Shown here piece by piece: positions 1-64,000 of a stretch of DNA of 64,000 nucleotides. Positions within the stretch are counted from its first letter, which is position 1, and each line of letters begins with the position of its first letter. The stretch covers positions 372,001 to 436,000 of the forward strand of contig NZ_JAGHQP010000001.1 in assembly GCF_017744255.1 (NCBI RefSeq), written 5' to 3'. This DNA is from Brevundimonas sp. A19_0. Its GTDB lineage: Bacteria; Pseudomonadota; Alphaproteobacteria; Caulobacterales; Caulobacteraceae. Under the pieces are notes generated by a model. The model had not been told where the DNA came from. It did no database searches and saw only the letters and a list, made by a program, of their open reading frames with translations. Made by a program: the position numbers and the translations under genes.

Positions 1-253
1 GCGGGAACTGGATCTGCCCTTCCGGCGGGCGCACCATGTGACGGGCGCGGCGGTCAAACGGGCCGAGGCGCTGGGCGTGGACCTGGCGCAACTGCCGCTC
101 GACGAACTGACGGCAATCGAGCCCGGAATCACCTCCGAGGTTTACAAGGTGCTGTCGCCTGAGGCTTCCTGTGACAGTCGTCAGAGCTTTGGCGGCACGG
201 CGCCGGAACAGGTCCGCGCGCGCATCGCCGAATGGAAGACACGCCTGTCATGA
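1..253 (+). CDS. argH: Argininosuccinate lyase, C-terminal fragment
   Basis: This is the last ~83 codons of argininosuccinate lyase, the final arginine-biosynthesis enzyme, which splits argininosuccinate into arginine and fumarate in the cytosol. The frame opens before the window, so only the C-terminal domain is visible. It carries the family's LPFRxAHHVTG segment near the left edge and the closing DSRxSxGGTAPxxV block. The TGA stop at 251-253 overlaps the ATG of the next lipoprotein gene, suggesting translational coupling. The argH, small lipoprotein, lysA order is common in proteobacteria and supports the call. Confidence 0.93.
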   Translation, partial: RELDLPFRRAHHVTGAAVKRAEALGVDLAQLPLDELTAIEPGITSEVYKVLSPEASCDSRQSFGGTAPEQVRARIAEWKTRLS

Positions 254-492
254 CCCTTTCGAAACGCATTGCCGCCGTGGGCCTTTCCGGACTGATGCTG
301 GCGGGCGTGGCCGCCTGTGGCCGCATGGCCGACCTGGAGGCTCCGCCCGAGCGCCGGACCGAGCGCAGCATGCGCAGTGCCCAGGCCCCCGATCTGGAGG
401 AACCGGCGACGGTCAACCGGTCCTCGACCCAGCAGCCGATCGACGGCGGCCCCAGCAATCCCTATTCGGGCGGCGGCAGCCCGCTTTCCTGA
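250..492 (+). CDS. lptM: Small lipoprotein, LptM/YifL-like
   Basis: An 80-residue predicted lipoprotein. The hydrophobic signal ends in VAAC with Cys23 as the lipidation site, followed by the CGRxxxLExPP pattern typical of the LPAM_2/LptM family. In enterobacteria LptM assists maturation of the LptDE lipopolysaccharide translocon; that role here is inference. The ATG at 250 is preferred over an in-frame start at 232 because it begins a clean signal peptide and overlaps the argH stop. The rest is polar, proline/serine-rich and low complexity. Its position between argH and lysA matches the usual context. Confidence 0.8.
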   Translation: MTLSKRIAAVGLSGLMLAGVAACGRMADLEAPPERRTERSMRSAQAPDLEEPATVNRSSTQQPIDGGPSNPYSGGGSPLS

Positions 493-527
493 CGACCGGA
501 AGGTCGCCCCCTCCTCCCCGAGACGAC

Positions 528-1808
528 GTGGACCATTTCCAGCACATCGACGGCGCCCTCCATGCCGAGGGCGTGCCGCTGGCCGACATTGCCGACACCG
601 TCGGCACGCCGGCCTATGTCTATTCGACCGCCACCCTGACGCGGCACTACCGGGTGCTGGCGGAGGCGCTTGACGCCCAGGCGCCGCTGGCCGGGCGGGC
701 GCTGATCGCCTTTGCGGTAAAGGCCAACAGCAATCTGTCCGTGCTCGCCACCCTCGGCCGGCTGGGCGCCGGGGCCGATACTGTGTCCGAAGGGGAAATC
801 CGCCGGGCGCTGGCGGCCGGCATCCCGGCGGACCGCATCATCTTCTCGGGCGTCGGCAAGACCGATGCGGAGCTGACCTTTGCCCTCCAGACCGGCGTGC
901 GCCAGATCAATGTCGAGTCCGGCCCCGAGCTGGACCGCCTCGAGCGTGTGGCCGAAGCCACCGGCATTCGTCCCGACATCGCCATTCGCGTGAACCCGGG
1001 CGTCGGTGCGGGCGGCCATGCCAAGATCACCACCGGCGGCGGGGGCGACAAGTTCGGCGTGCCGGTCGAGGAAGCGCTGGACCTCTATGCCCGTGCCGCA
1101 CGCGCCGGCCATGTGCGTCCGGTGGGGCTGGCCTGCCATATCGGCAGCCAGATCCTGGACCTCGGCCCGCTCAGGGACGCCTTTGCCGTGCTGGCCGACA
1201 TGACCCGCCGCCTGCGGGCCGATGGTCATACGGTGCGGGTTCTAGACCTCGGCGGCGGTCTGGGCGTGCCCTATGAGCCGGGCCTGACCCCACCCGATCC
1301 GGCCACCTATGCGGCCATGGTCGGTGAGGCCATGGCGGGGCTGGACGTCGACACCCTGTTCGAGCCCGGGCGCCTGCTGGTCGCCAATGCCGGCGTGCTG
1401 CTGGCGCGCGTCATCCATGTGAATGTCCGGCCCGACGGGCGACGCTTCCTGGTACTGGACGCGGCGATGAATGACCTGATGCGCCCGGCCCTCTACGACG
1501 CCTTCCACCCGCTGGTGCCGGTCCGCGACGCGGCCGGGGTCAAAGGGCCCTATGACGTCGTGGGACCCGTGTGCGAGACCGGGGACACCTTCGCCCGCGC
1601 GCGCACCCTGCCGGAGCTGTTGGCCGGGGATCTGGTCGTGTTCAAGGGCGCGGGGGCCTATGGCGCGTCGATGGCCAGCGAATACAACAGCCGGCCGCTG
1701 GTGCCCGAGGTGCTGGTGAGCGGCGACCGCTTCGCCGTCGTCCGGCCTCGCCCCGACTATGACACCCTGCTGGGACGCGAATCCCGGGCGCCCTGGCTGG
1801 CCGACTGA
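528..1808 (+). CDS. lysA: Diaminopimelate decarboxylase
   Basis: A 426-residue PLP enzyme that decarboxylates meso-diaminopimelate to L-lysine, the last step of lysine synthesis. The PLP lysine sits in the FAVKAN motif (Lys65). Other family marks are the HIGSQ strand, the GGGLGVPY glycine-rich phosphate loop, EPGR, and CETGD supplying the active-site cysteine. The GTG at 528 gives the normal family length. The open frame runs 119 codons further upstream, but that stretch overlaps the lipoprotein gene and looks non-coding. The gene lies 35 bp after the lipoprotein and is probably co-transcribed with argH. It converges with hpt, with 4 bp between stops. Confidence 0.95.
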   Translation: MDHFQHIDGALHAEGVPLADIADTVGTPAYVYSTATLTRHYRVLAEALDAQAPLAGRALIAFAVKANSNLSVLATLGRLGAGADTVSEGEIRRALAAGIPADRIIFSGVGKTDAELTFALQTGVRQINVESGPELDRLERVAEATGIRPDIAIRVNPGVGAGGHAKITTGGGGDKFGVPVEEALDLYARAARAGHVRPVGLACHIGSQILDLGPLRDAFAVLADMTRRLRADGHTVRVLDLGGGLGVPYEPGLTPPDPATYAAMVGEAMAGLDVDTLFEPGRLLVANAGVLLARVIHVNVRPDGRRFLVLDAAMNDLMRPALYDAFHPLVPVRDAAGVKGPYDVVGPVCETGDTFARARTLPELLAGDLVVFKGAGAYGASMASEYNSRPLVPEVLVSGDRFAVVRPRPDYDTLLGRESRAPWLAD

Positions 1809-1812
1809 CGGC

Positions 1813-2355
1813 TCAGTCCAGCGCGCAGATGTCCGGCAGGCCGCGCCAGGCCCCGCCGTGGTCCAGACCGTAGCCGACGAGGAAGCGGTTCGGGGCGTCC
1901 CAGCCGACAAAGTCGGGCTCGGGCGCGCGCGGCAGGGGCCAGGGCTTGCGCGCAAACACACTGGTCAGCACCTCGGCGGCACCGGCATCGCGTACCAGCC
2001 GGACCGACTCGGCCAGCGACAGGCCGGTGTCGAAGACATCGTCGAGGATCAGCACCTTGCGGCCCTCGACCGACCGTTGCAGGGGCGCCCGGACCTCGAT
2101 CCGGCCCTTGCTCTCCGTGCCGTCGCCATAGGAGGCCAGCCACAGGGCATCGAAGCGCAGATGACGTCCCTGACGGGCCAGCGCCCGGGTCAGGTCGGCC
2201 GCGAACCACAGGCCGCCGGTCAACAGCACCACGGCGACGGTCTCGTCATCGACATGCGGGGCGATGCGGGCGGCCAGGTCCTCGACCACGGCGGCCACTC
2301 CGGCCTGGTCAAGCAGGACGGACGGGGCGGGGCGGTCGGTGACAGGATCGGCCAT
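1813..2355 (-). CDS. hpt: Hypoxanthine phosphoribosyltransferase
   Basis: A 180-residue type I phosphoribosyltransferase that salvages hypoxanthine (and probably guanine) to nucleotides using PRPP. The PRPP-binding loop VLILDDVFDTGLSL is intact, with the two acidic residues that hold the ribose. Earlier, the VVLLTGGLWFAADL segment supplies the pyrophosphate-binding loop, and the C-terminal FLVGYGLDHGGAWRGLPDIC block is typical of bacterial HPRT. The ATG at 2353-2355 is chosen because the 44-codon upstream extension is arginine/proline-rich shadow sequence. It follows the DUF3426 gene by 16 bp on the same strand, so the two may share a transcript. Confidence 0.92.
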   Translation of the reverse strand: MADPVTDRPAPSVLLDQAGVAAVVEDLAARIAPHVDDETVAVVLLTGGLWFAADLTRALARQGRHLRFDALWLASYGDGTESKGRIEVRAPLQRSVEGRKVLILDDVFDTGLSLAESVRLVRDAGAAEVLTSVFARKPWPLPRAPEPDFVGWDAPNRFLVGYGLDHGGAWRGLPDICALD

Positions 2356-2371
2356 GACGGGCCGATAGCGC

Positions 2372-3319
2372 CTAATGGGCCGGGCTGTCGAGCGGTACGG
2401 CGGCGGCGGGCGCCAGTTCCGCCGGTGTGTCGGACGACAAGGCCCGGACGGGGCGCAGGCCGGGAGGCTCGGCCGGCACCGCGTCATGGCTCATGGCGGC
2501 AGGTTCGATCGCGGCGTGATCCTCGGCCGGGGCGTGAGTGTCATGCTCCTCGGCCGGCGGGTGCGCAGCCGGCGCCTTGCGGGCCGGGCGCTCGACCGGG
2601 ATCTGCGGCGGGGCGTCGAGCACGAAGTCGACCCCGACGCCGGTGGCACGCCCCCCCGGGTCGGACAGGACGATGGCAAAGCCCGAGACCTTGCCCGGCA
2701 GAACCGGCGCGGCATCGGGGTGGACGATGGCATGGGCGATCTCGGCGCCGTGGTCGTCCAGCAGGGCGACACGCACGGGCGGGGCCACGATCTCGCGGTC
2801 GCGGATATTGCGGAGCGCGCCCGAGACCACGACCTTGTCGGGCGTTTCGGGCAGGGCGCGGGCGCCGACGGCCTCGAACTCGAGGCCGGTGACATTCACA
2901 GGCATGCCGACGGCGGCATAGGCGACCGCGGTGCGCGGCAGCATGTCCACCACCTCGACCCGGAACAGCCACGCCCCGGCCAGCAGGCCGAGGAAGATGC
3001 TGGCGACACCAGCCCAGGCGGCGCCATGCAGGGCCGCGCGCCGGGTACGCCGGGCGGTCTCGGCCCGGGCACGATAGGCCTTGGGCAGTTCGGGGGCCGG
3101 GGTCTCGGCCAGGCTTTCAGGGGCGGACGCGGTGGCGGGCTCGGCTGCGACGGCGGCCGGTGTCGTCGGAACGGCCTCGGCCTTCAATTCCAGCGGCTCC
3201 TCGGCCGTGGCGTGCCAGCTGTGGGCACAGGACTGGCAGCGCACGGTCCGGCCGCGCGGGCCAAAGGCGTCATCGGGAACGAAATAGCTGGTGGCGCAGG
3301 CGGGGCAGGTCAGTATCAT
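2372..3319 (-). CDS. Zinc-ribbon, DUF3426 membrane protein
   Basis: A 315-residue protein with an N-terminal MJ0042-type zinc ribbon (CPAC at 5-8 and CQSC at 28-31), an alanine/proline-rich linker, one membrane segment near residues 110-130, and a C-terminal DUF3426 domain that resembles a periplasmic Ig-like fold. The last ~70 residues are His/Pro/Glu/Ala-rich low complexity. The biochemical role of this family is unknown. A cytosolic metal knuckle joined to an extracytoplasmic domain suggests sensing or scaffolding. It is divergent from ftsE with only 21 bp between start codons, a neighbourhood often seen in alphaproteobacteria. Confidence 0.82.
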   Translation of the reverse strand: MILTCPACATSYFVPDDAFGPRGRTVRCQSCAHSWHATAEEPLELKAEAVPTTPAAVAAEPATASAPESLAETPAPELPKAYRARAETARRTRRAALHGAAWAGVASIFLGLLAGAWLFRVEVVDMLPRTAVAYAAVGMPVNVTGLEFEAVGARALPETPDKVVVSGALRNIRDREIVAPPVRVALLDDHGAEIAHAIVHPDAAPVLPGKVSGFAIVLSDPGGRATGVGVDFVLDAPPQIPVERPARKAPAAHPPAEEHDTHAPAEDHAAIEPAAMSHDAVPAEPPGLRPVRALSSDTPAELAPAAAVPLDSPAH

Positions 3320-3340
3320 GGGCGACGACGCAGGACGCGC

Positions 3341-4153
3341 ATGCCCCTGCCCTCCCGGAACGAACCCTCGTCCCGCCGGCCCTTCAGGTTTCCCAGTCCC
3401 GTTTTCGATGTGACCCGCACGATCGCCGCCTCTGACCTGTCCGGCCGGACCGCTGCCCCCGCCCGGTCCGACCAATGGCCGGTGCGCCTGAAGGGGGTGA
3501 CGTTCGGCCATGCCGGACACCCCGACCTCTTGCGGGGTATCGATCTCACTGTGACGGGGGGCTCTTTCAACTTCCTTACCGGGCGGTCGGGGGCGGGCAA
3601 GACACTGCTGTTGATGGTGGTCGCCGGACTGGTCCGGCCCGATGCCGGACAGGCGCAGCTGTTCGGCAGCGATCCCGAGCGATTGCCGCGGAGCGAGGCC
3701 CGGGCCCTGCGCCGCCGGATCGGGCTGATCGCCCAGGATGATCCGCTGGTCGGCCATCTCAGCGTGGCCGACAATCTGGCCGTCACCCTGAGGGTCACGG
3801 GCCAGTCGCCGGACGGGCGCGAGGCGGACCTTGAGGCCATGCTGGCGTTCGTCGGACTGACGAGCGAAGCCGGGCGCCGGGCAGACACATTGTCGCGCGC
3901 CGAGCGGCGTCTGGTGGCGCTGGCCCGGGCCATGATGACGGGGCCGGACCTGATTCTGGCCGATGAGCCGCTGGCCGGGCTGGATGCCGCGTCGGCGAAG
4001 CGCATGCTGGGCCTGCTGCGGACCCTGAACCGACAGGGGACCACCGTCATCCTGACCCGCGACGGGGACGGCCCGGGCAGCGAGGCGCGCAAGGGGGATC
4101 GGCGCCTGCATCTCGAGGCCGGGCGTCTGACCGGTGGCGAGGGCGCATCATGA
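3341..4153 (+). CDS. ftsE: Cell-division ABC ATPase FtsE, divergent
   Basis: A 270-residue ABC ATPase. With FtsX it would activate septal peptidoglycan hydrolases at the division site. Walker A GRSGAGKT is at 81-88, the Q-loop glutamine at 132, and Walker B LILADE at 204-209. Two normally invariant elements differ: the LSGGE signature reads LSRAE (184-188), and the switch histidine after the last strand is replaced by Arg240 (LTRD instead of ATHD). The first ~45 residues are an unusual polar extension, so a GTG at 3410 is an alternative start. FtsE is identified mainly by the overlapping ftsX. Reduced or altered ATP hydrolysis is inference. Confidence 0.85.
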   Translation: MPLPSRNEPSSRRPFRFPSPVFDVTRTIAASDLSGRTAAPARSDQWPVRLKGVTFGHAGHPDLLRGIDLTVTGGSFNFLTGRSGAGKTLLLMVVAGLVRPDAGQAQLFGSDPERLPRSEARALRRRIGLIAQDDPLVGHLSVADNLAVTLRVTGQSPDGREADLEAMLAFVGLTSEAGRRADTLSRAERRLVALARAMMTGPDLILADEPLAGLDAASAKRMLGLLRTLNRQGTTVILTRDGDGPGSEARKGDRRLHLEAGRLTGGEGAS

Positions 4154-5040
4154 AGCGGCCGGCCCTGTTGAGCGGACCGGATCTGTGGCCGGACGGGGGC
4201 ACCACCCGCCGGCTGGGTCTGGTGGTGCTGACCGTGCTCGGCCTGCTGAGCGCGCTGCTGATTCTGGCCCATGTCGGGGCCAGCCGGGCGGCGGGCGACT
4301 GGGCCAGCGCGGTGACGCACGAGGCCACGGCCCTGATCCGTCCGCGCGCCGACGAGACCGGCGCGACCGCGGCGGCGCGGGGTGCCGAAGCCCTCTCGGG
4401 CGTGCGGGGCGTGGAGGAAGCCGTGGCCCTTGACCGGTCCGAGGCCGAGGCCCTGCTGAGGCCCTGGCTGGGCGAAGCCGATCTGGCGACCCTGCCCCTG
4501 CCGCAACTGGTACGGCTGCGCCTCGACCCGCGCGAACCCGCCAGCGCCATCAGCCTGAACCGGGCGCTGGCCGAGGCGGGAGTGGACGGCACCGTCGACG
4601 ACCACAGCCTGTGGCGGAACAGTTTCACGGCCGCGGCCCGGACCCTGCGCATCCTGACGGCGCTGGCCGCCGGGATCGCCGTCCTGCTGACGGCCACGGC
4701 AGGCGTGCTGATCGCCCGGCAGGCCGTCGAGAGCCGGGCAGAGACCTTGCGGGCCCTGCGTCTGGCGGGGGCCGATGACGCCGCCTTGACCACCCTTGCC
4801 CAGTGGCATCTGGGGCGCGACGCCGCGCTGGCGGGAGCCGCCGCGACCCTGATGGCCCTGCTGGCCGGACTGGCGCTGGCCCTGTTTCCGCCCGGCGGGA
4901 CGATCGGGCAGGTGTTCCCCCTGCTGATCGAGGATCTGGCGCTGGTCCTGCCCGTGCCCGTGGCCATGGCGACACTGGCTGTCGTGGCCGGGCGCCTGTC
5001 GGTCCGGCTCTGGCTTGGCAGGGCGCGGGGCGGTCGCTAG
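4150..5040 (+). CDS. ftsX: Cell-division permease FtsX
   Basis: A 296-residue FtsX-type membrane protein and partner of FtsE. It has one membrane segment near residues 24-45, a periplasmic domain (about 50-160), and three further segments near 168-190, 225-245 and 258-285. The cytoplasmic stretch RAETLRALRLAGADD between segments 2 and 3 is the conserved FtsX region that contacts the ATPase. The ATG at 4150 overlaps the ftsE stop (ATGA), showing tight coupling. The protein would transmit ATPase cycles to periplasmic cell-wall hydrolase activators. Length and topology are normal, in contrast to the unusual FtsE motifs. Confidence 0.9.
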   Translation: MKRPALLSGPDLWPDGGTTRRLGLVVLTVLGLLSALLILAHVGASRAAGDWASAVTHEATALIRPRADETGATAAARGAEALSGVRGVEEAVALDRSEAEALLRPWLGEADLATLPLPQLVRLRLDPREPASAISLNRALAEAGVDGTVDDHSLWRNSFTAAARTLRILTALAAGIAVLLTATAGVLIARQAVESRAETLRALRLAGADDAALTTLAQWHLGRDAALAGAAATLMALLAGLALALFPPGGTIGQVFPLLIEDLALVLPVPVAMATLAVVAGRLSVRLWLGRARGGR

Positions 5041-5049
5041 TTAAGCATC

Positions 5050-5691
5050 ATGCGGTATCTGGCCCTCCTCGCCATTCTCGCGCTTGTGTGGCTGGTCGGC
5101 CTGTTTGCCTTTGCCGACCGGGTGCGGAGCTATACCCCGACCCGGGACCCCGCCCCCGCCGACGCCATCGTCGCCCTGACCGGGCCGTCGTCGGAGCGGG
5201 TCGATGCCGCCATCCGCCTGCTGGAGAACGGCAAGGGCGACCGGCTGCTGATCTCGGGCGTCAACCGGCAGGTGCAGAAGTCCGAGCTGAAGGCGGTGAC
5301 CCCCGGCTCGACCCGGCTGTTCGCCTGCTGCGTCGATCTGGGGTTCGAGGCCGAGAACACCATGGGCAACGGCCAGGAGATCGGCCGATGGGCGCGGTCG
5401 CACGGCTATGACAGCCTGATCGTGGTGACCTCGGACTATCACATGCCGCGCAGCCTGATGGAGATCCGCAGCGCCCTGCCGGGGGTCGAGCTGACCCCCT
5501 ATGCCGTCAAGACGCCCGAGCTGGACGACCGCGGCTGGTGGCGGGCGGCGGTGACGGCCCGGCGCATGACGCTGGAATACATGAAGTATCTGACGGTCAT
5601 GGTGCGCGAGGGCGTGCGGCGCATCAGCGGTGACCGCTCGGCCGATGCCGTGCAGGGCGTGGCCGAGGAAGCCGCGAAGAAGGCCCGCTAG
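5050..5691 (+). CDS. YdcF-like DUF218 membrane protein
   Basis: A 213-residue protein with one N-terminal membrane anchor (about residues 3-22) and a DUF218 domain. Visible family features are DAIVALTGPSSERVDAAIRLLENGKGDRLLISG split over the first strand-helix unit, the acidic ENTMGNGQEIGRW helix, and the HMPRS motif after the TSDYHMPRS strand. Family members such as SanA and ElyC affect envelope integrity and lipid-carrier handling, but the reaction is not established. It starts 9 bp after ftsX and its stop directly abuts the plsC start, so ftsEX, this gene and plsC look like one envelope operon. Confidence 0.85.
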   Translation: MRYLALLAILALVWLVGLFAFADRVRSYTPTRDPAPADAIVALTGPSSERVDAAIRLLENGKGDRLLISGVNRQVQKSELKAVTPGSTRLFACCVDLGFEAENTMGNGQEIGRWARSHGYDSLIVVTSDYHMPRSLMEIRSALPGVELTPYAVKTPELDDRGWWRAAVTARRMTLEYMKYLTVMVREGVRRISGDRSADAVQGVAEEAAKKAR

Positions 5692-6396
5692 GTGACCACC
5701 GTCCGCTCCCTGCTGTTCGTCGCCTGGCTGTACCTGTCGATGGCGATCTTCGCCCTCCTGCTGTCGCCGGTGCTGCTGTTCGGCTCGGGGGCGTCGATGG
5801 GGGTGATCAAGGGCTGGGCCCGGTTCGTGCTGTTCGGCCTGCGTGCCCTGTGCGGGGTCGGGGTCGAGGTGCGGGGCCTGGAGCACCGGCCCGACGGTCC
5901 CGCCCTGATCGCGGGCAAGCATCAGGGCATGCTGGACGTGATCGCCCCCTTCACCTTCCTGTCCAACCCCTGCTTCGTCATGAAGAAGGAGCTGATGGTC
6001 CTGCCCTTCTTCGGCTGGTTCGCGGCCCGGACCAACATGATCGCGGTGGACCGCTCGGCCCATGCGGCGGCGCTGAAGGGCATGGTCCGGCAGGCCCGCG
6101 AGCGCCGCGACGAAGGCCGGCAGGTGCTGATCTTCCCCGAAGGCACCCGCACCGCGCCCGGCGCGGCGCCGGACTACAAGCCCGGGATCGCCGCCCTGTA
6201 CCGCGACCTGGACTGCCCTTGCGTGCCCATGGCGACCAATGCGGGCCAGCACTGGCCGGCCCACGGGTTCCGCCGCACCCCCGGCACCGTGGTCTATGAG
6301 TTCTTGCCCCCCATCCCGCCCGGGCTGAAGCGGGCCGAGTTCATGACGCGGCTCGAGACCGAGCTGGAAGCCGCCTCCACCGCCCTGCTCAACTGA
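5692..6396 (+). CDS. plsC: 1-acyl-glycerol-3-phosphate acyltransferase
   Basis: A 234-residue PlsC-type acyltransferase that converts lysophosphatidic acid to phosphatidic acid at the inner membrane. The catalytic HX4D motif is His77-QGML-Asp82, and the substrate-binding FPEGTR motif is at 148-153. The N-terminus has a hydrophobic anchor over residues 6-30. Start is a GTG at 5692, immediately after the TAG of the DUF218 gene, so no intergenic base remains and expression is probably coupled. Alternative lysophospholipid substrates cannot be excluded because several paralogues exist in many alphaproteobacteria. Confidence 0.9.
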   Translation: MTTVRSLLFVAWLYLSMAIFALLLSPVLLFGSGASMGVIKGWARFVLFGLRALCGVGVEVRGLEHRPDGPALIAGKHQGMLDVIAPFTFLSNPCFVMKKELMVLPFFGWFAARTNMIAVDRSAHAAALKGMVRQARERRDEGRQVLIFPEGTRTAPGAAPDYKPGIAALYRDLDCPCVPMATNAGQHWPAHGFRRTPGTVVYEFLPPIPPGLKRAEFMTRLETELEAASTALLN

Positions 6397-6453
6397 ACCC
6401 TCCGGCCTGCGGGTTGTTGTCCCCCCGGGCGATGCCGCCTGCGGGAGAGCACG

Positions 6454-6939
6454 ATGAACTGGATGGACATGCTGTTTCAGGGCTGGAGCGGGCTGGCCCG
6501 CACGGCCGTGGTCGCGGTGCTGGCCTATGTCGGGCTGGTGCTGTTCCTCCGGATTTCGGGCAAGCGGACCCTGTCCAAGCTGAACGCCTTTGACCTGGTG
6601 GTCACGGTGGCGCTGGGGTCGATCCTGGCGACGACCCTGCTGAACAAGGACGTGGCCCTCGCCGAGGGGCTGGTCGCGCTGGCCAGCCTGATCGCCCTGC
6701 AGTTCCTCGTGACCTGGTCGTCGGTGCGCTTCCGCTGGCTGCGCGAGGGCGTGCGGTCCGAGCCGACAGTGCTGGTCCGCGACGGCCGGCCCCTGCCCGA
6801 GGTGCTGCGGCGCGAGCGCGTCACCGAGGACGAGGCCACCAGCGCCGTCCGCGACGCCGGCGGCCGGACCCTGGCCGAGGCCGAGGTGGTCATACTGGAA
6901 AGCGACGGCTCGCTGACGGCCATTCTGGCGCGCACCTAG
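6454..6939 (+). CDS. YetF-like DUF421 membrane protein
   Basis: A 161-residue protein of the DUF421/YetF family. Three membrane segments occupy about residues 14-32, 46-64 and 66-86, with the family signature RISGKRTLSKLNAFDLVVTV between the first two. A cytoplasmic YetF domain follows, with the RDGRPLPEVLRRERVTEDE segment. In Bacillus, relatives are linked to spore germination and envelope properties; in proteobacteria the role is unknown. A purine-rich GGGAGAG lies before the ATG. The TAG stop overlaps the TAG of the convergent yaiI gene within a shared CTAG at 6936-6939. Confidence 0.85.
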   Translation: MNWMDMLFQGWSGLARTAVVAVLAYVGLVLFLRISGKRTLSKLNAFDLVVTVALGSILATTLLNKDVALAEGLVALASLIALQFLVTWSSVRFRWLREGVRSEPTVLVRDGRPLPEVLRRERVTEDEATSAVRDAGGRTLAEAEVVILESDGSLTAILART

Positions 6940-7391
6940 CCCCCCGCCCGTTTGGCCACGACCACGGCCCGGTCCAGCGCCTGCAGGAAGTTGGAGCGGT
7001 CGCGCGCCGAGAACGGCGGCGGGCCCGAGGTCTCGACCCCCATGCCGCGCAGGTGCTCGCCGATCGAGCGCCCGGCCAGGGCCGAGCCGATCGAGTCAGG
7101 GGTGAAGGCCGTGCCGTTGGGCCGGAGCGCCTGGGCCCCGGCCTTGAGACAGCGGTCGGCCAGCGGAATGTCGGAGGTCACCACAATGTCGCCGGGCCCC
7201 GCCCGTTCGGCGATCCAGTCATCGGCGACATCGGGCCCGGCATCGACCACCACCTGCTCGATAAAGGGCGCGCGGCGCAGGTTGATCCAGCCGTTCGAGA
7301 CGACAAGGGCCTTGAACCCTACCCGCTCGGCCACGCGGAAACACTCCTCCTTCACGGGGCAGGCGTCGGCGTCGATGAAGAGGTGGTGCAT
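6936..7391 (-). CDS. yaiI: YaiI/YqxD family DUF188 protein
   Basis: A 151-residue protein of the UPF0178 family, a PIN-like fold. The N-terminal IDADACPVKEE motif with clustered acidic residues and the later VVTSDIPLADRCL segment are diagnostic, and NGTAFT with the terminal FSARDRSNFLQALDR are also typical. Family members are presumed nucleases from the fold and acidic residues, but no substrate is established. The ATG at 7389-7391 gives the normal family length. The open frame upstream runs through tandem 9-bp repeats and is unlikely to be translated. It converges on the YetF gene. Confidence 0.88.
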   Translation of the reverse strand: MHHLFIDADACPVKEECFRVAERVGFKALVVSNGWINLRRAPFIEQVVVDAGPDVADDWIAERAGPGDIVVTSDIPLADRCLKAGAQALRPNGTAFTPDSIGSALAGRSIGEHLRGMGVETSGPPPFSARDRSNFLQALDRAVVVAKRAGG

Positions 7392-7397
7392 GGGTTT

Positions 7398-7523
7398 GAG
7401 TGGTGAGTGGTGAGTGGCGAGAAAGACCGTCTGAATAGTCTGAATCGTCTGAAACGGGTCGGCGGGGGAGCGGGAATTCAGACCGTGAAAAATACCGTCT
7501 GAATCGTCTGAATGGTCTTGATG
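7398..7523. repeat. Clustered 9-bp GTCTGAATN tandem repeats
   Basis: Three tandem 9-bp units of GTCTGAATN lie at 7429-7455 and three more at 7497-7523. An inverted copy (ATTCAGAC) at 7476-7483 can pair with the second cluster. Beside them, three copies of a GAGTGGT-like heptamer occupy about 7398-7418. The array is in the leader region of yaiI (minus strand) and upstream of the DUF559 gene (plus strand). The units differ at one or two positions, so the array is slightly degenerate. Function is unknown; a repeat-binding site or slippage product are both possible. Confidence 0.75.
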
Positions 7524-7635
7524 GGTCCGGGTGGGGGCAGCGAGGTCCGGCAGCCTAACACGGCCGGAAGGTGTGCTGATAAGATTGGGGGGAGGCGTTG
7601 AGGAAGAGGCGCGGCATGAGCGGCGAGTTGCACGG

Positions 7636-7992
7636 ATGACCGCCGGGCGGCTGACCCCGCTCGGCCGGGCATTGCGCCAGCGCGGCGGCATGGCGGAGGC
7701 GCGAATCTGGGCACGGCTGCGGGGTGGGGCCATTGATGGATGGAAGGTCCGGCGCCAGCATCCGGTCGGGCCCTATGTGGTCGACTTTGCCTGCATCCCC
7801 CTGCGGCTGGTCATCGAGATCGACGGCGGGGTGCACGGGCGCGATGACGTCGTGCTGAACGATCACATCCGCCAGCAGGCCATCGAGGCGCTGGGCTGGA
7901 CCGTCGTGCGGTTCACCAACGATCAGGCGCTGGCCGAACCGGCGCGCATCGACGCGGCCATCCGGGAGCAGGCGAAGGCGCTGGGGCTGTAA
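7636..7992 (+). CDS. DUF559 endonuclease-like protein
   Basis: A 118-residue protein with a single DUF559 domain, a PD-(D/E)XK fold related to very-short-patch repair endonucleases. Visible features are the TPLGRALRQR helix, the LRGGAIDGWKVRRQHPVGPYVVDF run spread over strand 1, and the catalytic-type VVDFAC-x7-VIEIDGGVH segment with Asp, Glu and His. The C-terminal LGWTVVRFTNDQAL block is also typical. The ATG at 7636 matches the usual family N-terminus better than an upstream in-frame GTG at 7531. Such small nucleases are often mobile and their substrates are unknown. It sits between two repeat regions. Confidence 0.82.
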   Translation: MTAGRLTPLGRALRQRGGMAEARIWARLRGGAIDGWKVRRQHPVGPYVVDFACIPLRLVIEIDGGVHGRDDVVLNDHIRQQAIEALGWTVVRFTNDQALAEPARIDAAIREQAKALGL

Positions 7993-8001
7993 ACTCCTGA
8001 T

Positions 8002-8186
8002 CCTTCTCCCGTTGGGAGAAGGTGGCCGCGAAGCGGTCGGATGAGGGTCGGCGGTGGCCTTCGGCGTGAGCCGTCGTAGCGCCGGTGCCGCGGCTCACGC
8101 CGACGGCCACCCTCGCCCCTCACCCTTTCGCGCAAGGCCGCCCGCTTCGCGCGCGGGCGCTCAAGCCCTCTCCCATCGGGAGAGGG
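8002..8186. repeat. Large REP-like nested hairpin element
   Basis: An intergenic mirror-image element. It is bounded by two perfect 9-bp hairpins with 3-nt loops: CCTTCTCCC/GGGAGAAGG at 8002-8022 and CCCTCTCCC/GGGAGAGGG at 8166-8186. In the centre, 20-bp arms at 8054-8073 and 8091-8110 pair with one mismatch. A further stem CGCCCGC/GCGGGCG lies at 8139-8159. The outer flanks (GGATGAGGGT and the complementary CCCTCGCCCCTCACCC) also pair imperfectly. Such elements are dispersed in many alphaproteobacterial genomes. It separates the DUF559 gene from grpB and could act as a bidirectional terminator or mobile repeat. Confidence 0.8.
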
Positions 8187-8231
8187 TCACGCTGGGCTTG
8201 ACCGCCCCCTGCCCCGTCGGGAACATGGCCC

Positions 8232-8846
8232 ATGCCCAGACCCGTTGTGCTTGTTTCCCATGATCCCGCGTGGGCCGCGCAGGCGGAGGCGTTGGGGGCC
8301 GGGGTGCGGGCGGCGGGGGCGGGGGTGTTCCGGGCGGTGCACCACATGGGCTCGACGGCCATTCCCGGGATTCCGGCCAAGCCGGTGATCGACCTGCTGG
8401 CCGAGGTCGAGGCGCTGGAGGCGGTCGAGGGCGCGCAGGCGTCGCTTGCCGCCCTGGGCTGGCGCTGGCGGGGCGAGAACGGGCTTGTGGGGCGGCGCTA
8501 TTTCACCCGTGACGATCCGGCGACCGGCACCCGCGTCGCGCACCTGCATGTCTATGCGTCCGGAGACCCGGCCATCACCTGGCACCTCGCCTTCCGCGAC
8601 CGCCTGCGCGCCGAGCCGGCCACGGCGGAGGCCTATGCGCAGGAAAAGGCCCGCTGCGCCGCCCTCCACCCCGACGACAGCGCCGCCTACACCGCCTGCA
8701 AACAGGCCTGGACGGATGCCGTGGCGGCGGAGGCGGTGCGGGGGGTGGGAATCGTGGGCCCCAGAGCCGAAGGGCGTCAGTCGTTAATCTCCGGGACTTG
8801 GAAGATCAACGGATTAGAGGACGTGAGCGCCTTCCCCGAAATATAG
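8232..8846 (+). CDS. GrpB/UPF0157 family protein, altered C-terminus
   Basis: A 204-residue GrpB-family protein with the nucleotidyltransferase-like core: HHMGSTAIPGIPAKPVIDLL gives the GST and DxD-type positions, followed by the LHVYASG-like strand and FRDRLRAEPATAEAYAQEK helix. Relatives include the dephospho-CoA kinase C-terminal extension; the activity is unknown. The last ~30 residues (after AVRGVG) do not resemble the family and are read antisense through the 3' end of the HerA gene (8777-8846). The native end was probably replaced when the AT-richer neighbour arrived. Confidence 0.82.
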   Translation: MPRPVVLVSHDPAWAAQAEALGAGVRAAGAGVFRAVHHMGSTAIPGIPAKPVIDLLAEVEALEAVEGAQASLAALGWRWRGENGLVGRRYFTRDDPATGTRVAHLHVYASGDPAITWHLAFRDRLRAEPATAEAYAQEKARCAALHPDDSAAYTACKQAWTDAVAAEAVRGVGIVGPRAEGRQSLISGTWKINGLEDVSAFPEI

Positions 8847-10819
8847 GCATGACGCGCGCGAAGCGTCGGCAATACCTTGGCTGAGTCCTCTCCGAGCAGA
8901 CTCCCTAAGAAATCGAAGCTCGTTCGGTCGAACTGGCGAAAAGCGATAATAGTGTTGCACTGAGTAAGTATAGTTTTTGATACATTGGCAGTCCTCTGAG
9001 CTACGACTATAAGACCAATGCCATACTTTCTTCCCTGAAGCGCTATTTGCGCTATGCTGTTCACGAGGCCCTTCGTCCGCCCATCTTGGGAAGTCAGGAA
9101 GGCCGTTTCAGGCACGATCGTATGTGCCTCTTCCAAAACGAGAGACAATCGCCCGTCAATCTCCCCGGACTTCGCCATTCCAAACAATGTCGTGGAAAAC
9201 CAACGCAAGTATTCTACGTTCTCTGATGAGCTATCAAGGTCGGCAACCCCCATAACTGCGATCCTCTTGTCGCTATCGAGGAATGTTTTTATAGACGATT
9301 TGAAATGCTCGGTGATGGTAGACTTGCATTTTGCAATGCCCGCTCGGTCTCTCTTGTTCGCAAACTCCGCCTCTTCTTTCACAAGCCAAGCGATGCATCG
9401 AGCAATCGCTTCGTCGGTTTCCGGATTCACAAGCGGTTTGGATTCTTGGCCAAAATATTTGGCGTATTCACCGGTCAGATCGACGCAAATGCAACGAGCG
9501 CCTTTGGCCACCAAATCCCTGATGAACTTTCTGACGAATACGGACTTTCCGGTCCCTGTGACGCCCAGAACAGCGCAATGGTGGGTGATGAGGTCATCGA
9601 AATTCACGTTGATGCTAAAGTCAGTGCCAGGCAGCACGCCTAGCGTGATCTGATCGGGTCGAGCAGGGTTGTCTGGCAGGGATGGCCTTATTCGGATGAT
9701 GCCATTGATTCCCGGCAGCCATCCGTGCGCGTCAAAGCGCTCTTGCTCGACAGACCAAAAGCCGATCTGACGAGCGGAAACGAAGATCTCGGTGTCGCGG
9801 TCTAATACCGACACCCGCTCTTCCACCAGAGTCGCGTCTGTCACTTGGTAAACGACGGTCCGGTCGCCGACGACGGTATGGACCAAGTCCCCTGCTGAGA
9901 GCGTAGTGACGCTTGGGAAAGTCTGAAATCGTAGCGCACTGATCGTTGTGTGGGGTGCGACAATCCCGACGACGTCGTCGCGCTCGATATCAACTCCGAT
10001 CGGCGGAGAAGCCACTTCGTTGCGCTTGGGACCACCTCCCGCGAGGTACTGGGGGACGATCTCGCCCGGCATCTCGACAAACTCAAAAAGGTCTTGGTCA
10101 TTCGCACGGAGGGTCCGCGTCACGAGCCCGACTATTCTCCCCTCATCCGTCGGCGCGGCGATGCAGGCACTTAGAACCGTGGGGGCGCGCCGGAACGCTC
10201 TGACCAAATGCCGGCCATCCGACCGAAGCGCTTCAAGCGTCCCTAGCGTCAGCCCTGTGGGGCGCCGACGGAAGAATCCACCAACCCGCGAAGCCACATC
10301 GGGGCGCATGGTGTTTATTGCAGCGCAACTGACCAAGCAGAACGCAGTCAGGCGCTCATCTGGTACAACAACGAGCGGAAGGCACACGAGGGCGGTAGAC
10401 GTAATGACGCGAGAAGGCGTGGCTCTTGAGAGGACGGCGTGCAGGGCCGCAGAAATACGTCGCGCCAAGTCCGAGTCCCCGTCACGCGCTGCCGAACTGT
10501 TCAGCACCACCGTCGCGGCGGAGGACGCTGCTAACGCACCCAGCCCGACCGCAACGAGGACGAAAAGCCATCCGTTCTGCGTGGCTAGCTCTCGCAACGA
10601 GAACCAGACCCCGATCGTGAGGAGCGAGGTTGCAAGCGTATCTGAAGGCTTAGAGAAGAATGGCTCCACAACGAACGTTGTGACGACCAGCGCGGTCACC
10701 AATCCGATAGCAAGCCAAGCCTCTGAGGATACAGGCCGATGCAGCCCAAGCCCCACCAAGAGTGCAAGCTCCACAAGAGCGACTAGAGCGAGTAGCGCTA
10801 CCCGAGCCTTCAGTGACAT
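8777..10819 (-). CDS. Membrane-anchored HerA/DUF87-type ATPase
   Basis: A 680-residue P-loop ATPase of the HerA-FtsK superfamily. The N-terminus has about four or five hydrophobic segments (near residues 6-26, 34-56, 62-76, 84-108 and 140-155), then a beta-rich region (about 215-395) consistent with a HAS-barrel. The motor has Walker A GVTGTGKS at 419-426, Walker B LSLVLEEAH near 558-566 and the HerA-type segment AQRTANVSKTILTQCNT near 607-623. ATG at 10819 is preferred; a TTG at 10867 is possible. The gene is visibly AT-richer than all neighbours and its 3' end overlaps grpB by 70 bp, both signs of transfer. HerA proteins pump or process DNA, often with a nuclease in defence systems, but no nuclease partner is adjacent. 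Confidence 0.83.
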   Translation of the reverse strand: MSLKARVALLALVALVELALLVGLGLHRPVSSEAWLAIGLVTALVVTTFVVEPFFSKPSDTLATSLLTIGVWFSLRELATQNGWLFVLVAVGLGALAASSAATVVLNSSAARDGDSDLARRISAALHAVLSRATPSRVITSTALVCLPLVVVPDERLTAFCLVSCAAINTMRPDVASRVGGFFRRRPTGLTLGTLEALRSDGRHLVRAFRRAPTVLSACIAAPTDEGRIVGLVTRTLRANDQDLFEFVEMPGEIVPQYLAGGGPKRNEVASPPIGVDIERDDVVGIVAPHTTISALRFQTFPSVTTLSAGDLVHTVVGDRTVVYQVTDATLVEERVSVLDRDTEIFVSARQIGFWSVEQERFDAHGWLPGINGIIRIRPSLPDNPARPDQITLGVLPGTDFSINVNFDDLITHHCAVLGVTGTGKSVFVRKFIRDLVAKGARCICVDLTGEYAKYFGQESKPLVNPETDEAIARCIAWLVKEEAEFANKRDRAGIAKCKSTITEHFKSSIKTFLDSDKRIAVMGVADLDSSSENVEYLRWFSTTLFGMAKSGEIDGRLSLVLEEAHTIVPETAFLTSQDGRTKGLVNSIAQIALQGRKYGIGLIVVAQRTANVSKTILTQCNTIIAFRQFDRTSFDFLGSLLGEDSAKVLPTLRARHAYISGKALTSSNPLIFQVPEIND

Positions 10820-10872
10820 CCTGCCCCCCCAGAACGCCCGTCCCCTGACGATAACGTTGCTACTCAACTTCC

Positions 10873-10886
10873 CCTACGAACGTAGG
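10873..10886. promoter_or_regulatory. Palindrome upstream of the HerA gene
   Basis: A perfect inverted repeat, CCTACG-AA-CGTAGG, lies about 54 bp upstream of the preferred HerA ATG and within the 90-bp AT-richer gap before clpB. Its position and symmetry fit a repressor operator or a short hairpin in the leader. No cognate regulator gene is adjacent, so the role is inference. Confidence 0.4.
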
Positions 10887-10957
10887 TTAGGCAAGGACAC
10901 CAGCTAACGTAGTGGGCCAAGCGTATATCGTGAGAGCCTTGTGCTCTTCGAATGCCC

Positions 10958-13546
10958 CTAATGCACCCGCGCCTTGCCGATCTCCAGTCCGTCGGTCCCC
11001 GCTGACACACCGATCACCGACCCGTCCTCGATCTCGCCGGCCAGCAGTTTGCGGGCGATCGGGTCGACCAGCTCCTTCTGGATGACGCGTTTCAGGGGGC
11101 GGGCGCCGTAGACGGGGTCGTAGCCCTTGTCGGCCAGCCAGGCGGCGGCGGTGTCGTCGAGGGCGAGGGTCAGGCGGCGGTCGGCCAGCAGTTTTTCGAA
11201 GCGCTGCAGCTGGATGCGGACGATGCCGCCCATCTGTTCGCGGCCGAGGCGCTGGAACAGGACGATCTCGTCGATGCGGTTCAGGAACTCGGGCCGGAAG
11301 TGGGCGCGGACGGCCTCCATGACCACGGGGCGCACGGCCTCCACATCCTGACCCTCGGGCTGGTCGGCGAGCGCGGCCGAGCCGAGGTTGGAGGTGAGGA
11401 TGATCAGGGTGTTCTTGAAATCGATGGTACGGCCCTGGCTGTCGGTCAGGCGACCGTCGTCCAGCACCTGGAGCAGGACGTTGAAGACGTCGGGGTGGGC
11501 TTTCTCCACCTCGTCGAACAGGACGACCTGATAGGGGCGGCGACGGACCGCCTCGGTCAGGGCACCGCCCTCGTCATAGCCGACATAGCCGGGAGGGGCC
11601 CCGATCAGGCGGCTGACCGAGTGTTTCTCCATATATTCCGACATGTCGATGCGGGTGATGGCGGCCTCGTCATCGAACAGGAATTCGGCGAGCGCCCTGG
11701 TCAGCTCGGTCTTGCCGACGCCGGTGGGCCCGAGGAACAGGAAGGAGCCGAGCGGGCGGTTGGGGTCGTTGAGGCCGGCGCGGGCACGGCGCACCGCATC
11801 GGAGACGGCGATGAGGGCGTCTTCCTGACCGACCACGCGGGCGCGAAGGGCGTCTTCCATGGAGAGCAGTTTTTCGCGCTCGCCCTCCAGCATCTTTTCG
11901 ACGGGCACGCCGGTCCAGCGGCTGACGACGGCGGCGATCTGTTCGGCGTCGACGACCTCGGGGGTCAGCGGGCCGGCCTTGTCCGCCTCATTGGCCTCGG
12001 CCTCTTCCAGCTGGCGCTCGATCCCGGGGATCTGGCCATAGGCGATCTCGGAGGCGCGGCCGAGGTCGCCGTTCCGCTGGGCGGTGACCAGTTCGGCGCG
12101 CAGGCGGTCCAGCGTCTCGCGCAGCTGGGCGGACTGGCCGACCTTTTCCTTTTCGGCCTTCCAGCGGTTGGTGAGGTCATCGGACTCGGCCTGGAGTCCG
12201 TCGATTTCAGACTCCAGTTTCTCCAGCCGCGTGCGGGAGCCGGTGTCGGTTTCCTTCTTGAGCGCCTCGCGCTCGATCTTGAGCTGGACCAGACGGCGGT
12301 CGATCTCGTCCAGGGCCTCGGGCTTGGAATCCACGGCCATGCGGACGCGGCTGGCGGCCTCGTCGACCAGGTCGATGGCCTTGTCCGGCAGGAAGCGGTC
12401 GGTGATGTAGCGGTTCGACAGGGTGGCGGCCGCGACGATGGCGCTGTCGGAAATGCGCACGCCGTGGTGGACCTCATACTTCTCCTTGAGGCCGCGCAGG
12501 ATGGAGACGGTGTCCTCGACCGTCGGCTCCTCGACGAAGACGGGCTGGAAGCGGCGGGCGAGGGCCGCGTCCTTCTCCACGTGCTTGCGGTACTCATCCA
12601 GCGTCGTGGCTCCGACGCAGTGCAGCTCGCCGCGCGCAAGGGCGGGCTTCAGCAGGTTGGAGGCGTCCATGGCGCCGTCGCCCTTGCCGGCCCCGACCAG
12701 GGTGTGCATTTCGTCGATGAAGAGGACGATCTGGCCCTCGGCGGCGCCGACCTCGTTCAGCACGGCCTTGAGGCGTTCCTCGAACTCGCCGCGGTATTTG
12801 GCGCCGGCGATCAGGCTGCCCATGTCCAGCGCCAGGACCTTCTTGTCCTTGAGCGATTCCGGCACGTCGCCGTTGACGATGCGGAGCGCCAGACCCTCGA
12901 CGATGGCGGTCTTGCCGACGCCGGGCTCGCCGATCAGGACGGGGTTATTCTTGGTGCGGCGGGCGAGGACCTGGATGGTGCGACGGATTTCCTCGTCGCG
13001 ACCAATGACCGGGTCGACCTTGCCGTCGCGGGCGGCCTGGGTCAGGTCGCGGGCGTAGCGTTTCAGGGCGTCATAGGCGTCTTCGGCGCCGGCGCTGTCG
13101 GCGGTCTGTCCCTTGCGCAGTTCGGTGATGGCGGCCTCGAGCTTGTCCGGGGTCACGCCGACCGAGCCGAGCACGGTCGCGGCCACGCCGCCGTCCTTGG
13201 CGATGGCGCTGAGCAGGCGCTCGGTGGTGACGAACTGGTCGCCCGCCTTTTTGGCGGAGGCCTCGGCCGTGGCGAAGACGCGGGCGGTGTCGCCGTCGAG
13301 GTACAGCTGGCCCGAGCCGCCGGAGACCTGGGCACGCTTTGACAGGGCCGTTTCGACGGCGCGCTCGGCCCTGGCGGCATCGCCGCCTGCGGCCGTGATC
13401 AGATTGCGGGCGAGGCCGTCGCGCTCCTCGAGCAGCACCTTGAGCAGGTGTTCGGGCGCGAACTGCTGGTGCCGGCGGGCCAGCGCCAGCGACTGGGCGG
13501 CCTGGACGGCGGATTTGGCGCGGTCGGAGTAGAGGTCGAGATTCAT
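10958..13546 (-). CDS. clpB: ATP-dependent disaggregase ClpB
   Basis: An 862-residue Hsp100 chaperone that with DnaK pulls apart protein aggregates. It has the N-terminal Clp repeat domain, first AAA+ module with GEPGVGKT Walker A and LFIDEMH Walker B, a long coiled-coil middle domain (about 400-530, rich in Glu/Lys/Arg), and second AAA+ module with [19 protein letters not shown] Walker B and the GARPLKR sensor-2 motif near the C-terminus. The coiled-coil insertion separates ClpB from ClpA/ClpC. Length is normal. I could not identify a convincing heat-shock promoter in the 160 bp before the start. Confidence 0.97.
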
Positions 13547-13707
13547 CTGTGGTCATCCCCTGGATCAGGCAGATCCGGCCCGGTGCCCTTGTAGCAAGCG
13601 ACACGCCAACCGGCTGGACCGGACATGGGTGTGGCCGATCCGCAACGCAAGAGGAGGATGGCAGACACGCACGGGCAAGCTATGCAGGAGGCCGGAGACC
13701 CCCCGCC

Positions 13708-14340
13708 ATGCCCCTGCTGTCCCTGTTCGAGCCGACCGTGATCCTGCCGTTTCTGCTGGCGGTGGCGCTGGTCGAGCTGACGCCCGGGCCGAACATGGGC
13801 TGGCTGGCGCTGATCGCGGCCGGACGGGGCCGGACGGCGGCGCTGGCGGCGGTGGCCGGGGTGACGCTGGGGCTGGCGGCGTGGATGCTGGCCGCGGTGG
13901 CCGGGGTCAGCGCCTTGGTGATCCAGTGGCCGTGGCTGTTCCAGATCATCCGCTGGGCCGGGGTGCTGTATCTGGTCTGGCTGGCGTGGGAGGCGTGGCG
14001 CGGAGCCGGTAGCGGTCCGGCAGACGGGGACGAGGGCTCGCGCCGGACCCTGTTCCTGAAGGGGCTGGTAGCCAATCTGCTCAATCCCAAGGCGGCGGTC
14101 TTCTATACCGCCCTGCTGCCGACCTTCATGCGGCCGGGCGCCGGGTCGACGGTGGCGCAGGCGCTGACGCTGGGCGGGCTGCATCTGGCGGTGGCGACCA
14201 CCATCCACGCGGTGATCGTGGTCACGGCAGCGGGCGCCGGGGGGCCGGTCCTGCGGCGGCTGGAGGGGCGGACCGCGCGGGCGGTGATGGGCGGCGGCAT
14301 CCTGCTGGTCGCGCTCTGGATGGCCTGGGAAACGCGATAA
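13708..14340 (+). CDS. LysE/RhtB family exporter
   Basis: A 210-residue inner-membrane transporter of the LysE/RhtB superfamily, which exports amino acids or related metabolites. The signature LVELTPGPNMGWLALIAAGRG occupies residues 16-36 in split form, followed by hydrophobic segments near 40-60, 65-85, 112-135, 145-170 and 185-205, with the LVANLLNPKAAVFY loop near 120-135. Substrate cannot be predicted. The ATG at 13708 begins at the first membrane segment and follows a GGAG sequence. The gene diverges from clpB across 160 bp and ends 4 bp before the convergent monooxygenase stop. Confidence 0.88.
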   Translation: MPLLSLFEPTVILPFLLAVALVELTPGPNMGWLALIAAGRGRTAALAAVAGVTLGLAAWMLAAVAGVSALVIQWPWLFQIIRWAGVLYLVWLAWEAWRGAGSGPADGDEGSRRTLFLKGLVANLLNPKAAVFYTALLPTFMRPGAGSTVAQALTLGGLHLAVATTIHAVIVVTAAGAGGPVLRRLEGRTARAVMGGGILLVALWMAWETR

Positions 14341-14344
14341 GGCG

Positions 14345-15523
14345 TCAGGGACGCGGGTCGAGCAGCAGGCCCGAGACGGTGGTGGCCAGCAGCCGGTCGG
14401 TCAGCGGCAGGCGGGCCAGCTTGCCCAGCACATGGTCGCGCACCCACGGCAGCAGCCGGCCGTCGGCCTGATAGAAGGGGGTGAAGCCGAGGCTGAGCGC
14501 CTGATAGAGGCGGATGTGCCAGCGGCGGGCGGCGGCATAGGCGGCGAGCGCCTGATCCAGATCCGTATGGACGGCCAGCGCCTGCGACAGGGCAAAGGCA
14601 TCCAGCAGGCCCATATTCACCCCCTGCCCCAACTGGGGACTGGTCGAATGGGCGGCGTCGCCGATCACCGCCAGCCGGTCGGCGACCGGGCGGGCGAGCG
14701 TATGATGGCCGTAGCGGGCGAGGGTCAGCTGGCCCGGGTCGGTCAGGCTTTCGAGCACGGGCGCGACCTCGGGCCAGAGGGTCCGCACCTCGGCCTTCCA
14801 GACCTCGAGGCCCGCCGCGCGCCAGTCGTCATATGAGGCCGTCTTGAGGCTCCAGAAGAAGGTGGCGAGCGGCTGGTCCTTGCCGGGCTGGCGACCGACG
14901 GGCAGGACGCCGATCATCTTTGCCGCGCCGTGATAGACCTGCTCCAGCGCATGCGGATCGAAGGGTGCGCCCGGCCAGCGGACGGTGGCCCACAGGGCGC
15001 CCCAGGACAGCCCGTGCCGGCGGGCGCCGAGCGATGCGGCGATGGCCGAGCGCGCGCCCGAGGCGTCGATGACCAGATCGAAGGCGGGGCCGGTGCGGCC
15101 TGCGGTATCGGTCAGGCGGCCGGCCTGCGCGGACACGATCTCCTGCCCCGTCTCGACCGTCACGCCGGCGTCGAGGGCCGCGCGGTGCAGCACGTCGAAC
15201 AGGGTGGCGCGGTGGACGCCCAGCGCCCGGCGGGGGCGCGACAGGGCCGCATAGCCGACGTCGAGGACGATCCGGCCGCGCCGGGCCTCTCGCCCGAACA
15301 GGCGGTCTATGGGCTGGGCCAGAGCCTCGACTTCGCCTGTCAGCCCCATGGCGTCCAGCACCGCCAGACCGGTCGGCTGCAGCATGAAGCCCGCGCCCAC
15401 AGGGGCCGCCTGATCGAAGCGCTCGTGGACGACAACGCGGTGCCCGGCGCGCGCCAGCAGGGTAGCAGCCGCCAGCCCCGCCGGCCCGGCCCCCACCACG
15501 GCGATGTCGAATGTGCGTGTCAT
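14345..15523 (-). CDS. FAD-dependent aromatic-type monooxygenase
   Basis: A 392-residue class A flavoprotein monooxygenase of the UbiH/PHBH group. It shows the N-terminal Rossmann GAGPAG for the ADP moiety (about 11-16), the DG-like motif LVIDASGARSAIA that contacts both FAD and NADPH, and the GD motif LAVIGDAAHSTSPQLGQG that binds the FAD ribityl chain. The substrate is unknown and no pathway genes adjoin it. ATG at 15521-15523 gives the usual start right before the dinucleotide-binding fold. It diverges from the BCCT transporter across a 107-bp gap containing short direct repeats. Confidence 0.88.
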   Translation of the reverse strand: MTRTFDIAVVGAGPAGLAAATLLARAGHRVVVHERFDQAAPVGAGFMLQPTGLAVLDAMGLTGEVEALAQPIDRLFGREARRGRIVLDVGYAALSRPRRALGVHRATLFDVLHRAALDAGVTVETGQEIVSAQAGRLTDTAGRTGPAFDLVIDASGARSAIAASLGARRHGLSWGALWATVRWPGAPFDPHALEQVYHGAAKMIGVLPVGRQPGKDQPLATFFWSLKTASYDDWRAAGLEVWKAEVRTLWPEVAPVLESLTDPGQLTLARYGHHTLARPVADRLAVIGDAAHSTSPQLGQGVNMGLLDAFALSQALAVHTDLDQALAAYAAARRWHIRLYQALSLGFTPFYQADGRLLPWVRDHVLGKLARLPLTDRLLATTVSGLLLDPRP

Positions 15524-15545
15524 CGGCCCCTCCCCGTCCCGCCTT

Positions 15546-15587
15546 GCCACAAAGACAATGGGCCACAAAGGCGGGGGCCACAAAGAC
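15546..15587. repeat. Three phased GCCACAAAG direct repeats
   Basis: The sequence GCCACAAAG occurs three times at 15546, 15562 and 15577, spaced 16 and 15 bp apart, in the gap between the divergent monooxygenase and BCCT genes. Direct repeats at this spacing could bind a regulator shared by both genes, or mark a degenerate small tandem duplication. No regulator is encoded next to them. Confidence 0.5.
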
Positions 15588-15630
15588 AGGGGGTTGAGGA
15601 ACCGGATGCCAACGGTCACGCTGGTCCCCC

Positions 15631-17535
15631 ATGCTCAAGTCAAGAATGAACCCGCGCGTCTTCTGGGGCGCCAGCCTGATCATCGGCATATTGCTGGTCG
15701 CGGCGCTGATCGCGCCCGGCGCCTCGGACTATGCGTTCAGCCACGCCCAGGCCTGGGTGATCGACACCTTCGGCTGGTTCTATGTGGCCTCGGTGGCGGG
15801 GTTCGTGCTGGTGGTTCTGGTGCTGGCCATGGGACCGACGGGCCGGCTGAAGCTGGGGCCAGACGACGCCGAGCCCGACTTTCCCTATCTGTCCTGGCTG
15901 GCCATGTTGTTTGCGGCCGGGATGGGCATCGGCCTGATGTATTTCGCCGTGGCCGAGCCGGTGCAGCACTATGCCGCCCCGCCGGACGCCGCGCCCGGGA
16001 CCTTTGCCGCCGCGCGCGAGGGGATGGTGATCACCTTTATCCACTGGGGGGTGCATGCCTGGGCCATCTATGCGGTCGTGGGGCTGAGTCTGGCCTATTT
16101 CGCCCACCGCAAGGGCCTGCCGCTGACGTTGCGGTCGGGACTGCACCCCTTGCTGGGGCGACGGATCAACGGGCCGATCGGCGACGCGGTGGACATCTTT
16201 GCCATCTGCGGGACCCTGTTCGGCATCGCCACCTCGCTGGGGCTGGGCGTGGCCCAGATCAACAGCGGCCTGAACTATCTGACCGGACTGCCGTCCAGCC
16301 CGTGGGTACAGGTGGGGCTGATCGCCCTGGTCATGGGGGCCGCGACCGTATCGGTGCTGACCGGTCTGGACCGGGGCGTGCGGCGGCTGTCCGAGCTCAA
16401 TCTGGTGATCGCGGTCGGGCTGATGCTGTTCGTGCTGGTGGCAGGGCCGACCGGGTTTCTGCTGAAGGCGCTGGTGCAGAATTTCGGCCTGTATCTGGAC
16501 CACTTCTTCGAGCGGACCTTCAACCTCTATGCCTATGAGCCGCGCGGCTGGATGGCCAGCTGGACGCTGTTCTACTGGGCGTGGTGGATCGCCTGGTCGC
16601 CGTTCGTCGGCATGTTCATCGCCCGCATCTCGCGCGGGCGGACGGTGCGCGAGTTCGCCGCCGGGGTGCTGCTGGTGCCGACCGGCTTCACCTTTTTGTG
16701 GATGACGGTGTTCGGCAATACGGCCATCGCCATCGACATGGGCACGGCGGCGGGCGCGATCACCCAGGCGGTGCAGACGGACCTGTCGACGGCGCTGTTC
16801 CGGTTCCTGGAGTATCTGCCGGGCACGGCGATCACCTCGACACTGGCGGTGCTGCTGGTGGCGGTCTTCTTTGTCACCAGTGCGGATTCAGGCTCGCTGG
16901 TGATCGACACGATCGCCTCGGGCGGGGCGGACGAGACCCCGCGCTGGCAGAGGGTCTACTGGTGCTCGCTGGAAGGTCTGGCGGCCGCGCTGTTGCTGCT
17001 GGCGGGCGGTCTGGGCGCCTTGCAGGCGGCGACCCTGGTGGCGGCCCTGCCGTTTGCGGTGATCATGATCCTGTTGTGTGTGGGGCTATCACGACAGATG
17101 TACGCCGACGTTGCGGGGCGCGAGATCGAGACCGAGACGCCGCCCCTGGGTGAACAGGTCAAACGCATCCTGTCGCCGGCGCGCCGCAAGGATATCGACC
17201 GCCAGATCGAACGGCACGGCCTGCCGGCCATGGAGGCGGTGGCCGCCGCCCTGACCGCGGAGGGCATGGAGACAGCCGAAGTCGTAACATCCGACACCGG
17301 GGCCGATCTGGTCGTGCACCATCCGGGCTGGACCGATTTCCGCTGGTCGCTGATGGCGACGTCGCGCGCCCTGCCCGCCTTTTCCGCACTGAACGCGCCG
17401 GAAGGCCGGCGGGCCAGCGAATGGCGGCTGACCGGGCGCGGGCAGGACGGGCGCCGGCATGACCTGACCGGCTTTACCCGCACCCAGATCGAGGCCGCCA
17501 TCCTGGAGCAGCTGGAGCGGTGGCGCCGGGGCTAG
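15631..17535 (+). CDS. BCCT family (betaine/choline/carnitine) transporter
   Basis: A 634-residue secondary transporter of the betaine-carnitine-choline family, importing quaternary ammonium compounds. About 12 membrane helices are seen between residues 10 and 490. The motif GMGIGLMYFAVAEPVQHY (about 95-112) is the glycine-rich stretch of helix 3, and the helix-8 motif FYWAWWIAWSPFVGMFIARISRGR is split around 310-335 and holds the tryptophan cage. A ~130-residue cytosolic C-terminal tail after residue 500 is like that of osmoregulated BetT proteins. A start at 15646 is also possible. Compatible-solute uptake is the likely role; the exact substrate is unknown. Confidence 0.92.
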   Translation: MLKSRMNPRVFWGASLIIGILLVAALIAPGASDYAFSHAQAWVIDTFGWFYVASVAGFVLVVLVLAMGPTGRLKLGPDDAEPDFPYLSWLAMLFAAGMGIGLMYFAVAEPVQHYAAPPDAAPGTFAAAREGMVITFIHWGVHAWAIYAVVGLSLAYFAHRKGLPLTLRSGLHPLLGRRINGPIGDAVDIFAICGTLFGIATSLGLGVAQINSGLNYLTGLPSSPWVQVGLIALVMGAATVSVLTGLDRGVRRLSELNLVIAVGLMLFVLVAGPTGFLLKALVQNFGLYLDHFFERTFNLYAYEPRGWMASWTLFYWAWWIAWSPFVGMFIARISRGRTVREFAAGVLLVPTGFTFLWMTVFGNTAIAIDMGTAAGAITQAVQTDLSTALFRFLEYLPGTAITSTLAVLLVAVFFVTSADSGSLVIDTIASGGADETPRWQRVYWCSLEGLAAALLLLAGGLGALQAATLVAALPFAVIMILLCVGLSRQMYADVAGREIETETPPLGEQVKRILSPARRKDIDRQIERHGLPAMEAVAAALTAEGMETAEVVTSDTGADLVVHHPGWTDFRWSLMATSRALPAFSALNAPEGRRASEWRLTGRGQDGRRHDLTGFTRTQIEAAILEQLERWRRG

Positions 17536-17587
17536 CGAAGGCGGCCGCAGGGGGCTAGCGTTCGGGCGGTTGTCCAAGGAGTGCCCC

Positions 17588-19201
17588 ATGAGCCTGTCCC
17601 TGTCGCGCCGGTCGGCGCTGTTTGCCGGTGCGGGGGCTGCGGCCGTGCCGATGAAGGCCTGGGCGCAGGAAGCGGCCCGGGACCATTCGGAGCTGGCGGC
17701 GGCGGTCGATGCCTATGTGATCCGCTGTATGGCGGCCTTTCCGGATCAACCGGCGCTGGGGATCGCACTGGTCAAGGACGGCGAGGCGGCGCTGACGCGT
17801 GGCTATGGCGTCAAGGCCATGGACCGGCCGGGGCGGGCAGACGAACACACCCTGTTCGCCATTGCGTCGAACACCAAGAATGTCACGGCCGCCGCCCTCG
17901 CCATCATGGTCGATGAGGGCAAGGTGAAGTGGGACGAGCCGGTACGGACCTATCTGCCCGGCTTTACCCTGTCGGACCCGTTCATCGGCGAGCGGATCAC
18001 GGTGCGCGATACACTGAGCCACCGGGCGGGTTTCGGACTGGGGGCCGGGGACCTGCTATTCTGGCCGAACAGTAACCGGACGCGCGCCGAGGTGATGGCG
18101 GCCATCCCCCATGTGCCGATCGAGGACCAGTTCCGGGCGCGGTACCATTACTGCAACCTGATGTTCGTGGTGGCGGGCGAGGTGCTGGCTGCGGCCTCGG
18201 GCATGGCGTGGGAGGACTTTGTCCAGACGCGCATTCTGGACCGCGTGGGCATGTCCGACACGGCCGTGATGGCGACCCGCGCGGATCCGGGGAAGTCGGC
18301 CCTGCCCCACGCGCGGGTCGGACCGCCGCTGCGCTATCAGGGCGAGATGAGCCGCATCGCCGACAGTATCGCCGAGGTGTGGAACTGGGATTCCGCTGCG
18401 GCGGCGGGTGGCCTGTGCGCGAGTCCGCATGACTGGGCCAAATGGATCGCGGTGCGACTGGCGGATGGCAAACTGCCCGACGGGTCGCAGCTGTTTTCCG
18501 ACGCCTCGGCGCGGGAGATGTATCGCCCGAACATCATCAGTTCGTCTTCGCCCGGGCCGACGGCCGAGCTGCCGGGGCGGTCGATCGCCTCGACCTATGC
18601 CATGGGCCTCGCGGTACAGGACTATCGCGGCGAGCGGCTGATCAGCCATGGCGGCGGCTCGCCCGGCGGGATTTCGGCGACCGTGCTGCTGCCCGGCCGG
18701 AACGCCGGCTTTGCCATCTTCTCGAACGCCGAGGAGAGCTATCTGCTGAGGGCGCTGCGCAGCGGCATCGCCGACATCGTCATGGACAAGACCGGCTTTG
18801 ACTGGATCGCCGACAGCAAACGCTATGAGGCCCAGTCGACCCAGCGGTCGCTGGCCGCCGCCGTCGAGATCGACGCGAAACAGGCTGCGGGGGCGGCGCC
18901 GTCCCTGCCGCTGTCGGCCTATGCCGGGACGTGGCGCGATCCCTGGTACGGGGACATCGTCATCGAGCGGCGGGATGTGCAGCTGTGGCTGCGCTTCACC
19001 CATAACCCCGCGCTGCAGGGCCCGCTGGAGCCCTATGACGGCGAGACCTTCCGCACCCGCTTCCCGGACAAGCGCGAGGAGGACGCCTTTGTCACCTTCG
19101 AGCTGGAGAACGGCCAGCCGGTGCGGGCGACGGTCAAGGGCGTGAGCCCCGACATCGACTTCAGCTATGACTATCAGGACCTGAGGTTGACCAGGGTCTG
19201 A
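17588..19201 (+). CDS. Serine hydrolase, beta-lactamase/PBP4-like
   Basis: A 537-residue exported serine hydrolase. A twin-arginine-like leader (SLSRRSALF, then a hydrophobic run ending near AWA-QE) suggests periplasmic targeting. The beta-lactamase domain has the SxxK nucleophile Ser94-N-T-Lys97 and the Y188-C-N190 motif. A C-terminal HGG motif (SHGGGSPGG, near 355) takes the place of KTG. A ~130-residue C-terminal domain resembles DUF3471, found in esterases and D-amino-acid-processing enzymes. The substrate could be a peptide, ester or peptidoglycan fragment. AAGGAG precedes the ATG at 17588. Confidence 0.88.
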   Translation: MSLSLSRRSALFAGAGAAAVPMKAWAQEAARDHSELAAAVDAYVIRCMAAFPDQPALGIALVKDGEAALTRGYGVKAMDRPGRADEHTLFAIASNTKNVTAAALAIMVDEGKVKWDEPVRTYLPGFTLSDPFIGERITVRDTLSHRAGFGLGAGDLLFWPNSNRTRAEVMAAIPHVPIEDQFRARYHYCNLMFVVAGEVLAAASGMAWEDFVQTRILDRVGMSDTAVMATRADPGKSALPHARVGPPLRYQGEMSRIADSIAEVWNWDSAAAAGGLCASPHDWAKWIAVRLADGKLPDGSQLFSDASAREMYRPNIISSSSPGPTAELPGRSIASTYAMGLAVQDYRGERLISHGGGSPGGISATVLLPGRNAGFAIFSNAEESYLLRALRSGIADIVMDKTGFDWIADSKRYEAQSTQRSLAAAVEIDAKQAAGAAPSLPLSAYAGTWRDPWYGDIVIERRDVQLWLRFTHNPALQGPLEPYDGETFRTRFPDKREEDAFVTFELENGQPVRATVKGVSPDIDFSYDYQDLRLTRV

Positions 19202-19249
19202 GTCCGAAAACCGCGAGACAGGGGACGGGCGCCGAGGCATGGTCCCGGC

Positions 19250-20362
19250 ATGGAGAGCCCGCCCCCCCTGTCGGCTGAAGCCTGTTACCGCGCCGTCGTC
19301 GCACGCGATGCGCGGTTCGACGGCCGCTTCCACACCTGTGTGACGACGACGGGCATCTATTGCCGTCCGGTGTGCCCGGCGCGGACGCCTCTGTTCGCCA
19401 ATGTGGAGTTTGTCGCGAGCGCCGCGGAGGCCGAGGCCCGGGGCTATCGCCCCTGCCTGCGCTGTCGGCCCGAGACGGCGCCGGACTATTCCGCCTGGCG
19501 CGGAGAGGTCGCGACGGGGGGCGCATGGCGGGGGACGGCCAATACCGTCAGCCGGGCGCTGCAGATGATCGATGAAGGCGCGCTGGACGAGGGCGGGCTG
19601 GAGCGGCTGTGCGACCGGCTGGGCGTGGGCGAGCGGCACCTGAGGCGGTTGTTCCGGGCGCATCTGGGTGCCTCGCCCGTGGCGGTGGCCCAGACCCGGC
19701 GGGTACGGCTGGCCAAGGCCCTGCTGCACCAGACGCGCCTGCCGATGGCCGAGGTGGCCATGGCCTCGGGGTTCGGCAGCGTGCGGCGCTTCAACGAGAC
19801 CTTTCAGGCACTCTATGACCGGCCGCCATCGGCCCTGCGACGCGGGGCGGGTGAAGAGGCCGGCGCCGGCGTCGAGCTGTCGCTGAGCTGGCGGCCGCCC
19901 TATGAGCTCGACGCCCTGATGGCCGCGCTGGGCGCGCGGGGCGATACGGTGGTGGGCGGCGTCTGGTCGCGCGCTCTGGACCGCGAGGACGACGGCACGG
20001 AGGGACGGGTCGAGGCGAGAGCAGGCCGGGGAAACACCCTGCGGGTGCGGGTCGAGGCGGACCGGCTTGAGGCCCTGCCCCGGGTGCTGGCGCGGGTGCG
20101 ACGGGTGTTCGATCTGGGGCATGACCCCGAGGCGCTGATGCGCGATCTGGGCGAGGATCCGGTGTTGGGGCCAACGGTAGCCGCGCGGCCCGGTCTTCGC
20201 CTGCCAGGACCGTGGGTGCTGGACGATGGGGCCGTGGCGCCCGCCGACCGATGGCCCGATCCGGACACCGAGGCGCTGGTTGAAAACTGGCGCCCCTGGC
20301 GGGCCTATGCGGCGCTGTATCTGACGATGGACGAGGAGACCGATCATGCGAAATGCGCGTGA
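19250..20362 (+). CDS. Ada/AlkA-like repair regulator lacking glycosylase core
   Basis: A 370-residue protein. The N-terminal Ada metal-binding domain has Cys38, Cys42, Cys69 and Cys72 in the same positions as E. coli Ada, Cys38 being the methylphosphotriester acceptor. An AraC-type HTH follows (about 105-195), then the AlkA N-terminal domain (about 205-305). The HhH-GPD glycosylase that should follow is missing: the text jumps from LRLPGPW to the terminal ENWRPWRAYAALYL of AlkA-type proteins, removing roughly 130-140 residues without a frameshift. It can probably still sense methyl damage and bind DNA but not excise bases. It overlaps ogt by 17 bp. Confidence 0.85.
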   Translation: MESPPPLSAEACYRAVVARDARFDGRFHTCVTTTGIYCRPVCPARTPLFANVEFVASAAEAEARGYRPCLRCRPETAPDYSAWRGEVATGGAWRGTANTVSRALQMIDEGALDEGGLERLCDRLGVGERHLRRLFRAHLGASPVAVAQTRRVRLAKALLHQTRLPMAEVAMASGFGSVRRFNETFQALYDRPPSALRRGAGEEAGAGVELSLSWRPPYELDALMAALGARGDTVVGGVWSRALDREDDGTEGRVEARAGRGNTLRVRVEADRLEALPRVLARVRRVFDLGHDPEALMRDLGEDPVLGPTVAARPGLRLPGPWVLDDGAVAPADRWPDPDTEALVENWRPWRAYAALYLTMDEETDHAKCA

Positions 20363-20861
20363 GCTGTGGCTGGACCGGGTGGAGTCGCCGCTCGGCCCCC
20401 TGCTGGTCGTGACGGATGCGAAGGGCGTGGTCCACGCCCTGGACTTTGCCGACTATGAGCCGCGCATGCGCCGGCTGATGCGGCTGCGTCACGGGACCGT
20501 GGACCTGTCGGAAGGTGGCGAGACCGGACCGGTCCGGGCGGCGCTCGAGGCCTATTTCGCTGGAGACGCCACGGCGCTGGACCGGCTGCCGATCGAGACG
20601 GGCGGCACGGAATTCCAGAGGTCGGTGTGGCTGGCGCTGCGCGCCATTCCGCATGGCCAGACCCGGACCTATGGCCAGCTGGCCGAGGCCATCGGGCGCC
20701 CCACCGCCGTCCGGGCCGTCGGGCTGGCGAACGGTGCCAATGCCATCGCCGTGATCGTGCCCTGCCACCGGGTAATCGGGCGTGACGGCACCCTGACCGG
20801 CTATGCCGGCGGGCTGGCGCGGAAGCAGTGGCTGCTGGCGCTGGAGCGCGACGGACGCTGA
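20346..20861 (+). CDS. ogt: O6-methylguanine-DNA methyltransferase
   Basis: A 171-residue suicide methyltransferase that moves the methyl group from O6-methylguanine to its own cysteine. The catalytic IVPCHRVIG motif places Cys140, with the upstream helix-turn-helix FQRSVWLALRAIPHGQTRTYGQ spread over 90-112. The usual Arg finger region reads RAVGLANGANAIAV. The N-terminal domain is short and typical of Ogt. It overlaps the Ada-like gene by 17 bp, so the two form an adaptive-response unit: a methyl sensor/activator with a repair enzyme. The alkylation operator is not recognisable to me. Confidence 0.93.
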   Translation: MRNARELWLDRVESPLGPLLVVTDAKGVVHALDFADYEPRMRRLMRLRHGTVDLSEGGETGPVRAALEAYFAGDATALDRLPIETGGTEFQRSVWLALRAIPHGQTRTYGQLAEAIGRPTAVRAVGLANGANAIAVIVPCHRVIGRDGTLTGYAGGLARKQWLLALERDGR

Positions 20862-20907
20862 CGGATTCACTTGCGTTCGGCGGCCGAAGGACTATGTTCA
20901 TACCGAC

Positions 20908-20928
20908 TTATGCTAAGATTGAGCATAA
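20908..20928. promoter_or_regulatory. NAD-operon palindrome, distal site
   Basis: Arms TTATGCTAA and TGAGCATAA flank a 3-bp spacer, with one mismatch. The TGCT-n-TGAGCA core is shared with the site at 20974-20992. It lies about 85 bp upstream of nadA. The pattern resembles what I recall of NadQ operators in alphaproteobacterial nad operons, but this is not verified. Confidence 0.65.
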
Positions 20929-20973
20929 GGAGGGCGGCCGGGGCGATCCCGCCGTCCTGTTTCGGGCCTCATA

Positions 20974-20992
20974 TTTGCTCACATTGAGCAAA
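20974..20992. promoter_or_regulatory. NAD-operon palindrome, proximal site
   Basis: A perfect inverted repeat TTTGCTCA-CAT-TGAGCAAA ends 11 bp before the nadA ATG, next to the AAAGGAGAGA ribosome-binding site. A bound protein here would block translation initiation or transcript elongation. It shares its core with the distal palindrome, with centres 65 bp apart, so two dimers could bind the same face of the helix or loop the leader. Confidence 0.75.
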
Positions 20993-21003
20993 AGGAGAGA
21001 GAG

Positions 21004-22083
21004 ATGGCCGACGGCGCCTTTGGACTGTCCCCGGAAACCGAGCGGGCGACGGCCGCGATCTGGCGCAGGGTGCGCGATCATGTCACGCCGCTGGAATGGC
21101 CGGCGCAGGCCGAGCTGATCGTCGAGATCAACCGGCTGAAGGTTGAGCGAAACGCCGTCATCCTGGCCCACAACTATATGACGCCCGACATCTTCCACGG
21201 CGTCGGCGACTATGTCGGCGACAGTCTGGGACTGGCCAAGGAAGCCGCCAAGTCCAAGGCGAAGGTGATCGTGCAGGCCGGTGTGCACTTCATGGCCGAG
21301 ACCTCCAAGATCCTGAGCCCCGACAAGACGGTACTGATCCCCGACCTCAGGGCCGGGTGCTCGCTGGCGGCCTCGATCACCGGGGCGGATGTGCGGCTGA
21401 TCAAGGCGCGCTATCCGGGCCTGCCGGTCGTCACCTATGTGAACACCACGGCCGATGTGAAGGCCGAGACCGACATCTGCTGCACCAGCGCCAATGCGGT
21501 GCAGGTGGTCGAGTGGGCGGCGAAGGAATGGGGCGTCGACCGCGTCATCCTGATCCCCGACGAATTCCTGGCGCGGAACGTCGCGGCGCAGACGAACGTG
21601 GGCATCATCGCCTGGAAGGGCCGCTGCGAGGTGCACGAGCGCTTTACCGCCGATGACATCGCCGAGATGCGCGCGGCCTATCCGGGCGCGGAAATCCTGG
21701 CCCACCCGGAATGCCCGGAGGAGGTGCTGGCCGCCTCGGACTTTGCCGGCTCGACGGCGGCCATGAGCGACTATGTCACCCAACGGAAGCCCAAGCAGGT
21801 GGTGATGATCACCGAGTGCTCGATGGCCTCGAACGTGGCGGCGGACTCTCCGGACACGCGCTTCATCGGCCCGTGCAACCTGTGCCCGCACATGAAACGC
21901 ATCACGCTGGAGAACATCCGCGACTGTCTGGTGAACATGCAGTTCGAGGTGACGGTGCCCGGGGCGCTGATCGAGCCCGCGCGGCGCGCGGTCCAGCGGA
22001 TGGTCGACCTGCCCCCGCCCGAAAAGCCCGCGCGCTATGACCTGGTGCGGGCGCGCCACCACGTCGATGTGGAGCTGATCTGA
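21004..22083 (+). CDS. nadA: Quinolinate synthase
   Basis: A 359-residue [4Fe-4S] enzyme that condenses iminoaspartate with dihydroxyacetone phosphate to quinolinate, the second step of de novo NAD synthesis. Cysteines in LRAGCSLAAS, ICCTSANAV, TECSMASN and GPCNLCPHMK include the three cluster ligands. Substrate-binding segments such as LAHNYMTPD and VVTYVNTTADVKAE are present. A strong AAAGGAGAGA site precedes the ATG. The TGA overlaps the ATG of a 37-codon ORF (TGATG). It heads the nadA-M50-nadB-nadC operon behind two palindromic operator candidates. Confidence 0.96.
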   Translation: MADGAFGLSPETERATAAIWRRVRDHVTPLEWPAQAELIVEINRLKVERNAVILAHNYMTPDIFHGVGDYVGDSLGLAKEAAKSKAKVIVQAGVHFMAETSKILSPDKTVLIPDLRAGCSLAASITGADVRLIKARYPGLPVVTYVNTTADVKAETDICCTSANAVQVVEWAAKEWGVDRVILIPDEFLARNVAAQTNVGIIAWKGRCEVHERFTADDIAEMRAAYPGAEILAHPECPEEVLAASDFAGSTAAMSDYVTQRKPKQVVMITECSMASNVAADSPDTRFIGPCNLCPHMKRITLENIRDCLVNMQFEVTVPGALIEPARRAVQRMVDLPPPEKPARYDLVRARHHVDVELI

Positions 22084-22196
22084 TGTACTATGTGGCCCCG
22101 ACCCGGGTGGTGGCGAAGATCGAGCCGCGTACCCTGAAACTGTTGGCATTGGTCGCATTGTGGCTGGGCGTCACCCGGCCCACATTGAGGCCATGA
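22083..22196 (+). CDS. Candidate 37-residue small protein in nad operon
   Basis: A short frame that starts by overlapping the nadA stop (TGATG) and ends by overlapping the M50 protease start (ATGA). The predicted peptide begins MYYVAPTRVV, has a charged middle (AKIEPR), then a hydrophobic stretch LKLLALVALWLGV that could insert into the membrane. Both junctions have the geometry of translational coupling. It may be a real small membrane protein, a coupling device for the protease gene, or coincidence. No homologue is known to me. Confidence 0.4.
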   Translation: MYYVAPTRVVAKIEPRTLKLLALVALWLGVTRPTLRP

Positions 22197-23041
22197 GCCA
22201 GCCCCCCCCCTCCTCCCGTCCGCCCTATGCCGGCCCGTGGGGGTCGCTGCCCGAGCGCCCTGCCGGGCGTACGGAGACACGCCCGACGCCCGCCCCCGAG
22301 GACAAGGGCCAGGGCGTGGTGTGGGGGCTTTTGTCGACCCTGCTGCTGGGCGGCTTCATCTGGTACCTGAGCCAGAGCTGGGTGATCGCGGTCGCCGCGA
22401 TTGTCGGCCTGTTCGTGCACGAGTACGGCCATGTGCTGGCCATGAACCGGCTGGGCATGGGTCCGGCGAAGATCTTCATCATCCCCTTCCTGGGCGGGCT
22501 GGCGCGCGGCCAGCGCATGCCGAAGAGCGAGTGGGACGGGGTGTTGGTCTCGCTGGCCGGCCCGGCCTTCGGCCTGCTGGCGGCGATCCCGTTCCTCGGC
22601 CTCTATTTCTGGACGGGTCAGGGGATGTGGCTGAACGGCGTGTTCGCCATCGGCCTGATCAATCTGGTCAATCTGGCCCCGGCCCCGCCGCTGGACGGCT
22701 CCAAGGCGCTCGGCCCGGTGCTGGCCCGCATCCATCCCATGGTCGAGTATGGCGCCATGATCGCGGTCGGGGCGCTGGTGGTGTGGTGGGGTGTCTCGAA
22801 CGGCAGCTTCATCTTTGCGGCCTTCCTGGCCATCGCCCTGATCGGCCATCTGAAGCGCGGCCGGTGGCGGCCCGAGGGACGGCAGCTGAGCTGGTCCGAA
22901 GCAGCCATGAGCGTCGGCCTGTTCGGGGCCACCACGATCGCCTGTGTGGCGGTGACGACCTCGGCCTTCCTGATCCCCACAGGCGGCGACATCCAGGGTG
23001 CCTTTGACATGATCGCGCGCTTTGCGGGCTTCGGTCGATGA
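22193..23041 (+). CDS. Site-2-type M50 membrane metalloprotease
   Basis: A 282-residue intramembrane zinc protease of the M50 family. After a proline-rich cytosolic N-terminus (1-40) come hydrophobic segments near 42-60 and 63-82, the latter holding the HEYGH zinc motif at 76-80. The third ligand motif NLAPAPPLDG has Asn158 and Asp166. More membrane segments follow near 115-140, 185-220 and 235-260. Such proteases cleave membrane-bound regulators within the bilayer. It is embedded between nadA and nadB, and its stop overlaps the nadB start (ATGA). The substrate and any link to NAD metabolism are unknown. Confidence 0.87.
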   Translation: MSQPPPSSRPPYAGPWGSLPERPAGRTETRPTPAPEDKGQGVVWGLLSTLLLGGFIWYLSQSWVIAVAAIVGLFVHEYGHVLAMNRLGMGPAKIFIIPFLGGLARGQRMPKSEWDGVLVSLAGPAFGLLAAIPFLGLYFWTGQGMWLNGVFAIGLINLVNLAPAPPLDGSKALGPVLARIHPMVEYGAMIAVGALVVWWGVSNGSFIFAAFLAIALIGHLKRGRWRPEGRQLSWSEAAMSVGLFGATTIACVAVTTSAFLIPTGGDIQGAFDMIARFAGFGR

Positions 23042-24582
23042 AGACCCTGCGGCATGACGGGCCGCTGGTCATCGGCGCCGGACTGGCCGGCCTTTCAGCG
23101 GCGCTGGAGGCGGCGCCGGCCAGGGTGATCGTGGCCACGCCCTCCCCCCTGCTGGAAGCCTGCGCCTCGGCCTGGGCACAGGGGGGAATGGCCGCCGCAC
23201 TCGCAATCGACGACAGCGCGACCCTGCATGCCGAGGACACGGTGGAGGCGGGCGCGGGGCTGGTGGAGGCCGAACGCGCGCGGGCCCTGACCGAGGACGC
23301 CCGCGCGACGATCCAGTGGCTGGACCAGCTGGGAGCCCCCTTCGACCGGGGCGCGGACGGCACCTATCACCTCAGCCGCGAGGCCGCGCACTCTCGCGCC
23401 CGGGTGGCCCGGGTCGGCGGCGACGGCGCAGGCCGGGCGATCCTGTCGGCGCTGGTGACGGCGGTGCGCGCCAGCGCTCATGTCAGCGTCTGGGACGATG
23501 CCCGGCTGACCGGTCTGGTGCAGGACGAGACCGGGCGGATCCGGGGCGCCATCCTGCAGCGCGGCACCCGCAAGGTGCGGGTTCTGGCCCCGGCCGTGAT
23601 CCTGGCGACCGGCGGGATCGGCGGACTTTATGCCCGCACCACCACACCGGGCGCCCTGCAAGGCGAGGGCATGGCGCTGGCCTGGATGGCCGGGGCCGAG
23701 ATCCTCGACCCCGAATTCGTGCAGTTCCATCCGACGGCCATCCGCCTGACGGTGGCCGGGCCGGACAGCCCGCTGATTTCGCCGCTGCCCTTGGCAACCG
23801 AAGCGCTCAGGGGCGAAGGCGCGCGACTGGTCGACCGGACGGGGGCCTATCTGCTCGGCGATGACGACAGCGCCGACCTCGCCCCCCGGGATCAGGTGGC
23901 GCGCGCCGTGTTTGCCGCCGAGATGGACGGACGGGGCGCCTTCCTCAATGCGACCCGGGCGATCGGCGAGGCCTTCCCGACGGACTTCCCGGCCGTCTTC
24001 GCCGCCTGCATGCGCATGGGACTGGACCCGCGCCAGGCGCCCATCCCCGTCGTTGCGGCGGCCCACTATCACATGGGAGGCATCGCCGCCGATGCGGACG
24101 GGCGGACCACGCTGGCCGGCCTTTATGCCGTCGGCGAGTGCGCGGCGACCGGGGTGCACGGGGCGAACCGGCTGGCCTCCAACTCCCTGCTCGAGGCGGC
24201 GGCGTTCGGACGACGGGCCGGACAGGCAGCCCGCCGGGAAACGGCCGGTGACAGCCGCGCCCTGACGCTGCTCGCCGGGGAGCCCCTGCCCGAGGCAGGA
24301 CTGGACGCGTTACGCGACGTGATGGACCGGTACGTCGGCGTGGTCAGGGACCGGGCCGGACTGTCGACCGCGCTGGACTGCCTGAGCACGCTGGATGGGG
24401 CGTATCCCGATGCCCTGCCGCTGGTCGCGGCCCGGCTGGTGGTAGAGGCGGCGCTGGGCCGTGAGGAGAGCCGCGGGGGCCACTATCGCCGCGACTATCC
24501 CGACACCCTGACCCCCGCGCGGCACAGCCGGCTGGTCCGGCAGACCGAACAGTCGGCAGCGCCCGTGCTGGCCGCCGAATAG
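23038..24582 (+). CDS. nadB: L-aspartate oxidase
   Basis: A 514-residue flavoenzyme that oxidises aspartate to iminoaspartate for NadA. The N-terminal GAGLAGLSAAL is the FAD-binding Rossmann loop. The catalytic region has EFVQFHPTA (His and substrate contacts), ARDQVARA-like PRDQVARAVF, and AAHYHMGGI with GECAATGVHGANRLASNSLLE closing the flavin site. Capping and C-terminal helical domains are of usual length. The ATG at 23038 overlaps the protease stop, and nadC follows 14 bp after its end. Oxygen or fumarate can serve as electron acceptor in the family. Confidence 0.96.
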   Translation: MKTLRHDGPLVIGAGLAGLSAALEAAPARVIVATPSPLLEACASAWAQGGMAAALAIDDSATLHAEDTVEAGAGLVEAERARALTEDARATIQWLDQLGAPFDRGADGTYHLSREAAHSRARVARVGGDGAGRAILSALVTAVRASAHVSVWDDARLTGLVQDETGRIRGAILQRGTRKVRVLAPAVILATGGIGGLYARTTTPGALQGEGMALAWMAGAEILDPEFVQFHPTAIRLTVAGPDSPLISPLPLATEALRGEGARLVDRTGAYLLGDDDSADLAPRDQVARAVFAAEMDGRGAFLNATRAIGEAFPTDFPAVFAACMRMGLDPRQAPIPVVAAAHYHMGGIAADADGRTTLAGLYAVGECAATGVHGANRLASNSLLEAAAFGRRAGQAARRETAGDSRALTLLAGEPLPEAGLDALRDVMDRYVGVVRDRAGLSTALDCLSTLDGAYPDALPLVAARLVVEAALGREESRGGHYRRDYPDTLTPARHSRLVRQTEQSAAPVLAAE

Positions 24583-24596
24583 AGGACCCGTCCGGA

Positions 24597-25442
24597 ATGC
24601 GCCCTGCCCTGCCCGACATCCTGATCCAGCCGGTCGTGACCGCCGCCCTGGCCGAGGACCTTGGACGGGCGGGAGACGTGACAGCCGCTGCCTGCATTCC
24701 CGAGGATGCGCGGCTGAAGGCCGTCTTCGCCGCGCGCGCGGACGGCGTCATGGCCGGCGGCGCCTGTGTGCGGCTGGCCATCACCGCGCTGGACCCGCAG
24801 GCGACGATTTCGGTCCGGGTTCCGGAGGGCGAGGCCTTCTCGGCCGGCGACACCCTGATTTCGGTTGAAGGACAGGCCCGGGCCATTCTGGCCGCCGAGC
24901 GCACGGCGCTGAACCTGCTGGGACGACTGTGCGGGATCGCCACCCAGACCCGTGCCTATGTGCAGGCCGTCGAGGGGACCGGCGCCCGGATCGCGGATAC
25001 ACGCAAGACCACGCCCGGCCTGCGCGCGCTTGAAAAGCATGCCGTGGCCTGTGGCGGCGGGCTGAACCACCGCTTCGGTCTGGATGACGCCATCCTGATC
25101 AAGGACAACCACGTGGCCGTATGCGGCGGGGTGGGAGAGGCCGTGCGCCGGGCCCGGGTCCATGCCGGACACCTGATGAAGGTCGAGGTCGAGGTCGACG
25201 GGCTGGATCAGCTGGACGCGGCCCTGGCCGAAGGACCCGATGTGATCATGCTGGACAACTTCAGCCTGACCGACCTCAGCGAGGCGGTGGCGCGCGCCGG
25301 CCAGCGCGTGACGCTCGAAGCCTCGGGCGGGGTAACGCTCGAGACCGTGCGCGCGATCGCGGAGACCGGGGTGAACGTCATCTCGGTCGGAGCGCTGACG
25401 CACTCCGTGCCCAATCTCGACATCGGGCTGGACGCCGTCTGA
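24597..25442 (+). CDS. nadC: Quinolinate phosphoribosyltransferase (decarboxylating)
   Basis: A 281-residue type II phosphoribosyltransferase that turns quinolinate and PRPP into nicotinate mononucleotide, the last committed step of the operon. The active-site segments RKTTPGLRALEKHAV, GGGLNHRFGLDDAILIKDNH (in split form) and the barrel strands EVDGLDQ and DVIMLDNF are conserved. The final EASGGVTLETVRAIAETGVNVISVGALTHS region carries the phosphate-binding glycine residues. A GGA before the ATG gives a modest ribosome site. No attenuator or terminator is evident before the convergent SleB gene 8 bp away. Confidence 0.96.
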   Translation: MRPALPDILIQPVVTAALAEDLGRAGDVTAAACIPEDARLKAVFAARADGVMAGGACVRLAITALDPQATISVRVPEGEAFSAGDTLISVEGQARAILAAERTALNLLGRLCGIATQTRAYVQAVEGTGARIADTRKTTPGLRALEKHAVACGGGLNHRFGLDDAILIKDNHVAVCGGVGEAVRRARVHAGHLMKVEVEVDGLDQLDAALAEGPDVIMLDNFSLTDLSEAVARAGQRVTLEASGGVTLETVRAIAETGVNVISVGALTHSVPNLDIGLDAV

Positions 25443-25449
25443 GGCCCGA

Positions 25450-26787
25450 TCAGCTCTCGGTCGACACCCCAGTTGCAGCGGCCGGGACACTGTCGCGGGG
25501 CGCCGGCGCGGCCGGACGACGCGCGGGGGCCTCGGCCGGAACCGGGACGGCGCCAGCCTGAGCTGCCGGACGGGTCGCCGCCTGCCCTTGCGGACGGGGG
25601 GCCGCCGGGGCCGGAGCCGCCGTCTCCGGAGCCGCCTGGGCGCGGACGTCATCCTCGGTGCGGCCTTCCTGGGCCAGCAGCAGGCTATAGGCCACAGCCT
25701 GACCGACCTGACGGACGGGTTCGCTCGGGTCCATGCCCGCCTGGATCAGGCGCGGCTCGTCCGAGCCGGTGGACGGTGCGGGATCATAGGCGAAGGCGCG
25801 GCTGGAGCCGCTGCGGCCGCCGAAGCGGTAGAAGACGTGATCGCCGACCTGGCTGACGCGGATCAGCGAGGAGCGCCAGCGCGGGCTGACGCCCGTGGTG
25901 TGGAAGTGGGTGGCATTGCCGACCGGAGCATAGACCGAGCCGGACAGGGCTTCGCTCGCGACCTGGCGGGCGCGGTTCCAGGCGCCCCGGTTCACACCGC
26001 GACGCATGGAGCCGTCGCAGGTGAAGCTGAACTGGCAGCCGGTGCGGCGACCGGCACCCTGGAAGACGACGGCGCAGATGGTCTTGGGGAAGGCCGGGTG
26101 ACGGGCACGGTTGATCACGACCTGGGCGACCGCCTTCATGCCGTCACGACCTTCGCCGCGCGCTTCGTAGTAGACCGCCTGGGTCAGGCATTCGAGATCG
26201 CGACTGGCGTCCAGCGCATTGCCGAGGCGGAAGGGCGAGGCCGCCGGATGCGCCGGGCCGGTCGAGGCGAGGCGCAGGCCGGGCATGCCCGACGGCGCGG
26301 CCGGGCGCAGCTGTTCCAGACGGGCGGTCAGCAGTTCAGCCTGACGGTCGCGACGGCTGGGACCGGCGACAGTATAGGGATCGTGGCGACGGGCGATGGC
26401 GAGCGCGCTGGCGTCCAGACCGCCGGCCGCGGCCACCATGGCCTCTTCCGTGAAGCCGGCCGACGCGGCGCCGTCCAGGCGCACGGCCTGGGCACGCAGG
26501 GTCGTGGCCTTGGCCATTGTACCCCCGAGATAGGCAACACCGATCGTGAGACCGAACAGGCCTCCAACCAGGGCCGCCGCGACACCGGGCGTCACGCGTG
26601 AGCGCGCAGAATTGGTGTCGGCAGTCCGGGGCGACAGGGGCGATGACAAAGGCTCAATCCAGGTCCGCAGGGCGCAATGCCGCCCCTTAGGTAGTCTGTC
26701 AGTCTGCGGGGATTCAGGCGAAACCACGCACACGACGAGGCCGACGCACCGGCAGTCCGCCGATCGTCGGGGACGCGCCTTTAACAT
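25450..26787 (-). CDS. SleB-type cell wall hydrolase
   Basis: A 445-residue predicted peptidoglycan hydrolase with a hydrophobic anchor (GVAAALVGGLFGLTIGVAYL) about 65 residues after the chosen ATG, then a variable linker and a Hydrolase_2/SleB domain with ECLTQAVYYEARGEGRDG, VVINRARHPAFP and GCQFSFTCDG. The glutamate in the YYEARGE segment is the likely catalytic residue of these lytic transglycosylase-like enzymes. The C-terminal ~120 residues are Ala/Pro-rich and probably disordered. The start is uncertain: a GTG at 26727 is an alternative and neither has a good ribosome site. Two GANTC sites lie just upstream. Confidence 0.83.
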   Translation of the reverse strand: MLKARPRRSADCRCVGLVVCVVSPESPQTDRLPKGRHCALRTWIEPLSSPLSPRTADTNSARSRVTPGVAAALVGGLFGLTIGVAYLGGTMAKATTLRAQAVRLDGAASAGFTEEAMVAAAGGLDASALAIARRHDPYTVAGPSRRDRQAELLTARLEQLRPAAPSGMPGLRLASTGPAHPAASPFRLGNALDASRDLECLTQAVYYEARGEGRDGMKAVAQVVINRARHPAFPKTICAVVFQGAGRRTGCQFSFTCDGSMRRGVNRGAWNRARQVASEALSGSVYAPVGNATHFHTTGVSPRWRSSLIRVSQVGDHVFYRFGGRSGSSRAFAYDPAPSTGSDEPRLIQAGMDPSEPVRQVGQAVAYSLLLAQEGRTEDDVRAQAAPETAAPAPAAPRPQGQAATRPAAQAGAVPVPAEAPARRPAAPAPRDSVPAAATGVSTES

Positions 26788-26811
26788 AGGCACTGTGGCG
26801 CAAATAGGGTT

Positions 26812-26825
26812 GATTCGCAAGAATC
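26812..26825 (-). promoter_or_regulatory. Paired GANTC sites before the SleB gene
   Basis: Two GANTC sequences, GATTC at 26812-26816 and GAATC at 26821-26825, form a small palindrome separated by GCAA, 25-38 bp upstream of the chosen SleB start. In Caulobacterales, CcrM methylates GANTC and GcrA uses methylated sites in promoters of cell-cycle and envelope genes. The position fits a GcrA-type promoter, but this is inference. Confidence 0.45.
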
Positions 26826-26952
26826 GAGGGTAGTGCAGCAATTTTGCCCCACCCCCCGCCATGCCAGTAGATGATCCGTGCGGAGACCGAGTTATTCTTG
26901 ATAGATCAGGCCGCGACAACTGGGCGGCGTGACATAAACTGAGTTGAGAACC

Positions 26953-26984
26953 CCCTCTTGCGCACACAGTGTGTGCACAGAGGG
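26953..26984. promoter_or_regulatory. Palindrome/hairpin GCACACA-G-TGTGTGC
   Basis: A 15-bp palindrome with 7-bp arms at 26962-26976 is extended by CCCTCT and AGAGGG, making an almost continuous stem over 32 bp. No T-run follows on either strand, so a factor-independent terminator is unlikely. An operator in the divergent promoter region is more plausible. Confidence 0.5.
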
Positions 26985-27044
26985 CCACTCCCAGTATTCC
27001 AGCCGACCTGACCAACGGAAAACGCTTCTCGAAATCTGTGAAGC

Positions 27045-27070
27045 GGAACCGCGAGGGTTACGGCCACGTT
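27045..27070 (+). promoter_or_regulatory. EcfG-like promoter of glycine-zipper lipoprotein
   Basis: The sequence GGAAC, 17 bp, CGTT matches the general-stress sigma factor (EcfG/SigT) consensus GGAAC-N16/17-CGTT. It ends 57 bp upstream of the lipoprotein ATG at 27128 in the correct orientation. Promoter activity is inferred from pattern and position. Confidence 0.65.
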
Positions 27071-27127
27071 TTCCCCGGCGATGATCCCTCCCCGGACGGG
27101 TGTCCGTCCCCAAGAAAGGTTTGACCC

Positions 27128-27319
27128 ATGACCCGCAAGACCCTGATGGCCGCCGCCCTGATCACCACCTTTGGCCTGGGCGTGACCGCGTGCGGCAGCA
27201 CGATCGAACAGAAGGCCGCGACCGGTGCCGTGGCCGGCGCCGTGGTGGCGGGTCCGGTGGGAGCAGCCGTCGGTGGCGCCGCCGGGACCGCCATGGGCCA
27301 GGCCGGCAAGGACGACTGA
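27128..27319 (+). CDS. Small glycine-zipper lipoprotein
   Basis: A 63-residue lipoprotein. The signal sequence ends in VTACG, with Cys22 as the lipidation site. The mature part contains alternating small residues (AVAGAVVAGPVGAAVGGAAG), a glycine zipper able to pack in membranes, and ends in a charged KDD tail. An AAAGG site sits before the ATG. Similar small stress lipoproteins occur in many alphaproteobacteria, without a defined mechanism. The EcfG-like promoter upstream suggests induction in the general stress response. An 11-bp hairpin lies about 90 bp downstream. Confidence 0.8.
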   Translation: MTRKTLMAAALITTFGLGVTACGSTIEQKAATGAVAGAVVAGPVGAAVGGAAGTAMGQAGKDD

Positions 27320-27411
27320 GCCTGCGCCCGGCAAGGAAGACACAGCCGGGCAATACAGCGCCGCTGCATGGCTGTATGACTTGATCCCCCGGCCTTCGAG
27401 CCGTAAAGGCC

Positions 27412-27442
27412 CCCGGTCAGCGTGCCTCAGCCGCTGACCGGG
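27412..27442 (+). terminator. Hairpin after glycine-zipper lipoprotein
   Basis: A perfect 11-bp stem, CCCGGTCAGCG and CGCTGACCGGG, with a 9-nt loop lies 93 bp past the lipoprotein stop and 64 bp before the DUF6481 start. No clear U-tract follows (TCTGG), so it may protect an mRNA end or act with Rho rather than terminate intrinsically. Confidence 0.5.
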
Positions 27443-27506
27443 TCTGGCTGCAGAAGCCGGGCCGTCGCCTATTCGCTGACCGAACACTCCAGCTGACCGA
27501 GACTTG

Positions 27507-27887
27507 ATGAGAGATCTGAAGCAGACCGGCTTTGCCGATCGCCTGGCCACACAGGCCGAAGCCAAAAAGGCCCTTCTGGCCCGGTTCAAGCCCAAGCCGT
27601 CGATCCCCGATCCCGACTTCGACAAGCGCGCGGAACGTGCTGCTGCCGAGAAGGAAGCGGCCCGGCTGGAAAAGCTGCGCCTGAAGGAAGAGAAGGACGC
27701 AGAGAAGCGCGCCGCCCAGGAAGCCGCCCGCCGCGAGGCCGAGGCCAAGAAGGCCGCCGCCGAACAGGCCAAGTTCCAGACCGCCGAGCAGATCGCGGAA
27801 GAGCGCCGCAATGAGCGCCGCGAACGCAAGGCCGCGATCAAGGCCGAGCAACGCGCCCGTCGCGCCGAAAAGAAGATGCGCCGCTGA
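27507..27887 (+). CDS. DUF6481 family charged helical protein
   Basis: A 126-residue protein that is almost entirely one long charged helix, with runs of Glu, Lys, Arg and Ala and heptad-like spacing from about residue 30 onward. The N-terminus MRDLKQTGFADRLATQAEAK matches the DUF6481 family. Function is unknown; composition suggests a coiled coil or nucleic-acid-binding protein. The ATG at 27507 directly follows an in-frame TTG at 27504, which is a less likely start. It ends 15 bp before the convergent kinase stop. Confidence 0.78.
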   Translation: MRDLKQTGFADRLATQAEAKKALLARFKPKPSIPDPDFDKRAERAAAEKEAARLEKLRLKEEKDAEKRAAQEAARREAEAKKAAAEQAKFQTAEQIAEERRNERRERKAAIKAEQRARRAEKKMRR

Positions 27888-27901
27888 TCGTCTGACCGCA
27901 G

Positions 27902-30307
27902 TCAGACCTTGAGCACCGCCTTCAGGGCATCGGCGGCAAACGGCTTGCGGATCAGCGCCCAGGGCGCGTCGCGCAGGGCCTCGTCGACATCGTCGCCCGC
28001 ATAGCCGGTGGCCAGCACGATCCGCATGGCGGGATAGAGGTCCGCCGCCCGTCGCGCGAGATCCAGTCCGGACATGCCACCCGGCATGACGATGTCCGTC
28101 AGAAGCAGATCAAACGCGCCGCTCTTGAGTCGCTTGAGGGCCGAAGCGCCGTCAGCGGCCGTGGTGACCTTGAGGCCAAGGGTCTCAAGGATCGCCACCG
28201 CAATCGCCTGGACCTCGGGATCATCCTCGACCAGCAGGACCGAGCGGCGCTCCACCGGGTCTTCGCCCCCTGTCGCGGCGGCCACCGGCTGGCCGGCGTC
28301 CTCGGCCGTGGCGACCGGCAGATACATTTCCATCCGGGTTCCGGTGCCGTCCGCCGACGTGACGTGGATGGCGCCCCCGCTCTGCTTGAGGAAACCATAG
28401 ACCTGGGACAGGCCCAGGCCGGTGCCCTTGCCGACGGCCTTGGTGGTGTAGAAGGGCTCGAAGATCCGGTCGCGCAGATCGTCGGGAATGCCGGGGCCGT
28501 CGTCCACCACGCTGATGCGCACATAGTCGCCGGGCTCAAGGTCAGCGACTTCGCCGGCCCGCACCTTCATCTGGCGGGTCTCGACCTCGACCTTGCCCGT
28601 GCCGCCCACGGCATCGCGCGCATTGACCAGCAGATTCAGCAGGGCAGCCTCGAACTGGGCGGTATCGACCCGGATGCGGGCGCCGCCGCGGCGAAGCTTC
28701 GAGCTGTAGGTCATGCCGCCGCCCAGCGCCCCCCGGATCAGGGGTTCGCCCTCGCGGATCAGGGCGTTCACATCGACGGTTTCCGGCCGGAGCGCCTGGC
28801 GCCGCGAGAAGGCCAGCAGCTGGTGGGTCAGCCGCTCGCCACGTCGGGCCGCGCTGAGGGCCGCCTCGGTCAGCTTTAGGCGCCGGGCCTCGTCCACCTT
28901 GTTGTTCAGCAGCATGTCGAGGCCGCCGATGACGACCGTCAGCAGGTTGTTGAAGTCATGGGCCACGCCCCCGGTCAGCCGTCCGACCGCCTCCATCCGC
29001 TGGGCATGCATGAGGTCGGCCTCGGCTTGGGCCTTGCCCATCAGGGCCTTGCCGACCCGCTCCTCGAGCAGCTCATTGATGCGCTTGAGGTCGACCTCGG
29101 CCTGTTTGGCGTCGGTGACGTCGAAGGCCACCCCGACAAAGCCCTGGACCTTGCCCTGGGCGTCGAGGCGTGGCCGGGAGAAGGACCGGAGCCAGCGCCA
29201 TTCCCCGTCCGCGCGACGGTATCGCGCCTCGAGGCTGAAGGGCTGGCCGGTGGCCTCTCCGGCGATCGACTCGGCGACGACGCGGTCATGATCGTCCGGG
29301 TGAATGAACGCGCGCCAGTCGGTCTGGAGGGTGGTCGCATGATCCGCGCCCATGAAACGGCGATAGGCTTCGTTGACGAACTCGCGGGTGCGGTCAGCCG
29401 CCGTCACCCAGATCAGGACGGGCGCGTCATTGGCCATGTCGCGGAAGCGCCCCTCGCTTTCGCGGAGCGCACTTTCCACCTGCCGGACCTCGGACAGATC
29501 GATATTGGCGCCGACCATGCCGAGAAAGACCCCTTGGGCATCGAACCGCGGACGGGCGTGGGTCTCCAGGATGCGCCAATCCCCGTCGGCTCGCAGATAC
29601 CGGGCTTCGATCTGCAGGGGGGTGCGGGATTTCAGCGCCGCCAGGCTGGCGTTCCAGACCCGCTCGCGATCCTCCGGATGAATGGCTTCGAGCCAGGGCG
29701 TCGGGTCGCCGAGGTCGGTCGGTCGGTCGCCCCAGAAGCGGCGATACTCGGCATTCAGATAGACCCGACCCTCGACATCGGCGGTCCAGAGCATGACGGG
29801 CGCGACATCGGCGATGTCCCGGAAGCGCGCCTCATATTCGTCGACGCGAACCGCGGCGGCACGCAGGTCCGCGACCGTCTCGTCCAGACGCCGCATGGCG
29901 CGTCTGAGGGCGGAAGCGACCCAGGTGACGAACAGGCCGACCAGGATGAAATTCGCGGTGGCCACGCGGCCGAGGTTGCTGGTGATACCGACTCCCGCCG
30001 TGTCGGGCCCGGCCACCCACCAGCCCCCCAGCAGGCAGACGATCACCGCCACGCCGCCGGCAATCCGGCCTCCCGCCAGCGCGGCCAGCACCACCGCCGG
30101 CAGAAGGATCATGAAGCCCGTGACGCCCTCGTAGAAGGTCGACAGGGCCAAGCGTACGGCGAGGCCCGCCGCGGCGGCCAGCAGGCCGATGACGATGGAC
30201 TGGACGATGCCGGGCGGTGGCGTGCGGGCCAGACGGGCCAGCATGGCGTCGGCACTGAGGCGGGCGCGGCCGGGGTCGGTCGAGTCCTGGTCCCCGCTGC
30301 GATTCAT
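27902..30307 (-). CDS. Hybrid PAS sensor histidine kinase
   Basis: An 801-residue membrane hybrid kinase. The N-terminus has about four membrane segments between residues 35 and 145, then a short coiled coil and two PAS domains (about 165-285 and 290-410). The HisKA dimerisation helix carries the phospho-accepting His in GGVAHDFNNLL near 449, followed by the HATPase with the VVDDGPGIP and GTGLGLSQVYG boxes. The C-terminal receiver (about 685-801) has LLVEDDPE, the phospho-acceptor Asp in LLTDIVMPGG, and the RKPF lysine. A well-matched EcfG-like promoter precedes it. The signal and output are unknown, and it diverges from dps. Confidence 0.9.
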   Translation of the reverse strand: MNRSGDQDSTDPGRARLSADAMLARLARTPPPGIVQSIVIGLLAAAAGLAVRLALSTFYEGVTGFMILLPAVVLAALAGGRIAGGVAVIVCLLGGWWVAGPDTAGVGITSNLGRVATANFILVGLFVTWVASALRRAMRRLDETVADLRAAAVRVDEYEARFRDIADVAPVMLWTADVEGRVYLNAEYRRFWGDRPTDLGDPTPWLEAIHPEDRERVWNASLAALKSRTPLQIEARYLRADGDWRILETHARPRFDAQGVFLGMVGANIDLSEVRQVESALRESEGRFRDMANDAPVLIWVTAADRTREFVNEAYRRFMGADHATTLQTDWRAFIHPDDHDRVVAESIAGEATGQPFSLEARYRRADGEWRWLRSFSRPRLDAQGKVQGFVGVAFDVTDAKQAEVDLKRINELLEERVGKALMGKAQAEADLMHAQRMEAVGRLTGGVAHDFNNLLTVVIGGLDMLLNNKVDEARRLKLTEAALSAARRGERLTHQLLAFSRRQALRPETVDVNALIREGEPLIRGALGGGMTYSSKLRRGGARIRVDTAQFEAALLNLLVNARDAVGGTGKVEVETRQMKVRAGEVADLEPGDYVRISVVDDGPGIPDDLRDRIFEPFYTTKAVGKGTGLGLSQVYGFLKQSGGAIHVTSADGTGTRMEMYLPVATAEDAGQPVAAATGGEDPVERRSVLLVEDDPEVQAIAVAILETLGLKVTTAADGASALKRLKSGAFDLLLTDIVMPGGMSGLDLARRAADLYPAMRIVLATGYAGDDVDEALRDAPWALIRKPFAADALKAVLKV

Positions 30308-30350
30308 GCGTCTGGCCCCCGCCGCATCACCCGAATTTCACTGAGGTTTG

Positions 30351-30375
30351 AACGCAAGCGTGGCTGTCGCGTTCC
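30351..30375 (-). promoter_or_regulatory. EcfG-like promoter of hybrid kinase
   Basis: Read on the minus strand, GGAAC at 30375-30371 and CGTT at 30354-30351 are separated by exactly 16 bp, a full match to the EcfG consensus. The -10 element is 43 bp before the kinase ATG. The divergent dps gene has no such match on its own strand. Confidence 0.7.
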
Positions 30376-30478
30376 GGAGCGCACAGGGCGGACCGCGAGC
30401 GACTGTAGATGGTTGTTCCATGCCGTGTCCGTGCCCATCTGCAATCCCTGATCCGCATCCGCAACCCGAGGAGTTGTC

Positions 30479-30961
30479 ATGACCACCGCGACCATCCAGA
30501 CCGGCCTGAAGAAGGCGGACCGCAGCCAGGTGTCCGAAGCCCTGACCAAGGTGCTGGCCGACAGCTTCGCTGTCTATCTGAAAACCCACGGCTATCACTG
30601 GAATGTGCGGGGCCCGGAGTTTTTCACCCTGCACAACCTTCTGGAGCAACAGTACACGGAAATCTGGGGCGCGCTCGACGATATCGCCGAACGGATCCGC
30701 GCGCTCGGCATCCTGGCGCCGCAGGGCTATGCCACCTTCGGCAATCTGACGGCCATCAAGGACGGCGATCCCGAGCAGGAGGCCGAGGCCATGCTCAAGG
30801 AGCTGATGCGCGACCACGAGACGCTGATCGCGACGACGCGGGATACCCTGTCGCTGGCCGACGAGGCCGGTGACGAGGCGACGGCCGACCTGATGACCCA
30901 GCGTCTGGCGGCCCACGAGAAATTCGCCTGGATGCTGCGCTCTACCCTGGGCGGTCGCTGA
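30479..30961 (+). CDS. dps: Dps family DNA-protection ferritin
   Basis: A 160-residue ferritin-like protein that oxidises and stores iron in a 12-subunit shell and shields DNA in starvation or peroxide stress. The ferroxidase ligands lie in LKTHGYHWNVRGPEF, LHNLLEQQYTEIWGALDDIAERIRALG in the usual two-helix arrangement. The N-terminus has a few Lys/Arg residues that may contact DNA. A GAGG site precedes the ATG. A perfect 12-bp inverted repeat follows the stop. The gene diverges from the hybrid kinase; neighbours are stress-related. Confidence 0.93.
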   Translation: MTTATIQTGLKKADRSQVSEALTKVLADSFAVYLKTHGYHWNVRGPEFFTLHNLLEQQYTEIWGALDDIAERIRALGILAPQGYATFGNLTAIKDGDPEQEAEAMLKELMRDHETLIATTRDTLSLADEAGDEATADLMTQRLAAHEKFAWMLRSTLGGR

Positions 30962-30971
30962 CCTGGTCGGA

Positions 30972-30997
30972 GGCAGGCGGTCGCCCGACCGCCTGCC
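30972..30997 (+). terminator. Hairpin downstream of dps
   Basis: A perfect inverted repeat with 12-bp arms (GGCAGGCGGTCG and its complement) starts 11 bp after the dps stop. In RNA it would fold as an 11-bp stem with a 4-nt loop. A run of A, not T, follows 15 bp later, so termination efficiency is uncertain. Confidence 0.6.
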
Positions 30998-31069
30998 CGC
31001 GCCTGAAAAAGGCCCGACTGGCGGGATATCGTCGTGCTCCAGAGCGATGAAAGCCCTATATTTCCTGTG

Positions 31070-32215
31070 ATGAAACAGCTTGCGACACTGCTGGCGTGGG
31101 TGAAGGCCCGGTTCCCGGACGGCCGTCTGTCGGGGCTGAGCCTTGTCGCCCTCATGGCCCTGTCCGGGGTCGCGATGACGGCCAGCTCTGCGGCCCGGCC
31201 CGAGCAGGATGACACCGGGCGCGCCGTCCTGAGCGCCAGCGGCGGCGATCCGGGCCCTGACGATCTCGATGCCCTGGCCGCAAGAACCACCCCTGAGCAG
31301 CTGGGGCTTGCCGCTACGCCGACGCTGGTCGTGGGCGAGACCGGGCTGGAGGCTCAGCGTCTGAACGCGGCCCGCCCGGTCGCCGCCGGGCTGCTGCGGC
31401 CCGCGCGCCCCTTCAGCCTCGGCCGGATCGCCACGGCCGATCGCAACCGTGCCCTGCGGTGCCTGACGCAAGCCGTCTATTACGAAGCGGCTCTGGAGCC
31501 GCGCGCCGGTCAGGAAGCCGTCGCCCAGGTCGTGCTGAACCGGGTTCGCGACCCGAACTTCCCCAATACGGTCTGCGGTGTGGTGTTCGAGGGGGCGGAG
31601 CGGGTGACGGGCTGCCAGTTCAGCTTCACCTGCGACGGCGCACTGGGCCAGGCCCCGGTCGGCTGGGCCTGGAAGCGGGCCGAGGACGTCGCCCGTCGGG
31701 CGCTGGACGGCCATGTCTCCGAGCGCGTGGGCACCGCCACCCACTATCACGCCGACTATGTCTTCCCCTGGTGGGCGCCCAGTCTGGGCAAGATCGACCA
31801 GATCGGGGCGCACATCTTCTATCGCTGGAAGGGCTATCCCGGCGAGACGGCGGCCTTTTCCCAGTCCTACGCGGGGCGCGAGCCGGTGATCGACGAGGCG
31901 CGCTTCTCGCAGCCGCGCGTGCTGATGGCCGATGCCGTGGCGGAGGAAGACCTGACCGCACCCGACGGGACGGTGGTGGGCGCGCCGCCGCGTACGGTCG
32001 AGATCAACGGCCAGACCCGTGTGGTCGGCGCGGCCAGTCTGGGCGGCCGGCGTCAGCCGACGCCCGAAGAGATCGCCGAGATCAATCGCAATCTGGCGGA
32101 TTTCGAGGAACAGGACCCTGCGCCCACGCGTGTCGCCCCGACGCCCGTGCCCGGCGTGGTCGGGTTGGAAGTCGAGGAAGTGGGCCGCCCTTCACGCCAG
32201 GCGGCAGGCCGATAG
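31070..32215 (+). CDS. SleB-type cell wall hydrolase, second paralogue
   Basis: A 381-residue predicted exported or membrane-anchored peptidoglycan hydrolase. A hydrophobic segment near residues 20-40 precedes a linker and the SleB/Hydrolase_2 domain: CLTQAVYYEAALEPRAGQEAVAQ, VVLNRVRDPNFPNTVCG and VTGCQFSFTCDGAL. The segment HYHADYVFPWWAPSLGKIDQIGAHIFY is also conserved. Compared with the paralogue at 25450, the AALE replaces ARGE at the start of the site. The tail after 330 is polar. The ATG at 31070 is chosen over a GTG 12 codons earlier because it starts a signal-like sequence. A role in wall remodelling is likely. Confidence 0.84.
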   Translation: MKQLATLLAWVKARFPDGRLSGLSLVALMALSGVAMTASSAARPEQDDTGRAVLSASGGDPGPDDLDALAARTTPEQLGLAATPTLVVGETGLEAQRLNAARPVAAGLLRPARPFSLGRIATADRNRALRCLTQAVYYEAALEPRAGQEAVAQVVLNRVRDPNFPNTVCGVVFEGAERVTGCQFSFTCDGALGQAPVGWAWKRAEDVARRALDGHVSERVGTATHYHADYVFPWWAPSLGKIDQIGAHIFYRWKGYPGETAAFSQSYAGREPVIDEARFSQPRVLMADAVAEEDLTAPDGTVVGAPPRTVEINGQTRVVGAASLGGRRQPTPEEIAEINRNLADFEEQDPAPTRVAPTPVPGVVGLEVEEVGRPSRQAAGR

Positions 32216-32289
32216 TTCCTTATTGAAACCCGCGGGCCGCCCCTGCATTGATAGGGTCTTGTGGCACTTCTGCCTTTTCCGGAACCGGG

Positions 32290-33822
32290 ATGTCCGACAC
32301 CACCTCTGCCCCCTCGGGCTGGACCGAAGCCGAACGTCTGGCCGCCCTGCGCGACTACGACATTCTGGACACGGAGCCGGAGCGCGCCTTCGACGATATC
32401 GTCGATCTGATCGCCACCCTGTTCGACGCCCCGATCGCCGTGGTCAATCTGATTGACGAGGGGCGGCAGTGGTTCAAGGCCGAGAAGGGCCTGGGCGTGC
32501 GCGAGACGCCGCTGGAGACCAGCTTCTGCGCCCATGCCATCCTCGAGGCTGACCGTATGGTCGTGCCGGACGCCACCCAGGACCCCCGCTTCACCTGCAA
32601 TCCTCTGGTGACCGATACACCCGGCCTGCGCTTCTATGCCGGTCAGCTGCTGAAGTCGGCGGAGGGCCTGCCACTCGGCACCCTGTGCGTTCTGGACACC
32701 AAGGCCCGGCCGGAAGGCCCAACCGAGGTCCAGTTGAAGGCGCTCGAGGTGCTGGCGGATCAGGTCATGACCCAGCTGAACCTGCGCCGCGCGCTCAAGC
32801 ACCAGCAGAGGTCGGAAGCCGAGTTTCGCGCCATCGCCGACTCCATGCCGCAGATGGTGTGGTCGACCCTGCCGGACGGCCACCACGACTATTACAATGC
32901 GCGCTGGTACGAGTTCACGGGCGTGCCGGCGGGCTCGACCGACGGCGAAGGCTGGAACGACATGTTCCACCCCGAAGACCAGGAGCGGGCGTGGGAGCGG
33001 TGGCGTCATTCGCTGGCGACCGGCGACCCCTATGAGATTGAATACCGCCTGCGTCGCCACGACGGGGTCTATTGCTGGACGCTGGGCCGGGCCATGCCGG
33101 TGCGGGACACCGAGGGCCGGATCGTGCGCTGGTTCGGGACCTGCACCGATATCGACGATCTCAAGCGCATGGATCAGGCCAAGGAGCTGCTGAGCCAGGA
33201 GCTGAGCCACCGGATCAAGAACATCTTTGCCGTGGTGTCGGCGCTGGTGGCCCTGTCGGCGCGCCAGCATCCCGAGGCGCGGCCCTTCGCCCAGTCGCTG
33301 CGTACCCGCATCAATGCGCTGGCGCGGGCCCACGAGTTCGTGCGGCCCCACAGCGACGTCTCGCGCCCCACCATGGGCGACATGACGCTGCACGGTTTCC
33401 TCGCCGCGCTGTTCACGCCTTACACCGACGAACAGGGCCAGCCCCGGGTGCGGATCACCGGCGATGACGCCGCCTTTGACGACCAGGCTGCCACCTCGGT
33501 CGCCCTGCTGTTCCACGAACTGGCCACCAATGCCGCCAAATACGGCGCGCTATCGGTCGAGGGGGGCTATGTGGAGGTCGAGACGGACCACAGCCAGGAG
33601 GGCCAGTATCGGCTGGCCTGGCGGGAGCGTCAGGGACCCGCCATAAACGGTGTGCCGCAGAAGTCCGGGTTTGGGTCATCGCTCGCGACCCTGTCAGTCG
33701 AGGGGCAGCTGGCGGGCAAATTGACGCGGAACTGGAACCCCGACGGGCTGGAAGTATTGGTGGAGCTGCCCGCGACCGCCCTGTCGCGCCGTAACGCCGC
33801 ACGCGTGGTTACAAAGGCGTAA
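32290..33822 (+). CDS. GAF-PAS HWE/HisKA_2 histidine kinase
   Basis: A 510-residue soluble sensor kinase with a GAF domain (about 25-165), a PAS domain (about 175-295) and a HWE/HisKA_2 kinase module. The phospho-accepting histidine is His307 in ELSHRIKNIFAVV, and the ATPase has FHELATNAAKYGALS as its N-box. Such kinases often feed the PhyR/EcfG general stress response in alphaproteobacteria. The GAF domain carries SFCAHAI, common in light- or redox-linked GAF domains, but no chromophore Cys is certain. A single-domain response regulator follows after 76 bp, probably its partner. Confidence 0.9.
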   Translation: MSDTTSAPSGWTEAERLAALRDYDILDTEPERAFDDIVDLIATLFDAPIAVVNLIDEGRQWFKAEKGLGVRETPLETSFCAHAILEADRMVVPDATQDPRFTCNPLVTDTPGLRFYAGQLLKSAEGLPLGTLCVLDTKARPEGPTEVQLKALEVLADQVMTQLNLRRALKHQQRSEAEFRAIADSMPQMVWSTLPDGHHDYYNARWYEFTGVPAGSTDGEGWNDMFHPEDQERAWERWRHSLATGDPYEIEYRLRRHDGVYCWTLGRAMPVRDTEGRIVRWFGTCTDIDDLKRMDQAKELLSQELSHRIKNIFAVVSALVALSARQHPEARPFAQSLRTRINALARAHEFVRPHSDVSRPTMGDMTLHGFLAALFTPYTDEQGQPRVRITGDDAAFDDQAATSVALLFHELATNAAKYGALSVEGGYVEVETDHSQEGQYRLAWRERQGPAINGVPQKSGFGSSLATLSVEGQLAGKLTRNWNPDGLEVLVELPATALSRRNAARVVTKA

Positions 33823-33826
33823 CCAC

Positions 33827-33851
33827 GCAACCGGCATATCCCTTGCACGTT
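33827..33851 (+). promoter_or_regulatory. EcfG-like promoter of response regulator
   Basis: GCAAC, 16 bp, CGTT lies 48 bp before the response-regulator ATG. It differs from the EcfG consensus at one base of the -35. Two better matches within 7 kb raise its likelihood, but on its own it would be weak evidence. Confidence 0.45.
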
Positions 33852-33898
33852 CGTTTTGAAGACTCTCCCGTTCACAGTTTTTGACACTCCTGCCTGCC

Positions 33899-34318
33899 AT
33901 GCCCGCCCGTATCCTCATCGTTGAAGACGAAGCCCTCGTGGCCATGGAACTTCGCTTCGTGCTGGAGGACCTGGGCCACGAAGTCGTGGGTACGGCCGCA
34001 GACTCGCAAATGGCCCTGAACCTCGCCAAGGAAACGGACGTCGATCTGGCGCTCGTGGACATTCACCTGTCGGACGGCCCCACGGGCGTGTCGATCGGCC
34101 GCGAGCTGGCGACCGATCACAAGGTTGCGGTGCTGTTCATGACGGCCAACCCGGGCATGGTGCGCGACGGCGTCGCCGGCACTATCGGTGTGCTGTCAAA
34201 GCCTACCGACGAGCATATCGTGCAGAATGCCGTGTCCTATGCGCTCGGCGTGAGGGCTGGGGCCCCGACAAATATGGCGCCGCCCCAGCTTCAGCTGTTC
34301 AACCAGGCCGGCGCCTAG
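33899..34318 (+). CDS. Single-domain response regulator
   Basis: A 139-residue stand-alone receiver domain without an output domain. The acidic pocket is VEDEA at 8-12, the phospho-acceptor Asp54 lies in LALVDIHLSDG, Thr82 in FMTANPG and Lys101 in LSKPTDE. The C-terminal tail (about 115-139) is short and unstructured. It follows an HWE kinase, as LovR follows LovK in Caulobacter, so it may act as a phosphate sink or relay in the stress response. The ATG at 33899 is preferred to a TTG six codons upstream. The gene converges on trxB. Confidence 0.9.
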   Translation: MPARILIVEDEALVAMELRFVLEDLGHEVVGTAADSQMALNLAKETDVDLALVDIHLSDGPTGVSIGRELATDHKVAVLFMTANPGMVRDGVAGTIGVLSKPTDEHIVQNAVSYALGVRAGAPTNMAPPQLQLFNQAGA

Positions 34319-34325
34319 GTCAGGC

Positions 34326-35345
34326 CTACCAGGCGCCGATCTTTTCTGCTTCCGCGTGCGAGATGGGATTGCCCGCCCGGGCATGGTCAACCTCGGCCAG
34401 GTAGCGGGCAGCCTCAAGCGCGGCCATACAGCCCATTCCGGCGGCCGTTACGGCCTGACGATAGACGTCGTCGGTGACATCCCCCGCCGCATAGACCCCC
34501 TCGATCGAGGTCGAGGTCGTGCCCGGCTTGACCACCAGATAGCCGCCGGACTTGGTCTCAAGCTGGCCGGCGAACACCTCGGACGACGGGGCGTGACCGA
34601 TGGCGATGAACACGCCGTCGGCTGGAATTTCGCGCGTCCCGGTGCCCTCGGTCTCGCGAAGGCGCACCCCGGTGACATTCGAGGCCATGCCGTCCGTCTG
34701 GCCGAGGATTTCGTCGACCACGTGGTTCCAGACCACCTCGATCTTCGGATGGGCGAACAGGCGTTCCTGCAGGATCTTCTCGGCGCGGAACTCATCGCGG
34801 CGATGGACGACGGTGACCTTGGACGCAAAGTTCGTCAGGAACAGCGCTTCCTCGACGGCGGTGTTGCCGCCCCCGACCACCACGACTTCCTTGCCCCGGT
34901 AGAAGAAGCCGTCGCAGGTGGCACAGGCGGACACGCCGAACCCCTGGTATTTCGCCTCGCTCTCGAGGCCCAGCCACTTGGCCTGGGCCCCGGTCGAGAT
35001 GATCACCGTCTCGGCCAGCAGTTCGGTGCCGGAATCGAGCGTCAGCCGGAACGGGCGTTGCGACAGGTCGGCCCTGGTGACGATGTCGTGGATGACCTCG
35101 GTGCCGACGTGCTCGGCCTGGGCCTGCATCTGCTCCATCAGCCAGGGCCCCTGGATGACCTCGGCAAACCCCGGATAGTTCTCGACATCGGTGGTGATGG
35201 TCAGCTGACCGCCGGGCTGGATGCCGGCGATCACCACAGGCTCAAGCGAGGCGCGGGCGGCATAGATGGCGGCGGTCCAGCCGGCGGGGCCGGACCCGAT
35301 AATGGCGACGCGAACGGTGCGGGGGGCGGAAGAGGAGCTGCTCAT
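34326..35345 (-). CDS. trxB: Thioredoxin reductase
   Basis: A 339-residue NADPH-dependent flavoenzyme that reduces thioredoxin. The N-terminal GSGPAGWTAAIYAARA binds FAD, the redox-active CATC motif is Cys141-Ala-Thr-Cys144, and VVVGGGNTAVEEALFL binds NADPH. The closing GVYAAGDVTDDVYRQAVTAAGMGCMAALEAARYL region contacts the flavin. Length and order are standard for the low-molecular-weight class. It is the only disulphide-reduction gene in the window and stands beside a stress-response region. A start six residues later is not possible to exclude because of the serine-rich MSSSSS lead. Confidence 0.96.
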   Translation of the reverse strand: MSSSSSAPRTVRVAIIGSGPAGWTAAIYAARASLEPVVIAGIQPGGQLTITTDVENYPGFAEVIQGPWLMEQMQAQAEHVGTEVIHDIVTRADLSQRPFRLTLDSGTELLAETVIISTGAQAKWLGLESEAKYQGFGVSACATCDGFFYRGKEVVVVGGGNTAVEEALFLTNFASKVTVVHRRDEFRAEKILQERLFAHPKIEVVWNHVVDEILGQTDGMASNVTGVRLRETEGTGTREIPADGVFIAIGHAPSSEVFAGQLETKSGGYLVVKPGTTSTSIEGVYAAGDVTDDVYRQAVTAAGMGCMAALEAARYLAEVDHARAGNPISHAEAEKIGAW

Positions 35346-35416
35346 GGCGCCTATTTAGGGGCTGATTCCCGATCGTGCGATGGCTAGTCTGTCCGGGAAC
35401 GCCGAAGGAGTTGGGG

Positions 35417-35629
35417 ATGAGTGAGAACAAGAACGCGGCCTTCCTGCCCATGGGCATCGGAGTCGGGATCGCCATCGGGGTCGCCATCGGCGTTGCCCTG
35501 GACAATCTCGGCCTGGGGATCGCGCTGGGCGTGGCCATCGGGGCCGGCATCGGCGCCAGCGGCGCGGCGGCGGGCCGAAAGAAAACCGACAAGGACGATA
35601 CACCGGACAAGGACACCAAAGGCGATTGA
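35417..35629 (+). CDS. Small glycine-zipper membrane protein
   Basis: A 70-residue protein. Two hydrophobic stretches (about 12-30 and 32-50) made of repeated GIxxGVAIG-type units form glycine-zipper helices, followed by a charged tail rich in Lys and Asp (KKTDKDDTPDKDTKGD). AAGGAG stands before the ATG at 35417. Function is unknown; similar proteins are found as short membrane proteins near redox or envelope genes. It diverges from trxB and ends 30 bp before the DUF389 gene on the same strand, so the two may be co-transcribed. Confidence 0.75.
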   Translation: MSENKNAAFLPMGIGVGIAIGVAIGVALDNLGLGIALGVAIGAGIGASGAAAGRKKTDKDDTPDKDTKGD

Positions 35630-35659
35630 CGCCGGAGCCGGACGGATAAACAAGGCCCC

Positions 35660-37183
35660 ATGAGCGATCTGGGTCAGAGCGCGCGCGAGACGCGCACCTT
35701 CGTCCGCCGGTTCCTGGCCATTGCCCGCCGCAATGTCGACCACGAGGCCGTCGCCGAGAACGTCTATGAGAACGGCGGGCTGAGCGGCCGCTATCTGATC
35801 ATGACCGGGATCTCGGCGGCCATCGCCATCCTCGGCCTGATGCTGTCATCGCCGGCCGTGGTGATCGGCGCCATGTTGATGTCGCCCATGATGGGGCCGA
35901 TCGTGGCGCTGGGCTTTTCGCTGGCGCTGCTGGACTTCAGCGAGCTGAACCGGGCGCTCCGGGCGCTGGCCCTCGGCTTTGGACTGGCGCTGATCGTGGC
36001 CGTGGTGCTGACGCTGCTGTCACCGCTGAAGGAGCCGACGACCGAGATCCTGGCGCGGACCCGGCCCAACTTCTTCGACCTGCTGATCGCCGTCTTCTCC
36101 GGCATCGCGGGCGCCTATGCGGTGATCAAGCAAAGGGGTGAGACGATCATCGGGGTGGCGATCGCCACGGCCCTGATGCCGCCGGTCGCGACCGTCGGCT
36201 TTGGCCTGGGCACCGGGGATATGGGGATCGCGGGCGGGGCCTTCTTCCTGTTCATGACCAACCTTGTGGCGATTGCGCTGGCGGCGACGCTGACGGCCGG
36301 CTTCTATGGCTTCCGCCCCCGGCTGATGGAGCGGCCGGTGAAGTGGCGGGGTGTGGCCGTGGTGCTGGTGTTCGCCGTGCTGTCGGCGCCGCTGGCCCTG
36401 TCTCTGCGCGCCATCGGCCTCGAGAGCCGGGCGACGGCCGAGACCCGGCTGGCGGTGGACGCCATCTTCTCGGGATCCGACTCCCGCATCACATTGCTGG
36501 ATGTGCGCAGCCAGTCGGGCGAGGTCAGCGTCTCGGCCCTGGTGAGCACGCGCTCGCTGGTCGCCGATGCCGAAAGCCGCCTGCAACAGCGGCTGACCGC
36601 CGCCCTGCATGTGCCGGTCGTGGCCAACCTGGACCAGATCGTCGTGGCCGACCCCGAGGCGGCCTCGCGCGCCGTGCAGGCCAGTCCGGTCTCCGCCCCC
36701 GATCCGGTGGCGGCCCTGCGCGGACGCCTGATCGAGGCAGTGCCCTTTGCCACGGACGCCATCATGCTGAATGCCGAGGGCTCCCGGGCCGTCATCCTGC
36801 TGCGGCCCGAGGCGGGTCTTGACCTGCAAAGTGCCTATGCGCTGGAGACTGCCCTCGCCCGCCGTTTCGAAGGCCTGACCGTGCTGGTCACGCCGCCCGT
36901 GCAGGTATTCGACACCGTCGACCTGGGCGACCCTCAGGCCCGGACGCGGGCGGCCTGGGCCCTGTCCCGCTGGCGGGCGACGCCGGCCGTGCGGGCCTGT
37001 CGCCCGGAACAGCCGCCGGAGCCCGAATCCCCGAAGGCGGACGGCGAGGACGCACCGGCACGGCTGGATTCCGGACAGACCTTCATAGCCGAACTCGCCG
37101 CCGCCGGTGTGTCGACGCGTACGGAGGGGGCACCGGCCTGCCAGCGCGGCGACATCAATGTGGCGCGCCTGTCCCTGAACTAG
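35660..37183 (+). CDS. DUF389 family membrane protein
   Basis: A 507-residue integral membrane protein of the DUF389 (TIGR00341-like) family. Six membrane segments lie between about 45 and 255. The conserved segments are GRYLIMTGISAAIAILGLMLSSPAVVIGAMLMSPMMGPI in split form and GIAGAYAVIKQRGETIIGVAIATALMPPVATVGFGL. After residue 255 comes a soluble region of roughly 230 residues plus an acidic, proline-rich linker. The family is uncharacterised; transport has been proposed. Its TAG stop overlaps the stop of the convergent ELM1-like gene in a shared CTAG. Confidence 0.88.
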   Translation: MSDLGQSARETRTFVRRFLAIARRNVDHEAVAENVYENGGLSGRYLIMTGISAAIAILGLMLSSPAVVIGAMLMSPMMGPIVALGFSLALLDFSELNRALRALALGFGLALIVAVVLTLLSPLKEPTTEILARTRPNFFDLLIAVFSGIAGAYAVIKQRGETIIGVAIATALMPPVATVGFGLGTGDMGIAGGAFFLFMTNLVAIALAATLTAGFYGFRPRLMERPVKWRGVAVVLVFAVLSAPLALSLRAIGLESRATAETRLAVDAIFSGSDSRITLLDVRSQSGEVSVSALVSTRSLVADAESRLQQRLTAALHVPVVANLDQIVVADPEAASRAVQASPVSAPDPVAALRGRLIEAVPFATDAIMLNAEGSRAVILLRPEAGLDLQSAYALETALARRFEGLTVLVTPPVQVFDTVDLGDPQARTRAAWALSRWRATPAVRACRPEQPPEPESPKADGEDAPARLDSGQTFIAELAAAGVSTRTEGAPACQRGDINVARLSLN

Positions 37184-38193
37184 GCGGCGCGCCAGCGGTC
37201 GTAGCGGTTGAGCAGCTCGCGGGCCGCGCGCTCCGTCTCGGCGAGAGGCTGTGCCCCTATGCCCATAACGTCCATTGTGCCGTCGAAGGGACGCGCGAGG
37301 CCCCGGGCGATCAGGGCCTGTCGCAGACGGTCGAACTTGGGCTGGGCCTTGCGCGCCACCATGGGCAGCAGCTGCACCGGCTTGCCGGTCGAGGCCGCCT
37401 CGGTCGCCATATTGGCGCTGTCCTCGGTCACCAGCACTTGATCGGCGGCATCGAGGAAGGCGAAATAGGGGTTGTCGCCCCGGCCATCCCAGATCCAGCC
37501 CGCCACATCGGCCAGACCGTCGCGCAGGGCGGCCTCGGCCTCTGGCGGGGTGCGACGGGACAGGGTCACCATGACCGAGCCGCCTGCGGCCTGAACCGCC
37601 TTCCCGATATCATGCGCCAGCCTGGCGGCGTGGTCCGCAGGCAGGTCATGGCTGGCGGACCGGCCGCCGATGAGCACTGCCACGCGCGGCCGGGGAAGGC
37701 CGGAAAGGACGTCAAAGGCCGAAGCTGCCCCGGCGATGCGCGCAGGCGTGATGCGATGGGGCGAGCCGAGGATGGAGATCACATTGGCACCGCTCAGGCC
37801 GTCGTGCTCGGGGGCGACCACCAGATCGAAGGCGTCGGTCCGCCATCGGGGGTCCTGCGTCTGGACGACGAAAGGCCGCCCGGGTCCGGCCGAGGCGGCC
37901 CTGACTGAAAGTGGAAGGGAGGCCCGGCCGGTGGCGATCCAGATGTCGGGCCAGGGCGCGCCGTCGGACGGCAGGGCCGCATCTGACGCCGGATCGCGCA
38001 TCCACGGCTGTTTCACGACCGACGGCCAGCGGTCGAACAGGGGGCGCCAGCCGATCCGGCAGACGTCGATGTCAGAGGGACGAAGGCGCTGGACGGCCTC
38101 GGCCAGGCCCAGCGCCTGATTCTGGATGCCGGCCCGGCCGTCGGAGACGACCCGGATCCGGAGGGGAGACGCGCTGTCGCGTGTCAGATCCAC
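37180..38193 (-). CDS. ELM1-like protein (mitochondrial fission ELM1 family)
   Basis: A 337-residue protein of the DUF1022/ELM1 family, whose plant member affects mitochondrial fission. In bacteria the function is unknown; the fold is expected to be like GT-B glycosyltransferases. Visible conserved parts are the [19 protein letters not shown] start, the [11 protein letters not shown] strand, [11 protein letters not shown], and [19 protein letters not shown]. The C-terminal [19 protein letters not shown] segment resembles a nucleotide-sugar site. Its start overlaps the 3' end of greA by 10 bp, so it is translated downstream of greA. Confidence 0.85.
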
Positions 38194-38657
38194 TCGACCT
38201 TGAGGACTTCATAGGCCTTCACGCCGCCGGGCGTGTTGACCTCGACGACGTCGCCGACCTCCTTGGAGATCAGGGCGCGCGAGAGCGGCGAGGTGATCGA
38301 GATCCGGCCCTGCTTCACATCGGCCTCGTGCTCGCCAACGATCTGGTACCGAGCCTCCTCGTCCGTGTCCTCGTCGACCACGGTGACGGTGGCGCCGAAC
38401 TTGACCTGGGTCCCCGACAGCTTCGACACGTCGATGACCTGGGCCCGCGACATGCGGTCCTCGATCTCGGCGATCTGGCCCTCGATCCAGCCCTGCCGCT
38501 CCTTGGCGGCGTGGTACTCGGCGTTTTCGGACAGGTCGCCGTGTTCACGGGCCTCCGAAATGGCCGCGATCACCGCGGGACGTTCCACGGACTTCAATTG
38601 CTTGAGCTGATCGTCCAGGGCGCGATAGCCCGGGGCCGTCATCGGCACTTTTTCCAT
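38184..38657 (-). CDS. greA: Transcription elongation factor GreA
   Basis: A 157-residue factor that enters the RNA polymerase secondary channel and stimulates cleavage of backtracked transcripts. The N-terminal coiled coil carries the acidic tip [20 protein letters not shown] (split across about 33-52) with the two essential acidic residues. The C-terminal FKBP-like domain has [21 protein letters not shown]. Length is standard. It overlaps the ELM1-like gene, an arrangement that may reflect conserved co-transcription in Caulobacterales. Confidence 0.96.
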
Positions 38658-38770
38658 AGGGTGGTGAGTTTCTTGTTTCGCCCGACTGAGGAGGGGATGG
38701 TCAACCTTGGCAGAAGGTCGCGGGGCGCACGCGACCGGGGCAAAGAGGATAGGTCAGGCTTTTGCCAAAC

Positions 38771-38959
38771 TCAAGCGGTCGGCCGAATGGTGGCGCGGCG
38801 CACCTTGCGCATCAGACTGCGCGTCAACCAGGCCAGGGTCCCGAGGGCGAGGACCATGAAGAGCACCGACACGATTGCCAGCTTCGCGAACATCAGCGCG
38901 AGGCTGAAGGCGACGACCACGAGGGCCAGGGCGAGGATGTACAGGGCTGCGATCTTCAT
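38771..38959 (-). CDS. Small two-helix membrane protein
   Basis: A 62-residue protein made of two hydrophobic segments (about 5-24 and 26-46) followed by a basic tail (RSLMRKVRRATIRPTA). Topology is likely in-out-in, with the positive tail in the cytosol. No family is recognised. It precedes greA by 113 bp on the same strand and could be the first gene of that transcript. Composition and codon use match the genome, so it is probably a real, conserved small membrane protein. Confidence 0.6.
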   Translation of the reverse strand: MKIAALYILALALVVVAFSLALMFAKLAIVSVLFMVLALGTLAWLTRSLMRKVRRATIRPTA

Positions 38960-39008
38960 GCCCGGTTAACGCGGCATGGGCCTGCCGGTTTCCCGGAGGG
39001 CGGGCTCA

Positions 39009-40430
39009 TCAACGCGATTGTGAAGGAAGGTCGGCCCCTGTGTCCCAGGCAGCACGCACCAGGGTGCCGAACACCGCGCGGCGGGTGTCCCACGGGTCGA
39101 GATCGCCATTGGCGCGCGCGTCCCGCAGCCGGTGGACAGCCGCGTCGGCGGTCTGCCGTGCGAGGGCGAGGGCCGCGTCGCTCTGGCCGCTGTCCAGCCA
39201 GGCCGCGGCCAGACGCTGATCCCGCATCAGCCGCCGGGGATGGCCGTCCGGCAGACGGTCGGTGGCAAGGTCGCGCGCCCGGGCAAAGGCCTGAATGGCC
39301 GCAAGCGGATGGCCCAGCGCCCGCTGGTTGTCGCCCAGGGCGAGCCAGGCCGAGCTTTCCGCCTCCCACCCTGCCCCGCTCGCGGTGAGCAGGGCCAAAG
39401 CCTCGCGGTGCAGGGGCTCGGCCTCCCGGTGGCGGCCCAGACGGTCAAGGGCTGAGGCCTGCATCGACAGGCTGGACGCCGCCGAAAGCGATTGCCCGCC
39501 CTGTCGCTTCATCTCCACGGCCGCCGACAGAATGGCCTCGGCCTCGCCGGGGCGATCGAGCGCCATCAGGGCCAATGCCAGCCGGTGCCCATAGATGGCC
39601 CGCAGGGCAAGATCAGGCTCGCCCATGAACAGCTGCCGCAGCAGGGGCTCGGCCAGATCGGGGCGACCGGCGGCCATGCGGGCACTGGCGAGACGATAGA
39701 GGGTCGTCGTCGAGCGACGGTCGGCCGCCCCGTGCAGGGTCACATTGCCCTCGACGGCCTGACGCAGGATGGGCAGAGCCCGGTCGTCACCTGTCAGGTC
39801 GAGCCCCGTGCCGTAGAGGCCCAGTGCCTCAAGGGTCTGGTCATGGCGGTCGCCATAGAGGGTCCGGGCCGCAGTGAGGGCTTCGGCGGCGACCGCGAGC
39901 CCGTCTTCGAAGCGGGACTGTCGATAGAGGACGTCCGCCATCTGGGTCAGCGCCCGGAGACGCAGCTCGGACGACAGATCGGGCTGTCCCAGAAGGGTGG
40001 TCAGGAGAGCCTCCGCCGCAGCGTTGCGATCCAGCTCGGCCAGCAGTCCGGCGCGGTAGAGGTCAGTGGCCTGGCTGAAGGCGGTCCTGTCCCAGCCCAG
40101 CGCGGCCCAGCGCGAGGCGACATGATCCAGCCGGGCGAGCGCCTCTTCCGGCCGGCCCAGCTCCCCGAGCGCAAAGGCGGAGTTCGCCATCAGATGCAGG
40201 GTGACCGGGTGGTCCTCGCCCAGCTCCGCGCGGGCCCGGGCCAGAGCCGGCTCGGCCCGCGCGAGGGCCGCTTCAGGACCCTCTTCGACGCGGACCGACT
40301 CGACCATACGGGCCTCGGCCTCAAGCGCCGCACGGGTCTCGGCCCCATCCGGCCCGGCGGTCTGGGCCAGACCGGTCGCGGGCAGGCCGCACAGGCCGGC
40401 AAGCAGGCTGAGCAAGAACCAGACTTTCAT
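39009..40430 (-). CDS. Exported tetratricopeptide repeat protein
   Basis: A 473-residue protein with a signal peptide (MKVWFLLSLLAGLCGLPATGLA then Q). The rest is helical with TPR-like units of the kinesin-light-chain type, such as GRPEEALARLDHVASRW, HREAEPLHREALALL and GHPLAAIQAFARARDLA. A terminal segment has LDSGQSDAALALARQTADAAV. TPR proteins mediate protein contacts; the partner is unknown. The ATG at 40430 is chosen as it begins the signal sequence rather than the upstream in-frame start at 40478. The gene follows the GST gene by 57 bp. Confidence 0.8.
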   Translation of the reverse strand: MKVWFLLSLLAGLCGLPATGLAQTAGPDGAETRAALEAEARMVESVRVEEGPEAALARAEPALARARAELGEDHPVTLHLMANSAFALGELGRPEEALARLDHVASRWAALGWDRTAFSQATDLYRAGLLAELDRNAAAEALLTTLLGQPDLSSELRLRALTQMADVLYRQSRFEDGLAVAAEALTAARTLYGDRHDQTLEALGLYGTGLDLTGDDRALPILRQAVEGNVTLHGAADRRSTTTLYRLASARMAAGRPDLAEPLLRQLFMGEPDLALRAIYGHRLALALMALDRPGEAEAILSAAVEMKRQGGQSLSAASSLSMQASALDRLGRHREAEPLHREALALLTASGAGWEAESSAWLALGDNQRALGHPLAAIQAFARARDLATDRLPDGHPRRLMRDQRLAAAWLDSGQSDAALALARQTADAAVHRLRDARANGDLDPWDTRRAVFGTLVRAAWDTGADLPSQSR

Positions 40431-40487
40431 CAGACCTCCAGTCTGGCAGGCCGGACGGCTCCGGCCTACTGACGGCATCCGACGCGA

Positions 40488-41153
40488 TCAGGCGTAGCTG
40501 TAGGGCCCGCCGCGCTCCAGCGCCCGCTGATAAGCCGGGCGCGCGTGAATGGTTTCCAGGAAGGCCTTCAGCTTCGGCCGGCGGTCAAAGCCGGGAATGC
40601 GGGTAGCGCCCGCCTCGATCGGAAAGCTCATCATGATGTCGGCGGCCGAGAAGGCCCCGCCCGCGAACCAGGGATGAGCGGTCAGTTCCGCTTCCCAGAA
40701 GTCGATATGGGTCTGGAGCTGGGGATCGATGAAGCCGGACTGGGCCTTGGCGGCGATGGATTTGACCAGCGGTCGCACGAGACCGGGCGCCCGTTTCGGC
40801 AGCTGGCCGAATACCAGCTTGAGCAGCAGGGGCGGCATGGCCGAGCCCTCGGCATAGTGCAGCCAGTAGCGATAGCGGCGACCCGCCTCGGTGCCGGACG
40901 GCGGGGCCAGACGCCCCTTGCCGTGGGTCTCGACCAGATAGTCGACGATGGCGCCGGTCTCGGCCACGCGGACGTCGCCGTCATCGATCACCGGCGACTT
41001 GCCGAGCGGATGGATGGCCTTCAGCTCGGGCGGCGCCAGCATGGTTTTCGCGTCGCGCTCATAGCGCTTCACCTCATAGGGCAGGCCCAGTTCCTCGAGC
41101 AGCCACAGGACCCGCTGGGACCGGCTGTCGTTCAGGTGGTGCACAGTGATCAT
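40488..41153 (-). CDS. Glutathione S-transferase family protein
   Basis: A 221-residue GST with the thioredoxin-like N-terminal domain (ITVHHLNDSRSQRVLWLLEEL, in which Ser/Arg positions could activate glutathione, then NP-like IHPLGKSPVIDDGD and ETGAIVDYL) and an all-helical C-terminal domain. The KSPVID cis-proline and the E(T/S) glutathione-binding pair are visible. It probably conjugates or reduces small electrophiles. A 59-bp stretch of its 5' coding part is duplicated at 41794-41852. It precedes the TPR gene on the same strand. Confidence 0.9.
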   Translation of the reverse strand: MITVHHLNDSRSQRVLWLLEELGLPYEVKRYERDAKTMLAPPELKAIHPLGKSPVIDDGDVRVAETGAIVDYLVETHGKGRLAPPSGTEAGRRYRYWLHYAEGSAMPPLLLKLVFGQLPKRAPGLVRPLVKSIAAKAQSGFIDPQLQTHIDFWEAELTAHPWFAGGAFSAADIMMSFPIEAGATRIPGFDRRPKLKAFLETIHARPAYQRALERGGPYSYA

Positions 41154-41189
41154 GGGGACATCCGACGCGCTGGAGGGGTGATGTCCGGA

Positions 41190-41732
41190 TCAAAGCCCGC
41201 CTTGCAAGGCCATGTCCAGCCCGACCACGGCGGTAACGGCCACGCTGGCGACTGCCCAGGCCAGAAGATTGGCCTTCCACCCGATCCGGAGGTGCCGGGC
41301 ACCCCAAATTGTCATCCCGACCAGCACAGCGACCACAAGGGCATGCCCCGACCACCGTCCCCACCCCATCGCCAGGGTGATGGCGGCCTCGTCGTTCGGC
41401 TGCATCATCGTCATGACCGCGGCCATGAAACGCATGAAGGCCGCCGAGAACAGGACCGCATAGGCCGCGAGACTGCCGCGTGTCAGGACCAGCGTCAGTC
41501 CCAGCAGGGCCTGAAGCAACGTCATGACCACGCCGCCGGCGCGGACGGCGATCATGTGTTCCACGGGGATCGACGGGTCGCGCACGCCCGCGCTGTTCAG
41601 GCTGAAATAGGCCTCATAGCCCAGGGCGCGGCCCGCAGCCCAATGGCCGGCCTCGTGCACCACGAACGTCAGGACCATGACCCCGAAGAGCAGGGCGTAG
41701 AATCCTGCTCCAATCCGCTGTCGTCTCACCAT
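41190..41732 (-). CDS. Membrane protein with M50-like HEAGH motif
   Basis: A 180-residue integral membrane protein. The zinc-protease motif HEAGH is at 26-30 in the first hydrophobic segment, as in M50 peptidases; further segments lie near 68-90, 95-115, 130-145 and 155-175. No clear NxxPxxxLDG third-ligand motif is visible, so catalytic competence is uncertain. Other features are an Asp/Pro-rich loop (GVRDPSIPVEH). It may be a divergent metalloprotease or an inactive relative. It sits between the GST gene and a GST remnant on the same strand. Confidence 0.7.
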   Translation of the reverse strand: MVRRQRIGAGFYALLFGVMVLTFVVHEAGHWAAGRALGYEAYFSLNSAGVRDPSIPVEHMIAVRAGGVVMTLLQALLGLTLVLTRGSLAAYAVLFSAAFMRFMAAVMTMMQPNDEAAITLAMGWGRWSGHALVVAVLVGMTIWGARHLRIGWKANLLAWAVASVAVTAVVGLDMALQGGL

Positions 41733-41793
41733 GACGTACCTCCCCGACCCATCAGGGCCAGTCGGAGAGGCCGTTGTCCCGTTAAACTTCTGT

Positions 41794-41868
41794 CAGGCCC
41801 AGGTCCTTGAGCAGCCACAGCACCCGCCGGGACCGGCTGTCGCTCAGGTAGTCGCGGTGACCGCGGAC
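41794..41868 (-). pseudogene. GST gene remnant (partial 5' duplicate)
   Basis: Positions 41794-41852 match 41082-41140, inside the 5' part of the GST gene, at 53 of 59 bases. On the minus strand the frame reads YLSDSRSRRVLWLLKDLGLTEV and then stops (TAA), paralleling the start of the GST protein. Nothing of the later domain is present, and no ATG in frame precedes it. It is a decayed tandem copy or a leftover from rearrangement. Confidence 0.8.
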
Positions 41869-41869
41869 A

Positions 41870-42322
41870 TCAGTAGACCCGCGATGCCAAATCAGTGAAC
41901 GTGATGCTGGTCACCTTCCAGCCGGAGGGCGCCCGATAGACATCGAATGTGAAGAAGACCGGAAGCTGCGCGGAGTGAACGACGTACCGGACCCGGCAGA
42001 CCGTCTCGATCAGGCATTCTTGATCAACAACCTCCCAGCCAAGAACGCCTTCATATAGCGACAACATGCTTTGCGATTGGGCGATCATCGTCGGCATCAC
42101 GGCCGCCCGGTTCGGCATGGGTGTATCGCCAATCAGCCCGTCATAGGCCTCCTCGACGTCACCCGCCTGGAGGCGCGAAAAGAACAGGTCGAGCGTCGGA
42201 GTCAGCTTCGCCCATTGCTCGGCACTGATCCGGGGCGCCTCCTGCTCCTGCGCCAGCGCCGGAGTTGCCGCACATCCGATCACGACTGCGGCAACCATTC
42301 CCAAGAGCGATGAATGGCGCAT
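41870..42322 (-). CDS. Exported hypothetical protein
   Basis: A 150-residue secreted protein with a signal peptide (MRHSSLLGMVAAVVIGC, then AATPALA-QEQ). The mature part has a helical stretch (ISAEQWAKLTPTLDLFFSRLQAGDVEEAYDG, split) and a C-terminal beta part with two cysteines (QECLIETVCRV) that may pair. It ends YRAPSGWKVTSITFTDL, which looks like the last strand of an NTF2/DUF4019-like fold. I do not recognise a specific family. It lies 29 bp after carB on the same strand. Confidence 0.7.
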   Translation of the reverse strand: MRHSSLLGMVAAVVIGCAATPALAQEQEAPRISAEQWAKLTPTLDLFFSRLQAGDVEEAYDGLIGDTPMPNRAAVMPTMIAQSQSMLSLYEGVLGWEVVDQECLIETVCRVRYVVHSAQLPVFFTFDVYRAPSGWKVTSITFTDLASRVY

Positions 42323-42351
42323 GTTTGCCCCTCCCCTTTCTATCTCCTGCG

Positions 42352-45300
42352 TCAGGCGTAAGCCTGCAGCGGGCGGACGTCCAGATCATCGTTGCGGATG
42401 GCCGCGATCGCCTGGACGGCCGCAAGGGCGCCGGCGGTCGTGGTGTAATAGGGGATCTTCATCATCAGGGCCGTGCGCCGCAGGCTGAAGCTGTCCTGCA
42501 GGGACTGCTTGCCCTCGGTGGTGTTGAAGACCAGCTGGACCTCGCCGTTCTTCATGGCGTCGACCACGTTGGGACGCCCTTCCAGCACCTTCTTCACATG
42601 GCCGACGGGAAGGCCCTGCTGGACCAGCCAGGCATGGGTGCCGCCGGTGGCGATGACGTCAAAGCCCTGTTTCAGCAGCAGGGTCACCGGCTCGACGATG
42701 AAGGGCTTGTCGGAATCCTTGACCGAGACGAAGGCGCAGCCCTTGACCGGCAGGGTGGTGCCGCCGCCGATCTGGCTCTTGGCGAAGGCGCGGGCGAAGG
42801 CCTCGGCCATGTCGGGTTCGCCCTCGCGCTTCCAGTCGAGGCCCATGACCTCGCCCGTCGAACGCATCTCGGGCCCGAGGACCGTGTCGACCCCGGCGAA
42901 GCGGGCAAAGGGGAAGACCGCTTCCTTGACCGCGATGTGGTCATAGGGGCGGTGCTCCAGCCGGAAGGAGGCCAGCGGCTCTCCGGCCATCACCTTGGCC
43001 GCGATGGCCGCGATCGGCTGGCCGATGGTCTTGGCGACGAACGGGGCCGTGCGGCTGGCACGCGGATTGACCTCCAGCACGAAGATGCGCGGATTGTCCG
43101 AGTGCGGCTCCTCGATGGCGAACTGGACGTTCATCAGACCGCGCACCTTGAGCGCGCGGGCCATGGCCTCGGTCTGGCGCATCAGCTCGGCCACCACTTC
43201 CTTCGACAGGGAATAGGGGGGCATGGAGCAGGCGCTGTCGCCCGAGTGAACTCCGGCTTCCTCGATATGCTCCAGCACGCCGGCCACGAAGACGGTCTCG
43301 TCATCGCACAGGGCGTCCACATCGACCTCGGTCGCACGGTTCAGATAGTGGTCGATCAGGACCGGATCGTCGCCCGAGACCTTCATCGCCTCGTGAACAT
43401 AGCGGTCCAGCTGCTCGCGGTCGTGTACGATCATCATTCCGCGGCCGCCCAGCACATAGGAGGGGCGGAGCACGACCGGATAGCCGACCTGTTCGGCCTT
43501 GGCGGCGGCCTCCTCGGCCGAGCGGGCCAGGGCGTTGGGCGGCTGCATCAGGCCGATATCGTTCAGCATCTGCTGGAAGCGCTCGCGGTCTTCGGCGAGG
43601 TCGATCGAGTCGACCGAGGTGCCGAGGATGGGCACACCGTCTTCCTGCAGGGCATGGGCCAGCTTGAGCGGGGTCTGGCCGCCGAACTGGACGACCACGC
43701 CGGCCAGTTCGCCCTCCCGGCGCTCGACATCGATCAGCTCCAGCACGTCCTCGGCCGTCAGCGGCTCGAAATACAGGCGGTCGGAGGTGTCATAGTCGGT
43801 CGAGACCGTCTCGGGGTTGCAGTTGACCATGATCGACTCGACGTCGATCTCGGCAAAGGCAAAGGCCGCGTGACAGCAGCAGTAGTCGAACTCGATCCCC
43901 TGGCCGATCCGGTTGGGACCGCCGCCGAGGATGATGGCCTTCCTGCGGTCCGAGGGACGCGACTCGCACTCCGGCACCTGGCCGAGGGCGCCGGTCTCAT
44001 AGGTCGAATACATATAGGCGGTGGCCGAGGCGAACTCGGCGGCGCAGGTGTCGATGCGCTTGAACACCGGGCGGACGTCCAGCCCGCGACGGGCCTTGCG
44101 GACGGCGGCCTCGGTGATGCCGGTCAGGGCGGCGATGCGAGCGTCGGAAAAGCCCTTGGCTTTCAGCTGGCGGAAGGCGCGCGCCTCGGTCGGCATGCCA
44201 CGGACCCGCAGATGGCCTTCCTCGCGCACGATGTCGGCGATCTGGCGCAGGAACCACGGCTCGTACGAACAGGCGGCCTGGACTTCCTCAACCGTCAGGC
44301 CGTGGCGGAAAGCCTGGGCGATGACGCGGATGCGGTCCGGCGTGGGCGTGCCCAGCGCGCGGACCACAGCGGCCCGGATGGCGCTGTCGTCATCGGTGTC
44401 GGTGGTGCCGTCGATCTCGATCTCGTCAAAGCCCGACAGGCCGGTTTCCAGACCGCGCAGGGCCTTCTGCATCGACTCCTGGAAGGTCCGGCCGATGGCC
44501 ATGACCTCGCCCACCGACTTCATCGAGGTCGACAGCAGGGGCTCGGAGCCGGGGTATTTCTCGAAGGCGAAACGGGGGATCTTCGTGACCACATAATCGA
44601 TCGAGGGCTCGAACGAGGCGGGGGTCACCCCGGTGATGTCATTGGTCAGTTCGTCGAGGGTGTAGCCTACGGCCAGACGGGCAGCGACCTTGGCGATCGG
44701 AAAGCCGGTCGCCTTGGACGCCAGCGCCGAGGAGCGTGACACGCGGGGGTTCATCTCGATCACGACCATGCGGCCGTCGTCGGGGTTGATGGCCCACTGG
44801 ACGTTCGACCCGCCGGTCTCGACCCCGATTTCACGGAGCACATTGATCGAGCCCGTGCGCATCCGCTGGTATTCCTTGTCGGTCAGCGTCAGTGCGGGGG
44901 CGACGGTGATCGAGTCGCCCGTGTGGACGCCCATCGGATCGACGTTCTCGATCGAGCAGATGATGATGCAGTTGTCCGCCTTGTCGCGGACGACTTCCAT
45001 CTCATACTCCTTCCAGCCGAGGACGCTTTCCTCGATCAGGACCTCGGTGGTCGGCGACAGGTCGAGGCCGCGCTCGACGATCTCGCGGAATTCCTCGACG
45101 TTGTAGGCGATGCCGCCGCCGGTTCCGGCCAGGGTGAAGGACGGGCGCACGATGGCGGGCAGGCCGACGAAGGCCAGGGCGTCCTCGGCCTCGTCGATGT
45201 GATGGATGGCACGCGAGCGGGGGCTTTCCAGACCCAGCTTGTCCATGGCGTCGCGGAATTTCTGGCGATCCTCGGCCTTGTCGATCACCTCGGCGCGGGC

Positions 45301-45651
45301 CCCGATCATTTCGACGCCCAGACGGGCCAGCGCGCCCGACTGCTCGAGGGCGAGGGCCGTGTTCAGGGCCGTCTGGCCGCCCATGGTCGGCAGGAGGGCG
45401 TCGGGCCGCTCCTTCTCGAGGATTTTCTCGACGAACTCGGGCGTGATCGGCTCGATATAGGTGGCGTCGGCCACCTCCGGGTCGGTCATGATGGTGGCGG
45501 GGTTCGAGTTCACCAGAATGACCCGGTAGCCCTCGGCCTTCAGCGCCTTGCAGGCCTGCACGCCCGAATAGTCGAACTCGCAGGCCTGACCGATGACGAT
45601 CGGGCCGGCGCCAATGATCAGGATCGACTGGATGTCTGTGCGTCTGGGCAT
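42352..45651 (-). CDS. carB: Carbamoyl phosphate synthase, large subunit
   Basis: A 1099-residue synthase that builds carbamoyl phosphate from bicarbonate, ammonia and two ATP for arginine and pyrimidines. Two ATP-grasp halves are seen (about 1-400 and 560-940), separated by an oligomerisation domain, with the MGS-like allosteric domain at the C-terminus (about 950-1099). Motifs include [40 protein letters not shown] and [17 protein letters not shown]. Length is normal. It is leftward and follows rraB by 16 bp; carA is on the opposite strand 2.9 kb to the right. Confidence 0.97.
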
Positions 45652-45667
45652 CGCGGGCCTCTTCTTG

Positions 45668-46042
45668 TCAGTTCGTCACGACCGCACACTCCCAGCCGTC
45701 GTAGTCAAGCTGGAAGGCCGCGGCCCAGGATTGCATCATGGCGGAAACGGGCGCGAACGAGGTCTCGTCCACCGCCATGGTCGTTTCCAGAATGGTCGAG
45801 TCGTCGGCGCCGCGCGTAACGAAGCCGGCCCGGCGGGCCACCTCGTTCAGGTCGTCGTGGTCGCCTTCGCCATAGAAGTAGAACAGGGTGTGACGCGGGG
45901 TGACGCCGCTGTCGCCGTGCTCCGCCAGGGCCGCCCGGATCATGGCATCACGCTCGTCATGCGGGATATCGGCAGCGGTCACGAAGGGCCTGTCCTCTGG
46001 CGCGCGAAGACGCGCCGCGGGCAGGGCCCGGCGCGGTCGCAT
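45668..46042 (-). CDS. rraB: RraB family RNase E regulator
   Basis: A 124-residue protein of the RraB (regulator of RNase E activity B) family. It has the acidic [32 protein letters not shown] region and the closing [10 protein letters not shown] segment. In E. coli RraB binds RNase E and changes mRNA decay. The N-terminal ~20 residues are Arg/Pro-rich and may not be native, so the start is uncertain, but later in-frame Met are few. It lies between the HAD gene and carB on the same strand, suggesting co-transcription. Confidence 0.78.
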
Positions 46043-46100
46043 CTGGTTGTCGGTTAAGCGGCCGGTCTAAAGACGCGGGCCGCCGCTAGCAAGGCCTGAA

Positions 46101-46805
46101 TCAGCCCGGATCGCGATCAATCCGCGCCAGCCATTCCGGCAGCTCGTCGAAGCGGGCGAGGGTGACATAGCGGGGGTGGCCCTCGGGGGCGTCGGCCAGT
46201 TCATGGGCCCAGGTGACCTCATAGGGAATGTGCACCCCCCAGGCGCCGGCCTCGAGCGCCGGTAGCACGTCGGAGCGCATGGAATTGCCGACCATGACGC
46301 CCTCTTCCGGACCGGTGCCGTGGCGGGCAAACACCCTCTCATAGGTGGAGCGGTCCTTCTCCGAGACGATCTCGACGCCCGAGAACAGCTCGCCCAGGCC
46401 CGAGGCGGCCAGCTTGCGTTCCTGATCCATCAGGTCGCCCTTGGTCACCAGCACCAGCCGGTAGGTGTCGGTCAGGTGCGCCAGGGTCTCGGTCACGCCG
46501 GGCAGGGTCTCGACGGGGTGGGACAGCATTTCCCGTCCGGCGGCCAGGATCTCGCGGATGGCCGAGGACGGGGGGTTGCCGTCGCACAGCTCCATGGCCG
46601 TCTCGATCATCGACAGGGTGAACCCCTTCACCCCATAGCCGTAGAGGCGCAGGTTGCGGCGCTCGACCTCGGCCAGCCTGTGCGAGATCACCGCATTGTC
46701 GTGATCGGTCAGAAGGTCGAGAAACCGGGCCTGGGTGAGGCGAAAGATCGTCTCATTGTGCCAGAGGGTGTCGTCGGCATCGAGGCCGAGGGTGGTGATG
46801 GGCAT
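46101..46805 (-). CDS. HAD family hydrolase
   Basis: A 234-residue haloacid-dehalogenase phosphatase. Motif I is DADDTL (Asp9, Asp11), motif II is the LVLVTKGD strand, motif III the KLAASGLG region, and motif IV the GVMVGNSMRSDV strand with the last Asp. The cap between residues about 20 and 90 is helical. Substrate is unknown; sugar or nucleotide phosphates are usual for this class. It has a divergent SDR gene 41 bp to its right, so the two could share a regulatory region. Confidence 0.88.
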   Translation of the reverse strand: MPITTLGLDADDTLWHNETIFRLTQARFLDLLTDHDNAVISHRLAEVERRNLRLYGYGVKGFTLSMIETAMELCDGNPPSSAIREILAAGREMLSHPVETLPGVTETLAHLTDTYRLVLVTKGDLMDQERKLAASGLGELFSGVEIVSEKDRSTYERVFARHGTGPEEGVMVGNSMRSDVLPALEAGAWGVHIPYEVTWAHELADAPEGHPRYVTLARFDELPEWLARIDRDPG

Positions 46806-46846
46806 GGGCGCTGCCTAGCACCGGCGTCCGTTTCTGGGGAGAGGTG

Positions 46847-47536
46847 ATGAGCGAGACATCTGCAGTCGTGATCGGCGCCTCGGGCGGGATCGGGGCCGCG
46901 CTGGTCGAGGCGCTGGAGACGGCAGGCGGGCATGCCGTGGTGCACGCCCTTTCCCGGTCCGGAACCGGGCTGGACCTCGAGGACGAGGCCTCGATCGCGG
47001 CGGCGGCGCACAGAGTGGCGGAAGGGCCGCCCCCTGCCCTCGTGCTCGTGGCGACGGGCGTGCTGCATGGCGACCATGCGCCCGAGCGGACCTATCGGGC
47101 GCTCTCGGCCGAGCATCTGCTGCGGGACTACCGGCTGAATGCCGTGGGACCGGCGCTGGTCGCCAAACATTTCCTGCCGCTGATGCCGCGCACCGGCCGG
47201 TCGGTGTTCGGCGCCCTGTCCGCACGGGTGGGGTCGATCGGCGACAATCGGCTGGGCGGCTGGCACGCCTATCGGGCGTCCAAGGCGGCGTTGAACATGC
47301 TGATCCGCAACCTGGCCATCGAACATGCCCGCACCCATCGCGAAGGCATTGTCGTGGGTCTGCACCCGGGCACGGTAGCGACCGATCTGAGTGCGCCCTT
47401 TCAGGCCGGGGTCGCGCCGGACAAGCTGTTCACGCCCGCGCGGGCGGCAGCCCAGTTGCTGACGGTGACGGCCGGGCTCTCGCCCGCCGACACCGGCAAG
47501 GTGTTCGCCTGGGACGGCCAGCCGATCATCCCCTGA
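46847..47536 (+). CDS. Short-chain dehydrogenase/reductase
   Basis: A 229-residue SDR enzyme. The NAD(P) loop is VIGASGGIGAALVEAL, and the catalytic YxxxK motif is HAYRASKAALNML with Ser in FGALSARVG upstream. The glycine pattern and length fit a classical SDR; the C-terminal part GIVVGLHPGTVATDL is the substrate-side loop. A GGGGAGAGG site before the ATG at 46847 fixes the start, one codon after an in-frame GTG. Similar proteins are annotated near C-factor genes, but the substrate is unknown. Confidence 0.88.
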   Translation: MSETSAVVIGASGGIGAALVEALETAGGHAVVHALSRSGTGLDLEDEASIAAAAHRVAEGPPPALVLVATGVLHGDHAPERTYRALSAEHLLRDYRLNAVGPALVAKHFLPLMPRTGRSVFGALSARVGSIGDNRLGGWHAYRASKAALNMLIRNLAIEHARTHREGIVVGLHPGTVATDLSAPFQAGVAPDKLFTPARAAAQLLTVTAGLSPADTGKVFAWDGQPIIP

Positions 47537-47644
47537 CCTCCGACAGGGTGAACCGCAGATTCACCGGACTTCTTGAGCCTTCCTTCAACTTGCAGGTTCA
47601 GGTTGCATGAGCCGGAAACCCGGTTGTCACCTGGAGGGTGACCC

Positions 47645-48448
47645 ATGGCCCTCTTCCCCTACGGTCCTCAGGACAGGGCCGGACTGACAGACCCCAACCT
47701 CATCGGGACGGCCAACCCGTCGCAGCCCCCCCGTCGCTATCAGCCGGAAGAGGCCAGTTTCAGCCTGACCAGCCGCGGGCGACGCGGCCTGTCCATCAGC
47801 CTGATCGCCCAGGACATCGTCGAACTCGATACGGGTCAGGCCGTTTCCCGGCGCGTGCGCCGGATCATCCGGCACACGGGGGGACAGGCGGGCCTCAGCC
47901 TGTTCGGGCGCGGGACTCTGGAAGGATCGGACCTGAGGCGGATCGACCTGCAGACCTTGCGCATGGGGGTGACCCTGCTCAGGCGCACGCCGGGGCTGAC
48001 CGGGGTGTTGCCGGTCTTCTGGCGGACGCTGGCCACCAGCCACGGCCGGTTTGCCCTGCTGTACGCCGGGACGCACGACGAGGCCCAACCGACCGGCCTG
48101 TCGCTGGAGATCATGGGCGGGGCCGAGAGCTCGCGTCTCGATGCCGTGGCCGAGGTGTTCGAGCAGTTCCGGACCGGGCCGATCGGCATGATCCTGCATG
48201 CGGCGCCGGACCCCGGACTGGTCCGACAGCTGGAGGGCATTCACGCCGCCTGTGTCACCCTCGACTTCGCCGGGGTCGATCATGTGTCGGCGGACGGCAA
48301 GAGCGGCGCGCGGGATCTGATCGCTGTCGCGAGGCAGGTCGTGCCCCAGGTGCTGCTGGTCAATCTGCGGCCGGAATGGGCCCCCGCCGCCCATGAGGCC
48401 GGGGCCACCCACGCCGTCTTTGCCCCCATGGAAAAGCTGAGCCTGTAA
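47645..48448 (+). CDS. Hypothetical protein, possible degenerate EAL fold
   Basis: A 267-residue cytosolic protein of unknown function. The first ~40 residues are polar, then come alternating strands and helices, e.g. FALLYAG, GLSLEIMGGAES, GPIGMILHAAP, ACVTLDFAGVDHVSADG, and PQVLLVNLRPE. This strand-helix rhythm is loosely like the barrel of EAL phosphodiesterases, but the metal-binding EAL and DDF motifs are not evident, so I would not call it a c-di-GMP enzyme. CTGGAGGGTGACCC leads into the ATG. It precedes carA by 107 bp. Confidence 0.65.
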   Translation: MALFPYGPQDRAGLTDPNLIGTANPSQPPRRYQPEEASFSLTSRGRRGLSISLIAQDIVELDTGQAVSRRVRRIIRHTGGQAGLSLFGRGTLEGSDLRRIDLQTLRMGVTLLRRTPGLTGVLPVFWRTLATSHGRFALLYAGTHDEAQPTGLSLEIMGGAESSRLDAVAEVFEQFRTGPIGMILHAAPDPGLVRQLEGIHAACVTLDFAGVDHVSADGKSGARDLIAVARQVVPQVLLVNLRPEWAPAAHEAGATHAVFAPMEKLSL

Positions 48449-48555
48449 CGGTGCCGGTTGACCGCGCGGTCCGGGCCTCCTAACACCCTGCCGCTTCCGG
48501 CCCCTGTCGATACGCGACGGGTGCGCGGGGGCGAACTCCGCGATAGGATGCCGCC

Positions 48556-49710
48556 ATGACCCGAACCCTTCCCGGCGTAACCGGCGTGCTGGCGCTCGCT
48601 GACGGTACCATTCTGCAGGGCCTCGGCTGCGGCGCAGAGGGCGCGGCCCTTGGCGAGGTGGTCTTCAACACCGCCATGACCGGCTATCAGGAAATCCTGA
48701 CCGACCCCTCCTATATGAGCCAGATCCTGGCCTTCACCTTCCCGCACGTCGGCAATGTCGGCGTGAACGCCGAGGATGTGGAGCAGATGGGCGAGAGCGC
48801 GGCCACCTCGGCGCGCGGGGCCATCTTCCGCGACGTGCCGACCGCACCGGCCAACTGGCGCTCGGGACAGTCGTTCGACGCCTGGATGAAGAGCCGCAAT
48901 GTCGTCGGACTGGCCGGCGTCGACACCCGCTCCCTGACGGCCCGCATCCGCGAGAGCGGCGCGCCGCACGCGGTGATCGCTCACAGCGCCGACGGCCAGT
49001 TCGATCTGGATGCCCTGGTCGCGCAGGCGCAGGGCTGGCAGGGTCTGGTCGGACTGGACCTGGCGAAGGACGCCTCGACGCTTCAGGCCTTCGACTGGGA
49101 TCAGGGGCTGTGGGACTGGCCCGAGGGCTATCCCCGGGTCGACGCGGCCGACAAGTCGGTCGTGGTCATCGACTATGGCGTGAAGAAGAACATCCTGCGG
49201 GCGCTGGCCTCGACGGGCGCGAAGATCACCGTGGTGCCGGCCACCACGGCGGCCGAGGACATCCTGGCCCGCAAGCCGGACGGCGTGGTCCTGTCGAACG
49301 GCCCGGGCGACCCGGCCGCGACCGGCGAATATGCCGTGCCCGAAATCCGGAAGCTGGTCGCCTCGGGGACGCCGGTGATGGGCATCTGCCTGGGCCACCA
49401 GATGCTGGCGCTCGCCATGGGCGCGAAGACCATCAAGATGGATCAGGGGCACCACGGCGCCAATCACCCGGTCAAGGACCTGACTACCGGCAAGGTGGAG
49501 ATCGTCTCGATGAACCACGGCTTCACCGTGGATCGCGACAGCCTGCCCGATGCCGTGACCGAGACCCACGTCAGCCTGTTCGACGGCACCAATTGCGGCA
49601 TCGCGCTCAAGGACAAGCCGGTGTTCAGCGTGCAGCACCACCCCGAGGCCAGCCCCGGGCCGACCGACAGCCTGTATCTTTTCGAGCGGTTCCGTAAGCT
49701 GATGGCCTAG
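48556..49710 (+). CDS. carA: Carbamoyl phosphate synthase, small subunit
   Basis: A 384-residue glutaminase subunit that feeds ammonia to CarB. The N-terminal domain (about 1-190) has [18 protein letters not shown], and the class I glutamine amidotransferase domain has the nucleophile in GICLGHQML and the catalytic His/Glu in [10 protein letters not shown]. Length is normal. It is transcribed rightward while carB runs leftward 2.9 kb away, so the two subunits are not in one operon and must be balanced by separate promoters. Confidence 0.96.
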
Positions 49711-49760
49711 TCCGGACGGGGGCTGTGTCCTCGGTCGTCTGATCCGCGAAGGGAGACCCC

Positions 49761-50894
49761 ATGGTTCGCCTCGCCCTCATCGCCTGTCTCGTGCTGGCCA
49801 CCGGCGCCTGCGTCAGCGGTGAGCGCTCCAGCTTCGGACCCGAGGCGCGCATGGGCGCGATGCCGATGGGGCTCACGGCGCCCGAGCGCGACCCCTATCG
49901 CTTCTATCTGGACGATCCCGATCAGGTGGGCGTGTTCGAGGCCCGGCTGAGAGAAGGCATTCCCATCGGTCCCGACGGCCATCTGGACCTGGTCGCCCTG
50001 TCGGGGGGCGGGTCGAACGGCGCCTTCGGGGCCGGCGTGTTGGCGGGATGGACCGCTTCGGGAGAGCGCCCGGACATGGAGGTGGTGACCGGTGTCTCGA
50101 CCGGCGCACTGGCCGCTCCGTTCGTCTTCCTCGGCCCGGACTGGGACGATGAACTGGCCGAGGCCTATACGGGGGGCGCGGCCAGCAATCTGCTGCAGCC
50201 ACAGGGGCTGGGGGCGTTCTTTGGCTCGGGCCTCTACAAGGGCGATCCCCTGCGCGAGCTGGTCGAGCGCTATATCGATGAGGCCGTGGTCGAGGCTGTC
50301 GCCGCGGAGGCTGCCAAGGGGCGTCTTTTGCTGGTGGCGACGACCGACCTGGATGCGCAGCGGGGCGTCGTCTGGGACCTTGGCGCCATCGCGCAGCGGG
50401 GTGGACCCGAGGCCTTGGCCCTGTTCCGCAATGTCCTGATCGCCTCGGCCAGCGTGCCGGGCGCCTTCCCGCCCGTGCTGATCCCGTCCGAGGGCGGCGG
50501 CCAGCAGTTCGAGGAGATGCATGTCGACGGCGGGGTGGCCACGCCCTTTCTCGCCCTCCCGGAGACCTTCTGGTCCTTCCATGACGAGACCGGGGCCCTG
50601 AACGGAGGGCGCATCCATGTGATCGTCAACGGGCGGACGGGCCCGGCCTTCAAGGTCACAGAGGACAGCTTCGGCCGGGTTCTGGAGCGCAGCCTCGACA
50701 CCCTGATGCTGACCAGTCTGGTCAACACCCTGGCGGGCAACCGGGCCTTCGCCGAGCGCAACGGCATCGCCTTTCGCTATGCCACCCTGCCGGATGACGC
50801 TGCGGGCGATCCGCTGGACTTCAGCGTCGAGTCGATGCGGAAAATCTATGAGGTCGGGCGCGCCGGCGCGACGGACGGGTCGATCTGGCGCTAG
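49761..50894 (+). CDS. Patatin-like phospholipase lipoprotein
   Basis: A 377-residue predicted lipoprotein with a lipobox (ATGAC, Cys at about 17). The patatin domain shows the oxyanion loop LSGGGSNGAFGAG, the nucleophile in GVSTGAL and the catalytic Asp in HVDGGVATPF. It likely hydrolyses acyl chains of phospholipids at the outer membrane or periplasm. No secretion system genes are adjacent. It lies between carA and dnaG on the same strand, with a 63-bp gap to dnaG. Confidence 0.88.
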   Translation: MVRLALIACLVLATGACVSGERSSFGPEARMGAMPMGLTAPERDPYRFYLDDPDQVGVFEARLREGIPIGPDGHLDLVALSGGGSNGAFGAGVLAGWTASGERPDMEVVTGVSTGALAAPFVFLGPDWDDELAEAYTGGAASNLLQPQGLGAFFGSGLYKGDPLRELVERYIDEAVVEAVAAEAAKGRLLLVATTDLDAQRGVVWDLGAIAQRGGPEALALFRNVLIASASVPGAFPPVLIPSEGGGQQFEEMHVDGGVATPFLALPETFWSFHDETGALNGGRIHVIVNGRTGPAFKVTEDSFGRVLERSLDTLMLTSLVNTLAGNRAFAERNGIAFRYATLPDDAAGDPLDFSVESMRKIYEVGRAGATDGSIWR

Positions 50895-50957
50895 GGCGGC
50901 AGGCGGGACCGCCGTGAGTCCCTGACGCGCGCGCGAAATCCGGTCTATAGGGACGCG

Positions 50958-52832
50958 GTGAGGTTCGACGAACGATACATCGAGGAGCTGAAGTCGCGGC
51001 TGCGACCGTCGGACGTGATCGGCCGGACGGTGAAGCTGAAGCGTCAGGGGCGGGAATTCGTCGGCCTGTCGCCTTTCACCAAGGAGAAGTCCCCGTCGTT
51101 TTTCGTCAATGACGAGAAGGGCTTCTTCCACGACTTCAGCTCGGGCAAGCACGGCGACATCATCAGCTTCCTGCAGGAGACCGAGCGGCTGAGCTTTGTC
51201 GAGGCGGTCGAGCGGCTGGCCAATGAGGCGGGGCTGGCGCTGCCCGCGCCCGACCCGCAGGCCGCTGCCCAGGAACAGCGGCGCAGCACCCTGTTCGACT
51301 GGACCGAGCTGGCCATGAAGTGGTTCGCCGCCAATCTGCGCCGCTCGGTCGGGACCGGCACGCGCGAATATCTGAAAAAGCGCGGTCTGCCCGAGGACCA
51401 GTGGGAGCGGTTCGGTCTGGGCTATGCCCCCAACGACCGCGAGGGGCTGAAGACCGCCCTGATCCAGAAGGGGGCGACGCCGGGCGATCTGGTTGAGGCC
51501 GGCCTGCTGATCTCGCCCGAGGGTGGCGGATCGCCCTATGACCGGTTCCGCGACCGGCTGATCTTCCCCATCCTGGACGACCGGGGCCGGGTGGTCAGCT
51601 TCGGCGGCCGGGCCATGAATCCGGACGACCGCGCCAAATATCTGAACGGTCCGGAGAGCCCGCTCTTCCACAAGGGGGCGACGCTCTACGGCATGCCCGA
51701 GGCGAGGAAACTGCTGGGCGTCTCGAAACAGGCAGGGCTGGTGGTCGTCGAAGGCTATATGGATGTGATCGCCTGCCAGAGGGCGGGCATTCCGGCGGTC
51801 GCGCCCATGGGCACGGCCCTGACCGAGGAGCAGATGGCGCGGCTGTGGCGCGTCACGCCCGAGCCCATTCTGTGCTTTGACGGCGATGCGGCCGGGCAAC
51901 GAGCCGCCGGCCGGGCGGTGGAACGGGCCCTGCCGCTGCTGAAGCCGGGGCGGAGCTTCCGCTTCTGCCTGCTGACCGACGGCCGGGACCCCGACGACAT
52001 GCTGCGCGAGGCGGGGGCGCCGGCCCTGCGCGAGGCGCTGGCCCGGACCCGGCCCTTCGTCGAGGTACTGTTCCAGAAGGAGGCCGAGGCCGAACCGCTG
52101 GACACGCCCGAGCGGCGGGCGGGGCTTAAGGCCCGGCTGCGGCAGGCGACCGAGGCGATCACCGACCGGGATCTGGCCGAACAGTACCGGCGCGACCTGT
52201 ACGAGCGGTTCGATGCCGTCATGCCCGGTCGCGCCCCCCGCACCGCAGGGCGCCCGGACCGTCCCGGACGGGAGTGGCGCCGGGGTGCGCCCCCCGCCCC
52301 GCTGGGGCAGACGCCCGAGGGCGCCGAGGCCCTGCATGCCTTCAACCGCTCGATCGAGCCGATGGCGGCCGCCCTGGCGCTTGCGGCGCTGGCCGATCCC
52401 GAGCGACTGGACGCCCATCTGGAGACGGTGGCCGAGACCGGCTTTGGCGATCCGGCGCTCGAGGGCCTGACCCAGACGATGGTCGGGCACCGGCTGAGTG
52501 GCCCTTCTTCCCTTGACTCTGGTGCCCTTCATCGCCATCTGGCGCAATCGGGTTACGAGGCCCTGTTGCACGAGGTCGAGAAGGCGGCGGCGAAGTCCGG
52601 TGCGCCCTTCCTGGCAGAAGATCTGCCCCTCGGCGAGGCCCGCACCCTGTGGTCGCAGGCGTTCGAAGCCCTGACCCGCATTGCGGCGTTGGAGCGGGCG
52701 CTGGCCTTGGCGAAGTCGGAGGCCCACCGGGCGTTCGACAGTTCGGCCTTCACACAGCTGAAGGCGGAACGCGATGCCCTGCGGCGTGCGATCAAGTCGG
52801 GAAGCCTTTGGGAAGACACCGCAGGAGCCTAA
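50958..52832 (+). CDS. dnaG: DNA primase, zinc-site deficient
   Basis: A 624-residue primase that makes RNA primers at the replication fork. Start is a GTG at 50958. The N-terminal zinc-binding domain normally has Cys/His ligands in CPFHxEKTPSF and YHCFGCG, but here reads LSPFTKEKSPSF and FHDFSSGKHGD, so all ligands are absent. The TOPRIM catalytic core has VVEGYMDVIA and FDGDAAGQRAAGRA. A helicase-binding C-terminal domain follows. Loss of the ligands appears shared by related alphaproteobacteria as far as I recall. It precedes rpoD by 77 bp. Confidence 0.95.
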   Translation: MRFDERYIEELKSRLRPSDVIGRTVKLKRQGREFVGLSPFTKEKSPSFFVNDEKGFFHDFSSGKHGDIISFLQETERLSFVEAVERLANEAGLALPAPDPQAAAQEQRRSTLFDWTELAMKWFAANLRRSVGTGTREYLKKRGLPEDQWERFGLGYAPNDREGLKTALIQKGATPGDLVEAGLLISPEGGGSPYDRFRDRLIFPILDDRGRVVSFGGRAMNPDDRAKYLNGPESPLFHKGATLYGMPEARKLLGVSKQAGLVVVEGYMDVIACQRAGIPAVAPMGTALTEEQMARLWRVTPEPILCFDGDAAGQRAAGRAVERALPLLKPGRSFRFCLLTDGRDPDDMLREAGAPALREALARTRPFVEVLFQKEAEAEPLDTPERRAGLKARLRQATEAITDRDLAEQYRRDLYERFDAVMPGRAPRTAGRPDRPGREWRRGAPPAPLGQTPEGAEALHAFNRSIEPMAAALALAALADPERLDAHLETVAETGFGDPALEGLTQTMVGHRLSGPSSLDSGALHRHLAQSGYEALLHEVEKAAAKSGAPFLAEDLPLGEARTLWSQAFEALTRIAALERALALAKSEAHRAFDSSAFTQLKAERDALRRAIKSGSLWEDTAGA

Positions 52833-52909
52833 CGAGGGCGCGGGCGTTTTCCTGTTCATATAGTGCCGTTTAGCCACAGTGCGGCGGCAGGTCGGAGACG
52901 GATAACGGG

Positions 52910-54859
<1,950 letters not shown>

Positions 54860-54889
54860 GGACGGAGCGGCCCTGCGGGGCCTCCCGGC

Positions 54890-57028
54890 TTATTCGTTGC
54901 TGTCGAGGCGCGCTGGGATGATGAGGTCGGCCGTGAGGCCGGTCTTGCCCCGGCTGTAGGACATGCTGCCGCCCAGCTGCTGGGCCATGGACTCGACCAT
55001 GCGCGAGCCGAAGCCCTTGCCCTTGGTGTGCTCACCCTTGCCCTGATCGGCGACGCGCAGGCTGAGCCGCGAGTCCAGCGGCTCCAGCGTCACCGAGATC
55101 GGCCCGGGCTCGCCGGAATAGGCGTACTTCTGGGCGTTGATGACCAGTTCGGTGAAGATCAGACCGACGGTCACCGCGCGCTCCGGCTCGATGGCCAGCG
55201 GTGCAAGGTCGTGGCGGATGTGGTCGCCCCACTCCGGGCCTGAGGCCTCGCCGAGGTCGTCGATGAGCTCCGACAGATAGCGGGCCAGATCGACCGTCTC
55301 GACCGTCTCGGACCGGTAGAGGCGGCTGTGCACCAGCGACACCGCCTTTACCCGCCGGCGCGCTTCCTCAAGCGCCGGAGCGCCCGGCCCTCCGCCATGC
55401 TCGCGTACCTGCAGGCCGAGGAAGCTGGAGATCAGCTGAAGGCTGTTCTGCACCCGGTGATTGACCTCGCGCAGCAGGAAGTCCTGACGCACCAGTCGAT
55501 GGTCGCGATCCGCCACCTCGGCCGCGAGACTGCTGTTGCGACGCCGCAGCGCACGGATTTCGCTGAACTCCACAAGGGCGTCGCGGAAGCGCTGGGCAGA
55601 TTCGACCTCGGCCGGGGTCCAGGGCCGCGACTGGCCCTGGACGGTCTCCGCCCAGGCATCGAACGAGGCGCGCGGGGTCAGGGCCGACGGCGAGCCGTTG
55701 CGCACCCCCGCGTGAGGGTCGCCGGCCCAGCGGACCGTCTCGACATGTTCGGCGCGGAACCAGAGCAGGCAGACCGGTTCGGCCCCGCCCACGACCGCTC
55801 CGACCAGGCCGCTGGCCTCGCGGACCCACGGCTTGCCCAGAGGCGTCAGCTTTTCAAGGCAGCGACTGACCACCAGCCGGCCGTGGGGACGGGCGCGCAG
55901 CCAGTCGGCCATGTCGGCCAGAGCCCGTGTATCGGGGGTCAGGCCGGTCTGGTGGATATCGCGTTCGCCGACGACCGCGAAGCCGGTCGCGCCGACCAGC
56001 CGCATCAGGCTGGGAAGCTCGGCAGCAAGGCCATCCATCAACGTCCGGTCGAGGGGCAGGTCGGCGATCAGGCGCTCTTCCATCAGGCGCTGTTCGACCC
56101 GCTCTCGATAGGCGGTCGCCTCCATCCGCCCCTGGATCTGGCGAGCGAGGTTGCGGGCGAGAACGGCGGCGACGGCGCGCGTCTCGCGGTCCATCAGGCG
56201 CGGGGTGTTGTGATGGCAGGCGACCAGACCCCACAGGCGGCCGTCGATCACGATCGAGATGGAGGCCGAGGCCCCGACGCCCATGTTCCGCAGATACTGC
56301 AGGTGGACGGGCGAGACACTGCGCAGCACGCATTCGCTGAGGTCCAGCGGATGATCGCCCTCCGCCGGACGGAGGGGGCGGGGCGTATAGCCGGCGTCGG
56401 GGATGATCCGCACCGGATTCTGCACATAGAGGGCGCGGGCCTGTCGCGGGATGTCCCCGGCCGGGAAATGCTGATTGAGGAAGGACGCCATGCCCTCGGC
56501 ATGGGCCTCGGCCACCACGCAGCCCGAGTCATCCTCGAGGAAGCGGTAGATCATGACCCGGTCAAAGCCGGTCAGGCGGCGGAAGGTGCGGGCGGCCTCG
56601 TCCGTCAGCTGATCGAGGGTGCGGGTGCGCTCGAAGGCGGCGGCCGCCTCATCCAGCTGCGCCATCCGGGCCACCGACATCACGCCTTCGTCCGAGGCCC
56701 GCTCCAGCTCAACGAGCAGGCCCTGCGGTCCACGCAGGGCGGAGACGTCATGGGGAACGCCGGCCTGGTCCTGCCACCGCCCGACGAAGGTCGAGACGGC
56801 GGGCTCCACCTGACGCGCGGCGCGGGCGAGTTCAGCCCCGATCAAGTCGGCCAGCGGGCGGTTCAGCCAGTCGTCAACGCCGGTCAGCGCCTCGATATCT
56901 CCGGCTCCCTGAACGACGTCGCCGGAGTCGGAGAGGCGGAACAGAAGGCCGTGCGGCTGGATGGCGCCGGGGATGTGGATCGGCTCGCGATCGCAATCCG
57001 TCAGGGTCAGGTTGGCGGCATCAATCAT
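54890..57028 (-). CDS. bphP: Bacteriophytochrome HWE-type kinase
   Basis: A 712-residue red/far-red photoreceptor kinase. The PAS domain holds Cys12 (TDCDREP), the site that attaches biliverdin. The GAF domain has the DIP motif at 192-194 in [11 protein letters not shown] and the chromophore-contacting His272 in [13 protein letters not shown] domain (about 300-495) and a HisKA_2/HWE kinase follow, with the phospho-accepting His524 in [13 protein letters not shown] and the ATPase N-box [11 protein letters not shown]. No receiver is attached. The start at 57028 overlaps the heme oxygenase stop by 8 bp, so pigment supply and receptor are coupled. Confidence 0.93.
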
Positions 57029-57608
57029 ACAGGGAGTTCTGGGGAATAGCGGGGGAACGAAGGACGGAAAAGGCGAAGTCGAAGGCGTGCCGGGCACCCG
57101 AGACAACGCGTCCCGGATCGGCGTGTTGCGTGCTGACCTCGCGGTCGATGATCGCCATCACCTGACGCCATCGAACACCGACATCATCTCCATAAAAGCT
57201 CAAAAACCCGAGCCCCGTCAAATCGATACCTTGGCCGTACAGCTGGCGGGACAGGACATGCCCCCCGAGAGCCGAGCCCTCGACCACATAGAGCCACCCC
57301 AGGCCCCCGGCCCGGTCTGACCCATCGGGCATCAGGTCTACCGGGGGCTCGGCGGCCCCCAATGCCTGAAGGTCGGACCGGAGCACGGGAAGGCGCGAGG
57401 CCCGCTCCGGATCATATCCGTCGACCCCCGTCAGTGACCGCCGCAGGACGGCCTCGGCCGCCGCATGAAACCGGTAAAAAGCCCGGACCAGGTCGAGGCG
57501 GTCGTCCGCCCGGCGCACCCGGACCTCGAGGTCGACGGCTTCGTCGAGACGTTGATGCGCGACGGCCGTGCCTTCGCGGAGGGACTGGATAACGGGAGGG
57601 ACGCGCAC
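57021..57608 (-). CDS. bphO: Biliverdin-producing heme oxygenase
   Basis: A 195-residue heme oxygenase that opens heme to biliverdin, iron and CO. The proximal His lies in REGTAVAHQRLDEAVDL (about residue 18), and the distal-helix glycine motif is WLYVVEGSALGGHVLSRQL. It directly precedes and overlaps bphP, a classic bphO-bphP pair. It starts with GTG at 57606-57608. Length is normal for the family. Electron donor genes are not adjacent. Confidence 0.9.
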   Translation of the reverse strand: MRVPPVIQSLREGTAVAHQRLDEAVDLEVRVRRADDRLDLVRAFYRFHAAAEAVLRRSLTGVDGYDPERASRLPVLRSDLQALGAAEPPVDLMPDGSDRAGGLGWLYVVEGSALGGHVLSRQLYGQGIDLTGLGFLSFYGDDVGVRWRQVMAIIDREVSTQHADPGRVVSGARHAFDFAFSVLRSPAIPQNSLYD

Positions 57609-57723
57609 ATCCCCAGTCTGCCTGTCTCTGCTTCGCCCGTCGAGCGCGAGACTTCGGGAAAGCGCAAGCCCCGCCCGGGAGTGCCCCTCCGGACGAGGCT
57701 TCCGGTCTGGTGCCCCGGTCGTC

Positions 57724-58071
57724 CTAGCCGTCGATCAGGACGTCGAAGCCCGCAAAGATCATGCGTTTGCCGTCAAACGGCATGTCCAGCTTCATCATGC
57801 GTTCGTCCTGCATCAGGACCTCCCATGCCGTGTCGCGCGTCGCCTTGTCGGGCCAGGTGATCCAGCCGACGGCGACGGTCTCATCGGTCTTGAGCTGAAC
57901 GGCCTTCTTGAAGTCGGTGACCTTGCCGTCAGGCACGTCCTCGCCCCAGCACTCGGTCACCTTCAGGGCACCCTGCTCCTTGAAGAAGACCGTCGACTGG
58001 CGCGAATGCTCCAGATAGGCGGCCTTGTTGGCGGTCGGGACCGGGATGACGGTAATGTCGAGAAAGGCCAT
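57724..58071 (-). CDS. DUF1428 family protein
   Basis: A 115-residue protein of the DUF1428 family, dimeric alpha/beta barrel-like fold. Conserved parts are the first strand ITVIPVPTANKAAYLEHS, the central ECWGEDVPDGKVTDFKKAVQL, and the end MPFDGKRMIFAGFDVLID. No reaction is assigned. ATG at 58069-58071 is chosen because the upstream extension is Arg/Pro-rich shadow sequence. It ends 115 bp from bphO, and the gap between them holds nothing I recognise. Confidence 0.85.
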   Translation of the reverse strand: MAFLDITVIPVPTANKAAYLEHSRQSTVFFKEQGALKVTECWGEDVPDGKVTDFKKAVQLKTDETVAVGWITWPDKATRDTAWEVLMQDERMMKLDMPFDGKRMIFAGFDVLIDG

Positions 58072-58233
58072 GAGGGGCTCCTTGATTGCCCTGTCGCTCG
58101 GCTCGCGGGGCCGCGCTACTTGAGGGCGGTGTATGCGGCCAGCTGACACCGGAATGGGGACGCGGGGAAGGGGCTCGCGCAAAACCCGCCCCACCATGGC
58201 CTTTATCCGTGTATAGAGGCGGCCTCCCTTACC

Positions 58234-58264
58234 GCCCGGCCCGAGGTTCACGCCTTGGCCGGGC
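58234..58264 (+). other. Leader hairpin before helicase gene
   Basis: An 8-bp perfect stem GCCCGGCC/GGCCGGGC with a 15-nt loop lies 42 bp before the helicase ATG. It could be a folded leader, as DEAD-box helicase genes are often controlled through their mRNA leaders, but nothing more specific is visible. Confidence 0.4.
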
Positions 58265-58305
58265 GCGGTCGTTTCGGCGACCCCTCTTGCTGTTCAGGAC
58301 CTTCG

Positions 58306-60252
58306 ATGCCGTTTCCCGCTACCCACCCCGCGCTTGATCGCGCCCTGGCCGACCGTGGCTATGCCGAACCCACCCCGGTTCAGGAAGCCGTGCTGGAGGG
58401 CGACCATTCCGGGGCGGACCTGCTGGTCTCGGCCCAGACCGGCTCGGGCAAGACGGTGGCCTTTGGCCTGGCGGCGGCCCCGACCCTGCTCGGCGAGGCC
58501 GAACGGTTCGGCAAGGCGGACAAGCCCCTGGCGCTGGTGATCGCCCCGACGCGTGAACTGGCTCTGCAGGTCGCGACCGAACTGACCTGGCTGTACGCCG
58601 GGACGGACGCCAAGCTGGGCACCTGCGTCGGCGGGATGGACGCCCGAAAGGAAGCCCGCGCCCTGGGCTGGGGCACCCATATCGTCATAGGCACGCCCGG
58701 CCGCCTGAAGGATCACATCGACCGCGGCAATCTGGACCTGTCCCAGCTGAAGCTGGTGGTGCTGGATGAGGCCGACGAAATGCTCGACATGGGCTTTCGC
58801 GAGGACCTTGAGTTCATTCTGGACCAATCGCCGGCCGAGCGCCGGACCCTGCTGTTCTCGGCCACCATCGCGCGCGACATCGCCCTCATGGCCAAGCGCT
58901 ATCAGCGCGACGCGGTACGGATCGATACGACCAACAAGAGCCAGCCGCACGGCGACATCGAATACCGCGCCATGCGGATTGCGCCGAACCAGATCGAACA
59001 CGCCGTGGTCAATGTGCTGCGCTTCTTCGAGGCGCCGGGCGCGCTGGTGTTCTGCTCGACGCGCGAGTCGGTGAAGCACCTGCAGGCGGCCCTGCGGGAA
59101 CGCGGATTCCAGTCGGTCGGCCTGTCGGGCGAGCTGAGTCAGCGGGAGCGCACCGATGCCCTGCAGGCGCTGCGCGACGGTCAGGCGCGGGTCTGTGTGG
59201 CCACCGACGTGGCCGCGCGCGGGCTGGACCTGCCCGACCTGGGGCTGGTCATCCATGCCGAACTGCCGGTCAACCGGGCGACCCTGCTGCACCGGTCGGG
59301 CCGGACAGGCCGGGCCGGCAAGAAGGGCGTGTCCGTTCTGCTGGTGCCCAATCCGAAGCGCCGCCGGGCCGAAATGCTGTTGTCCTCGGCCGGGGTCGAG
59401 GCCAGCTGGGATGCCGCGCCGGGTGCCGACGCCATCCGCGCGCAGGACGAGGCGCGCCTGATCGCCGGCTCGATCTTCGATGAATCCGTGACGGACGAGG
59501 ATTTCGCCCTGGCGAAGCGGCTGATGGCCGAGCGCACGCCGGAAGAGATCGCCTGTGCCTTCATCCGCCTGCAGCGGGCCAAGATGCCGGCGCCCGAGGA
59601 ACTGACCGACCCGGGCGAGCGTCCGGCGCGCCGGGAACGCGGCGACGCGGACACCGCCTGGCCGACCGAACGCCTGCAGCCGCACGAAGTGGTGTGGTTC
59701 CGCGCCGATGTGGGCCGGAACTCTGCCCCCCGTCCGGCCGATCCCAAATGGCTGATCCCGGTGATCTGCCGTCTGGGCGGGGTCACCAAGCGCCAGATCG
59801 GCTCGATCCGGACCTTCGCCCATGAGACGCGCTTCGAGATCGCGCGCGATGCGGTGGACGCCTTCCAGAGCACGCTGGCCGCGGCCAGGAAGCCCGAGAT
59901 CACGGTCAGCCCCTCGGAGGCCCCCGACGGCGCCTATGAGGCCCGACCCAAGCGGCCCTTCGTCAAGAAGCCCTATGCGCCGCGCGCCGAGAGCGAAGCT
60001 GTCGGTGGCGAAGACGCGCGTCCCGCCTGGAAGGCCAAAAAGCCGGCCTTCCGGCCCGACACCGGTGCCGCCCCGGCCGAGGACCGCAAGCCGTGGAAGG
60101 CCAAGGGCAGCCCCAAGACCAATGGCAAGCTGCGGGGCAATGCGCCGTTCAAGGGCGGTGCACCCAAGCCGCGCGCCGAGGGTGCTCCCGCTCCGGCCCG
60201 GTCAAAGCCGCCTTTCCGCAAGGGCCCCAAGCCTCAGAAGCGGGCGGGCTGA
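58306..60252 (+). CDS. DEAD-box RNA helicase, DbpA-type
   Basis: A 648-residue ATP-dependent RNA helicase. Walker A is AQTGSGKT at 43-50, DEAD at 154-157, then SAT in LLFSATIAR, and the helicase-C domain with STRESVKH, DVAARGLDLP and HRSGRTGRAGKKG. A DbpA-like RNA-binding domain near 470-545 (VGRNSAPRPADPKWLIPVICRLGGVTKRQIGSI in split form) follows, then a long Lys/Pro/Ala-rich tail with a basic character. It probably acts on structured rRNA or mRNA, with a role in ribosome assembly or cold adaptation. The ATG at 58306 is preferred over upstream frames. Confidence 0.92.
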   Translation: MPFPATHPALDRALADRGYAEPTPVQEAVLEGDHSGADLLVSAQTGSGKTVAFGLAAAPTLLGEAERFGKADKPLALVIAPTRELALQVATELTWLYAGTDAKLGTCVGGMDARKEARALGWGTHIVIGTPGRLKDHIDRGNLDLSQLKLVVLDEADEMLDMGFREDLEFILDQSPAERRTLLFSATIARDIALMAKRYQRDAVRIDTTNKSQPHGDIEYRAMRIAPNQIEHAVVNVLRFFEAPGALVFCSTRESVKHLQAALRERGFQSVGLSGELSQRERTDALQALRDGQARVCVATDVAARGLDLPDLGLVIHAELPVNRATLLHRSGRTGRAGKKGVSVLLVPNPKRRRAEMLLSSAGVEASWDAAPGADAIRAQDEARLIAGSIFDESVTDEDFALAKRLMAERTPEEIACAFIRLQRAKMPAPEELTDPGERPARRERGDADTAWPTERLQPHEVVWFRADVGRNSAPRPADPKWLIPVICRLGGVTKRQIGSIRTFAHETRFEIARDAVDAFQSTLAAARKPEITVSPSEAPDGAYEARPKRPFVKKPYAPRAESEAVGGEDARPAWKAKKPAFRPDTGAAPAEDRKPWKAKGSPKTNGKLRGNAPFKGGAPKPRAEGAPAPARSKPPFRKGPKPQKRAG

Positions 60253-60296
60253 TCTGACGTCTTGCCTTACCGGGCGTCGGGGGACAGTGTTCGGCC

Positions 60297-60617
60297 ATGA
60301 GCACGCACGCCCCTGACGAACGGTTCGCCTCGTTCGAGGCCTTCTATCCATACTACATCCACGAGCATTCCAACCGGACATGCCGGCGCATCCACATCGT
60401 GGGATCGGCGCTGGTGCTGGTCGTGCTGGTTGCCGCGATCGCGACACGGAACGCCTGGTGGCTACTGGCCATGCCGCTGGTCGGCTATGGCTTTGCCTGG
60501 GTCGGGCATTTCTTCTTCGAGAAGAACCGGCCGGCGACCTTCAAATACCCGCTGTGGAGCCTGATGGGCGACTGGCGGATGTTCTTCGAGACCGTCACCG
60601 GCAAGCGCCGGTTCTGA
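60297..60617 (+). CDS. Mpo1-like DUF962 membrane protein
   Basis: A 106-residue membrane protein of the Mpo1/DUF962 family. In yeast Mpo1 is an iron-dependent dioxygenase of 2-hydroxy fatty acids. Conserved His residues lie in YYIHEHSNRTCRRIHIVG and VGHFFFEKNRPATF. Hydrophobic segments near 36-52 and 54-74 are the membrane part. The bacterial substrate is not known. It starts 44 bp after the helicase gene. Confidence 0.85.
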   Translation: MSTHAPDERFASFEAFYPYYIHEHSNRTCRRIHIVGSALVLVVLVAAIATRNAWWLLAMPLVGYGFAWVGHFFFEKNRPATFKYPLWSLMGDWRMFFETVTGKRRF

Positions 60618-60620
60618 GGA

Positions 60621-61154
60621 TCAGTCCCAGGCGGGCGGGCAGCCGTCGAAGGTGCCGGCATGGACCACCGTCAGGCTGCGCATGTTCAGCGGCATGATCG
60701 GCGCCATCGATCCGCGGCCGTGGCCGGTGTAGAGGTCGATCTTGTTGCCCTTGATGGCCCCGCCGGTGTCCGAGGCATACCAGTAGCCGTCGTGGATGGT
60801 GCCGTCGGCCAGCACCAGACCGACCGTTTCCTTGATGAACAAACGGGTGCGCCGGGGCACGACGCGCGGGTCGATGGCCACGGTGCGCATGGCGATCGGG
60901 CGGCAGCCCAGCGAGTCGTTGCCGGTCGCTCCACCCCCGCCTGCGTGATAGAGGCGCGCCGACAGGTTCCAGTCGGCCGGGCGTACAGCCAGGGCCTTCT
61001 GTTCCTCGCTCAGGGCCAGCCAGACATCGGCGGCGAACCCGTGCTCGGCCGCTTCGGCCTCGGCCGAAACGAGCGTTTCGTAGGGAACGGGATCGATGGA
61101 TGAGGTGACCGACGGGGTCACCAGGGCCAGCACCAGGGCGAGGGTCTTGAACAT
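60621..61154 (-). CDS. 3D-domain (MltA-like) exported protein
   Basis: A 177-residue exported protein. A signal peptide occupies about residues 1-19. The C-terminal 3D domain (named for its conserved Asp residues) carries TVAIDPRVVPRRTRLFI and the SDTGGAIKGNKIDLYTGHG block with two of the Asp. This domain is the catalytic part of MltA-type lytic transglycosylases. The protein lacks the larger MltA barrel, so enzymatic action on peptidoglycan is plausible but unproved. It converges on the Mpo1-like gene. Confidence 0.85.
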   Translation of the reverse strand: MFKTLALVLALVTPSVTSSIDPVPYETLVSAEAEAAEHGFAADVWLALSEEQKALAVRPADWNLSARLYHAGGGGATGNDSLGCRPIAMRTVAIDPRVVPRRTRLFIKETVGLVLADGTIHDGYWYASDTGGAIKGNKIDLYTGHGRGSMAPIMPLNMRSLTVVHAGTFDGCPPAWD

Positions 61155-61315
61155 GATCGGATCGCTGAATCACCGGCCCTCAACCCGACCGGCGCCGGGG
61201 GTGTGCCCACCGAATGGGACAAGAAGACGGCAGGGATAGCGATGGTCGGTCAGGTCCTGTGGGTTGGCCTGTGGACCGGTTGCCGTCAGGGTAGAGGCCA
61301 AGAGGGAGAAAACTC

Positions 61316-61750
61316 ATGCGGATCGTGCGGTTAGGACTTCTGGCTGTGGTCGCCGTCACTGTGCTGGCCGTCTATGCCTGCGACAGGGTGACGCCCTCGC
61401 CCGACGGGCCCCTGCCCGCCCCGGTGCCCGAGGGAGTGGCGCTGGTGGTGGATGAGGCCACCGGCCCGGTTTCGGTGAGAACCGGCCAGACCTTCGCGGT
61501 GACCCTGCGCTCGAATTTCGACTGGCAGATCGCCGCCCTGCCCGACGGGTTGGAACTGCTGGGAACCGGGACGGGACCGACCACCACCGCCCAGCGCGAC
61601 GGGGGCGAGACCGGCGGGGCCAGCTGGTTCGTCTTCCACCTGAGAGCTGCCGCACCCGGCGAAGGCGAACTGGTGCTGAACGAGGCCCCCGGCTGGGAGC
61701 CCGAAAAGCCGATGCGCACCCTGGCCATCCCGGTGCGGGTGGAACCCTGA
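61316..61750 (+). CDS. Putative chagasin-like (I42) lipoprotein
   Basis: A 144-residue predicted lipoprotein. The signal sequence ends in VYACD (Cys22), a loose lipobox. The mature domain has GQTFAVTLRSNFDWQIA, a GTGTGPTT-type loop and WFVFHLRAAAPGEGELVL, resembling the strand and loop pattern of chagasin-type cysteine-protease inhibitors (family I42). The classic NPTTG loop is not intact, so this is a tentative family call. AGGGAGAAAACTC precedes the ATG. Confidence 0.6.
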   Translation: MRIVRLGLLAVVAVTVLAVYACDRVTPSPDGPLPAPVPEGVALVVDEATGPVSVRTGQTFAVTLRSNFDWQIAALPDGLELLGTGTGPTTTAQRDGGETGGASWFVFHLRAAAPGEGELVLNEAPGWEPEKPMRTLAIPVRVEP

Positions 61751-61796
61751 GCCCCTGCCGGGCTATCAAGGGCGCTCACTGCCGTGGAGCCGCCCG

Positions 61797-62471
61797 ATGA
61801 AGGATCACCCCTCGACGCCGCTGATCGGCTATGCGGCGCTGTCGGATGCCGAAGCCGTCGCGCGCGCCACCGCGTTTCGCGACGAGATGGGCCGGCGGCG
61901 GACCGTGCGGGAGTTCTCGGACCGGCCCGTGCCGCGCGCCGTCGTGGAACAGGCGCTGCTGACGGCAGGCTCCGCCCCGTCGGGGGCCAATCACCAGCCC
62001 TGGTTCTTCTCCGTCATCGAAAGCGCCGAGGCCCGCGCCCGCATTCGCGCGGCGGCCGAGGCCGAGGAGAAGGCCTTTTACGAGACCAAGGCGCCGCCGG
62101 AATGGCTGGAGGCGCTGGCGCCGCTGGGCACCGACCCGGACAAGGGGTTCCTGGAGGTGGCGCCGGTGCTGATCGCCATCTTTGCCCAGAAGCGCGGCGG
62201 GCCGCGCCCCGGCGACGCCAAGAAGAACTATTACGTCACCGAGAGCGTCGGCATCGCCACCGGCCTGCTGATCGCGGCCCTTCACCGGGCCGGCCTTGCG
62301 ACCCTGACGCATACGCCCGCGCCCATGAGTTTCCTCAGCGAGATCTGCGGTCGCCCCGCCGAGGAAAAGCCGTTCCTGTTGCTGGTCGCGGGACATCCGG
62401 CGGACGACGCCACCGTGCCGCTGGCCGCGCTGGACAAGAAGCCGCTGGACGCCATCGCCGCATGGATTTAA
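61797..62471 (+). CDS. Nitroreductase family flavoprotein
   Basis: A 224-residue nitroreductase-like FMN enzyme. The N-terminal RRTVREFSDRPVP motif binds FMN phosphate, and SAPSGANHQPWFF contributes the flavin pocket. The later ESVGIATGLLIAALHRAGLATLTHTPAP region is the conserved helix. Physiological substrates of this family are quinones, nitro compounds or dehalogenation targets and cannot be predicted. A start further upstream would overlap the lipoprotein gap. It is 28 bp from the S1/P1 nuclease gene and may be co-transcribed. Confidence 0.88.
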   Translation: MKDHPSTPLIGYAALSDAEAVARATAFRDEMGRRRTVREFSDRPVPRAVVEQALLTAGSAPSGANHQPWFFSVIESAEARARIRAAAEAEEKAFYETKAPPEWLEALAPLGTDPDKGFLEVAPVLIAIFAQKRGGPRPGDAKKNYYVTESVGIATGLLIAALHRAGLATLTHTPAPMSFLSEICGRPAEEKPFLLLVAGHPADDATVPLAALDKKPLDAIAAWI

Positions 62472-62499
62472 CCCCGCCCGCAGTTGCCGGAGCCCTGCC

Positions 62500-63522
62500 A
62501 TGAAACGCCTGATTGCCGCCGCCGTCGCCCTGACCCTGATCGCCCTGCCCGCTGCGGACGTCGCGGCCTGGGGCGCCAGTGGACACCGGATGGTGGGTCA
62601 GGCCGCCATGCGCGCCCTGCCCGAAGAGCTGCCGGCCTTCCTGCGCACCCAGGAAGCCGCCGCCCAGGTGGGCGAGCTGTCGCGCGAGCCCGATCGCTGG
62701 AAGGGCGGAGGCCAGCCCCACGACCGCGAGCGGGACACGGCCCACTTCGTCGACATGATCGCCGACGGACGTGTGATGACGGAGGCCGGCCCGGACATCC
62801 GTGCGCTGCCGGAGCTCAAGTCCGAGTATGACGCCCAGCTGCTGGCCGCCGGGATCAATGTCAATGACGCCGGCTATCTGCCCTATGCCATCATGGACGC
62901 CTGGCAGCAGGTGGTTCAGGATTTTGCCTACTGGCGCATCCTGGCCGCCGCAGAGGCCCGCGAGACCGATCTGGCGCGTCAGGCCTGGTACCGGGAGGAC
63001 CGGCTGCGGCGCGAGGCGCTGATCCTGCGCGATATCGGCATGCTGTCGCACTACATTGGTGACGGCGCCCAGCCCCTGCACACGACCATCCACTACAACG
63101 GCTGGGACCGCGACACGGACAACCCCGAAGACTTCACCCGCTCGCGCCGGACGCATGGCATGTTCGAGGGTGATTTCGTCCGCGACCGCGTCAACCTGCA
63201 GGGCATCGAGGCGGCCATGATGGCGCCGCGTCTGGATGGCTTTGAGCTACGCGCCCGCATGGCCGACTATCTGCTGGTCTCGCTGGGCGAGGTGGTGCCC
63301 TTCTATCGTCTGGAGAAGGCCGGGGGCTTCGTCGAGGCCGACCCGCGCGGCGTGAACTTTGCCACGGTGCGTCTGGCCGCCGGGGCCTCGGAACTGCGCG
63401 ACCTGATCGTGCTGGCCTGGCGCGAGGCGGGAACCCGGTCGGTCGGCTGGCCGAACGTCAAGGTGTCCGAGGTCGAGGCCGGCACCGCCGACCCGTGGCT
63501 GGCCATGATCGGTCAGGACTGA
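62500..63522 (+). CDS. S1/P1-type zinc nuclease
   Basis: A 340-residue exported nuclease. The signal peptide ends after Ala23, leaving Trp24 as the mature N-terminus, whose amino and carbonyl groups bind zinc in the S1/P1 family. Further ligands are in GASGHRMVGQ, TAHFVDMI, LSHYIGDGAQPLHTT and the HGMFEGDFV segment. Such enzymes cut single-stranded nucleic acids and act in phosphate or nucleotide scavenging. The site appears complete, so activity is expected in the periplasm or outside the cell. Confidence 0.92.
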   Translation: MKRLIAAAVALTLIALPAADVAAWGASGHRMVGQAAMRALPEELPAFLRTQEAAAQVGELSREPDRWKGGGQPHDRERDTAHFVDMIADGRVMTEAGPDIRALPELKSEYDAQLLAAGINVNDAGYLPYAIMDAWQQVVQDFAYWRILAAAEARETDLARQAWYREDRLRREALILRDIGMLSHYIGDGAQPLHTTIHYNGWDRDTDNPEDFTRSRRTHGMFEGDFVRDRVNLQGIEAAMMAPRLDGFELRARMADYLLVSLGEVVPFYRLEKAGGFVEADPRGVNFATVRLAAGASELRDLIVLAWREAGTRSVGWPNVKVSEVEAGTADPWLAMIGQD

Positions 63523-63525
63523 GCC

Positions 63526-64000
63526 TTGGACGACGCGCCCGCCCTGACACCGCCCGTCGTCATCCTCGACAAGCCGCAGCTGGCCGACAATATCGGTGCG
63601 GTCGCGCGGGTGATGGCCAATTTCGGGCTCGACAAGCTCCGGCTGGTTTCGCCTCGCGACGGCTGGCCGCAGGACCGGGCGTGGGCCACGGCGTCGGGCG
63701 CCGACTGGGTGCTGGAGGGGGTGCAGGTCTTCGACAGCGTGGCCGAGGCGGTCGCCGATCTGACGCTGGTCTATGCCACCACGGCGCGCCATCGCGAGCT
63801 GCGTCTGCCGGTGCTGACCCCGCGGGAGGGATCGGCGAGACTGCATGATGCCGCCGCCCAGGGACAGGGCATTGGCCTGCTGTTCGGCGGCGAGCGCGCG
63901 GGTCTCGAGACGACCGACATCGCCCTGACCCAGGGCATCGTGACCATTCCGATCGACCCGAAGCACCACTCGCTGAACCTAGCGCAAGCGGTGGCGATCA
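63526..64000 (+). CDS. TrmJ-like tRNA/rRNA methyltransferase, 5' part
   Basis: The first ~158 codons of a SpoU/TrmH-type (SPOUT) RNA 2'-O-methyltransferase; the gene runs off the right edge. The N-terminus shows VVILDKPQLADNIGAVARVMANFG, and the SAM-binding knot is forming at GLLFGGERAGLETTDI and IPIDPKHHSLNLAQAVAI. This fits TrmJ, which modifies tRNA position 32. A stop codon in frame at 63520-63522 leaves TTG at 63526 as the only early start. No in-frame ATG or GTG occurs before the conserved PQLADNIG block. Confidence 0.85.
   Translation, partial: MDDAPALTPPVVILDKPQLADNIGAVARVMANFGLDKLRLVSPRDGWPQDRAWATASGADWVLEGVQVFDSVAEAVADLTLVYATTARHRELRLPVLTPREGSARLHDAAAQGQGIGLLFGGERAGLETTDIALTQGIVTIPIDPKHHSLNLAQAVAI

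Follow-up and report, generated by a model that had tools for sequence, protein, structure and literature searches.

In the TrwB, TraD and VirD4 coupling proteins and in FtsK, a membrane anchor lies ahead of a hexameric DNA motor. HerA motors are known in bacterial defence, and as far as the accessible literature goes, the HerA immune systems described there pair the motor with a nuclease or an NADase. The DUF4297–HerA complex is reported to bind its nuclease at the HAS domain, with DNA entering from the opposite base (PMC11291478), and for HerA/FtsK motors in nuclease-bearing systems the interception of invader DNA has been proposed (PMC10853773, PMC12839542). In Thermus, TdtA, a membrane-localised ATPase of the HerA superfamily, is reported to be required for the donation of DNA by the cells (PMC5365140). 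PrrC is reported to be a latent effector that is set off once the restriction enzyme is disabled (PMC3874165, PMC2610378, PMC12707154).

Comparing a HerA protein encoded in Brevundimonas sp. A19_0 with these systems reveals likenesses and differences in each case. With the coupling proteins and FtsK it shares a match in motor fold and a membrane anchor ahead of the motor; however, it has a HAS barrel, its scores lie below the NCBIfam cut-offs, and no conjugation or division context was seen. Compared with HerA–DUF4297 and HerA–SIR2 (Nezha, GAO_19), the protein has a fused membrane bundle and an extra barrel on the side where the nuclease docks, and Pfam finds no SIR2 or DUF4297 gene beside its own gene. 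TdtA of Thermus thermophilus is likewise a member of the HerA/FtsK superfamily at the cytoplasmic membrane, a hexamer thought to push DNA out, and its operon with a restriction enzyme is an arrangement shared by some relatives of the protein studied here; it is nevertheless described as a protein of about 64 kDa, part of which is recovered in the soluble fraction, with a NurA-like neighbour and a place on a mobile island (PMC5365140), whereas our protein lacks a NurA and its membrane bundle is integral. In the capture systems (DndFGH and BREX-related capture) a HerA/FtsK motor is also recruited against invaders, but these are multi-gene systems with a nuclease, and a membrane-fused HerA is not described in the accessible portions of those papers (PMC10853773, PMC12839542). 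Finally, PrrC and RloC are reported as extra ATPase genes inside an hsd operon, as herA is in some genomes, but they are ABC-type anticodon nucleases, whereas the protein described here is a membrane HerA in which no nuclease domain is recognised.

A HerA motor fused to a membrane bundle

The gene lies in a stretch of 64,000 nucleotides (contig NZ_JAGHQP010000001.1, positions 372,001 to 436,000), called the window here. Its features, in window coordinates, are as follows.

8745..8777, no strand: left edge of the cargo slot; the closest genomes cease to align at the nucleotide level at about 8745, at the 3′ end of grpB
8777..10819, minus strand: herA, gene for the membrane-anchored HerA protein, 680 aa, ATG start, stop codon 8777-8779
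8780..9619, minus strand: HerA RecA-like motor with a helical insertion, residues about 401-680
9122..9142, minus strand: Walker B LVLEEAH, residues 560-566
9542..9565, minus strand: Walker A GVTGTGKS, residues 419-426
9620..9979, minus strand: HAS barrel of HerA type, residues about 281-400
10064..10252, minus strand: extra small beta barrel, residues 190-252, with a weak likeness to the N-terminal (HAS-type) barrel of the F1-ATPase beta subunit
10271..10819, minus strand: N-terminal membrane helical bundle, residues 1-183, probably six membrane helices and an amphipathic helix
10820..10957, no strand: right edge of the cargo slot, from the herA start to the clpB stop codon; the match resumes at about 10957

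A sequence-only reading of this DNA had described an AT-richer gene between GC-rich neighbours, and the composition agrees: GC is 50–63% in 500-base windows over herA and 66–75% in those alongside, placing its DNA about 10–15 GC points below its neighbours. Flanked by a convergent grpB and an upstream clpB, the gene stands alone in its own slot. The same reading had stressed that no nuclease partner is nearby, and this is upheld: by Pfam the neighbours are GrpB and ClpB, with no nuclease or NADase gene adjoining herA, and the organism's own genome gave no match to NurA, its two HSDR_N proteins being encoded on other contigs. A DUF559 gene beyond grpB is background synteny. This nuclease-like gene (window 7531-7992) overlaps an opposite-strand DUF188 gene and is retained in the two genomes closest by ClpB, G028 and G004. 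Also near grpB is a GC-rich repeated intergenic element with a palindromic end (window 7990-8190), found in three further loci (L143, L149 and L151); the grpB frame itself (window 8232-8846) crosses the breakpoint into the cargo and has 204 codons, against 171–181 in four relatives.

The protein is almost certainly a membrane HerA. Pfam assigns it to DUF87 (PF01935) at 60 bits against a cut-off of 23.2 (E = 4.6e-16), with weaker matches to TrwB and FtsK, and the HerA models of PADLOC match it at up to 8e-32. With both Walker motifs in place as well, the motor is intact, as had been claimed; in an 81-row family alignment G419, G422, G424 and K425 of Walker A and E563, E564 and H566 of Walker B are invariant. 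Equally invariant in the 81 rows are R597 and the sensor-1 glutamine Q608, the strand 601-607 ending just before the latter. The HerA clade is reported to be defined by a sensor-1 glutamine with an arginine finger just upstream (PMC10853773), and on our reading of the sequence R597 is the putative arginine finger. The HAS-barrel-like region noticed earlier proves to be a HAS barrel, over which alignments to HerA chains begin at about model residue 280 and chain residue 1–13 and reach the end. As to the N-terminal segments, their hydrophobic character stood and is conserved, although their number is probably six where four or five had been counted. In the structure, which was modelled as a monomer, the bundle is on the HAS side, where the nuclease of DUF4297–HerA docks, in agreement with the suggestion that a membrane domain takes the nuclease's place.

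Assignments to several named systems were considered and rejected. The mad8 model of MADS matches at E = 4.2e-22, but the neighbours are grpB and clpB and a Pfam scan of them revealed no mad operon. The curated antiphage HerA equivalogs of NCBIfam gave 79.3 bits against a cut-off of 800 and 71.5 against 850, and the TraD-type coupling protein gave 28.5 against 521; all 15 NCBIfam matches of the protein were far below their own cut-offs.

The 3′ side of clpB as a cargo site

The genomes nearest by ClpB, G028 (99% identical) and G004 (95%), match the window over 4001-8745, with gaps, and over 10957-13546, and synteny is thus seen on both sides of the slot. Between grpB and clpB, G028 holds a DUF6932 gene and a gene for 321 aa, and G004 holds a GIY-YIG gene and a gene for 210 aa. 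A full-length homologue was found in none of 36 other genomes of the genus, where the one match, in G013, was a motor-only match to an ordinary HerA; across the class, six of 385 genomes, our own included, carry a full-length relative (E <= 1e-60), each in a different family. This distribution is at odds with vertical inheritance beside clpB or grpB, and the patchy spread, together with the other cargo in the slot of the nearest genomes, supports the horizontal acquisition that the earlier description of an island had implied.

Throughout the genus, the region 3′ of clpB is a hotspot for cargo (window 8745-10957; L140-L155, L182-L220). A clpB flank was obtained from 55 of 60 other genus genomes, two flanks being too short. 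Taking a lowest 400-base GC under 58% as a low-GC pocket, such pockets occur within the first 2 kb after clpB in 34/54 genomes, and at 2.5–4.5 kb in 2/44; the same 44 genomes have 31 in the first 2 kb, and in 20/54 the AT-rich pocket after clpB is absent. Up to 1 kb 3′ of clpB the GC averages 60.5%, against 69.4% on the 5′ side (28/30 loci with enough flank). Most low-GC cargo was found in a single genome each.

Among 63 low-GC ORFs of the hotspot, Pfam was run on a set of 38 and, in two smaller sets, on 16 more. The 38 proteins yielded 13 families with one member each, including GmrSD, FRG, CAP12/Pycsar TIR, RelA/SpoT, HipA-like, guanylate cyclase, DUF4365, DUF6602, DUF559, Polbeta, GIY-YIG and ClpX zinc finger, and at least 25 of the 38 had no match. 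A set of 10 slot proteins contained KAP NTPase, FRG, CAP12/Pycsar TIR, phage integrase and GIY-YIG, with five unmatched, and a set of eight contained DUF6932, GIY-YIG twice and a DUF6998 below its cut-off, with four unmatched; totals for the slot are two CAP12/Pycsar TIR, two FRG and four GIY-YIG. Several of these we take, partly from their Pfam names, to be antiphage families, and the TIR, RelA/SpoT and HipA-like cargo is of a possibly suicidal type. The slot is rich in defence-like genes, which does not imply that it is exclusive to defence.

A widespread clade and its neighbourhoods

A protein search in which 8000 candidates were scored returned 11 rows, the window's own protein included, and scanning the genome collection brought up 142 relatives, of which 80 were kept. 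The 81 alignment rows form one side of a branch (SH-aLRT 100), with 12 HerA proteins of the same order on the other, so that the clade is separate from the order's HerAs, a further difference from HerA–DUF4297 and HerA–SIR2 that is drawn with those 12 proteins as the comparison set and the solved HerAs outside the tree. None of the 12 shows more than one hydrophobic segment within its first 250 residues. A simple hydropathy scan (19-residue window) finds at least three N-terminal segments in 78 of the 80 uncut family proteins; such conservation speaks against a non-membrane N-terminus. Those 80 come from 85 loci, L089 having no herA ORF and the ORFs of L051, L078, L092 and L096 being cut by a contig end, and genes in the fetched loci were called by a crude longest-ORF method. 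The clade spans many bacterial phyla and one archaeon. In the tree phyla are interleaved, a sign of horizontal transfer: Alcanivorax and Polaromonas, for example, fall among Bacteroidota, and Candidatus Methanofastidiosum falls among bacteria.

On plasmids, one relative adjoins an abortive infection gene (Bradyrhizobium), one has two reverse transcriptase genes and AbiE genes in its vicinity (Aminobacter), and one lies within a type I restriction operon that also contains RhuM and SLATT genes (Arcobacter). The copy on the plasmid of Bradyrhizobium sp. 155 (L025, 9035-11253) is in two pieces over two annotated genes and looks broken. HsdM-, HsdR- or HsdS-like genes, labels given to clusters from annotated Arcobacter members in L028, lie within six genes of herA in 19 of the 84 loci with a called herA. 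By tblastn, type I genes are present in 22/85 loci and in 0/20 distant control regions, the controls being shorter (0.24 Mb in all, against 1.39 Mb in the test loci); in the matched subset, the 20 long-contig loci that supplied the controls, the counts are 3/20 and 0/20. With PADLOC at 1e-10, 267 models matched in 117 near genes and seven in 120 control genes, totals that count models, the type I ones redundant, and are not a ratio of genes. By both measures membrane HerA recurs beside known defence genes more than distant control genes do.

At 59 further loci the 99 nearest neighbours, contig-cut ORFs left out, included Methylase_S (6), ResIII (4), N6_Mtase (3), Eco57I (3) and HSDR_N (2), and the single type II genes Eco47II and EcoRII-C. 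Plain metabolic or housekeeping-like neighbours, such as glycosyltransferases and peroxiredoxin, also occur. In several phyla herA is embedded in type I operons with overlapping or nearly touching frames (L085, L100, L082, L063, L087). The gene orders, with gaps in bases between longest ORFs, are hsdS(-1)herA(-11)hsdR in L085, hsdS(-25)herA(-1)hsdR in L100 and hsdM(-4)herA(-4)hsdS in L087. The picture of a single gene without a neighbouring partner fits the slot in the window and does not extend to all relatives.

Discussion

It is quite likely, judging by genomic context, that the window herA acts in defence, because its slot is a cargo hotspot (34/54 against 2/44) and because relatives lie beside restriction genes. 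The hotspot and the restriction-gene neighbourhoods point to defence as two independent lines, and the defence setting suggested at the outset is strengthened by both. The fuller statement, that herA is a horizontally carried anti-invader gene whose product would be a membrane-anchored hexameric motor on double-stranded DNA, we hold with about even confidence.

In the mechanism that we envisage, six HerA copies would assemble into a ring anchored in the inner membrane, its motor lying in the cytoplasm and its HAS face turned to the membrane. The ring would engage invading DNA during or soon after its entry and would pull it against or through the membrane, preventing its circularising, transcription or packaging; where herA lies between hsdS and hsdR, the ring would retain DNA for the type I enzyme or supply the enzyme with it. 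With the bundle on the HAS side, and if polarity is kept as in DUF4297–HerA, DNA would be driven towards the membrane, the pumping direction being assumed from these relatives. TdtA suggests, by analogy, that a membrane-localised member of the superfamily is able to expel DNA from a cell. The mode that we favour, at slightly less than an even chance, is interception at the membrane, on account of the polarity of DUF4297–HerA, of TdtA and of the interception proposals for HerA/FtsK motors. A bolder version is rather improbable: that the single protein is a complete immune system, a membrane HerA ring with a tandem HAS-barrel stalk that seizes DNA where it enters and expels or jams it without a nuclease, and that some lineages have built into their type I restriction operons as a partner tethered to the membrane. 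The relatives inside those operons may be partners rather than solo systems.

It is worth considering what else such a protein might do. The main rival to interception, given that the place of herA inside type I operons recalls PrrC, is a guard or abortive-infection effector, in which the motor would act as a sensor of foreign DNA, of DNA ends or of a restriction enzyme put out of action and, by turning over ATP, would open or distort the bundle so that the infected cell stops growing. Slot cargo elsewhere includes TIR, RelA/SpoT and HipA-like proteins, which we take to be possibly suicidal, and the overlapping hsdS-herA-hsdR and hsdM-herA-hsdS genes parallel the reported position of prrC in the EcoprrI operon (PMC3874165, PMC2610378, PMC12707154). 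However, Pfam finds no toxin domain in the protein, the bundle has no convincing match to a known channel or pump, and most loci are without a type I operon (65/84 within six genes, 63/85 by tblastn), and we regard this role as somewhat unlikely. An accessory that presents DNA to a nuclease in trans, be it a type I enzyme or a host nuclease encoded elsewhere, seems distinctly unlikely: the two HSDR_N proteins on other contigs, the relatives inside type I operons and the nucleases or SIR2 that solved antiphage HerA rings are reported to carry would all suit it, but the genome lacks a NurA match, no neighbour cluster is found in more than 15/84 loci, and in the window herA has no companion between grpB and clpB.

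Two further readings place the protein outside defence. As a coupling protein for DNA export or conjugation (of TraD, VirD4 or TdtA type) it would move a mobile element; a relaxase lies about 9 kb from herA on one Bradyrhizobium plasmid, and no relaxase or secretion genes appear among the 25 neighbour families listed per tally. We consider this role very unlikely. That it is an ordinary HerA serving in DNA repair or in the handling of chromosomes, and only incidentally bound to the membrane, is hardly credible, even though archaeal HerA is reported to work with NurA in repair, as a full-length relative is absent from all 36 other genus genomes and the gene is AT-rich and sits where relatives hold unrelated cargo.

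What is known, then, is that HerA motors serve in defence; what is apparently new is a widespread clade that is membrane-fused and nuclease-free. No description of a membrane-fused HerA defence protein was found in the open-licence literature accessible, though an earlier mention elsewhere is possible, and the window gene probably represents a form of bacterial defence not yet described, one that deals with invading DNA at the membrane. A HerA clade with a membrane anchor in the nuclease's place would point to immunity in which DNA is moved or blocked at the membrane rather than cut, and the copies inside type I operons would make herA testable as an accessory of type I restriction enzymes. 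The clpB slot, for its part, offers a ready supply of other candidate defence genes in the genus that have yet to be characterised. One cargo pair there, of 168 and 251–269 aa, recurs in three genomes of the genus, at L144 (7722-8983), L182 and L185, the pair in L144 having no Pfam match.
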